Positions 1 to 36,145 of a stretch of DNA of 36,145 bases are shown in pieces. How positions within the stretch are numbered: the stretch's first letter is position 1; every line of letters begins with the position of its first letter. Source of the stretch: Pseudarcicella sp. (GTDB taxonomy: Bacteria; Bacteroidota; Bacteroidia; Cytophagales; Spirosomataceae); the NCBI GenBank assembly GCA_017988135.1, contig JAGNSI010000007.1, positions 1-36,145 on the forward strand, given 5' to 3'. The notes beneath the pieces were generated by a model, which worked only from the letters and a program-made list of their open reading frames with translations, searched no databases and was not told the origin of the DNA. Both the position numbers and the translations under genes were made by a program.

Positions 1-2
1 GA

Positions 3-119
3 TATAAGCACATTCGAAAAAATCAAAAAGTTACTGTAAATGTTTGGCGGAATAAAGTTACAATTAATGTTTTTGCAAAAAAAGAAAGGTTGTTAGCGTT
101 TAAAAATACATCTTTGTAG
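3..119 (+). CDS. Possible 3' end of an unknown gene (partial)
   Basis: An open frame runs in from the left edge and ends at TAG 117-119, giving 38 residues rich in Lys, Asn and Val and ending in KNTSL. No start is visible because the gene would begin outside the window. I do not recognise the family. The run without stops is only moderately longer than expected by chance in this AT-rich DNA. The other two forward frames are closed within the first 40 bases. If real, it would be followed 38 bases later by the SDR gene on the same strand. Confidence 0.35.
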   Translation, partial: YKHIRKNQKVTVNVWRNKVTINVFAKKERLLAFKNTSL

Positions 120-157
120 TGTATTAAAGGGTTTCAGCATTTTAGTTTTTTTCAAAT

Positions 158-961
158 ATGACTATCAGTATTTTAGCTTGTGGTTGGTTAGGTTTACCTT
201 TGGGTGAGTTTTTTGTAAATAACAATTATACAGTAAAAGGTTCTGTAAGACAAGTTGTTTCATTTCAAAAATTACAAGAGCTAGGCATAAAACCATATCA
301 AATAAATCTTTGTCCTGTTATGCAAGAAGAAGATATGGAAGATTTTATAAAAAGTGATATTTTGATTATTAATATTCCACCAAGAGTATCTAAGTACGGT
401 GAAGAATATCATCTTTTGCAAATACAAGATTTAATAGAAAACATTAAAAAAGCCTCATCTAACTTGAAGTTATTATTTATTTCTTCAACCTCGGTGTATG
501 CTTCAGAAAACAAAATGGTAGATGAATATGCTACATTGAACCAAACTTCGGTATTGGTAAAGGTAGAAAATATGCTAAAATCACTACCCAATAAACTTAC
601 TATTTTACGGTGTGGTGGACTGATGGGTTATGATCGTTTTCCAGCTAAATATTCATCAGGAAGAATCATTAAAAATGCTGATACGCCAGTAAATTACATC
701 CATAGAGATGATGTAATAGGGATAATACACACCTTAATATTACAAGATATTTGGGATGAAACTTTTAATATTTCGTCGCCCATACATCCTACCAGAAAAG
801 AAGTTTTCACTAAAAATTGCCAATCGAAGGGTTTGCCATTGCCTATTTTTGAAGTAGATCAGGAAGAACCCTATAAAATAATTAGTCCTCAAAAAATAAT
901 TTTGAGGACTAATTACAATTTTAAATATGAAAATCCGCTAGACTTTAACTATGTTGTTTAA
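158..961 (+). CDS. NAD(P)-dependent SDR-family epimerase/dehydratase-like protein
   Basis: A 267-residue protein of the atypical/extended short-chain dehydrogenase family (YeeZ-like). The N-terminus has a beta strand followed by a glycine-rich nucleotide-binding loop, ACGWLGLPLG at residues 7-16. The segment FISSTSVYASEN near residue 110 corresponds to the active-site Ser/Tyr region of nucleotide-sugar epimerases, but the usual YxxxK is not clear, so catalysis is uncertain. It probably acts on a sugar or nucleotide-sugar in the cytoplasm; the substrate cannot be told. The ATG at 158 is the first start that keeps the Rossmann strand. Its last four bases overlap the convergent nuoJ gene, and its 3' coding part contains a long perfect hairpin (879-915). 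Confidence 0.8.
   Translation: MTISILACGWLGLPLGEFFVNNNYTVKGSVRQVVSFQKLQELGIKPYQINLCPVMQEEDMEDFIKSDILIINIPPRVSKYGEEYHLLQIQDLIENIKKASSNLKLLFISSTSVYASENKMVDEYATLNQTSVLVKVENMLKSLPNKLTILRCGGLMGYDRFPAKYSSGRIIKNADTPVNYIHRDDVIGIIHTLILQDIWDETFNISSPIHPTRKEVFTKNCQSKGLPLPIFEVDQEEPYKIISPQKIILRTNYNFKYENPLDFNYVV
879..915. terminator. Perfect 16-bp hairpin, likely nuo operon terminator, inside the SDR gene
   Basis: Bases 879-894 are the exact reverse complement of 900-915, leaving a 5-base loop. The stem core is AGTCCTC/GAGGACT with A/T-rich flanks, as in intrinsic terminators that work in both directions. It lies 43 bases past the nuoJ stop on the minus strand and 44 bases before the SDR stop on the plus strand. 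It is best read as the end of the nuo transcript. The U-tract beyond the stem is weak, so termination strength is inferred. Confidence 0.6.
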
Positions 962-1464
962 AAGCTACGTTCGCCAGCTTCTCTTTTTCCTAGCATTACA
1001 GCACCTACCATTGCCACAAAAAACAATATAGATATTAACTCAAAAGGTAAAGCATATTCTGAATAAAGAAGCTTACCGAGGTTTTCTACCATACCTGTTT
1101 GTCCGTTACCTATATTCGCATTGGCTTGTGGCAAGCTTTGTTTTTGAAAAACCAATACCATGATCAAAAGTATAGTGCCACTGGCTACTACAGCAGCGAG
1201 CTTGGTTAAATTACTTTTAGATTCGGGTTGATTTTTGCGTAAATCCATCATCATGATAACAAACAAAAACAAAACCATAATAGCACCCGCATACACTACA
1301 ATATTTACTGCCATTAAAAATTGAGCATTCATCATGGCATAATGTCCTGAAATACAAAAGAAAGTAAATACCAAATACAGTACACTATGTATAGGGTTTT
1401 TAGACAAAACCACCATAAAGGCACTCATTAGGGTTAAAGCAGTAAGAAAATACCAAATATTCAT
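958..1464 (-). CDS. nuoJ: NADH-quinone oxidoreductase subunit J
   Basis: A 168-residue membrane subunit of respiratory complex I. It shows five hydrophobic segments; the third contains the conserved family pattern VVYAGAIMVLFLFVIMMMDLR near residues 57-77. NuoJ sits in the membrane arm and takes part in coupling quinone reduction to proton translocation. It is the last gene of the operon here: the stop (958-960) overlaps the stop of the convergent SDR gene by four bases, and no nuoK follows. The gap to nuoI is 36 bases. Length agrees with the family. Confidence 0.95.
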   Translation of the reverse strand: MNIWYFLTALTLMSAFMVVLSKNPIHSVLYLVFTFFCISGHYAMMNAQFLMAVNIVVYAGAIMVLFLFVIMMMDLRKNQPESKSNLTKLAAVVASGTILLIMVLVFQKQSLPQANANIGNGQTGMVENLGKLLYSEYALPFELISILFFVAMVGAVMLGKREAGERSF

Positions 1465-1500
1465 TTTGTTATTAATTAAGTTTTTATTTTTTTAGGCAAA

Positions 1501-2019
1501 TTATTTCCACCCTTCTCTCAAATATCTATTATCCATTTTTTCAACCAACTTATCTTTTCCATAAATCACTTCTGATCTATCTTGAAAAACAGTTACCATT
1601 TTGTCGTGTTGTAAAAAAATAGCTTCTTTAGGACAAGCTTCTTCACATAAACCACAGAAAATACATCTAAGCATATTTATTTCGTAAGTGCTAGCGTATT
1701 TTTCTTCTTTGTAAAGGTGTTCTTCGCCTTTTTTTCTTTCACTTGCAACCATAGAAATTGCTTCGGCTGGGCAGGCTACGGCACATAATCCACAAGCTGT
1801 ACATCTCTCCGCTCCATTTTCGTCTCTTTTTAGAATATGTTCCCCTCTAAAAACTGGTCCCAAATATCTTTTTTGCTCGGGGTATCTGATGGTTACTTTT
1901 TTAGAGAAAAAATGTTTCAGCGTTATCGCCATACCGCCAACAATAGCTGGCAAATAAATGCGTTCTGCAAAAGTCATTTCTTCTTGTTGTAAAACTTTCG
2001 TTTTGTTCGACAGTTTCAT
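1501..2019 (-). CDS. nuoI: NADH-quinone oxidoreductase subunit I (2 x 4Fe-4S)
   Basis: A 172-residue ferredoxin-like subunit of complex I that holds clusters N6a and N6b and passes electrons toward NuoB. Two 4Fe-4S motifs are intact: CTACGLCAVACP near residue 73 and CIFCGLCEEACP near residue 118, each CxxCxxCxxxCP. The N-terminal 45 residues form the usual amphipathic anchor. It lies between nuoH (47-base gap) and nuoJ in standard order. Confidence 0.97.
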   Translation of the reverse strand: MKLSNKTKVLQQEEMTFAERIYLPAIVGGMAITLKHFFSKKVTIRYPEQKRYLGPVFRGEHILKRDENGAERCTACGLCAVACPAEAISMVASERKKGEEHLYKEEKYASTYEINMLRCIFCGLCEEACPKEAIFLQHDKMVTVFQDRSEVIYGKDKLVEKMDNRYLREGWK

Positions 2020-2066
2020 TGTTTTTTTATTTTAAGTATTTTGTAAAAGCCTATGTCTATTTTGTA

Positions 2067-3236
2067 TTAAGAAACAGGATTTATTGCTATTTTTTTCTTT
2101 TTGTTGTATTGAAATTGACTATAGGTAAAGCCTATTATTATCAATGCTATAACACCTGCCCATGATATCGTTATTGTGTACCAGTTGTTCCCTTGGCTGT
2201 TGAGCGTAAATAACATAGCTGTGCCAGTAAGTACCACATTGAACATCGAAAGCGGAATAAGGTTTGTCCATCCAAGTGTCATCAATTGATCGTATCTGAA
2301 ACGAGGTAAAGTCCATCTTACCCACATAAACACAAACACAAAAAACAATGCTTTTCCTATAACTGCACCTACACCCAATAATGTAGCTACATTGTTGCCA
2401 AATTTAGCGAATATAAAATCGTGACCCGGATAATCATAACCACCAAAGTATAATGTTGCCATTACTGCACCTGAAATAAACATATTGATGTATTCAGAAA
2501 ACAGATAAAAGCCCAATTTCATCGACGAATATTCAGTGTGGTAACCACCGATTAGCTCGGTTTCGCATTCTGGTAAATCAAAAGGTGTACGGTTACATTC
2601 TGCAAAGGCACAAATTAAGAATATTACAAAACCTAAAGGTTGATAAAGAATATTCCAATGTCCATTTTGCTGGGTTTCTACAATAGTTTTAGTAGAAAGA
2701 GTTCCTGATAACATTAAAATAGCAATAATAGAAAGCCCCATTGCTAGCTCGTAAGAAATGTTTTGAGAGGCAGCTCTTATGGCACCTATCAACGAATATT
2801 TATTGTTGGATGCCCACCCGCCTATAAGTACGCCATATACCCCAAGTGATACAATACCAAATACCCAAAGTATTCCAATATTTACGTCTATTGCCTGAAG
2901 ATCAATTGTCATACCTGCAACTTCTAGTTTATCACCAAAAGGCACTACAGCAGAGGTCATCAGAGCAGTAAGCATTGAAAGGCATGGACCTGCAATAAAT
3001 AACCATTTGCTAGAATGAGCTGGAATGAAATCTTCTTTCATAAACATTTTTACGGCATCTGCTAAAGGTTGCAAAATTCCAAAAGGTCCAGCTCTATCTG
3101 GGCCAACACGGTCTTGCATAAAAGCCGCAATAATACGCTCAAAGTAAGTAGAATATGCAGCCACCCCCAATGTTATGGCAAATATTACAAGTATGTAAAT
3201 GCCTTTGGCTATAAATATATCTGATGTTATTTCCAT
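2067..3236 (-). CDS. nuoH: NADH-quinone oxidoreductase subunit H
   Basis: A polytopic membrane subunit of complex I, 389 residues from the chosen start, that forms much of the quinone-binding chamber. Conserved segments include ERIIAAFMQDRVGPDRAGPFG, FAECNRTPFDLPECETELIGG with the acidic quinone-site residues, and the FVWVRWTLPRFRYDQLM type loop. The reading frame stays open to 3278, but those 14 extra residues (MCCFELSFF...) do not resemble the family, while the ATG at 3236 starts directly before the first membrane helix. Order and spacing fit the nuo operon. Confidence 0.96.
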   Translation of the reverse strand: MEITSDIFIAKGIYILVIFAITLGVAAYSTYFERIIAAFMQDRVGPDRAGPFGILQPLADAVKMFMKEDFIPAHSSKWLFIAGPCLSMLTALMTSAVVPFGDKLEVAGMTIDLQAIDVNIGILWVFGIVSLGVYGVLIGGWASNNKYSLIGAIRAASQNISYELAMGLSIIAILMLSGTLSTKTIVETQQNGHWNILYQPLGFVIFLICAFAECNRTPFDLPECETELIGGYHTEYSSMKLGFYLFSEYINMFISGAVMATLYFGGYDYPGHDFIFAKFGNNVATLLGVGAVIGKALFFVFVFMWVRWTLPRFRYDQLMTLGWTNLIPLSMFNVVLTGTAMLFTLNSQGNNWYTITISWAGVIALIIIGFTYSQFQYNKKKKIAINPVS

Positions 3237-3287
3237 TAATATTTTTATTGTAAAAAAAGATAATTCAAAACAGCACAATCGTTTTTA

Positions 3288-4301
3288 TTAATTCAATGAT
3301 TTTGTGTTCAAAAAAGACCTATCTCTGTTATCGTTTATTTTTTTGTATTGTTCGTCGGCTTGTTTCAATGGAAAAGCTGGGGTTATTTTGCTTCCACTGT
3401 ATTTGTTTGCCGAAATCACTGAGTGTCTGGCTACCTGAGTTGGACCTTCTATATTCCAATCGCTGGTTTTTTTCTTATCAAACCTACAAGTGTTGCAGAT
3501 AAAGTCTGTAACTTCTCCCCATTGATTTTTTCTGCCTGTTACCCTTATTACTTCGTCACCTTTGTACCAAAGTGTCACTTTTCCACTACACTTACCGCAG
3601 CTACAATTGGCATCTACTGGTTTTGAAAACCAAACACGGCTTTTGAAACGATATGTTTTGTCTGTCAAAGCACCCACTGGACATACGTCTATCATGTTTC
3701 CAGAGAAGTCGTTATCTATTGCTTTTTCAATGTAAGTGCTTATTTCGGCGTGGTCGCCACGGTGCATAACGCCATGTACACGTCCGTCGGTGATTTGATC
3801 TGCCGTGTATACACATCTGTAGCAAAGAATACAGCGGTTCATGTGCAATTGAATAAATGCACCTAAATCTATTTGTTCGAAAGTATTTCTTTCTTCTACC
3901 GTTCTGGTTTTGGCAGCACCGTGTTCAAAAGAAAAGTCTTGCAAATGGCATTCACCTGCTTGATCGCAAACAGGACAGTCTAATGGATGATTGAGTAATA
4001 AAAATTCAACTACACCTTTTCTTGCTTCTATTACTTGTTCATTGATAGTGTTTTCTACAATCATACCGTCTTGTACTTGGGTGATACAAGAGGGAACTAA
4101 TTTAGGCATTGGTCTTGGGTCTTTTTCTGAACCGGCAGTTACTTTTACTAAACAACCCCTACATTTTCCACCTGATGCTTTTAAAGGCTCATAATAGCAC
4201 ATGGCAGGAGGAGCTATGTGTGGCCCTATTTGCCTTGCTGCTTGCATTATAGTAGTGCCAGCTGCTACATCAACGGTAATATTATCTATGGTTACCTTCA
4301 T
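3288..4301 (-). CDS. nuoG: NADH-quinone oxidoreductase subunit G, short form (2Fe-2S/4Fe-4S)
   Basis: A 337-residue iron-sulfur subunit of the peripheral arm of complex I. Visible ligands are the N-terminal 2Fe-2S set (CYYEP, CRGC, then SC near residue 72), HPLDCPVCDQAGEC for the His-ligated 4Fe-4S cluster N5, and CILCYRC with a later CPVGAL for N4. A further Cys group, CSCGKC and CNTC near residues 233-272, marks the start of the molybdopterin-oxidoreductase-like region. That C-terminal domain, which brings NuoG to about 900 residues in proteobacteria, is absent; the protein ends in a low-complexity Lys/Asn-rich tail. Short NuoG of this size is known in Bacteroidota, so this is probably intact. 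Confidence 0.9.
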   Translation of the reverse strand: MKVTIDNITVDVAAGTTIMQAARQIGPHIAPPAMCYYEPLKASGGKCRGCLVKVTAGSEKDPRPMPKLVPSCITQVQDGMIVENTINEQVIEARKGVVEFLLLNHPLDCPVCDQAGECHLQDFSFEHGAAKTRTVEERNTFEQIDLGAFIQLHMNRCILCYRCVYTADQITDGRVHGVMHRGDHAEISTYIEKAIDNDFSGNMIDVCPVGALTDKTYRFKSRVWFSKPVDANCSCGKCSGKVTLWYKGDEVIRVTGRKNQWGEVTDFICNTCRFDKKKTSDWNIEGPTQVARHSVISANKYSGSKITPAFPLKQADEQYKKINDNRDRSFLNTKSLN

Positions 4302-4391
4302 CTGAATAATTCAGTTATTTTAATAATGGTATTATTTTCAAGAAAATAGGTTAATTTTCATTTCACTTATTTTCAAAAAAGACTAATTGTA

Positions 4392-5732
4392 TTAGTTAGA
4401 CCAGCTTGCTCCTTCACGCATAAAAACCGCACCTTTTTGGGTTGCTTTTTCAGGGTGATTGATATGCCATTCAAACTCGTCTCTAAAATGTTTTACAGCT
4501 GCTGCTACTGGCCAAGCTGCTGCGTCTCCAAGTGGACAGATTGTATTTCCTTCTATTTTTTTAGCTACGTCTACTAATAAATCTATGTCTTCTTGGTTTC
4601 CTTTTCCATGCTCTATACGGTGCAAAATTTTGTCCATCCAGCCTGTGCCTTCACGACATGGAGAACATTGCCCACACGATTCGTGGTGGTAAAAACGTCC
4701 AAAAGTCAATGTATTGTGAACGATACAAGTGGTTTCGTCCATTACCACAAAGCCTCCAGAACCTAGCATTGTGCCTGTTGCAAATCCACCGTCTGACAAT
4801 GACTCGTAAGTCATCAAACGGTTTTCGCCATTGGTGGTTTTTAGTATTAGTTCTGCTGGTAAAATAGGTACAGAAGAGCCACCTGCCACTACTGCTTTAA
4901 GCTTGTGCCCGTCTCTGATACCACCACACCATTGGTCTGAATAAATAAATTCTTCTACCGTGATACCAAGAGGGATTTCATACACACCTGGTTTTTTGAT
5001 GTGCCCAGATGCTGATATCAATTTAGTACCAGTGCTTCTGCCAACGCCTATTTTTGCATATTCATCACCACCATTGTTTACAATCCAGCTGGTTGCGGCT
5101 ATAGATTCTACGTTGTTTACTACTGTAGGGCATTGCCACAATCCTTTTACTGCAGGAAAAGGCGGTTTGTTTCTTGGATTACCACGTTTGCCTTCTAGTG
5201 ATTCGAGCAATGCTGTTTCTTCGCCACAAATGTAGGCTCCACCACCTGGCTGTACATATAGGTCTAAATCGTAACCAGAGCCTAATATGTTTTTGCCTAA
5301 ATATCCTTTATCGTAGGCTTCTTGAATGGCTTTTTCTAAAATATTTATCACATACATTAGTTCTCCTCGCACGTATATGTAAGAAGTATTGGCACCTAAG
5401 GCAAATGACGAAACTATCATACCTTCTATAAGTGTATGAGGAGACTTCATCATTAAGTAATGATCTTTGAAAGTACCGGGTTCAGATTCGTCAGCATTGC
5501 ATACCAAATATCTAGGTACGCCTTCTGGTTTTGCCAAAAATGACCATTTCATGCCCATCGGAAAGCCAGCACCACCTCTACCTCTTAGTCCAGATTTTTT
5601 AACCTCTTCGGTTACTTCGTCTGGAGTCATTTTCTTAATGGCTTTTTCTACTGCCTGATAACCACCATGCTTACAAAAAACATCAATAGTTTCTATGCCT
5701 GGTACGTCTATATGTTGCGTTAATATTTTCAT
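4392..5732 (-). CDS. nuoF: NADH-quinone oxidoreductase subunit F (NADH/FMN-binding)
   Basis: A 446-residue subunit that binds NADH and FMN and takes hydride from NADH at the tip of complex I. The glycine-rich nucleotide-binding segment GLRGRGGAGFP lies near residue 49, the second signature GGGAYICGEETALLESLEG near residue 163, and the N3 cluster motif ESCGQCSPCREG near residue 340 with the fourth Cys in TICPLGDA. Length and domain order are standard. It is followed by nuoG after 90 bases and preceded by nuoE. Confidence 0.97.
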   Translation of the reverse strand: MKILTQHIDVPGIETIDVFCKHGGYQAVEKAIKKMTPDEVTEEVKKSGLRGRGGAGFPMGMKWSFLAKPEGVPRYLVCNADESEPGTFKDHYLMMKSPHTLIEGMIVSSFALGANTSYIYVRGELMYVINILEKAIQEAYDKGYLGKNILGSGYDLDLYVQPGGGAYICGEETALLESLEGKRGNPRNKPPFPAVKGLWQCPTVVNNVESIAATSWIVNNGGDEYAKIGVGRSTGTKLISASGHIKKPGVYEIPLGITVEEFIYSDQWCGGIRDGHKLKAVVAGGSSVPILPAELILKTTNGENRLMTYESLSDGGFATGTMLGSGGFVVMDETTCIVHNTLTFGRFYHHESCGQCSPCREGTGWMDKILHRIEHGKGNQEDIDLLVDVAKKIEGNTICPLGDAAAWPVAAAVKHFRDEFEWHINHPEKATQKGAVFMREGASWSN

Positions 5733-5815
5733 TTTATGCTATACTGTTTTGATTGGTAGGCAAAAAGAAGAATTGTATTTGTTTGATTTTATTGGTCATT
5801 TATTGTTAAAAACAA

Positions 5816-6310
5816 TTATTTGCCTAATTCTTCTAATATTTCATCTACTTTTTGGTTGGTAAGGTTCATGTAATATTTTTCCCTTACTTGAAATACTGGA
5901 CCCCAACCACATGCTGCCAAACATTCTACTTCTTTGATAGTAAATTTGCCGTCTGGCGTTGTTTCGCCTGTTTCTATACCTAATTTTTTCTTTAAATGCT
6001 CATAAACTTCAACACCACCCATCAAGCAACATGGACCTGTACGGCAATATTCTATTACATGATTCCCTACTGGTTCGAGATGAAACATGGTATAAAATGA
6101 GGCTACTTCATATACTTCTACAGGTTGAATAGCAAGTAGTTGTGCTACATAGTCCATTACAGCAGGGCTACACCATTTCCATTCTGCTTGAGCCAAATGT
6201 AAAACTGGCAGTAATGCTGATTTTTGTTTTCCTTCTGGATATCTTGCTATTATTTTTTTTACCAAAGCAAGGGTTTCTTGGGGAAATTGTATGTTGGTAT
6301 GGTTTGTCAT
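5816..6310 (-). CDS. nuoE: NADH-quinone oxidoreductase subunit E (2Fe-2S)
   Basis: A 164-residue thioredoxin-fold subunit that carries the N1a 2Fe-2S cluster next to NuoF. The four cysteine ligands are visible in CRTGPC (near residue 88) and CLAACG (near residue 129). The N-terminal helical part, LPVLHLAQAEW, matches the family. It lies 51 bases after nuoD in usual complex I order. Confidence 0.96.
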   Translation of the reverse strand: MTNHTNIQFPQETLALVKKIIARYPEGKQKSALLPVLHLAQAEWKWCSPAVMDYVAQLLAIQPVEVYEVASFYTMFHLEPVGNHVIEYCRTGPCCLMGGVEVYEHLKKKLGIETGETTPDGKFTIKEVECLAACGWGPVFQVREKYYMNLTNQKVDEILEELGK

Positions 6311-6361
6311 TTTTATATCGAAATCAGTGGAACTGATTGTTTTCTTTGCATTATTTAAAAA

Positions 6362-7597
6362 CTAAACGTCTAATTCTCCGGCTATTACGTTCATAGAAGA
6401 CATAGTAACTATGGCATCTGAGAGCGTAGTTCCTTGTATCATTTCTGGAAAAGCTTGGTAATAGATAAATGAAGGTCTTCTGAATTTGAGTCTATATGGT
6501 GTTCTGCCTCCGTCTGATACCAAATAAAAACCTAGCTCACCGTTTCCACCTTCCACAGAATGATATACTTCACCTACTGGAGCGTCTATCTCGCCCATGA
6601 TAATCTTGAAATGATATATCAAAGCCTCCATGTTGGCGTATACATCTTGTTTTTTAGGCAAATAATATTGTGGAGCGTCTGCATGGTATGGGCCTTCTGG
6701 TAGATTGTCAAGGGCTTGCTTTATGATACGAAGGCTTTGCCACATTTCTTCTTGACGAACCAAAAAACGGTCGTAAGTATCTCCTTTGGTTCCAACTGGT
6801 ACTTCAAATTCAAAGTCTTCATACGAAGAGTAAGGATTCATAGCTCTTACGTCATAGTCTATTCCTGTAGCTCTAAGGTTGGGTCCAGTGAAACCGTAGT
6901 TGAGGGCTCTTTCGCCCGATATGCTTCCAACATCTATGGTTCTATCCATAAATATTCGATTTCTTTTTACTAAGTTTTCAAATTCTATTAGTCCTTTTGG
7001 TAGGTCGTCTATCAGTATTTGTATTTTACGAATAGCTTCTTTAGAAAGGTCTCTTTCCATTCCTCCAAAACGGCCCATGTTGGTGGTTAGTCTAGCACCA
7101 CACATTTCTTCATATATTTCGTAAATGTGTTCACGCCACTGCATGACATATAAAAAACCAGTGAGTGCACCAGTATCTACCGCCAAAATAGAGTTACAAA
7201 TGATATGGTCAGCTATACGAGCCATTTCCATCATGATTACTCTGATGTATTGTGCTCTTTTGGGTACTTCTATGCTTAGTAATTTTTCTACTGTCATGTG
7301 CCATCCCATGTTGTTGATGGGAGACGAGCAGTAATTCATTCTGTCTGTAAGAGTGGTTATTTGGTAGAATGGTTTTCTTTCGGCTATTTTTTCAAATGCT
7401 CTATGGATGTATCCTACGGTTTGTTCTGCGTCTACGATGGTTTCGCCATCCATTGTGAGGATGTTTTGGAATATTCCATGTGTGGCAGGATGTGTTGGCC
7501 CAAGGTTGAGTGTTGAAAGCTCGTTTATGTATTTTTTGCTGGTTTCAACTTTAGCTAAGCCAACGTTTGGACTAGACACTAATGCAATATCAGACAT
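6362..7597 (-). CDS. nuoD: NADH-quinone oxidoreductase subunit D
   Basis: A 411-residue subunit related to the large subunit of NiFe hydrogenases; with NuoB it forms the quinone reduction site. The conserved NLGPTHPATHG is at residues 31-41, followed by GYIHRAFEKIAE and RMNYCSSPINNMGW. The metal-binding cysteines of hydrogenases are absent, as expected. NuoC and NuoD are separate genes here, unlike the fused form of enterobacteria. Nothing is unusual in length or C-terminus. Confidence 0.97.
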   Translation of the reverse strand: MSDIALVSSPNVGLAKVETSKKYINELSTLNLGPTHPATHGIFQNILTMDGETIVDAEQTVGYIHRAFEKIAERKPFYQITTLTDRMNYCSSPINNMGWHMTVEKLLSIEVPKRAQYIRVIMMEMARIADHIICNSILAVDTGALTGFLYVMQWREHIYEIYEEMCGARLTTNMGRFGGMERDLSKEAIRKIQILIDDLPKGLIEFENLVKRNRIFMDRTIDVGSISGERALNYGFTGPNLRATGIDYDVRAMNPYSSYEDFEFEVPVGTKGDTYDRFLVRQEEMWQSLRIIKQALDNLPEGPYHADAPQYYLPKKQDVYANMEALIYHFKIIMGEIDAPVGEVYHSVEGGNGELGFYLVSDGGRTPYRLKFRRPSFIYYQAFPEMIQGTTLSDAIVTMSSMNVIAGELDV

Positions 7598-7653
7598 AAA
7601 TTTTATTGAAAAAGATTACAATTTTATATTTTATTCCTATTTTTTTTTGAGAT

Positions 7654-8154
7654 TTATCTTCCAAATAGGTCATCTATTTTGTCCATTCGGGTGGCATCTT
7701 CTAATGGATATTCTCTTCTCATAGGGTGATAATCCATTTCTTCTGCATTTAAGATGCGTTCTAGCTTGGGGTGTCCTTTAAAGATAATACCATAGAAATC
7801 AAATGCTTCTCTTTCCATCCAGTTTGCTGCTGCATAGAGACCTGTAAGAGTAGGAAGTTCTGGGTTTTCTTTGCTTATATATGTTTTTACAATCAAACGA
7901 ACGTTGTTCTCAAGGCTGTGCAAATGGTAGATAACACCAAATTCGTGATTGGGAACATCAGGAAAATGTATACCTGCAAGATCTGTTAAAAATTGAAATT
8001 TAAACACAGGATGTTGGTACAAATAATGCATCATCGGAATGATGTTATCAGGTGTAGTTGTGATATTCAACAGTCCGTAATTTTCGGTAATTCCAAAGAT
8101 TTTGTCTTCCGAAAATTTGTTTATAAGGTCTTGTGATATTGTTTCGTTGTTCAT
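7654..8154 (-). CDS. nuoC: NADH-quinone oxidoreductase subunit C
   Basis: A 166-residue subunit of the peripheral arm that packs against NuoD. The family signature is visible in LTGLYAAANWMEREAFDFYG near residue 104 and in the C-terminal HPMRREYPLED. It is unfused and placed between nuoB and nuoD, with 31 and 56 bases of separation. Confidence 0.95.
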   Translation of the reverse strand: MNNETISQDLINKFSEDKIFGITENYGLLNITTTPDNIIPMMHYLYQHPVFKFQFLTDLAGIHFPDVPNHEFGVIYHLHSLENNVRLIVKTYISKENPELPTLTGLYAAANWMEREAFDFYGIIFKGHPKLERILNAEEMDYHPMRREYPLEDATRMDKIDDLFGR

Positions 8155-8185
8155 TTTTGTTTCAGTATGGTTGCTTTTAGCTGTT

Positions 8186-8734
8186 TTATTCTATGCCATA
8201 AGAAGCTAACAAGGCTTTGTATTCGTCAGATTCACGTCTGCGACGTTGTTCCGATTTTGCAATTTCTTGTATTTGCATAAAGCCATCTAATATTTGTTCG
8301 GGTCTGGGCGGGCAGCCTGGCACATATACATCTACTGGTATTACTCTGTCTATACCTTGTAAAACTGAATAGGTGTCAAATATACCTCCAGAGCAGGCAC
8401 ATGCCCCTACAGAGAGTACCCATCTTGGTTCTGCCATTTGTAAATATACTTGTTTAAGTACTGGTGCCATTTTTTTTGAAATGGTTCCCATTACCATGAG
8501 TATATCTGCTTGACGTGCCGAAAACGACATTCTTTCTGAACCAAATCTTGAAATGTCGTAATGTGAGCCTGCTGTTGCCATAAATTCTATACCACAGCAA
8601 GAGGTAGCAAACGGCAAAGGCCAAAGTGAATTGGCTCTGGCTAGTCCTACTAAATCGTCTAATTTTCCTGCAAAAAAACCTTGTCCTTCTAGTCCTTCGG
8701 GTGCTTTTACTGTTTGTATTGTTGTATCGCTCAT
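8186..8734 (-). CDS. nuoB: NADH-quinone oxidoreductase subunit B
   Basis: A 182-residue subunit carrying cluster N2, the electron donor to quinone. The tandem cysteines in [10 protein letters not shown], plus GACACSGG and VPGCPPRPE, give the full set of four ligands. The frame is open to an ATG at 8767, but the start at 8734 (MSDTTIQ) is preferred because the extra 11 residues are basic and not typical, and the longer form would leave a shorter gap to nuoA. Either start keeps the enzyme intact. Confidence 0.95.
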
Positions 8735-8827
8735 TGGTTTTGTTCGGTTTGTCTTTGTTGTAAACAAATTAGCCCTACAAAGGTTTTTATAAGAAAAATA
8801 AATGTTGTTATTTTTAGTGAGATTATT

Positions 8828-9217
8828 TTATTTTTCCCAGCTAAGTACTCCTTTTTTTATCACATAGATAAATCCTGTAAGAAGTAAGCCCATAAATACG
8901 AGCATTTCTATAAACATGGTATTTGCTATTTGTGAAGATTGCTTTACCCATCCCATAAAGTTTACTGCCCATGGATACATAAAGATGATTTCTACATCAA
9001 AAAGCACAAATAATATAGCTACCAAGAAGTATTTTACCGAAATGGGTGTTCTGGCGTCTCCAATCGATTCTATACCGCATTCAAATACGTCGTCTTTTAG
9101 GTTGCTATGCCTTTTTGGCCCAAGCCAGTGTGTGGCTAGCATGGTGGCAACAATGAAACCCAATGCGGCACCAATTTGTACTAAAATGGGTAAATAATCA
9201 GATGGTTGGTAATTCAT
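8828..9217 (-). CDS. nuoA: NADH-quinone oxidoreductase subunit A
   Basis: A 129-residue membrane subunit with three hydrophobic segments, the first gene of the nuo operon. The conserved loop FECGIESIGDART near residue 45 and the FVLFDVEIIFMYPWA helix are diagnostic. The 140-base gap to guaB holds no clear TAnnTTTG promoter; the nearest is a 7/8 match. The operon may therefore have a weaker or regulated promoter, or be read partly from guaB. Confidence 0.96.
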   Translation of the reverse strand: MNYQPSDYLPILVQIGAALGFIVATMLATHWLGPKRHSNLKDDVFECGIESIGDARTPISVKYFLVAILFVLFDVEIIFMYPWAVNFMGWVKQSSQIANTMFIEMLVFMGLLLTGFIYVIKKGVLSWEK

Positions 9218-9357
9218 TTCTAATTAGTAAAAATATTTTTTCAGAAACTTCAATGTTTAGAAGTTCTGTTTTTTGATTTTAAACTGTTTGCTTTTCTTTG
9301 TATTTTTGGCAATTTACTAAGAAATTTCTTTGCTTTAAAATTTAATTTCCAAAAGCT

Positions 9358-10824
9358 TTATGCACTATAATTGGGTGCTTCTTTTGAAATAGTAACATCG
9401 TGTGGGTGACTTTCTCTTACACCTGCAGAAGTTATTTTTACAAATTTTGCTTGTTGCATGCTTGCTATGTCTTTAGCTCCACAATATCCCATTCCAGCTT
9501 TTAGGCCGCCTATCATTTGGAAAATAATTTCTGATACAGCACCTTTGAATGGTACTCTTCCTACTATTCCTTCTGGCACTAATTTTTTAATGTCGTCTTC
9601 GGCATCTTGAAAATACCTGTCTTTTGAGCCATCTTCCATAGCTTCTACTGAACCCATACCTCTGTATGTTTTGTATTTTCGTCCTTCAAAGATGATCATT
9701 TCGCCTGGTGCTTCATCTGTTCCAGCTAGCATAGAGCCTATCATTACTGAGCTAGCTCCTCCTGCGATAGCTTTCACTATATCTCCTGAAAAACGTATTC
9801 CTCCGTCGGCAATGATAGGTACACCAGAGCCTTGAATGGCTTTGGCAGCTTCATATACTGCTGTAAGTTGTGGCATTCCAACACCTGCAATTATTCGGGT
9901 GGTGCAAATACTTCCTGGACCCACGCCTACTTTTATTCCATCGGCACCTGCTTCTACCAATGCTTTGGCTGCTTCACCTGTGGCGATGTTTCCTACTATA
10001 ACATCTAGATTTGGAAATTTGCTTTTTACTGACTTTAGTGCGTCTATTACGCCTTTTGAATGTCCATGAGCGGTATCTATGCTTACGAGGTCTACGCCTA
10101 CTTTTACAAGTGCTTCCACTCTGTCTAATAGGTCTGGCGTAACGCCTACTGCTGCGCCTACTCTTAGTCTACCCAAGCTGTCTTTACAAGCATTAGGATG
10201 GCTTTTTCTTTTGAGTATATCTTTGTAGGTGATGAGACCAATAAGTTTTGAGTTGCTATCTATGATAGGTAATTTTTCTATTTTATGCTCTTGCAACATG
10301 CTTTCGGCATCTTCCATAGATATGCCTTCACTGGCTGTAATCAAGCTGGCGCTGGTCATGATGTCTACTACAGACTTGCTCATGTCTTTTTGAAAGCGTA
10401 AATCTCTATTGGTGACGATACCTACCAGTTTTCCATCGGTGTCTACTACGGGTATGCCTCCGATTTTGTATTCTTTCATTATTCTGAAAGCATCGCCGAT
10501 GTTTTGTTTGTTGGTAAGGGTGATGGGGTCTATTATCATTCCTGATTCAGACCTTTTTACTTTTTTGACTTGTGCCGCTTGTTGGGCTATAGTCATATTT
10601 TTATGTATGATTCCTAATCCACCTTCTTGAGCCATAGCTATTGCTAAGTCTGCTTCAGTAACGGTATCCATTGCAGCCGATACTATAGGTGTATTGAGTA
10701 CGATGTTTCTAGTGATTTTAGATTGTGTACTGGTGTCTCGTGGAAGTACTTCAGAGTAAGCTGGTAAAAGCAATACGTCGTCGTAGGTAAGTGCTTCGAA
10801 AAGGAATTTTGATGAGTCTAACAT
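9358..10824 (-). CDS. guaB: Inosine-5'-monophosphate dehydrogenase
   Basis: A cytoplasmic enzyme, 488 residues, that oxidises IMP to XMP with NAD+, the first committed step of GMP synthesis. A TIM barrel is interrupted by two CBS domains (roughly residues 90-205). The catalytic loop [15 protein letters not shown] with the active-site Cys and the flap segment [10 protein letters not shown] are present. The frame is open up to 10878, but the ATG at 10824 is chosen: it gives the usual IMPDH N-terminus ([22 protein letters not shown]), and the 18 extra residues would begin upstream of the likely promoter at 10857-10864. Confidence 0.97.
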
Positions 10825-10856
10825 GGCAAATATCGTTGATACTGTTATTTGCAAGA

Positions 10857-10864
10857 CAAAATTA
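10857..10864 (-). promoter_or_regulatory. Likely guaB promoter -7 box (TAATTTTG)
   Basis: On the minus strand the octamer TAATTTTG matches the Bacteroidota TAnnTTTG -7 consensus. It lies 33 bases upstream of the chosen guaB start, which would give a leader of roughly 25 bases. The region about 19 bases farther upstream is T-rich without a clean TTTG. Confidence 0.5.
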
Positions 10865-11105
10865 CTGCTTTTTTTCAAAAATAAAAATTGTAGCTCTCTA
10901 AATGTAAAATTATCATCTTTTATAACACCAAAATAAGGATTTATATATTACATAATTGGTTTGTTGTGAGTTGTTTGTATATGCTTGTTGTTTGTAAATA
11001 TGGGTTGAAAATATATATCTTAATCATTGATGACTTGATTTTTCTACCAAATTTTAATGGGAAAATTTCAAACAAAATTATCTGACTTGTTGAAATACAT
11101 AAAAG

Positions 11106-11138
11106 GGCTACTTTGGGGCTACTTTAGGTCTACTTTGA
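11106..11138. repeat. Three copies of an 11-bp tandem repeat
   Basis: The heptamer CTACTTT recurs at 11108, 11119 and 11130, an exact 11-base period. The units are close to GGCTACTTTGG with one to four changes. The period is about one helical turn, so all copies face the same side of the DNA. The function is unknown. Confidence 0.6.
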
Positions 11139-11319
11139 CTTTTGAAATAAGTTATTTTATGATAATTGTAATGTTATTGCAGAGCTAACTATCAACACAG
11201 GAATTTAGATTGGAATAGTTATATTTTTATTTGATTAATTTTTAATAAAGTAAAGCGTACATTATTAAAATTTTCACATATTCTTTTTTAAAAAGCACTG
11301 TAATGATAAAATGTAATAT

Positions 11320-11327
11320 TAGATTTG
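11320..11327 (+). promoter_or_regulatory. Candidate -7 box (TAGATTTG) for the Mrr-type gene
   Basis: TAGATTTG fits the TAnnTTTG consensus of Bacteroidota promoters. It sits 108 bases before the ATG at 11436. The -33 region about 19 bases upstream reads ACTG, a weak match. The long leader would include GTTAG...CTAAC (11366-11385), a possible short stem. Confidence 0.35.
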
Positions 11328-11435
11328 TACAAATAAATTTAAATAGTACTGCTAAACTTTCGAATGTTAGCGAGTTGTGTCTAACGCTATGAAACATCCT
11401 AAAAGTATTAAACAGACAGACAAATAAAAGAAAAT

Positions 11436-12350
11436 ATGATTCCAGACTATCAGACTTTAATGTTACCTCTTCTTAAACTTGTGTCCGACAAGCAAGAACA
11501 TAAATATCGTGATTTAATCGAAAAATTGGCTATAGATTTTCAACTAACAGAAGTTGAAAGAAAAGAACTTTTAGATAGTGGAAATCAATCTATATTTGAT
11601 AATCGTGTAGGTTGGGCAAAGACATATTTGAAAAAAGCAGGACTTCTTGAATCACCCAAACGAGCAACTTTTGTAATAACCGAAACGGGACTTATAACTT
11701 TAAAGAATAACCCAAATAGAATTGATGCAAAATATTTGCGTAAATTTCCATCATTTTTAGAATTTCAAAAAGCAAGTAGAAACGAAAACGATACAGAAGA
11801 AGAAATAATTAATGTAGAGACAAATCATCAGACACCAGACGAAAACTTTGACAAGGCTTATCAAAGAATTAGAAAATCATTAGCATCTGAGTTGCTGAAC
11901 AAAGTGTTTGAATTTTCACCTACTTTTTTTGAGCGGCTGGTTGTAGAACTTGTAGTAAAAATGGGTTATGGTGGTTCTATCAAAGAAGCAGGAAGAGCAA
12001 TTGGGAAAAGTGGAGACGAAGGAATCGACGGAATTATTAAGGAAGATAAACTTGGTCTTGATATAATCTATATTCAAGCAAAACGTTGGAAACCAGGAAA
12101 CGTGGTTGGCAGACCTGAATTGCATAAATTTGTAGGAGCATTAGCAGGGCAAGGTGCGAAAAAAGGAATATTCATAACGACATCAAACTTTACAAAAGAA
12201 GCATTAGAATATACTCCAAAAAACGAAACGAAAATAGTACTTATAAATGGTGAGCAACTTTCTCAACTTATGATAGACTACAATCTTGGTTGCACAACTC
12301 AAGAAACATACGAACTAAAAAAAATTGACATCGATTACTTTGAAGAATAA
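11436..12350 (+). CDS. Mrr-type restriction endonuclease (type IV-like)
   Basis: A 304-residue protein with an N-terminal winged-helix Mrr_N domain (about residues 5-90), an acidic linker (about 115-135), and a C-terminal PD-(D/E)xK nuclease domain of the Mrr_cat family (about 155-275). The catalytic core is visible: GDEGIDGII with D198, then IIYIQAKRW with Q214-A-K216. Family members cut DNA with foreign methylation, so this is probably a defence or self-DNA surveillance enzyme. No methyltransferase or specificity gene is adjacent, which fits a type IV role. The target modification cannot be predicted. Confidence 0.88.
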   Translation: MIPDYQTLMLPLLKLVSDKQEHKYRDLIEKLAIDFQLTEVERKELLDSGNQSIFDNRVGWAKTYLKKAGLLESPKRATFVITETGLITLKNNPNRIDAKYLRKFPSFLEFQKASRNENDTEEEIINVETNHQTPDENFDKAYQRIRKSLASELLNKVFEFSPTFFERLVVELVVKMGYGGSIKEAGRAIGKSGDEGIDGIIKEDKLGLDIIYIQAKRWKPGNVVGRPELHKFVGALAGQGAKKGIFITTSNFTKEALEYTPKNETKIVLINGEQLSQLMIDYNLGCTTQETYELKKIDIDYFEE

Positions 12351-12853
12351 TAAAATATAAAAATGCACAACAAATAATATCTAAACCCGTGGAAGTTAAG
12401 AATGCCAATCCAAGTAGTAATATTCTACAAACGGTATAGTCTACTCATTTGGTAGCGGTTTTATAATTTAGTACTATGAAGAATTATTCGTAGTCTTTTT
12501 TTTTGGTTTAAATTAAAAATAAGAATTTGTAGACTTGTTCGCTTCATGGTTCATTTTTTAATACCCAATGTACCGGTATTAGAATCAACATTCCGTTCGA
12601 ATTCTTTGCATACAAGTAAACAATTTGCTTTTCAAATGATTTTAATTCGAACAATTAATATTTGTAACAAATCAAAGAAATGTATATTCTATTACGGTTT
12701 AATATGTAAGAAATAGTTTAGGGTCGTGTTTTCGATTAAAATTAGCTGTATGCTTTTTAATGTTTTTTTTAAGCCGATACTTTTAACTAACGTGAGTAAT
12801 GTTTTGAATTTCTTTTCAAAGTAAAATTTTAGCTTATGTTTTCTTATTAATCT
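12351..12853. other. Non-coding gap between the Mrr-type gene and the gbsR-like gene
   Basis: About 500 bases with many stops in all frames and no recognisable gene, RNA or strong terminator. A GCACAACA (12365-12372) just after the nuclease gene is roughly complementary to AGTTGTGT (11374-11381) before it. A 7/8 match to the -7 consensus, TATGTTTT, lies at 12835-12842 and could drive the regulator gene. Confidence 0.5.
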
Positions 12854-12878
12854 GTTTTATTTCCTAAAATAATAGGAA
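12854..12878. promoter_or_regulatory. Candidate operator: 18-bp repeat copy 1 with palindrome TTCCTA-N6-TAGGAA
   Basis: Bases 12854-12871 (GTTTTATTTCCTAAAATA) are repeated exactly at 13418-13435. This copy extends into a perfect 6-bp inverted repeat, TTCCTA (12861-12866) and TAGGAA (12873-12878), separated by 6 bases. It lies 29 bases before the ATG of the regulator gene. The layout fits an autoregulatory operator of a dimeric winged-helix protein; binding itself is inferred. Confidence 0.5.
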
Positions 12879-12907
12879 GTATGAAATTTTTAACATACAT
12901 TTACATC

Positions 12908-13405
12908 ATGAATTATAAAGAAACACAAAACGAATTTGTTCAGCTTTGGGGTAGATTTGGTTCCAATTGGGGTATAAATAAGGCAATGGCTCAAATTCAT
13001 GCTTTGTTGCTTTCTGTAGAAAATCCTTTAACTACAGACGAAATTATGCAACAACTTGAAATATCTAGAAGCAATGCTAATTTAAACATTCGTGCATTAT
13101 TGGATTGGGGTTTAATTTATAAAAAACATGTCCCTGGTGACAGAAAAGAGTACTTTGTAGGTGAGAAAGACATGTGGGATGTTGCCATAAAGATTATGTC
13201 TGAAAGGCGTAGGAGGGAGGTTGAGCCCATAGTGAAAGAATTGAAACAGTTGTCAGACTTTGAAGCAAATACTTTTGAAGAAAAGAACTTCAAAAAACTA
13301 TTGAATGACACAATAGACTTGTCAGAAAAATTAACAGGTGTTGGAAAAATGGTAGAAAAGGCTGATAAGTTTAGTTTCTTTAAGTGGATTGTAAAGGGTT
13401 TTTGA
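12908..13405 (+). CDS. GbsR/MarR-family transcriptional regulator
   Basis: A 165-residue winged-helix regulator. The N-terminus (FVQLWGRFGSNWGINKAMAQIHALLL) and the helix-turn-helix ISRSNANLNIRALLDWGLIYK (about residues 58-78), followed by the wing around GDRKEYF, are typical of the GbsR branch; the C-terminal half is a helical dimerisation/effector region. The open frame begins at 12881, but the ATG at 12908 starts at the family N-terminus. It is followed after 48 bases by two small membrane-protein genes. A motif shared by the upstream regions of this gene and the next suggests that the regulator controls itself and them. Effector unknown. Confidence 0.85.
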   Translation: MNYKETQNEFVQLWGRFGSNWGINKAMAQIHALLLSVENPLTTDEIMQQLEISRSNANLNIRALLDWGLIYKKHVPGDRKEYFVGEKDMWDVAIKIMSERRRREVEPIVKELKQLSDFEANTFEEKNFKKLLNDTIDLSEKLTGVGKMVEKADKFSFFKWIVKGF

Positions 13406-13417
13406 CTCTTTTTTTAA

Positions 13418-13442
13418 GTTTTATTTCCTAAAATATTCGTAA
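13418..13442. promoter_or_regulatory. Candidate operator: 18-bp repeat copy 2
   Basis: An exact second copy of the 18-bp motif at 12854-12871. The inverted repeat is less perfect here: TTCCTA (13425-13430), 6-base spacer, then TCGTAA, 4 of 6 matches to TAGGAA. It lies in the 48-base gap between the regulator and the first membrane-protein gene, 11 bases before that ATG. Confidence 0.45.
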
Positions 13443-13453
13443 ATACAGAATTT

Positions 13454-13810
13454 ATGATAGCTATTTTAACTTATATTATTTATCTAATTGTCAGCACTTA
13501 TGTAGCTATAATAGTAGGTAAAAAGCTTCATAGAGACGGGAGTATTTGGTTGGAATCGATAGTAAAAGAAAAGTCGTTTTCTGATAAAATAAATAATTTA
13601 CTTTTGATGGGATATTATTTAGTAAACATAGGTTATATATTTTATGCCATTATATCTTTTGGAGAATTACAAACATACTCCGATATCCTTAGGGTTTTAT
13701 CTAATAAAATTGGAGTTATATTATTGATTTTAGGGTACTTGCATTATCAGAATTTAATTTTTATATATATTTTTTACAATTTAAACTTTATAAAAAAATG
13801 GAAACTTTAA
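13454..13810 (+). CDS. Small membrane protein, paralogue A of an adjacent pair
   Basis: A 118-residue protein with three likely membrane helices (about residues 1-22, 48-70, 85-110). I do not recognise a named family. It aligns along its whole length with the next protein: the pair share a first helix, a charged loop of about 25 residues, the LLMGYYLVNIGYIFYA-type second helix and an LSNKIGVILLILG third segment (LSVKIGGFTIFMG in the partner). It follows the GbsR-like regulator and its 3' end overlaps the partner by 13 bases, so the two are probably translated together and may form a heteromer. Membrane function unknown. Confidence 0.75.
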   Translation: MIAILTYIIYLIVSTYVAIIVGKKLHRDGSIWLESIVKEKSFSDKINNLLLMGYYLVNIGYIFYAIISFGELQTYSDILRVLSNKIGVILLILGYLHYQNLIFIYIFYNLNFIKKWKL

Positions 13811-14184
13811 CCATAATAACTTACGCAATTTATGCTTTATTTGTAGCTCTGCTTACTGTGTTTGTAGCTAAACTACTTTTTAAAAACAGTCAAACTTTTA
13901 TGATTAGGATTTTTGACAACAAAGAAGATCTCGCATTAGCGACCAACAAACTTTTCGAAGTAGGTTTTTTCTTATTTGGCTTCGGAATAGGTCTTTGGTA
14001 TCTTGCTGTAGATGATACAATAGCTAGTACAAAAATTCTTTTTGAGGTTTTAAGTGTTAAAATCGGAGGATTTACAATTTTTATGGGTGTTATGCTATTT
14101 GGTAATTTATTTATGTTTTTTAGAGGTCTTAAAGCTAGAAAAAGAGCAGATGAAACAAAGTTGGCAACTGCCTTAAATAATTAA
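13798..14184 (+). CDS. Small membrane protein, paralogue B of an adjacent pair
   Basis: A 128-residue protein with three predicted membrane helices (about residues 1-27, 50-70, 88-110) and a basic C-terminal tail (KARKRADETK). It is homologous to the preceding protein but clearly diverged. Its ATG lies within the last codons of the upstream gene (13-base overlap in another frame), indicating translational coupling. A strong terminator follows 20 bases after the stop, closing a regulator plus two-membrane-protein unit. No function can be assigned from the sequence. Confidence 0.78.
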   Translation: METLTIITYAIYALFVALLTVFVAKLLFKNSQTFMIRIFDNKEDLALATNKLFEVGFFLFGFGIGLWYLAVDDTIASTKILFEVLSVKIGGFTIFMGVMLFGNLFMFFRGLKARKRADETKLATALNN

Positions 14185-14204
14185 ATGAAATATACTTTTA
14201 TAGG

Positions 14205-14243
14205 AATCTGCACTCTTAAAAATGACCTTTAAGAGTGCAGATT
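14205..14243 (+). terminator. Strong intrinsic terminator after the membrane-protein pair
   Basis: Bases 14205-14220 pair perfectly with 14228-14243 (16 bp, core CTGCACTCTT/AAGAGTGCAG) around a 7-base loop. A T run follows directly (14242-14248). It ends the gbsR-like unit. Confidence 0.9.
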
Positions 14244-14248
14244 TTTTT

Positions 14249-14847
14249 ACTTTTAAAAATAATATTATCTAAATCTATTTTTAATAGATTCAATTTATAA
14301 ATATGATTAATTCTAAAAATAACTATAAACTAAAATTAGTAAAAAATATGACTGACTCAATAGATTAAAATAGTTAAGTGGATAGTGAAGAAATAATGAG
14401 AAAAAGAGCTTTTGCTATTTGTTTTATTCTGTTTAAAGGCTTTTATAAACCTAGAAAGACTTCCCCTATTGAAATTCATTTACTGTACTTAAATTAAGAT
14501 TTTAAGCGAAAATAAGAATAATATTTCCCATTTAAATTTAATGGCATCGGCTTTTAAAACCTTAATTTAGATTGCTAATATTTGAGGAGTTAAATTAGTA
14601 AATTCTGAAATATACCTAACTTATCAGCTTTAAATCATTTAAAGTATTTTACGGATTTACTTATTTAAAAGAAGTAGTATCAAAAACACAAAATGCTAGC
14701 TGGGAGAATGTTCAATCTATAAGTGAAGACACGAAGTTATTTTTGTTAAAAAAAGCAAACGTGTTTAATATTGCGTGATAGACTATTGCCTTAATATATT
14801 TAAAATTAGAATTTGCTATAGTAAAATACTTTAAATAAACATAAAAC
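14249..14847. other. Non-coding gap before the nusG terminator, with a possible gene remnant
   Basis: About 600 AT-rich bases without a gene carrying a normal start. A start-less open frame at 14620-14778 encodes about 52 residues of protein-like composition (for example KTQNASWENVQSISEDTKLF) and could be the decayed end of a lost gene; no family was recognised. A 33-codon ATG frame at 14396 looks like chance. Confidence 0.4.
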
Positions 14848-14879
14848 AAAAAAGACTGAAAATGATTTCAGTCTTTTTT
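14848..14879 (-). terminator. Intrinsic terminator directly after nusG
   Basis: A perfect 14-bp stem (14848-14861 with 14866-14879, core AGACTGAAA/TTTCAGTCT) with a 4-base loop. On the minus strand the stem ends in TTTTTT and begins 4 bases past the nusG stop, so the operon ends here. It is symmetrical enough to work in both directions. Confidence 0.88.
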
Positions 14880-14883
14880 GTTT

Positions 14884-15438
14884 TTATTTTTCTACTTGAT
14901 TATAGCTCAGCTCAACTCTAGTATCTCTACCAAATATTTTCACTAAAACAATCAATTTTTTCTTATCGTCATGTATTTCTTCAACTGTACCTTCAAAACC
15001 TTGAAAAGCATCGTCAAGTACTTTAACTGTTTCGCCTTTTACAAAAGATAGTGATGCATATTCTTCTGTAGAGCCTACTTCATCTATTTTACCTAAAATT
15101 CTGGTTACTTCAGATGCTCTAAGTGGAATAGGTGTTTTGGTAGTCATTCCATCTTTCCAGCTCAAAAATCCAATTACCCCTGGCATAGAAGTGATAATGT
15201 GGCTCACTTCTCCATAAGTAATATCAGCTTCTATAAAAATATATCCAGGGAAAAGTGACTTTTCACGTATGTTTTTCTTTCCGTTTCTTAGTTCTATTAT
15301 TTTCTCTGAAGGTAATACAATCTGAGGAATATAGTCTTTAAGACCCTGTCTAGCAATTTCATTTTCAAGATAAGTTTTTATTTTTTTTTCTTGTCCTGAT
15401 ACTGCTCTTAAAACATACCAATTGGTCTCTGCTGCCAT
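14884..15438 (-). CDS. nusG: Transcription termination/antitermination protein NusG
   Basis: A 184-residue cytoplasmic factor that binds RNA polymerase and couples it to Rho or to the ribosome. The NGN domain (NWYVLRAVSGQEKKIKTYLEN at the start, FPGYIFIEA near residue 63) is followed by a KOW domain (FVKGETVKVLDDAFQGFEGTVEEI, about residues 129-152). It ends the tuf-secE-nusG operon: a terminator comes 4 bases after the stop, so the ribosomal protein genes rplK-rplA that usually follow are not here. Confidence 0.97.
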   Translation of the reverse strand: MAAETNWYVLRAVSGQEKKIKTYLENEIARQGLKDYIPQIVLPSEKIIELRNGKKNIREKSLFPGYIFIEADITYGEVSHIITSMPGVIGFLSWKDGMTTKTPIPLRASEVTRILGKIDEVGSTEEYASLSFVKGETVKVLDDAFQGFEGTVEEIHDDKKKLIVLVKIFGRDTRVELSYNQVEK

Positions 15439-15471
15439 CTGAAATTAAATATTTTGTTCTTAATGCAAAAA

Positions 15472-15669
15472 TTATTTTGCAATACTATTATAATAAAAGT
15501 CTAATCCTGAATGGAAAGCTGTATCTATCAAACCTACCAAAAGGGCAAATATAATAGAAGCAACCAAAACCAAAGAAGAGCTAGCTTGGAGTTCTGCCAT
15601 TTTAGGCCAAGTTACATTCTCTGTTACTTCTACCCAAGAATCTTTAACGTACTGAATTAGCTTATTCAT
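15472..15669 (-). CDS. secE: Preprotein translocase subunit SecE
   Basis: A 65-residue single-span membrane protein that stabilises SecY in the Sec translocon. The conserved amphipathic segment with VTWPKMAELQAS (about residues 18-29) precedes one transmembrane helix (about 31-50). The short single-helix form is normal outside enterobacteria. It lies 33 bases before nusG, the canonical partner order. Confidence 0.95.
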   Translation of the reverse strand: MNKLIQYVKDSWVEVTENVTWPKMAELQASSSLVLVASIIFALLVGLIDTAFHSGLDFYYNSIAK

Positions 15670-15739
15670 AAATATTTTTAGTTTAAATCTAAGATTTAAA
15701 TTTTATTTTCAACTAAGGATATAATTAGAAATAAAATAG

Positions 15740-15810
15740 CACGGGCGCTAAGATTCGAACTCAGACTAAAGGTGTTGGAGACCTTTGTACTACCCTTATA
15801 CTACGCCCGT
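15740..15810 (-). tRNA. trnW: tRNA-Trp (CCA)
   Basis: The minus strand folds into a 71-base cloverleaf: acceptor ACGGGCG/CGCCCGT, D stem GTAT/GTAC, anticodon stem AAGGT/ACCTT with loop CTCCAAC (anticodon CCA), T arm CTGAG-TTCGAAT-CTTAG, discriminator G. CCA is not encoded. It lies between tuf and secE, as in many bacteria. Confidence 0.95.
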
Positions 15811-15813
15811 AAT

Positions 15814-15843
15814 TTAGAGTGTTCAACTATATGAACACTCTAA
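15814..15843 (-). other. 12-bp hairpin between tuf and tRNA-Trp
   Basis: Bases 15814-15825 pair perfectly with 15832-15843 (core GAGTGTTCA/TGAACACTC, 6-base loop). It lies between the tuf stop and the 5' end of tRNA-Trp. There is no U-tract on the minus strand, so it is more likely an mRNA-stabilising or tRNA-processing structure, or a partial terminator, than a full stop. Confidence 0.6.
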
Positions 15844-15859
15844 TATTATTTATTGAGAA

Positions 15860-17047
15860 TTACTCAACGATTTCTGTTACTTGACCAGCACCTACTGTAC
15901 GACCACCTTCACGGATAGCGAAACGTAGACCTTTGTCCATTGCTACTGAAGATAACAATGTAACATCGATTGTGATATTATCACCTGGCATACACATTTC
16001 TACTCCTGCAGGTAAATAGATTTCTCCAGTTACGTCTGTTGTACGAAGGTAGAATTGTGGACGGTATTTGTTAAAGAATGGAGTATGACGTCCACCTTCT
16101 TCTTTAGACAAAATATAAACCTCTGCTTTGAACTTAGTGTGAGGTTTTACTGAACCTGGCTTACAGATAACCATACCACGACGGATAGCTTCTTTTTCAA
16201 TACCACGTAACAATAGACCTACGTTATCACCTGCTTCACCTCTGTCAAGGATTTTACGGAACATCTCAACACCTGTTACAGTAGATTTAAGATTTTCTGC
16301 TCCCATACCCAATATTTCTACTGGATCTCCTGAGTTGATGATACCTGTTTCGATACGACCTGTTGCAACTGTTCCACGACCTGTGATTGAGAATACATCT
16401 TCAACCGGCATTAAGAAAGTTTTATCAGTAGCACGGATTGGAAGTGGAATGAAATCATCCACAGCATCCATTAATTCTTCAATTTTAGAAACCCATTTGG
16501 CATCTCCGTTAAGACCACCTAAAGCAGAACCTTGGATTACTGGAATGTTATCGCCATCAAATTGATAGAATGATAACAATTCACGAATTTCCATTTCAAC
16601 TAGTTCTAATAATTCTGGATCATCTACTAAGTCTACTTTGTTCATGAACACTACCAATTGAGGTACACCAACTTGACGAGCAAGAAGTATGTGCTCACGA
16701 GTTTGAGGCATTGGACCATCTGTTGCAGCAACCACAATGATAGCACCGTCCATTTGAGCAGCACCTGTTACCATGTTTTTCACGTAATCGGCGTGACCTG
16801 GACAGTCAACGTGTGCATAGTGACGCTTTAAAGTAGAATATTCTACGTGAGCTGTATTGATAGTGATACCACGCTCTTTTTCTTCTGGAGCAGAGTCAAT
16901 TGAAGAAAAGTCTTTTTTCTCAGCCAAACCTTTCTCAGAAAGTACTTTCGAAATAGCAGCTGTTAAAGTAGTTTTACCGTGATCTACGTGACCAATTGTA
17001 CCGATGTTAACGTGTGGTTTACTACGGTCAAAATTTTCTTTTGCCAT
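15860..17047 (-). CDS. tuf: Elongation factor Tu
   Basis: A 395-residue GTPase that carries aminoacyl-tRNA to the ribosome. All G motifs are visible: GHVDHGKTT (P-loop, residues 18-26), DCPGHADY (G3, near residue 80), NKVD (G4, near residue 135) and GSAL (G5). Domain 2 and 3 signatures ([33 protein letters not shown]) are intact. Codon use looks more even than in the neighbours, as expected for a highly expressed gene. It is co-transcribed with tRNAs on both sides. Confidence 0.99.
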
Positions 17048-17117
17048 GATTATTAGTTCTAAATTTGTTATTTAAAAAGAAAGAAAAATTTTAAATTAAT
17101 TTTAAAATTCTTTATAG

Positions 17118-17189
<72 letters not shown>

Positions 17190-17351
17190 TTTTATATAGA
17201 AATAAATCAACTCGAATACGAAGTTCGCAAGTTTTTTAGTTTTTTTCAAATTTATTTATACAAGAAAGTTGAAAAAGGCTAAAAAAAAAAGTGAATATTG
17301 AAATTTGGAATTAAATCATTTAATTTCACTATTCACTTTTTTCTAAAAATG

Positions 17352-17424
17352 AGCGAGAGACGGGGCTCGAACCCGCCACCTATAGCTTGGAAGGCTATCG
17401 CTCTACCAAATGAGCTACTCTCGC
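17352..17424 (-). tRNA. trnG: tRNA-Gly (TCC)
   Basis: A 73-base cloverleaf on the minus strand: acceptor GCGAGAG/CTCTCGC, D stem GCTC/GAGC, anticodon stem ATAGC/GCTAT with loop CTTCCAA (anticodon TCC), T arm GCGGG-TTCGAGC-CCCGT, discriminator T. No encoded CCA. Confidence 0.95.
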
Positions 17425-17467
17425 TAAAGTTAATCTCGAAACTTATCGCTTCTCAATTAAAACACTG

Positions 17468-17550
17468 TGGGGGCGGATGGATTCGAACCACCGAAGGAAT
17501 ACTCCAGCAGAGTTACAGTCTGCCCCATTTGGCCACTCTGGTACACCCCC
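17468..17550 (-). tRNA. trnY: tRNA-Tyr (GTA)
   Basis: An 83-base class II tRNA on the minus strand with a long variable arm: acceptor GGGGGTG/CGCCCCC (one T-G pair), anticodon stem GCAGA/TCTGC with loop CTGTAAC (anticodon GTA), T arm GGTGG-TTCGAAT-CCATC, discriminator A. It is the first element of the tRNA-tuf-secE-nusG operon. Confidence 0.95.
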
Positions 17551-17593
17551 TCAATATTGTTTCGTTATACAATCGTTTTTGTTTAACGGTGTG

Positions 17594-17624
17594 CAAAATT
17601 ACATCTATTTTTTATTCTTGCAAA
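17594..17624 (-). promoter_or_regulatory. Promoter of the tRNA-tuf-secE-nusG operon
   Basis: On the minus strand, TTTG (17621-17624) and TAATTTTG (17594-17601) are separated by 19 bases, matching the Bacteroidota -33 TTTG / -7 TAnnTTTG consensus. The -7 box is about 44 bases upstream of tRNA-Tyr. This is the best promoter match in the window, as fits a stable-RNA operon. Confidence 0.8.
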
Positions 17625-17802
17625 CTTGAAATGAAAAAAAAATTAAAAAAAAATATCTTTTTTTATTCCAAACAATCGTACACTTTGAAAATGAGGCACT
17701 TGTACTTATTAAAAAAATTACAAAAAAATATTCTTAATTTTACTTTATGATTCTTTAACTAGGTTCATTTTATATTATTTAAAAAATATTTTATTTCAAC
17801 GC

Positions 17803-18874
17803 ATGACAAAAGACAGGTTCGGTGACCTGAAAGCCAGATTAGAGGCTTTGAGGAGGTATCTTTGACTACGATAAAAAAAAGTTTGATATTTCGGAATTAG
17901 AAATTGTAATTCAAGATCCCGACTTCTGGAGTAATTCCGAAAAAGCAGATAGAACCATGCAAGAAATCAGGGGTTTGAAATTTTGGACTGATGGCTTTGA
18001 TTCTGCAAACAACTCGTTTGAAGATTTATGCACTTTTATAGAGTTTTATGAGCTAGGTGAAGCTTCTGAACAAGAAGTTGATACGGAAGCTGAAAAGCTA
18101 GAATCGAAACTTGCGGCTCTTGAATTTAGAAAAATGATGTCTGATGAGGGCGACCAAATGAATGCAATCATCGAAATCAACGCTGGTGCTGGTGGTACTG
18201 AGTCTCAAGACTGGGCTTATATGTTGATGCGCATGTACTTGATGTGGGCCGACAAAAACAATTTTAAAGTTAGGGAGTTGAATCATAATGATGGAGATAC
18301 TGCTGGATTAAAATCTGTCACTTTGGAGATTAGTGGTGAATATGCATTTGGAAATTTACGCTCTGAAAATGGTGTACATCGTTTGGTAAGAATTTCTCCT
18401 TTTGATTCAAATGCTAGGCGACATACCTCTTTTGCATCTGTTTATATTTATCCTTTAGTAGACGATACTATTCAGATAGATGTAAATCCTGCTGATATTG
18501 AGTTTGATACTTTTAGATCTGGTGGTGCTGGTGGACAAAATGTCAATAAAGTGGAAACAGCGGTTAGGTTAAAACATAAACCTTCTGGAATTATCATAGA
18601 ATGTCAGCAAGAACGCTCACAATTGATGAACAAAGAAGTCGCTATAAAGTTGTTAAAATCTAAATTATACCAAATAGAAATTGACAAAAGAAACGCTGCT
18701 AGGGCAGAAGTAGAAGCATCAAAAAAGAAAATAGAATGGGGATCTCAAATTAGAAGTTATGTTTTGGATGACAGAAGAGTAAAAGATCACAGAACTAATC
18801 ATCAAACTTCCAACACAGATGCAGTTTTAAATGGAGAAATTAATGATTTTATTAAAGCATATTTGATGTCATAA
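17803..18874 (+). CDS. prfB: Peptide chain release factor 2, with +1 programmed frameshift
   Basis: RF2 frees the finished protein at UGA and UAA stops. The ATG at 17803 opens a 20-codon frame ([13 protein letters not shown]...RRYL) that stops at TGA 17863-17865; reading then moves +1 so that CTT (17860-17862) is followed by GAC (17864-17866) and continues to 18874, giving 356 residues. The frameshift site is the classic AGGAGG-TAT-CTT-TGA-C. Downstream are the RF2 tripeptide in [11 protein letters not shown], which reads UGA, and the GGQ motif in [13 protein letters not shown] for peptidyl-tRNA hydrolysis. A smaller gene starting at 17957 would miss the N-terminal helices, so the frameshifted reading is preferred. 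Autoregulation through RF2 level is known for this family. Confidence 0.95.
17851..17866 (+). promoter_or_regulatory. prfB programmed frameshift element
   Basis: An internal Shine-Dalgarno-like AGGAGG (17851-17856), 3 bases, the slippery codon CTT (17860-17862), then TGA C. Spacing is the same as in E. coli prfB (AGGGGG-TAT-CTT-TGA-C). When RF2 is scarce the ribosome pauses at UGA and slips one base forward. Confidence 0.93.
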
Positions 18875-19116
18875 TAAAATAGTCTTTTAAGTTTTTATAT
18901 GTAATATACTCCATTATTTATTGTAATGTATTTAATATATTTTATTATTATTTTAATAAATTCAAAAAAAAATGACTTTAAATTCTTTATAAGCCTTTTT
19001 TTTTAGATTTTTGTAAAATTTCTAATATTAGAGTTTATTTTTAATTTGTTTTAACTCAGTAAAGTCCTTTTTTTTACAAGAATAAAAAATTGTTCAGCAC
19101 AAAAAATATTCAATTT

Positions 19117-22100
19117 ATGTCTCAGCCGTACGTTCAAAAAATAGAAAGTTTATTAATTGCCAATAGAGGAGAAATCGCTATCAGAATCATGCGTGCCGCC
19201 TCTGAACTTGGCATTAGAACTTATGCTATTTATACATTCGAGGACCGTTATTCATTGCACCGATACAAGGCAGATCAAGCTTATCAAATTGGCAAAGATG
19301 ATGAGCCTTTGAAACCTTATTTGGACATTGAAAGTATCATCAAACTTTGTAAAGAAAAAAAGATAGATGCAATACACCCCGGATACGGTTTTCTTTCTGA
19401 AAATGTACACATGGCGAGACGCTGTAGGGAAGAAGGCATTAAGTTTGTAGGACCTTCTCCTGAAGCTATGGATGCTCTCGGTGATAAAGTTGCTGCCAAA
19501 GTAGCAGCTACAAAGGCCAATGTACCTATGATTCAAGATTCAAAAGCTGAATTATTGAATTATGAAATTGCACTGAGCGAAGCACAAAAAATAGGCTTCC
19601 CTGTAATGGTAAAAGCTGCAGCTGGTGGCGGTGGTAGAGGAATGAGGGTAGTGCGAGAAGAAGAATCATTACAAAAAGCTTTCAGTGAAGCAAAAAATGA
19701 AGCCAAAAATGCGTTTGGTGATGATACAATTTTTATTGAAAAATTTATTGACCAACCCAAACATATTGAAGTACAATTGCTTGGTGACCAACATGGTAAT
19801 TTAGTTCACTTATATGAAAGAGATTGTTCGGTACAAAGACGTTTTCAAAAAGTAGTTGAAATAGCACCATCTTTTGGACTAAAACAAGAAACTCGTGAGA
19901 AATTATATAGCTACGCCTTAGCTATTGGTAAAGCTGTAAATTATTACAATGCAGGTACTGTTGAATTTTTGGTAGACAAGGATGAAAATATATTTTTTAT
20001 TGAAGTAAATCCAAGAATTCAGGTTGAACATACTATTACAGAAGAGGTTACAGGAATAGACATTGTAAGAACCCAATTATTGATTGCTCAAAATTATAAG
20101 CTTTCAGACAATAATATTTTTATTTTAAAACAAGAAGATATTCCTTTGAATGGTTATGCTATTCAGTGTAGAATTACCACTGAAGATGCTTCAAACGGAT
20201 TTAAACCTGACTTTGGCACTATCATAGCTTACAGAAATGCTGCTGGTTTTGGCATTAGACTAGACGAAGGCTCATCTTATCCAGGGGTGAAAATTTCACC
20301 TTATTTCGATTCGATGCTTGTAAAAGTATCTGCCAAAGGAAGAACTTTGCTCGGAGCATCGCAAAGGCTTTCACGTGCTTTGACAGAATTTAGAATTAGA
20401 GGTGTAAAAACTAATATTCCATTTCTTAAAAACGTAATTACTCATCCTGTTTTTCAGCAAGGAAAATGTGTGGTTCAGTTCATTGATTCGCATCCAGAAT
20501 TATTCAACTTTACTGTTTCAAAAGACCGCTCAACCAAAGCATTAAGATTTTTGGGCGACATTATTGTAAATGGTAATCCTGACATCAAAAAAGATGTTAT
20601 TAAACTTAAAAACAAAAAAGTACTTCGTCAGCCAGTAGTTCCAATAATAACTGAACTACCACTAAATCACCCAGATGGCAACAAACAATTGCTAGACAGT
20701 ATGGGTGCTGATAAGTTTAGTAAATACCTTAAAGAGCAAAAGCAAATTTTTTATACCGACACAACATTTAGAGATGGACATCAATCTTTACTTGCCACAA
20801 GGGTTCGTACTAAAGATATGATGGCGGTTGCTGAAAGTTACTCAAAAAGCTTTCCTCAGTTGTTTTCTATGGAAGTTTGGGGAGGTGCTACGTTTGATGT
20901 AGCCATGAGATTCCTTAACGAATCGCCATGGAAAAGGCTTGAATCTTTCAGAGAAGCTATGCCCAATATGCTTTTACAAATGCTTTTTAGAGGTTCTAAT
21001 GCGGTTGGGTACTCAGCTTATTCAGATAATTTAATTGAAAAATTTGTAGAAAAATCAGCTCAATCTGGTATTGATGTTTTCAGGATTTTTGATTCTCTAA
21101 ACTGGATAGATGCCATGAAAGTATCTATAAAGGCCGTAAGAGAACGAACAAATGCTATTGCTGAAGCGTCTATTTGTTATACTGGCGATGTGTTTACCAA
21201 CGAAAAATACACATTAGAGTATTATCTTAACATGGCTCGCCAGCTAGAAGATACTGGTGCTCATATGCTTTGTATAAAAGATATGGCAGGCTTATTAAGA
21301 CCTTTTCAAGCTGAAGTTTTGGTAAAAGAGCTTAAAAAAGCCATTGATATACCTGTACACTTGCATACGCATGATACCGCTTCTATACAGGCTGCTACCT
21401 ACCTAAAAGCTATAGAAGCTGGAGTAGATGTGATAGATTGCTCAATAGCAGCCATGTCTGGTCTTACAGCTCAACCTAATTTCAACTCAATTGTGGCAAT
21501 GATGCAAGGCGATGAGCGAGAATGTCCTATAGATTTAGCTGTACTTAATCAGTTTTCAAACTATTGGGAAGATGTTCGTCAAATTTACTTTCCTTTTGAG
21601 TCTGAATTAAGAGCAGGAACGGCCGAAGTTTACGAAAATGAAATACCTGGAGGTCAATATACTAATCTAAGGGGACAAGCTATCGCACTGGGTGTAGGTG
21701 ATAAGTTTGAAATCATGAAACAAAACTATGTTGAAGCAAATAAACTTTTTGGCGATATTATAAAAGTAACTCCGTCTTCGAAAGTAGTAGGAGACATGGC
21801 TATTTTTATGACTGCCAATAGTCTTACTGCGGAAGATGTTTATGCCAAAGGCTCAACTTTATCTTTTCCTGAGTCGGTAAAAGATTATTTCAAAGGTGGA
21901 CTTGGACAGCCTTATGGTGGTTTCCCCAAACAGCTACAGGAAATAATCTTGAAAGGTGAAACTCCTATGACAACTAGACCAAATGATAGTATTTTACCAT
22001 TAGATTTAGAAAAAGATTACGCAGATTTCTTGGTTAAATTCCCCGAAAATGAAATGGGCGAACTAGACTATCTTTCGTATAAAATGTACCCAAAAGTATA

Positions 22101-22995
22101 TGAAGATTACTATAAGCATCATAATATTTTTGGAGATGTGTCTATGATTCCTACTCCTGCATTTTTGTATGGATTAAAACAAGACGAAGAGATTTTAATT
22201 ACGATAGACGAAGGAAAAACTATTATTGTCAAATACTTGTATCAATCTGAACCTGATGAGTCTGGCTTAAGAAATGTAACATTTGAACTGAACGGACAAG
22301 CTCGCAGAATAAAAGTACTTGACCGTAATATAAAAATAGAAAAACTTCAACATGCCAAAGCAACCAGCAAAGGTGATATAGGAGCACCTTTACAGGGAAG
22401 ATTGAGCAGAATTCTGGTTAAATCTGGCGATGAAGTTAAGAAAAATGCGCCTTTGTACATCATTGAAGCCATGAAAATGGAATCTATAGTTTCGTCTCCA
22501 TTTGAAGGTGTAGTAGGTAGATTAGTGCTTACAGAAGGTACAGTAGTAGAGCAAGAAGATTTGGTGCTTACTGTAGAAGAAGCTATTTTGCCAGAACCCA
22601 ACAAAGAAGAATACTTATTTGTGTATGGCACATTGAGAAAAGAATTTGGTAACGAATTGCACAAGCTTATCGATAGAAACTCAGAATTGGTAGGTATGGC
22701 TAGCTATCAAGGAAAACTATTTGATATAGGCGAATACCCTGGAATAGTACCTTCAGATAATAGCAATGATAAAGTAGTAGGCGAACTATACAAATTGTCG
22801 AATTCAATAAGATTGATGCGTATTTTGGATGAATATGAAGAGTTTTATCCTGAAAATATCAAAGATAGTATTTTTGTAAGACAAATAGTAAATGTAAATA
22901 TAAACAACGAAACGTCTGAGGCTTACGCTTATATTTTCAATAACGACACTAATGGGTTAAAAGAAATACAAAGTGGAGATTTTATGAATAAATAA
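19117..22995 (+). CDS. pyc: Pyruvate carboxylase fused to a C-terminal gamma-glutamylcyclotransferase-like domain
   Basis: A 1292-residue protein. Residues 1-1160 are a complete pyruvate carboxylase, which makes oxaloacetate from pyruvate, bicarbonate and ATP: biotin carboxylase with ATP-grasp loop GGGGRGM (about 170-176), carboxyltransferase from YTDTTFRDGHQ (546) with metal ligands in HTHDTAS (H750, H752), and a biotinyl domain with EAMKMES, biotin on K1120. After a short linker, residues 1166-1292 form a GGCT/AIG2-like fold: YLFVYGTLR at its start and LDEYEEF with the likely catalytic Glu. The carboxylase would normally end near residue 1155. The junction has no stop and no nearby ATG. The frame also opens nine codons earlier at a TTG (19090), but the ATG at 19117 fits the family. 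It heads an operon with GNAT and VanX-like genes. Confidence 0.93.
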   Translation: MSQPYVQKIESLLIANRGEIAIRIMRAASELGIRTYAIYTFEDRYSLHRYKADQAYQIGKDDEPLKPYLDIESIIKLCKEKKIDAIHPGYGFLSENVHMARRCREEGIKFVGPSPEAMDALGDKVAAKVAATKANVPMIQDSKAELLNYEIALSEAQKIGFPVMVKAAAGGGGRGMRVVREEESLQKAFSEAKNEAKNAFGDDTIFIEKFIDQPKHIEVQLLGDQHGNLVHLYERDCSVQRRFQKVVEIAPSFGLKQETREKLYSYALAIGKAVNYYNAGTVEFLVDKDENIFFIEVNPRIQVEHTITEEVTGIDIVRTQLLIAQNYKLSDNNIFILKQEDIPLNGYAIQCRITTEDASNGFKPDFGTIIAYRNAAGFGIRLDEGSSYPGVKISPYFDSMLVKVSAKGRTLLGASQRLSRALTEFRIRGVKTNIPFLKNVITHPVFQQGKCVVQFIDSHPELFNFTVSKDRSTKALRFLGDIIVNGNPDIKKDVIKLKNKKVLRQPVVPIITELPLNHPDGNKQLLDSMGADKFSKYLKEQKQIFYTDTTFRDGHQSLLATRVRTKDMMAVAESYSKSFPQLFSMEVWGGATFDVAMRFLNESPWKRLESFREAMPNMLLQMLFRGSNAVGYSAYSDNLIEKFVEKSAQSGIDVFRIFDSLNWIDAMKVSIKAVRERTNAIAEASICYTGDVFTNEKYTLEYYLNMARQLEDTGAHMLCIKDMAGLLRPFQAEVLVKELKKAIDIPVHLHTHDTASIQAATYLKAIEAGVDVIDCSIAAMSGLTAQPNFNSIVAMMQGDERECPIDLAVLNQFSNYWEDVRQIYFPFESELRAGTAEVYENEIPGGQYTNLRGQAIALGVGDKFEIMKQNYVEANKLFGDIIKVTPSSKVVGDMAIFMTANSLTAEDVYAKGSTLSFPESVKDYFKGGLGQPYGGFPKQLQEIILKGETPMTTRPNDSILPLDLEKDYADFLVKFPENEMGELDYLSYKMYPKVYEDYYKHHNIFGDVSMIPTPAFLYGLKQDEEILITIDEGKTIIVKYLYQSEPDESGLRNVTFELNGQARRIKVLDRNIKIEKLQHAKATSKGDIGAPLQGRLSRILVKSGDEVKKNAPLYIIEAMKMESIVSSPFEGVVGRLVLTEGTVVEQEDLVLTVEEAILPEPNKEEYLFVYGTLRKEFGNELHKLIDRNSELVGMASYQGKLFDIGEYPGIVPSDNSNDKVVGELYKLSNSIRLMRILDEYEEFYPENIKDSIFVRQIVNVNINNETSEAYAYIFNNDTNGLKEIQSGDFMNK

Positions 22996-23011
22996 TATTC
23001 AAGGAAAAAAC

Positions 23012-23608
23012 GTGAGAGAAATCATTAATTTGATCACATTCAAAAGACCAGCCATAACCGATATTATTGAGGATATGGCTGGTCTTCGTATAGATATTTT
23101 CAAAGAATATCCTTATTTATACGACGGCAATTTGGAGTATGAAAAAGACTATCTTAATACTTATTCACAATCAGAAAATGCTATCATTATTGCAATTTTT
23201 GTAAATGGCTTGCTAGCTGGAGCAATTACAGGTTTACCACTTTCAGAAGAAGTAGATGAGTTCAAAAACGCATTTCTAAATAATGGCTTAACTATCGATA
23301 ATGTTTTTTATATTGGCGAATGCATTTTATTACCCCAATATAGAAACATGAAGTTGAGCAAACTTTTGTTTGATGAACTCGAATGGCTTATAAAACGAAA
23401 ACATATTTATAATACAATATGTTTTTCAACCGTTGAAAGACCTGAAAATCACCCCTTAAAACCTGATGATTATCTAAATAATGATCTAATTTGGCAAAAG
23501 AAAAGCTACGTAAAACACGAAAATATTTCATGTACGTTTGAGTGGAAAGACATTGACAAAAACGAAAGTGATGCTAAAAAAATGATTTTTTGGAGCAAAG
23601 AACTATGA
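23012..23608 (+). CDS. GNAT-family N-acetyltransferase
   Basis: A 198-residue protein with the GNAT core: strand 4 NVFYIGECILL (about residues 97-107) followed by the acetyl-CoA loop region LPQYRNMKLSKLLFDEL (107-123). The loop lacks the usual glycine pair of the R/QxxGxG/A signature, so it is a diverged member. The substrate is unknown. It starts with GTG (23012), 16 bases after the carboxylase fusion, and its stop overlaps the next gene as ATGA, so it is probably part of the same operon. Confidence 0.78.
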   Translation: MREIINLITFKRPAITDIIEDMAGLRIDIFKEYPYLYDGNLEYEKDYLNTYSQSENAIIIAIFVNGLLAGAITGLPLSEEVDEFKNAFLNNGLTIDNVFYIGECILLPQYRNMKLSKLLFDELEWLIKRKHIYNTICFSTVERPENHPLKPDDYLNNDLIWQKKSYVKHENISCTFEWKDIDKNESDAKKMIFWSKEL

Positions 23609-24294
23609 AAAAAGGCTTTATTATAATTACGGTATTACTTATTTTTAAATCCATTTCTTTTAATCAAAAAAAGCAATCAACTTGCATTCTTGAAACTCAA
23701 ATGAGACAAAATGGACTGGTAGATGTGCAAAGTTTAGATCCTAGTATTTTAGTGGATTTAAAATATGCAACTACTGATAATTTTGTCAAAAAAAACATGT
23801 ATGATTGTCTTAAAAAAGCTTTTTTACAAGCCGCAATAGCACAAAAACTCAAAAAAGCTAGCTCGATTTTACAAGCAAAAAATCCCAATTATCGCTTATT
23901 GGTTTATGATGCAGCTAGACCTTTGTCGTGCCAATATAAACTATGGGATGCGCTTTCATACCTACCTGTAAAAGAAAGAGAAACCTATGTAGCTAATCCT
24001 TCTAAAAAATCTATTCACAACTATGGCTGTGCAATAGACTTAACAATAGCTTCTGCAGACGGTAAAGCATTAGATATGGGCACTAAATACGATTATTTTG
24101 GCAAATTAGCTTATCCCAAATATGAAAATGAATATTTGAAAACAGGAAAGCTTAGCAGTGTACAAATAAGTAATCGAAAACTTTTAAGAGAAATAATGAA
24201 AGCTTCAGGCTTTATGTCTATTGAATACGAATGGTGGCATTTTAATGGTCTATCTAGGAAAATAGCTTCTCAAAAATATCCTATAATAGAATAA
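23605..24294 (+). CDS. VanX-like D-Ala-D-Ala dipeptidase (M15D)
   Basis: A 229-residue zinc dipeptidase of the VanX/DdpX group. Zinc ligands and catalytic residues are in place: SIHNYGCAID gives H138 and D145, and EWWH gives catalytic E209 and ligand H212; R105 in YDAARP matches the substrate-stabilising Arg. An N-terminal hydrophobic stretch (residues 5-18) looks like a signal peptide, suggesting an envelope location where it could split D-Ala-D-Ala or related dipeptides released from the cell wall. The frame is open from a TTG at 23590, but the ATG at 23605 overlaps the GNAT stop (ATGA) and begins at the signal. Resistance function is not implied: no vanH/vanA genes are nearby. Confidence 0.88.
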   Translation: MKKGFIIITVLLIFKSISFNQKKQSTCILETQMRQNGLVDVQSLDPSILVDLKYATTDNFVKKNMYDCLKKAFLQAAIAQKLKKASSILQAKNPNYRLLVYDAARPLSCQYKLWDALSYLPVKERETYVANPSKKSIHNYGCAIDLTIASADGKALDMGTKYDYFGKLAYPKYENEYLKTGKLSSVQISNRKLLREIMKASGFMSIEYEWWHFNGLSRKIASQKYPIIE

Positions 24295-24365
24295 AAATTA
24301 ATTGAAATATTATAGCTATTTATTGTTCTTGATGATTGCTACTATTTTGAATGTGTGATGTCATA

Positions 24366-24398
24366 AAAAAGCCTTTGAATAAGTTTCAAAGGCTTTTT
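24366..24398. terminator. Bidirectional terminator between the VanX-like and DUF1501 genes
   Basis: A perfect 14-bp stem (24366-24379 with 24385-24398, core AGCCTTTGAA/TTCAAAGGCT) and 5-base loop, with A and T runs at its two ends. It lies 71 bases after the dipeptidase stop and 77 bases after the convergent DUF1501 stop and probably serves both. Confidence 0.88.
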
Positions 24399-24475
24399 GG
24401 AATTAAAATTTACAGTTTGATGGCTTTCTAAATTACTATTTATAAGTACACTTAAAAACCTTCTATTAGTTATAT

Positions 24476-26038
24476 TTACTTTTTAATAAATTTCCTTGTT
24501 TCTCTTGCATACTTACTTTGTATGTGTACAAAATAAAAACCAACAGGATAGTTAGAAACATTCAATTCAACTTTTTGAATTTGAGATAAATTGTTTTCTA
24601 CTTTAATAGAATCTAATTGTCCGCCCATTGAGTCAAAAACTCTTATTTGTGTGCCTTCTCCGATATTAGAAAATTCAATATTCAATGTACTAATTGCTGG
24701 ATTCGGGTAAAGTTTAAAATGAAAATTACTTTTAGCAATTTCTTGGTTCAAATCTAATGGTGAAAGTATACCACCTTTAAATAATGGCAATGTTTGAACA
24801 TTTGGATTGATTACACTACCTACCTCACTTTGGTTTAAGCCAAGCCAGTTCTGTAGAATAGTGCCATATATATCCCTAAAGTCATACTGCATAGCTACAC
24901 CTTCATCTGTTCCTACTTGAGTATCTATTACTGGGTGGGTACCTAATACTTGTTTTTCTACACGTGAACCGAAAAGGAATACAGGTGCAGCAGTGCCATG
25001 GTCAGTTCCTAAAGCGGCATTAGAACGAATTCTTCTTCCAAATTCGGAATAGGTCATTCCGGCAACTCTATCCTCTACTTTTAGTAACCTAAGGTCGTCT
25101 TGAAATGCAGAAACTGCATCAGAAAGCTCTTTAAGTAAATCTGAGTGTATACCTGTAGTAGTTGCACCACTTACCGCTTGATTGTCATGAGTGTCAAATC
25201 CTCCGAGTTGCACTACGTAGACTTTTGTTTGTAAACCACCTGCAATTAAGCGTGCAACATGTTTTAATTTTTGAGCAAGATCGGTTGTAAGACTACTCCA
25301 TTTTGTTGATAAGTTGTTGCCAGAATTTGCAGCAGCACTTATCACTGAAGCAAACGCATTAGTCTGCTTTACGGTTTCATTTACAAATGATAACGCTTCT
25401 CCAAAACAATCTGAAGGAATACTTCCTCCTGCACTTACCAGAGCTGTTCCAGGATTGAAAGGGTCTAGCAATGATAAGCTATAGTTTGCATTTACCCCTT
25501 GGCAGGTTTCGGAAGTTATTTTCCCCATTGTTATGGCAAATGGGTGTGGTTTTGTTGTGTTTGGATAACCATTCGGATAGTCAGAATAGTTCAAATCGTA
25601 CATTCTTCCTATCCAGCCAGTAGTGTCAAAATCTTCAGCACTTGATGCGGAATTCCAAATATCGTTTGATCTAAAGTGAGAACGATTTTGATTAGGATAT
25701 CCTACATTCTGCACTATGCCCAAGCTATCCATGTTCCAAACATCTTTCATTCCTTGCATTGATGAATGAAAGCCATAGTTGTTATGAAAATTGATAATCG
25801 ATGATTCGGGAATAATGATATTATTTCTTACAGCTTTTAAGTTGGCGTATTGTGCCGAATCAAAAATTGTTGCTAGACCGTCATTTCCTCCTTGTAATTG
25901 AACAAGTACTAATATTTTATCATTATTAGCGTCAAACATAGTCGACTTTGGTTTTGCCGCCGCAAATAATGGAAATCCACCCATAGTAAAAGGAATGGAT
26001 GCCAACGCTGTATTTTTTATAAAATCTCTTCTATTCAT
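24476..26038 (-). CDS. DUF1501 family protein with Tat-type signal and T9SS sorting domain
   Basis: A 520-residue exported protein. The N-terminus NRRDFIKNTALASIPF is a twin-arginine type signal. The middle is the DUF1501 domain (sulfatase/alkaline-phosphatase-like fold), with LVQLQGGNDG near residue 43, FDTHDNQ near 283 and GTDHGTAAPVF near 346. Residues 442-520 are a type A T9SS C-terminal domain (KLYPNPAISTLNIEF ... YFVHIQ ... KFIKK), which directs secretion to or beyond the outer surface. The biochemical function of DUF1501 is not established. It is translated right after its usual partner DUF1800 (10-base gap). Confidence 0.88.
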   Translation of the reverse strand: MNRRDFIKNTALASIPFTMGGFPLFAAAKPKSTMFDANNDKILVLVQLQGGNDGLATIFDSAQYANLKAVRNNIIIPESSIINFHNNYGFHSSMQGMKDVWNMDSLGIVQNVGYPNQNRSHFRSNDIWNSASSAEDFDTTGWIGRMYDLNYSDYPNGYPNTTKPHPFAITMGKITSETCQGVNANYSLSLLDPFNPGTALVSAGGSIPSDCFGEALSFVNETVKQTNAFASVISAAANSGNNLSTKWSSLTTDLAQKLKHVARLIAGGLQTKVYVVQLGGFDTHDNQAVSGATTTGIHSDLLKELSDAVSAFQDDLRLLKVEDRVAGMTYSEFGRRIRSNAALGTDHGTAAPVFLFGSRVEKQVLGTHPVIDTQVGTDEGVAMQYDFRDIYGTILQNWLGLNQSEVGSVINPNVQTLPLFKGGILSPLDLNQEIAKSNFHFKLYPNPAISTLNIEFSNIGEGTQIRVFDSMGGQLDSIKVENNLSQIQKVELNVSNYPVGFYFVHIQSKYARETRKFIKK

Positions 26039-26048
26039 GGTTTTATTG

Positions 26049-27674
26049 TTACATTATTTGAAATTCTGACATTCTAACCATGACAGAAAATAAGCTTTTT
26101 AATTTGTTTTGTACAGATTGAAGAGTTAGCAAATTTGTAGGGTTTGCTAAATATTTGGAATATTCTACAGTCCATTCAAAATCAGGTAGTCCAGGTATAA
26201 GTACATCTTTTAAACTAGTTAATTGACCACTTGTTATTGGATAATTAAACATTATCTCCGCTAATTTATTAATGAGTATATTGGGGTCTTTAGCATTAGG
26301 AATATTCTTTACGATGTCTAATACAGGTACTAAAGTTGTAATGCTATAATTTTCTTCATTGTATGTGTATACTCCTCCATCAACCATCAATTTGCAGAAC
26401 TGATGACGTTTTGGCAATAATAAATTATTTATCCATAATTTGTCATATTGCGGTGCTTGGTAATATGCTTTCCAGCCTGCAACATTAGGATGATAATAAA
26501 GTGCCTGCTCCATGTCTGAACTCATTATATAATGATGATAAGCATGGTCATATTCTTTTCCTACATTATCTTGAGGTGGATTTATGCCTAGTCCTCTTGA
26601 AGCAGACATGATTAAATCCATAGGGCTTTTGATCATACACGCTGTAGATTGGAAAAAGTGTTCTGATTTAAAAAGAACTTTCAAAGCAGGTGCAATTTCG
26701 TAATCATTATTTCTTAAAATAGTTGCTAACGGTATGATGACGTTTGTTTCTATGTCATTTGTTATTTCATGACTAACAAACCAACGGTATAATTTTCTCA
26801 TAATAAAACGAGAACATTCTTCTTGTTTGAAAATTATATCAATTAGGTTTTTGTATTCTTGATTGCCACTTGAAGTAATTACAGCATTGTTAAACTTTGA
26901 TGACAATTGTTTATTACCTGTAGTGTGACTATTGGTAGAAAACTGTGCAGTTAATGTACTTGTACTAGAAATGGGTGGTACCTGCCAGCCAGTAAGAGCT
27001 TTTGCCATAGCTATGACATCGTCTTCTGTATAGTTGGTATAGTCACCTGGTGCTATTAATGGACCTTTTCCTACTGTAAATAATTCTAATAATTCTCTTG
27101 AATAATTCTCATTCGGAGCAACATTGGTGTTTTCTGCACCACTTAGGTACAATAACATCCCAGTATCTATTGTGATTTCTTTGGTCAAAGCTTTGAAGTT
27201 TCCAGTAGCAAAACTTCGTAATAGTTTGTAGTACAAATACTCTCTATGCCCAATAGTTCCATCAGCCACTACGAAATGATTATGCCAAAACAAAGCCAAT
27301 TTCTCTGTGATTGAGATACCAGAATAATGCATTTGCAAAATTGTCCATGAATAAAGTGACTTGCTTCTTGCTCTAAGCACTCTATTACGTAACATTGGCG
27401 GGCTTATATTGGGAAAAGGCACCGAGTTTACCCATGTTTGTCCATACAGTGCACCTGGGTCGTTTAGTTGGTTGCTACCAGTACCATCAGGAATGGTCTT
27501 TACTGGAGGATTTGGGATAGGCATTTGTTTAAATAACTCATCAATTGTACTATTTAACCCTAAATTTGTTGCACTATCTACCATCTGTATTGATGGTCCA
27601 AATGTAGTTCGTTTTAGAAGATGTCTAGCTTGCTTGGAGGTCCAATCTCCTGAGTATTGATCTAAATATGGCAT
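26049..27674 (-). CDS. DUF1800 family protein
   Basis: A 541-residue protein of the DUF1800 family, which nearly always sits beside DUF1501. Characteristic parts are ARHLLKRTTFGP near residue 16, LFWHNHFV (about 127-134), NENYSRELLELFTVG (about 187-201) and a late NVAGWKAYYQ. The reaction is unknown. The start is fixed: an in-frame stop lies 9 bases before the ATG at 27674, so there is no signal peptide, and no T9SS domain is seen at the C-terminus (ending FQIM). Export, if any, must follow another route than that of its partner. Confidence 0.85.
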   Translation of the reverse strand: MPYLDQYSGDWTSKQARHLLKRTTFGPSIQMVDSATNLGLNSTIDELFKQMPIPNPPVKTIPDGTGSNQLNDPGALYGQTWVNSVPFPNISPPMLRNRVLRARSKSLYSWTILQMHYSGISITEKLALFWHNHFVVADGTIGHREYLYYKLLRSFATGNFKALTKEITIDTGMLLYLSGAENTNVAPNENYSRELLELFTVGKGPLIAPGDYTNYTEDDVIAMAKALTGWQVPPISSTSTLTAQFSTNSHTTGNKQLSSKFNNAVITSSGNQEYKNLIDIIFKQEECSRFIMRKLYRWFVSHEITNDIETNVIIPLATILRNNDYEIAPALKVLFKSEHFFQSTACMIKSPMDLIMSASRGLGINPPQDNVGKEYDHAYHHYIMSSDMEQALYYHPNVAGWKAYYQAPQYDKLWINNLLLPKRHQFCKLMVDGGVYTYNEENYSITTLVPVLDIVKNIPNAKDPNILINKLAEIMFNYPITSGQLTSLKDVLIPGLPDFEWTVEYSKYLANPTNLLTLQSVQNKLKSLFSVMVRMSEFQIM

Positions 27675-28478
27675 GATTAGTTATTATTGTTTTAAAATTG
27701 ATTGTATCGTCCGAGGGCTTTTCGTGCGGATGGACCTATTGAGACCTAGGTTAATGATTTTTATTGATTTTAAATGAAAAGTGATCTTTAAATTTACACC
27801 AAAGCCTTCTTGACGTAATAATGTTGAACTAATTTTTTGCTTGTTTTTGTATTAAATTTTTTTTATAATGCAAAGATAAGCAATTTTTACTATGACCAAA
27901 AAAGGTTTTGAAAAAATTAGTATTGCCTAATAATTTCCTTTATTAATTACAAAAACATATAAGAATATGATAAAGTAATCAAGTAGTTAAGGTAACTATT
28001 TATATTTAAAATTTTAATAAGTAAGTCTTATTTTTTGAGGTTTTAATTGCTGAAATTATATAATTTGCAATTTTTTTTATGAGTAGCTCATTTTTTTATT
28101 GTGTTTTTTAAAATATAAAGCTCGATAAAGGTCAGAAATTTAAAACATAAAGTAACGTTGAAATTTAATATGAAAAGAAATTAAATGGATTCTTTAATGT
28201 GTGTACGTTTTTTGTGTATTTAAATAAATGTATTTTTAATATTTGCCAAAACAATAAATGTATTAGTATTTAAAAAGTATTATTTAATATTAAAATATTT
28301 ACATTATTTTCTTTGTCAATTCAATATTTTTCTCTATATTCATATCAACATTAAGTAATAAATATTGTTATACATTTAAAAAAATATAAGTTCTATTTAC
28401 AAATTATTCTCAAGTCTTTTGTTACACAAGACTTTTACCCGTTTTTAGTATTTGTTTTAGTTTAGATTAAGTTAAAGA
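27675..28478. other. Long non-coding region between divergent DUF1800 and C25 peptidase genes
   Basis: About 800 very AT-rich bases with no credible gene. It must hold both promoters, but no exact TAnnTTTG box with a good -33 was found. A small G+C-richer island at 27709-27735 can pair GTCC with GGAC in the DUF1800 leader. A 7-bp stem AAGTCTT/AAGACTT (28412-28434) is followed by T-rich DNA and could be an attenuator-like hairpin in the peptidase leader. Confidence 0.5.
28412..28434 (+). other. Short hairpin in the C25 peptidase leader
   Basis: AAGTCTT (28412-28418) pairs with AAGACTT (28428-28434) around a 9-base loop. T-rich sequence follows after a few bases. It may be a leader structure or weak terminator about 100 bases before the start codon; significance is uncertain in this AT-rich gap. 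Confidence 0.3.
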
Positions 28479-28499
28479 ACTAATACCGCCATATTAGTT
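28479..28499. repeat. 21-bp palindromic element, copy 1 (upstream of the C25 start)
   Basis: ACTAATACCGCCATATTAGTT, identical to 28546-28566. It contains a perfect inverted repeat, ACTAATA and TATTAGT, around CCGCCA. It lies 35 bases before the ATG at 28534. It could be a protein-binding site or an RNA stem. Confidence 0.85.
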
Positions 28500-28533
28500 T
28501 TTGATTTTATTCGAATTTTTTAATTTAATATTA

Positions 28534-31500
28534 ATGAAAAAATTGACTAATACCGCCATATTAGTTAATTTGTTCTTATTATGTGCTTCGTCTTTTTCTC
28601 AAGTTAAGGTTGAGAATAATTGGATAAATAACGAACAGATTTACTATAAATTAAAAGTATCTACTGAAGGGATTTTCAAAGTTACTCGCCAAGAGCTTGT
28701 TCAAGCTGGAATGGAGGTTACGAATGTTAATCCAATCAATTTTCAATTATATCATCACGGAAAAGAATTAGCTTTCAAGTTGATAGGGGAAGAAGATGGT
28801 AGTTTCGACGCTCAAGATTATTTGCTTTTCTATGCCAAACCAAACAATGGTGTTCAAGATTCACTTGTGTACAGGCCGGCTTCTGCTCGTATGAATAAAT
28901 ACCACAGTATGTATTCAGATAATACTTACTATTATCTTACAGTTGGTAATGCTGCAGGTAAACGCATGGTTTTTGAAAAAGTATATTCTGATGACAATAT
29001 TCCAGAAGAATCTTATCATTTAGAGGAAAAACTTATACTTAATACTCAAAAATATACTTTCAACGATTTTGTAGGTTTGCCAAGTAAACTCAAACAAAGT
29101 TACTATGTGGCAGGTGAGGGTAGAAGTGGCAATAAGATTTCTACACTTGTTGAAAATATAGACCACATTACATTGTCGAATCTTTTTAATGCCCAAAGTT
29201 CACCCAAACCAATTATAGAAGTAAATGCCAACGGTAGGTCATTTGGGTATAAAAAAGTACAGCTTTCGATTCGAAACTCGGAATTGAGAGATCTGACACC
29301 CTTTTTTATTAGCGACTTCAATCAGATTATCCATAAAGGAGAGCTCGAATGGTCAGACTTCGATTCTGCCAACTCTTTTTCACTTATTACCAAATGTACT
29401 AGCGCCGAAGCCAATCAGTTTTGTTCTATTACACACATAAAAATAGTGTATCCGCAAAGTTTTGACATGCAAAGTGTGAGACAAAAAACATTTTTTTTGC
29501 AACCTAGTGTCTCCGAAAATTCTAAAATAAATATTAAAAGCTCTGATTCTTTGCAATATGCACTCAACGTGACGGATTTTTATAATCCTGTGAGTTTGAA
29601 TTTTGATAAAGTTAACGATGGTGTCCAATTGATTTTATCAAGAAAAAACACAAAAGAACAGCTTTTTTTGAGTTCAAACACACATCAAGTAAGCGAAGTT
29701 AGTATTTTTCTGCCAATAGAATTGATTCAAGAAAAAAAGAATTTTTTGATAGTTACTCATCCTTCATTGCGTTCATCGGCAGAGCAATATGCTCATTACA
29801 GAAGCTCAGAGCAAGGTGGATCGTATAAAGTACAAGTAGAAACAATTACAAATCTGTACGATAATTTCACCTTTGGCGAAAAAAATCCGATGGCTATTAG
29901 GAAATATTTGAGTTTTTTGCTCCAAAACAATCATTTTCCTGAAAACTTATTTATAATAGGAAGTTCCTATTCGGCAAGTGACTCTTTAAAGTTGAAAGAA
30001 AATATTGATTTGGTGCCTACAGTAGGTTATCCAGGCTCAGACGTGCTATTGTCGGCTGGTTTAAACGGTTATTCAAAAGATGTACAATCTATTCCTACAG
30101 GCAGGATAAATGCTACAAATAATCAGCAAGTACTTGACTATTTGGTAAAAGTGATAGAATTTGAACATCCAGATTTCACCGTAGCTGCGTCTAAAAATAT
30201 TTTACACCTCAATGGTGGAAATACGACATATCAAATAGATTATTTCAAACAAGTGCTCAATAACAATGCACAAAGAATTGTCAATGAAGATTCTACCTTT
30301 AAGTTTGAAGCGATACAAAAAACGAATCCAGCTATCTATGAAAATGTAAATATAGCCGAGCAACTAAACAAAGGTGTTAAAATGCTTACTTTTTTGGGTC
30401 ATGCTACACCTACCCGACCAGACGTTAATATTGGTTTTGTGAGTAACACAACACTCGGTTATCAAAACAAAGGGAAATATCCATTTATGTATTTTGTGGG
30501 ATGTAGGGTTGGCGATATTTTCAATTACTACAACACTATTGGCTCAGACTGGATATTTACGCCAGAAAAAGGTAGCGTAGCAGTGTTGTCGAATAGTTAT
30601 TTTGCTTTTCAAGGATATGTAGAACCTTATTTGGAAGAATTTTATAAAAATTTATTGTCTCACAATAAATATAAAAAAGTATCAATAGGGCAAGCCATTC
30701 AGCAATCGTCAAAATATACTGCAGGTACGCAATATGGGACTTTCCCTTTTCAGATAGCACATTTACACCAAACTATTTTGCAAGGAGATCCATCATTGAA
30801 GTTGTATGTTGAACCCACTATTGATGTAGTTCTAAAGTCGGAAAAAGAAACTTGTATAGATAAAGATTTAACCATAAAAATAAAAGCTAATAGTCAGGCA
30901 GCACCCTATGTGTTTGATTATTCTTTTAATGATGTATTTGGTCAGATTTTGTCAGATTCGTTAGGGATGGCTAATGTATCTATAAATAACAAATCATTGG
31001 GCATAAATACTTTTATATTAGAAGGGGTTAGAAGTGCAAAAGGAATGCTGGATGTAAATTTTCTGAACAAAAGTATAAAGATAAATGTCACAGAGCCGGG
31101 GCTTTCATTGGATAAAGATGCGGCATCGTGCGAAATTCAAACAACTATCCATGCCGACTTGTATTGTGAAGGTAGCTGTAGAATAGCGGCTTCTATATTG
31201 TCAGTGGGGGCTTCACCTGTGCATGGTAAGGTGAATTCACAAGTTTTTATTGAAAATCAAATAATAAATGCTGCAGGAAAATCTTACTTGCAAAGGCATT
31301 ATGACATAGAACCAGTTTTAAACGCTACCACAGCAACAGCAAAAATTACACTATATTTTCTGCAATCTGAGTTTGATGCTTTCAATGAAAATGCTAGATC
31401 AAAAGGTTTACCTTTGCTTCCAAGTTACAATGCAACCGATCAGTCAGCAAAAAAACATTTAAAAATACTTCAGATTCATGGCGAAAGTGATGGAACTGGG

Positions 31501-32190
31501 TATGGCATAGAAAACTATCATGGCGAAAAAGTAGAAATCTCTCCTGCTGAAAATGATATAGTTTGGAATGCACAAGAACAACGCTGGGAAGTGAGTTTTA
31601 TGGTGCAAGGTTTCAGTGCTTTTTTTGTTACCACCAGGCCTTTGGCAGCACCTTTGGGTGTTTCGTTAGTAGATTTTAAAGTCAAAAAAGTTGAAGGTAA
31701 AAATAAAATCAGCTGGTCTGTAGCTGATGTTGAAAAAAACACTTATTTCGACTTGGAGCGAAGTATTTCTGTGACAGTTGGCTCAAAAAATCAATTTGAA
31801 AGTATTCAAAACTTCGTCGGTAATCAAATAGAATTTACACATATTGATTCAGAAAATAGTAATGCAGCTATTGTCTATTATAGATTGAAAATAGTAAATG
31901 AACAGAATGGGAGTGTTACATTTTCTAAAATCATAAAAATCGAAAACAATGAAAAAGATGATGAAGTGCAATTGATATTTAGTAATCCAATTGATAACAA
32001 TGATGAAGTGAAAGTATTAAATAAAGAAAATTTATTAGAATTGGAATTGATAAGTTTCAGTGGTTTGAAAATAAAAAAATATAAATTAAATGATAAAGTG
32101 AATTTGTTTGGAATAAATCAGGGTGGATATATTTTTAAAGTTGTACAGAAAAAAGGTAAAATAAGTTTTTATAAAGTGATAAAGAAATAG
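28534..32190 (+). CDS. Secreted gingipain-like C25 cysteine peptidase with T9SS sorting domain
   Basis: A 1218-residue exported protein. The signal peptide (MKKLTNTAILVNLFLLCASSFSQ) is followed by a long beta-rich N-terminal region, then a C25 peptidase domain (about residues 410-760). The catalytic pair is visible: H623 in FLGHATP and C657 in FVGCRVGD, 34 residues apart, close to the His-Cys spacing of gingipains. C-terminal beta domains end in a T9SS-type sorting domain (LELISFSGLKIKKYKL...GGYIFKVVQ). PorU, the T9SS sortase, belongs to the same family but lacks its own sorting domain, so this is more likely a secreted substrate peptidase. The frame opens at TTG 28501, but the ATG at 28534 starts the signal peptide. 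Confidence 0.88.
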   Translation: MKKLTNTAILVNLFLLCASSFSQVKVENNWINNEQIYYKLKVSTEGIFKVTRQELVQAGMEVTNVNPINFQLYHHGKELAFKLIGEEDGSFDAQDYLLFYAKPNNGVQDSLVYRPASARMNKYHSMYSDNTYYYLTVGNAAGKRMVFEKVYSDDNIPEESYHLEEKLILNTQKYTFNDFVGLPSKLKQSYYVAGEGRSGNKISTLVENIDHITLSNLFNAQSSPKPIIEVNANGRSFGYKKVQLSIRNSELRDLTPFFISDFNQIIHKGELEWSDFDSANSFSLITKCTSAEANQFCSITHIKIVYPQSFDMQSVRQKTFFLQPSVSENSKINIKSSDSLQYALNVTDFYNPVSLNFDKVNDGVQLILSRKNTKEQLFLSSNTHQVSEVSIFLPIELIQEKKNFLIVTHPSLRSSAEQYAHYRSSEQGGSYKVQVETITNLYDNFTFGEKNPMAIRKYLSFLLQNNHFPENLFIIGSSYSASDSLKLKENIDLVPTVGYPGSDVLLSAGLNGYSKDVQSIPTGRINATNNQQVLDYLVKVIEFEHPDFTVAASKNILHLNGGNTTYQIDYFKQVLNNNAQRIVNEDSTFKFEAIQKTNPAIYENVNIAEQLNKGVKMLTFLGHATPTRPDVNIGFVSNTTLGYQNKGKYPFMYFVGCRVGDIFNYYNTIGSDWIFTPEKGSVAVLSNSYFAFQGYVEPYLEEFYKNLLSHNKYKKVSIGQAIQQSSKYTAGTQYGTFPFQIAHLHQTILQGDPSLKLYVEPTIDVVLKSEKETCIDKDLTIKIKANSQAAPYVFDYSFNDVFGQILSDSLGMANVSINNKSLGINTFILEGVRSAKGMLDVNFLNKSIKINVTEPGLSLDKDAASCEIQTTIHADLYCEGSCRIAASILSVGASPVHGKVNSQVFIENQIINAAGKSYLQRHYDIEPVLNATTATAKITLYFLQSEFDAFNENARSKGLPLLPSYNATDQSAKKHLKILQIHGESDGTGYGIENYHGEKVEISPAENDIVWNAQEQRWEVSFMVQGFSAFFVTTRPLAAPLGVSLVDFKVKKVEGKNKISWSVADVEKNTYFDLERSISVTVGSKNQFESIQNFVGNQIEFTHIDSENSNAAIVYYRLKIVNEQNGSVTFSKIIKIENNEKDDEVQLIFSNPIDNNDEVKVLNKENLLELELISFSGLKIKKYKLNDKVNLFGINQGGYIFKVVQKKGKISFYKVIKK
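28546..28566. repeat. 21-bp palindromic element, copy 2 (inside the signal peptide codons)
   Basis: An exact copy of 28479-28499, 67 bases downstream. It lies in frame within the signal peptide and encodes TNTAILV. Together the copies bracket the ATG at 28534. Either arm of one copy can pair with the other copy, so alternative RNA folds around the start are possible. Confidence 0.85.
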
Positions 32191-32671
32191 TATACAGTGA
32201 TTTACGTGAAGAATCTTGAAAAAATCAACACAATAATTAATTGTATTAGTGGTTTTAATTTATAAAATCTTCGTTTGAAATATTGAAATAGGTCAATAAA
32301 TACAATAGTTTATTTATTTTTAATAAAAGTTTTGAATTGTAAAATAAATAAATTACTTTTGAATCAATATTAGGAATTATATAATTGATAATTAGAAATA
32401 ATTCATTTATCAATTTATAAAGATAATAGGTGTAGAACTAAAAATTAAGATTGCCTGAATACTTTGTGTTTGGGCAACTTTCGTTTGTAGCTATTACATT
32501 TTGTTTAAAATGTTTTTTAGGCTTAAATTTTATAATTGGATTTAAATTTATTTGGGGATAAAATAAACAATATGTGTGAATAAAATCTATCTGAAGCGAT
32601 AGGAATGTGTGGCGGGCTATTCTAACGTAAAGGTAAGTTGTTTTTTTTTAATACAAAATAATTTTCTCAAA
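32191..32671. other. Non-coding gap after the C25 peptidase gene
   Basis: About 480 AT-rich bases between convergent genes with no credible coding frame. It holds one probable terminator hairpin (32451-32477) and otherwise nothing that I can identify. Confidence 0.55.
32451..32477 (+). terminator. Hairpin, possible distal terminator of the C25 gene
   Basis: TTGCCTGAATAC (32451-32462) pairs with GTGTTTGGGCAA (32466-32477) over 12 positions including three G-U pairs, with a 3-base loop. A broken T-rich stretch follows (CTTTCGTTTG). It lies 260 bases after the peptidase stop. Confidence 0.45.
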
Positions 32672-32715
32672 AAAAAGTCAATAAGTTTTACAAACAGTAT
32701 ACTTATTGACTTTTT
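32672..32715 (-). terminator. Terminator after the SRPBCC gene
   Basis: A perfect 15-bp stem (32672-32686 with 32701-32715, core GTCAATAAGT/ACTTATTGAC) with a 14-base loop. On the minus strand it starts 6 bases past the SRPBCC stop and ends in a T run. It is also usable from the plus strand. Confidence 0.82.
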
Positions 32716-32721
32716 AAAGGC

Positions 32722-33261
32722 TTATTTTTCTAAAATTTCTTTCATATCGTCTAGCCCTTTTTTGAATTCTGTACCTACCATTTCGTCCATATTCATAAAC
32801 AGATTCATTAGATTGGTTGGGTAGGGGCTAGTTCCGGCCATTCCCCACGTTACTTTTGTTTCGTTTTGAGCAAGGCTATCCGTGCTGAAAAATGCTTGAC
32901 AAGTAGATGCAAATGGTTTTATGAAACGCAGTTCTAGCTCTATTTTTTCACCTTCAGTTATTTTTGTTATTTCTTGCTCTCCTGAGCCTACGGTATTGTC
33001 GTCGCCTTCCCAAATAGATGTAAAGCCAATTGTTGCATCTGTACCCTTGTAAGATTGTTTCATATTGGGATCCATTTTAGACCATGGGCTATATTGCTCT
33101 TGGTTTTTTAGGTATTTCAAGTAATTGAAAACCTCAGTTTTGGGTTTGTTGATAGTTACAACTCGTACAACTGTATAATCTTTTTTTACAAAAAGTGCTG
33201 TAATAAGTGCGATAACTACGATAAGCAGTAAAATGGATAAAATAATTTTTAGTGTTTTCAT
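32722..33261 (-). CDS. Membrane-anchored SRPBCC (START-like) family protein
   Basis: A 179-residue protein with one N-terminal membrane helix (about residues 4-25), then a START-like/polyketide-cyclase fold starting at DYTVVRVVTINKPKTEVFNYL, with the family's YSPWSKMDPNM and a C-terminal helix FKKGLDDMKEILEK. This fold binds hydrophobic ligands; the ligand here is unknown. The open frame extends to 33309, but the ATG at 33261 (MKTLKIIL) begins just before the helix. It is 93 bases downstream of the M1 peptidase gene on the same strand. Confidence 0.82.
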   Translation of the reverse strand: MKTLKIILSILLLIVVIALITALFVKKDYTVVRVVTINKPKTEVFNYLKYLKNQEQYSPWSKMDPNMKQSYKGTDATIGFTSIWEGDDNTVGSGEQEITKITEGEKIELELRFIKPFASTCQAFFSTDSLAQNETKVTWGMAGTSPYPTNLMNLFMNMDEMVGTEFKKGLDDMKEILEK

Positions 33262-33354
33262 ATTTTTTGTGTTTATTGTTGCAATAAAATTAAAAATTTT
33301 TGGAACCAAAATATATTTTTCAGAATCTTTTTTTTATAAATATTTGGTTATCAA

Positions 33355-34806
33355 TTAGTAGTCTTTTTTTAGGTCTGTGTTTGTAGAATATAAATAGTCG
33401 TCAAAAATAGGTTTTAAGTTTGTTCTCGTTTCTGTAGATAGCCATTCGATAATTTGTTGCGTGTTTACGTTTGCAATTTTAAAATGCTCTGCAAGACTTT
33501 TTAGTGCACTAAACCATATCGTGTCATTATTAATTTTTTGTCTTATTTTATGCAACATCCAAGTGCCTTTGTAATATATATCGGAATCGGGGTGTTGATA
33601 ATTTACACCAGAAGGTCCTATCAAAGGTACTTTGTTTCGTATTTTTTTTGATTGTTCTTCGAGGTACTCTTCGCTTTTTTTTCTGCCCAATGTTTCTTCT
33701 ACATAAATGGATTCCATATAAGTGGTGAAAGATTCGTGTATCCACATTTCGGCTGGGTCGTTACAGCTCAACGAATTGCCAAACCATTCGTGCCCAGATT
33801 CATGAATGATGATAAAATCAAAATCGTATTCATTGTTTTTGAAACGATTGCCATAAGCAATTGCGCTTTGATGTTCCATGCCCCAATACGGTGTTTCCAC
33901 CAAAGCATAGCCATCATTATAAAATGGATATTTGCCAAAATATTTTTCATAGCATTGAAGCATTGTTTTCACTTGCTGAAAGTGAGTTTTTGCTTTGGCT
34001 AAGTTTTCTTCAAATACATAATAGTTGAGGTCTAGTTTTTGTCCGTCTGAAGACGTAAATGTATCGTGTATGGTTTTATAATTGGCAATATTTATGGTTA
34101 TATTATAGTTGTTGATAGGGTATTGAACGTGCCAATAGTAAGTTGAAGTAAGATTATTGTGTGAGGTTTTTCTTAATTTTCCATTAGAAACACACATCAA
34201 TCCTTTGGGCACAGTGACAGTAATACTGGCAGAATCTGGTTCGTCAGAGAGGTGGTCTTTGTTGGGAAACCAGCAACTAGCACCCGTACCTTCGCAGGCA
34301 AGAGCTATCCAATGTTGTTTTTTGCTGTCTTTGGTCCATACAAAACCGCCGTCCCAAGGCGGATTTTGTGCTTTTACTGGTTTGCCATCATATTTTATAG
34401 TGAGGCAATATTTTTCATTCGCTTGTAATGTTTTTTTGAAATAAACAAAAACGGCATTTTTATCTCTAATATATGTAACAGCATTATTTTTTAGTCTGAT
34501 AGAAATAATGTTTAAATTGCTGAATAAATCTATTTGTATTTTTTGGGTAGCTTTGGTGGTAGTAAAATATATTTTATTACAACCCGAAATACTTTGGTTT
34601 GAAGGATTTATATTTACAGCAAGGTCATAATAATTTACATCAAAGCACGTTCTTTCTTCCCTGAGCGAGCCTCTCAAAGAATCTTGATAAGAAAAAATTT
34701 GAGATTGGCAAATAGTATGGCTGCATAATGTGAGTATAAAAAAAAGCACCAACGACCTATTTTTTTTGAATATACTCCTTAAATTAATAATTTGATAATC
34801 TTCCAT
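33355..34806 (-). CDS. M1-family zinc metallopeptidase (aminopeptidase N-like)
   Basis: A 483-residue exported peptidase. A hydrophobic signal or anchor lies at residues 17-34. The N-terminal beta domain is followed by the catalytic domain: GMEHQSAIAY (309-318) takes the place of the GAMEN exopeptidase motif, and HESGH (335-339) with E358 in IHESF form the HExxH-(18)-E zinc site, E336 being catalytic. The C-terminal helical domain is nearly absent; such short M1 forms occur in Bacteroidota. It probably trims peptides in the periplasm. It is divergent from the histidine kinase gene with only 53 bases between them. Confidence 0.88.
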   Translation of the reverse strand: MEDYQIINLRSIFKKNRSLVLFFILTLCSHTICQSQIFSYQDSLRGSLREERTCFDVNYYDLAVNINPSNQSISGCNKIYFTTTKATQKIQIDLFSNLNIISIRLKNNAVTYIRDKNAVFVYFKKTLQANEKYCLTIKYDGKPVKAQNPPWDGGFVWTKDSKKQHWIALACEGTGASCWFPNKDHLSDEPDSASITVTVPKGLMCVSNGKLRKTSHNNLTSTYYWHVQYPINNYNITINIANYKTIHDTFTSSDGQKLDLNYYVFEENLAKAKTHFQQVKTMLQCYEKYFGKYPFYNDGYALVETPYWGMEHQSAIAYGNRFKNNEYDFDFIIIHESGHEWFGNSLSCNDPAEMWIHESFTTYMESIYVEETLGRKKSEEYLEEQSKKIRNKVPLIGPSGVNYQHPDSDIYYKGTWMLHKIRQKINNDTIWFSALKSLAEHFKIANVNTQQIIEWLSTETRTNLKPIFDDYLYSTNTDLKKDY

Positions 34807-34859
34807 TTTTGATTTAGAAACGATTTTTTGTGAATTTGTACCAATAAATATTTAATCCT

Positions 34860-36053
34860 TTGATACTACCAGTAGATATTTATAATTCTAACAATTGGCT
34901 AAAATTAGCATTCTTAATATTTTGTATTTTGATAGGCGGATTGTCGCTATTTTATACAAGCAATATAGTGGATAAGCTACAGTCAAGAGAAAAAGAACAA
35001 ATAGAGCTTTATGCCGAATCACTAAAATACGTAATTACCAGCGAATTGGACAAAGATGTTACTTTTTTGTTTGAAAAAATAAAAAAATCAAACGAAAATA
35101 TAACCATTCCGATAGTATATAAAAATACGAGTGGTTTTTTGGAAGGCTATCATGTAGATATGCCCGAAAATTTAAGTCCAGAAGCCCAGCAAGTATTTTT
35201 GAAATTGAAGCTTCAAGATATACTGAAAGACGACTATCAGCCCATAGAAGTAGACACTGGTCTGAAAGATAAAATTTATATTTATTATGGAAATTCATTA
35301 TTGCTCAATCAACTGAAATATTTTCCATTGTTGCAATTGGCATTGGTATTGATTTTTGGTTTTGTAGCTTATTTGGCCTTTAGTTCGGCACGAAAAGCAG
35401 AGCAGAATAGGGTTTGGGTTGGGTTGGCAAAAGAAACCGCCCACCAGCTAGGAACTCCTTTGACATCGCTCATTGCATGGATAGAATATTTTAAAAATGA
35501 CCCTAAATATGACATTGAAATTGTAAAAGAATTAGAAAAAGACGTACAGAGATTAGACGTTATTACCACAAGATTTTCAAATATTGGCTCCGTACCAATA
35601 TTAAAAGAAGAAGATATTTTTATAGTGGTAAGTGAGTTTTTGAGTTATCTACAAAAACGAATTTCTACCAAAATAAAAGTTGAAATCATCAATACATTAG
35701 CACAGACCAATCAAGTAAAGATTAATAAATATTTGTTTGAATGGGTGATTGAAAATATTTGTAAAAACGCAGTAGATGCGATGACTGGCGTAGGTAAATT
35801 GACCGTAAATATTCAAGAAGATTTAAAATTAGAACAAATTTATATAGACATTTCGGATACTGGCAAAGGGATTTCAAAGCAAAATGTAAGTAAAGTTTTT
35901 GACGCAGGTTTCAGTACCAAAAAACGAGGCTGGGGCTTAGGTTTGACACTTGCCAAACGTATCATCGAAAATTATCATGGAGGTAAAATTTTTGTTAAAA
36001 GTAACGAACTAAACAAGGGAGTGACCTTCAGGATATCTTTACCCATTAAATAA
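34860..36053 (+). CDS. Membrane sensor histidine kinase
   Basis: A 397-residue two-component kinase. Two membrane helices (about residues 14-32 and 158-178) bracket a periplasmic sensor region of about 125 residues with no recognised domain. No HAMP or PAS domain is seen. The H-box LAKETAHQLGTPLTSL has the phospho-accepting H195, followed by the N-box WVIENICKNAVDAM and the G-boxes DTGKGIS and GWGLGLTLAK. The start must be the TTG at 34860, because an in-frame TAA lies 15 bases upstream and no ATG is near; TTG is an uncommon choice. No response regulator is adjacent in the window, so its partner is unknown. Confidence 0.9.
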   Translation: MILPVDIYNSNNWLKLAFLIFCILIGGLSLFYTSNIVDKLQSREKEQIELYAESLKYVITSELDKDVTFLFEKIKKSNENITIPIVYKNTSGFLEGYHVDMPENLSPEAQQVFLKLKLQDILKDDYQPIEVDTGLKDKIYIYYGNSLLLNQLKYFPLLQLALVLIFGFVAYLAFSSARKAEQNRVWVGLAKETAHQLGTPLTSLIAWIEYFKNDPKYDIEIVKELEKDVQRLDVITTRFSNIGSVPILKEEDIFIVVSEFLSYLQKRISTKIKVEIINTLAQTNQVKINKYLFEWVIENICKNAVDAMTGVGKLTVNIQEDLKLEQIYIDISDTGKGISKQNVSKVFDAGFSTKKRGWGLGLTLAKRIIENYHGGKIFVKSNELNKGVTFRISLPIK

Positions 36054-36059
36054 ATTTTC

Positions 36060-36096
36060 AAACACTTTGGAAACTTTTTTGTTTTACAAAGTGTTT
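36060..36096 (+). terminator. Probable terminator after the histidine kinase
   Basis: AAACACTTTG (36060-36069) pairs perfectly with CAAAGTGTTT (36087-36096) over 10 bp, with a 17-base T-rich loop and a partial T-run after it. It begins 6 bases after the kinase stop. Confidence 0.65.
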
Positions 36097-36145
36097 ATAT
36101 TTTACTTTCCTTGAAAAATTTTATTTTATTTAAATTAACTTAAGA

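Follow-up and report, generated by a model that had tools for sequence, protein, structure and literature searches.

Pyruvate carboxylase (PC) is a textbook swinging-arm enzyme, the chain of which normally ends at the carrier domain. In the PC tetramer, the biotinyl domain has been described as travelling between active sites (PMC5895798 and PMC5059739, in the parts consulted). The second protein type relevant here is the gamma-glutamylcyclotransferase (GGCT)/AIG2-like family. In the consulted excerpt of PMC2954230, the site residues of A2LD1 are listed as Tyr7, Gly8, Thr9, Leu10, Ile50, Glu82, Tyr88, Tyr115 and Tyr143, and PMC7022552, also seen in excerpt, gives Glu82 as catalytic in GGACT. 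ChaC and glutathione are the subject of the part of PMC7340319 consulted. As for the allophanate hydrolase part of urea amidolyase, its N and C domains act in sequence according to an excerpt of PMC5770610.

The window analysed here (the whole stretch of DNA, 36,145 nucleotides) encodes a PC that continues past its carrier domain. The original prediction had placed a GGCT/AIG2-like domain in frame on the PC tail, which is borne out by an open frame of 1292 residues with a PF06094 match and the VYGTLR and LDEYE motifs; EAMKMES, with K1120, is also found in the translation as described (Table 1). An alternative TTG start, at 19090, is likewise open. Residues 7-1154 match the full-length NCBIfam model PRK12999 with 1661 bits (cut-off 965), and the biotinylation motif is invariant across the 27 fused tails aligned. 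About 137 residues follow the biotinyl domain, a cargo of about 14 kDa, which begins with the linker EEAILPEPNKEEY. The PF06094 match on residues 1167-1289 reaches E 3.2e-20 and 73.3 bits in the whole protein, and 78.7 bits when the domain is scored alone, for a cut-off of 22.8. The interval first proposed for the domain, 22471-22995, does contain this match (about 22615-22983), but its start sits at the biotin motif and takes in the second half of the biotinyl domain.

Table 1. Positions in the window of the fused gene and of its parts
Feature	Position	Strand	Basis or remark
Fused gene, PC with C-terminal GGACT-family domain	19117..22995	+	1292 aa, ATG at 19117
PC part, residues 1-1154 (biotin carboxylase, carboxyltransferase, PYC_OADA, biotinyl)	19117..22578	+	Pfam and NCBIfam matches
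EAMKMES biotinylation motif	22465..22485	+	Translation; K1120 codon at 22474-22476
Linker from biotinyl to GGACT domain, contains LPEP	22579..22614	+	Length fixed within the clade
GGACT/AIG2-like domain, PF06094, residues 1167-1289	22615..22983	+	Pfam match
YGTL substrate-loop motif	22624..22635	+	Corresponds to Tyr7-Leu10 of mouse A2LD1 (PMC2954230, excerpt)
E1241 within LDEYE, catalytic-Glu position	22837..22839	+	Aligned with Glu82 of GGACT/A2LD1 (PMC7022552, excerpt)

GTG and TTG codons, but no ATG, occur in frame between 22525 and 22633, in agreement with the claim that no ATG lies near the junction, and no Met occurs in the linker of any of the 39 distinct fused tails. An internal TTG or GTG start yielding a separate GGCT product is possible. 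A 198-residue gene, for which Pfam gave no match at E 0.001, lies 17 bp downstream of the fused gene (23012-23608) and may share its transcript. Further along, the window encodes a DUF1501 protein with a Por secretion tail adjoining a DUF1800 protein (24476-27674), and a 1229-residue Peptidase C25 protein (28501-32190), all of which are typical of bacteria with type IX secretion. Upstream, the release factor 2 gene (17803-18874, PCRF and RF-1 domains) has its start in another frame and carries AGGAGG followed by CTTTGA, which we take to be the usual, ordinary layout of the programmed +1 frameshift of prfB.

When 222 genomes of the family to which the window's genome belongs were searched, 217 gave a GGCT match; the function is therefore present almost throughout the family. 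In 55 of these 222 genomes, window included, the match lies on the PC frame. These belong to eight genera (g1, g2, g3, g12, g13, g18, g24 and g31), with assemblies spanning 1.5 to 7.1 Mb. The same domain order is thus found in other carboxylases, as the original prediction had proposed to check, and the relatives in which the two parts are separate genes belong to other genera; neither of the outcomes that the prediction named as refuting it was encountered. The conserved junction shared by 55 genomes also rules out a mistaken choice of start codon, as had been argued from the sequence alone. The fusion is real and stably inherited. The fused frame is open over 1280-1341 residues in 48 of the 55 genomes; six of the seven shorter frames reach, or seem by their coordinates to reach, a contig end (G003, G008, G026, G028, G034 and G036), and in the seventh (G046) PC is broken into two frames. 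One further genome of genus g2 (G037) lacks both GGCT and the second half of PC, which is consistent with a missing contig. Each fused genome has a single GGCT match, except for an Arcicella aurantiaca record (G039), where the second match is an 85-residue 3' fragment. About 600 bp downstream of the fused gene, its 3' end recurs in this record as a near-copy of 237 bp (94.5%; L036 6703-7540, L109 6548-7385), with a DUF6934 gene in between, as if a cassette had been inserted at that end and had restored it. The other GGCT matches, among the matches listed (to E 1.6e-16), are short frames of 85-231 residues.

Among named records, the fusion is present in, for example, Arcicella rosea, Arcicella aurantiaca DSM 22214 and Flectobacillus longus; 26 of 30 loci cover the junction. 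It is also carried by records labelled Cellulophaga sp. BC115SP and by Spirosoma fluviale metagenome-assembled genomes (L032, L041, L044, L050, L051 and L056), which group with Flectobacillus or with a small-genome genus, and the names of which look wrong. Outside the fused genera, no PC-length frame with GGCT was found in an order sample of 390 genomes (109 with a match) or in a phylum sample of 392 genomes (58 with a match). Longer GGCT frames exist elsewhere (434 residues in G305, 441 in G532 and G537, 285 in G846, 271 in G701). Inspection of those of G305, G532, G846 and G701 revealed no second recognisable enzyme joined to GGCT, and by our reading of the sequences these seem to be long open frames, or frames that overlap unrelated genes. 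In plasmids, 22 records matched, all below 60% identity; among the ten of these listed, eight are annotated as separate cyclotransferase proteins and two have no annotated feature.

The 59 fused reading frames reduce to 39 distinct tails, one of which (L054) is cut by a contig end. All 39 have exactly 27 residues between VVEQ and YGTL, and all contain LPEP, YGTL and LDEYE. The corresponding motifs YG[TS]L and LDxYE are present in the 19 full-length standalone proteins, a count from which L109, L061, L036 and L011, fragments of one gene, were excluded. Across 57 aligned domains and standalone proteins, the invariant positions are Y8, G9, L11, P46, G60, L75, D76, Y78, E79, R93, Y110 and G125. 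Over the 81 pairs among the 39 tails with a domain dS of 0.1-1.2, a Nei-Gojobori script gave a median dN/dS of 0.066 for the GGACT domain and 0.016 for the preceding part; the domain is under purifying selection. At matched PC identity, fused GGCTs resemble each other more than standalone ones do: 50.7% (39 pairs) versus 37.6% (5 pairs) at 78-82% PC identity, 52.1% (72) versus 42.3% (10) at 82-86%, and 60.6% (49) versus 53.1% (2) at 86-90%, in a comparison where the unfused set comprises 12 genomes and 66 pairs, with at most 25 per bin, where pairs are non-independent and where the standalone genes are perhaps not all strict orthologues. Together with the rigid linker and LPEP, this higher identity hints at a constraint beyond chance fusion.

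The domain aligns with YtfP, YkqA and mouse and human GGACT. Its predicted fold matches YkqA (Z 13.0), mouse A2LD1 (12.3) and human GGACT (12.2), and also the allophanate hydrolase C domain of Kluyveromyces lactis (K. lactis, 5i8i) with Z 10.7 and an rmsd of 2.8 over 112 residues. In a first structure model, the GGACT domain is good (pLDDT mostly 83-92 per block of ten residues) and the biotinyl domain poor. In a second one, extending from the carboxyltransferase to the end, the mean pLDDT is 43 and the GGACT domain is the sole long part that is well modelled. Neither model fixes its position relative to PC. With its predicted fold, the YGTL motif and the catalytic-Glu position kept, the domain is apparently an intact enzyme.

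In the 17 unfused relatives listed, PC measures 1144-1168 residues and terminates just past the biotinyl domain. The cyclotransferase of the unfused relatives examined is encoded by a gene of its own at another locus. In the PC tree, 22 fused PCs form one clade (SH-aLRT 100), with g16 and g32 as nearest unfused genera. In the GGCT tree, which has little resolution because of few columns and long branches, and in which some standalone genes entered twice from two loci, a branch (94/90; found in 95% of 200 bootstrap trees) separates the 37 fused domains from the rest, and the standalone genes of g9, g17 and g22 are nearest to them. Each tree fits a single origin. The two differ as to which unfused genera are nearest, and the domain might have been transferred from another lineage.

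The former location of the gene could be approached through its standalone relatives. In 18 neighbourhoods (from 19 standalone loci, L102 being dropped), the standalone gene is found beside ispG-mmcQ in seven cases and near gldC in five; ispG, mmcQ, gldC and cinA are presumed names, taken from our own reading of the sequences. The standalone loci (L091-L110) show at least three neighbourhood types (ispG-mmcQ-gldC, between families F3 and F8, and others), so the gene seems to have moved repeatedly. In nine fused genomes, no cyclotransferase was detected in the gldC neighbourhood, a search up to E 10 giving chance-level matches alone, and the gene has thus apparently moved and fused to PC. One of the nine (G152) keeps ispG, mmcQ, a TPR gene and gldC together, in an intact ispG-mmcQ-TPR gene-gldC-cinA order, and has a 346-residue gene with a CxxC stretch, which we take to be thioredoxin-like, at the site expected for the cyclotransferase. 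Three others keep ispG near gldC, and five have gldC without ispG in the stretch fetched; in a tenth fused genome (G127), no gldC match was found. Fusion through the loss of a stop codon between neighbouring genes is unsupported: none of the stretches around the 19 full-length standalone genes (L091-L110 minus L109) contains a PC frame above 60% identity. PC and GGCT share a contig in the unfused genomes G176, G200, G047, G129 and G217, where they are far apart, and no intermediate with adjacent yet separate genes was found among the relatives examined.

The best explanation, to which we give a probability of about 0.6, is a bifunctional enzyme, with the one cyclotransferase detected in the genome riding on PC's mobile carrier arm. 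The clade lies within one Bacteroidetes family. In its ancestor, the sole cyclotransferase gene would have left, or been lost from, the locus near ispG and gldC, and a copy would have been added in frame where the PC gene naturally ends, just past the biotinyl domain. The PC part would work as a normal tetrameric PC making oxaloacetate. The GGACT domain would use E1241 to cut a gamma-glutamyl-amine or gamma-glutamyl-amino-acid bond through internal cyclisation, giving 5-oxoproline, and would travel with the biotinyl domain, or be tethered nearby, through about a dozen residues. The fusion may have persisted because the only cyclotransferase copy detected is in it and is expressed together with a housekeeping enzyme. 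This bifunctional reading is favoured by the single match per fused genome (the G039 fragment apart), the near-universal presence of GGCT in the family, the conserved YGTL and LDEYE, the low dN/dS and GGACT-type fold of the domain, the single origin that fits both trees, and the nine gldC loci from which the gene is missing. The trees' disagreement on the nearest unfused genera counts against it, as do the hints of extra constraint on the linker and the domain.

The metabolic context also weighs against the bifunctional reading, gamma-glutamyl pathway genes being sparse in fused genomes. Profile searches of the window's genome gave no match to PF04107, PF01019 or PF03746, which we take to be gamma-glutamylcysteine synthetase type 2, gamma-glutamyl transpeptidase and the 5-oxoprolinase subunit PxpA, respectively. 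Among 20 family genomes, ten fused and ten unfused, PF04107 was found in 4/10 fused versus 10/10 unfused and PF03746 in 1/10 versus 6/10, kinship among genomes being ignored in both comparisons, and PF01019 in 9/10 versus 10/10. Glutathione breakdown or 5-oxoproline recycling is thus a poor explanation of the fusion, and the metabolic link that the original prediction had offered as speculation is accordingly unsupported. Gamma-glutamyl-amine chemistry is possible for the domain.

The chief alternative is a regulatory or coupled role, which the structure models do not separate from the bifunctional reading. On the swinging biotinyl carrier, the domain might modulate carboxylation, by steric effects or ligand sensing, or exchange a substrate or product with PC, and the fusion would have been selected for that. 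We consider such coupling rather unlikely, while giving it real weight: linker length and LPEP are identical in all 39 tails, at matched PC identity, fused GGCTs are closer to one another than standalone ones are, and the fusion was kept across eight genera and a wide range of assembly sizes. The biotinyl domain of PC also moves between active sites by several paths (PMC5895798, excerpt). However, the identity comparison draws on non-independent pairs and 12 unfused genomes, high expression alone can slow change, neither model places the domain relative to PC, and a metabolic link was not found with the three families sought in 20 genomes. A stronger form of the idea, in which a competent GGCT-family domain on the mobile arm joins in or controls the carboxylase as a new PC architecture selected over the history of the eight genera, is doubtful; the domain could then, for example, sense or remove a gamma-glutamyl or amine-linked metabolite, tying nitrogen status to anaplerosis.

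Chemistry on a carboxy compound is improbable. The C domain of allophanate hydrolase decarboxylates, and by analogy the substrate of the present domain would be a by-product of the biotin cycle, carboxylated or damaged, instead of a gamma-glutamyl compound; the same fold in 5i8i offers a precedent within a biotin-carboxylase polypeptide. Yet the sequence is plainly of the GGACT family, with YGTL and LDEYE, PF06094 was the sole family reported in Pfam scans of the domain stretch at E 0.01, and many GGCT enzymes share the fold, with a comparable or higher Z. Finally, although the draft genome is in 253 contigs, one of which is the window, an artefact (missed stop, indel, chimeric assembly or decaying readthrough tail) is refuted in practice by the conserved junction, identical in 55 genomes that include named isolate records of Arcicella and Flectobacillus, as well as by the 39 distinct tails and the low dN/dS of the domain.

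The fusion architecture is probably displayed in protein databases without comment. No description of a fusion between PC and a GGCT/AIG2-like domain was found in the open-access literature, a scope outside which subscription papers mostly fall, and the parts of PMC3199775 and PMC5059739 consulted do not mention one. A natural PC with about 14 kDa of cargo on its arm offers a direct test of the load tolerated by carrier translocation. It also provides a clue to the role of AIG2-like proteins in bacteria, which almost all genomes of this family encode and which are here tied to anaplerosis. The event is a clean case of a gene that disappeared from its former site and became fused at another, with no gene adjacency seen in unfused relatives. 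Compared with known single-chain PCs (PRK12999/TIGR01235), the protein has a complete PRK12999 match and an intact biotin lysine motif, but it continues after the biotinyl domain where its unfused relatives stop. With GGACT/A2LD1, bacterial YtfP and YkqA (PF06094), it shares the Pfam match and the predicted fold, as well as the YGTL motif and catalytic-Glu position of GGACT; these are separate proteins, whereas here the domain is a carboxylase tail. YkqA has 285 residues, the first part of which is covered by the match, and YtfP lacks the catalytic Glu in the alignment. The urea amidolyase of K. lactis (5i8i) likewise has a GGCT-fold domain inside a biotin-dependent carboxylase polypeptide. 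That domain, however, is the allophanate hydrolase C domain, at residues 483-610 of a chain of about 1660 and before the carboxylase, whereas the one described here is of GGACT-type sequence and lies at the extreme C terminus, past the biotinyl domain of PC.

Follow-up and report, generated by a model that had tools for sequence, protein, structure and literature searches.

A duplicated stem-loop flanks the start codon of a PorU2-type peptidase gene in Pseudarcicella sp. and might restrain its translation

In Pseudarcicella sp., a PorU2-type C25 peptidase gene has its start codon between two exact copies of a 21-bp palindromic element, each predicted to fold into a stem-loop in the mRNA (Table 1). 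The leading interpretation, which is held tentatively, is that the stem-loop is a recent local copy that works in cis to hold back the initiation of translation.

A sequence check confirms the original prediction that ACTAATACCGCCATATTAGTT occurs exactly at 28479-28499 and 28546-28566 of the window (the whole 36,145-nt stretch of DNA analysed), with the ATG (28534) between the copies, and that perfect 7-bp arms flank CCGCCA in each copy. The second copy does fall inside the predicted signal peptide (MKKLTNTAILVNLFLLCASSFSQ), where it makes up codons 5-11 (TNTAILV). The starts of the copies are separated by 67 bp, and the Watson-Crick arms of copy 1 reach 8 bp (28478-28499). Such a repeat had been called very unlikely by chance, and dinucleotide shuffles of the window, which yield 0 matches at up to three mismatches, bear this out; at the same threshold the window holds no third copy. 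A lone palindrome of this size is ordinary in window DNA (33.6% G+C), where 11 hairpins have arms of at least 7 bp and a 6-base loop, and the exact duplication is the unusual part. Exact repeats of at least 18 bp within 150 bp occur at only 12 loci in 558 kb of the same genome, window included. A perfect 12-bp inverted repeat, AATTATTCTCAA / TTGAGAATAATT at 28402-28413 and 28610-28621, surrounds the two-hairpin region and could be due to chance.

Table 1. Features at the start of the PorU2-type gene (window positions)
Feature	Positions	Strand	Basis
Possible weak Bacteroidetes-type promoter, TTTA-N20-TAGTTTAG	28434..28465	+	scores 10/12
Hairpin 1, in the presumed 5' leader; contains copy 1 (28479-28499); 11-bp RNA stem around CCGCCA	28474..28503	+	
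AT-rich DNA separating the copies; holds the start codon and translation initiation region	28500..28545	+	sequence
Gene for the PorU2-type C25 peptidase (1218 aa); signal peptide, weak T9SS C-terminal domain match	28534..32190	+	profile matches
Hairpin 2, over signal-peptide codons from +7; contains copy 2 (28546-28566); 13-bp RNA stem around CCGCCA	28540..28571	+	

The peptidase matches the C25 domain (PF01364, 206 bits) and the NCBIfam model for putative T9SS sortase PorU2 (702 bits against a cut-off of 450). On the minus strand at 24476-27674, two adjacent genes encode a DUF1800 protein and a DUF1501 protein whose C-terminal tail is of the T9SS type; they run divergently from the peptidase gene, from which a very A+T-rich intergenic gap of 860 bp separates them. 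Neither the sigma-70 nor the Bacteroidetes promoter scan gives a signal above shuffles. The promoter-like site listed in Table 1, the best placed of the Bacteroidetes type, could possibly place the transcript start just before hairpin 1; it is not above chance, since shuffles average 2.2 sites scoring at least 11.

Folding predictions place two separate hairpins around the start codon. The stem of hairpin 1, AAGAACUAAUA/UAUUAGUUUUU, has 11 bp with one G-U pair and a 3' arm ending in UUUUU, while that of hairpin 2, AAAUUGACUAAUA/UAUUAGUUAAUUU, has 13 bp, also with one G-U pair. Folded alone, they reach -7.9 and -9.2 kcal/mol respectively, and both form in context with a predicted probability near 1. 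The stems extend past the 7-bp arms by 4 pairs in copy 1 and 6 pairs in copy 2, mostly with different bases between the copies; random flanks of similar composition give at least 4 extra pairs in 2.9% of cases and at least 6 in 0.5%, values that, like all p-values here, are indicative only, the palindrome having been picked out before the tests were run. The 181-nt region folds with a z-score of -3.1 against shuffles. Rfam models find no match to known riboswitch or RNA thermometer families in 28380-28640 at E-values up to 1. Copy 1 was also considered as an intrinsic terminator or attenuator and set aside, as no terminator-like site was found, only one pair of the stem is G-C, and the run of five U residues belongs to the 3' arm of the stem.

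The stable structure over the initiation region that a translational brake would call for is predicted at -9.5 kcal/mol in positions -4 to +38, compared with a mean of -2.3 kcal/mol (sd 2.0) for 356 genes sampled from stretches of the same genome that total about 0.56 Mb. Only 2 of these 356 genes, the PorU2-type gene included, fold as stably at the start. The 13-bp stem is the longest start-region stem in the sample, and no other sampled gene combines a stem of 11 bp or more upstream of the start with another over it. When the first 14 codons are recoded synonymously, just 0.44% of the variants fold as well.

In Bacteroidetes, which do not use Shine-Dalgarno sites, start regions tend to stay unfolded, and a duplicated stem-loop at a start would therefore be a clean natural test of structural control of initiation without Shine-Dalgarno pairing. 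In Flavobacterium johnsoniae, where Shine-Dalgarno sites are likewise absent, pairing propensity is lowered from -20 to +20 and structure tunes initiation (PMC6847099). The brake interpretation supposes that a stem-loop was copied once, locally, leaving the same hairpin in the mRNA leader and over codons 3 to 13. The transcript would include hairpin 1, which may stabilise the 5' end or close the leader further. Hairpin 2, from the seventh coding base, would have to melt for the 30S subunit to bind; its 13-bp stem would occupy the mRNA channel of the initiating subunit, and initiation would be lowered in cis. This arrangement resembles known start-proximal stem-loops that lower initiation in having a stable stem from +7, in a region that is unpaired in well-translated genes (PMC6847099). 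It differs in that the leader carries the stem-loop a second time, as an exact copy, and its effect is so far a predicted one.

Comparison with related genes counts against a brake. A second PorU2-type protein is encoded in the same genome (G000:C18:15837-18128; 37% identical); its gene lacks the repeat, and the predicted fold of its start region is 0.0 kcal/mol, or unstructured. Among PorU2 relatives with at most 39% identity, no such repeat is found near the likely starts, several of which were placed only roughly by script. A recent duplication, moreover, needs no function. Almost as likely as the brake is a neutral local duplication, in which a hairpin-prone 21-bp stretch might have been copied by template switching or slippage with no selected role. 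The absence of the element from relatives is in keeping with such an event, as is the CCGCCA loop, which is constrained by neither a stem nor a dimer site and is nonetheless identical in both copies. Short local repeats at hairpins are also frequent in this genome: 522 kb contain 11 close-repeat loci, and 6 of these have a hairpin whose arms measure 15-22 bp inside the repeat or within 30 bp, where 1.6 loci would be expected if every hairpin with arms of 7 bp or longer is counted. What a neutral event leaves less well explained is that the repeat stops at the hairpin with no recognisable similarity in the flanks, that the stems run past the copied part with different bases, and that the predicted fold is exceptional among start regions. 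The local hairpin-anchored tandem arrays of this genome are likewise centred on a hairpin, but they consist of 46-59 bp tandem units at intrinsic-terminator-like hairpins, whereas the pair at the PorU2-type start shares only the 21-bp hairpin and no spacer.

Recent copying is favoured over independent selection of two sites because the six-base loops are identical and pairing does not require them to be. Copy 2 is probably the older copy, judging from the length of the signal peptide, which without codons 5-11 would be shorter than those of relatives: the relatives' signal peptides run about 24-28 residues to a conserved G-N-E-W-I motif, a length that the present peptide reaches only with the seven codons. 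An in-frame 21-bp insertion into the signal peptide is less likely, given that the relatives' peptides match the full present length, seven codons included. An old 67-bp tandem duplication was also rejected, the similarity of the flanks being not beyond chance (p 0.09-0.44).

The original prediction had pointed to other T9SS cargo genes as places where further copies might lie. Across the 2.7-Mb genome there are just the two copies at up to three mismatches, and the element is therefore not a regulon operator for such genes. The arm motif ACTAATA-N6-TATTAGT, with up to two mismatches, occurs 36 times in the genome against 52 times in a reversed control and is thus not enriched. Outside this genome, the best matches in 222 family genomes have two or three mismatches and are scattered; 390 genomes of the order hold no other match with zero or one mismatch, and an exact scan of viral contigs finds no copy. 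As far as the sampled collections reach, which include no congener, the element is private to this genome. A dispersed palindromic repeat family of the REP/BIME or Rickettsia palindromic element (RPE) kind is rejected, as two copies are all that is found at up to three mismatches. The pair is like these families in being a short palindrome with one copy in frame within a coding sequence, and unlike them in having only two copies in the genome, 67 bp apart. Rickettsia palindromic elements are also far longer than the 21-bp repeat described here.

A two-site DNA operator, on which a dimeric repressor would bind both 20-bp palindromes and shut off the PorU2-type gene alone, is unlikely. Both copies do carry a perfect 7-6-7 dyad and flank the start region, and two-site repressor operators similarly present two identical dyads near a gene start. 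Here, however, neither a regulator nor further sites are found: the genome holds no other copy, the arm motif does not exceed its reversed control, and no typical one-component regulator is recognised among the neighbours searched, though a sensor histidine kinase is encoded at 34860-36053. The 67-bp spacing, moreover, is a non-integer number of helical turns, and a dimer would not need the identical centre.

The original prediction also raised an RNA switch in which the arms of copy 1 pair with those of copy 2, so that the start codon is enclosed. The arms are indeed complementary between the copies, but in the predicted fold such cross-pairing costs 5.7 kcal/mol relative to the two local hairpins and has a probability of about 0.0001, and the local hairpins would form earlier during transcription, making this the least credible of the interpretations considered. 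The broader idea of an effect at the RNA level remains plausible, through separate local hairpins of which the second covers the first codons. The two identical CCGCCA stem-loops flanking the start codon might alternatively be bound as one bipartite site by a dedicated RNA-binding protein, which would clamp the initiation region of this T9SS-type protease; this seems improbable, and we know of no translational control by such a bipartite RNA-protein clamp described for Bacteroidetes.

It is very unlikely that the repeat is an assembly artefact or a pair of site-specific recombination sites. The genome is a 253-contig draft, which leaves room for an artefact, yet the repeat sits inside a 36-kb contig and not at its end. 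Dyads with a 6-bp core look like recombinase sites in form, but their asymmetric cores point the same way, and recombination would therefore delete the start codon and not invert it, over only 67 bp. An invertible promoter is rejected on the same grounds, as it would need inverted sites with identical cores and the cores here are direct.

The tandem arrays elsewhere in the genome are a separate observation. A search of the literature on template switching at hairpins and on terminator-linked minisatellites yielded no directly relevant work. Tandem arrays seeded at such hairpins would be informative about the way in which hairpins promote local duplication. In three relatives, samples of 144-200 kb contain 0-2 hairpin-linked loci each. 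In Pseudarcicella sp., arrays with units of about 46-59 bp lie at L065:14423-14511, L069:3113-3315, L070:4692-4851, L087:15587-15823, L089:2052-2310, L092:6823-7072 and L068:67-253. Each is anchored at a long terminator-like hairpin and repeats one arm plus a spacer, except at L068 and L087, where a hairpin, whole or shorter, is repeated together with the spacer. In L068, the seventh array, inspection shows a terminator-like hairpin that is repeated whole.
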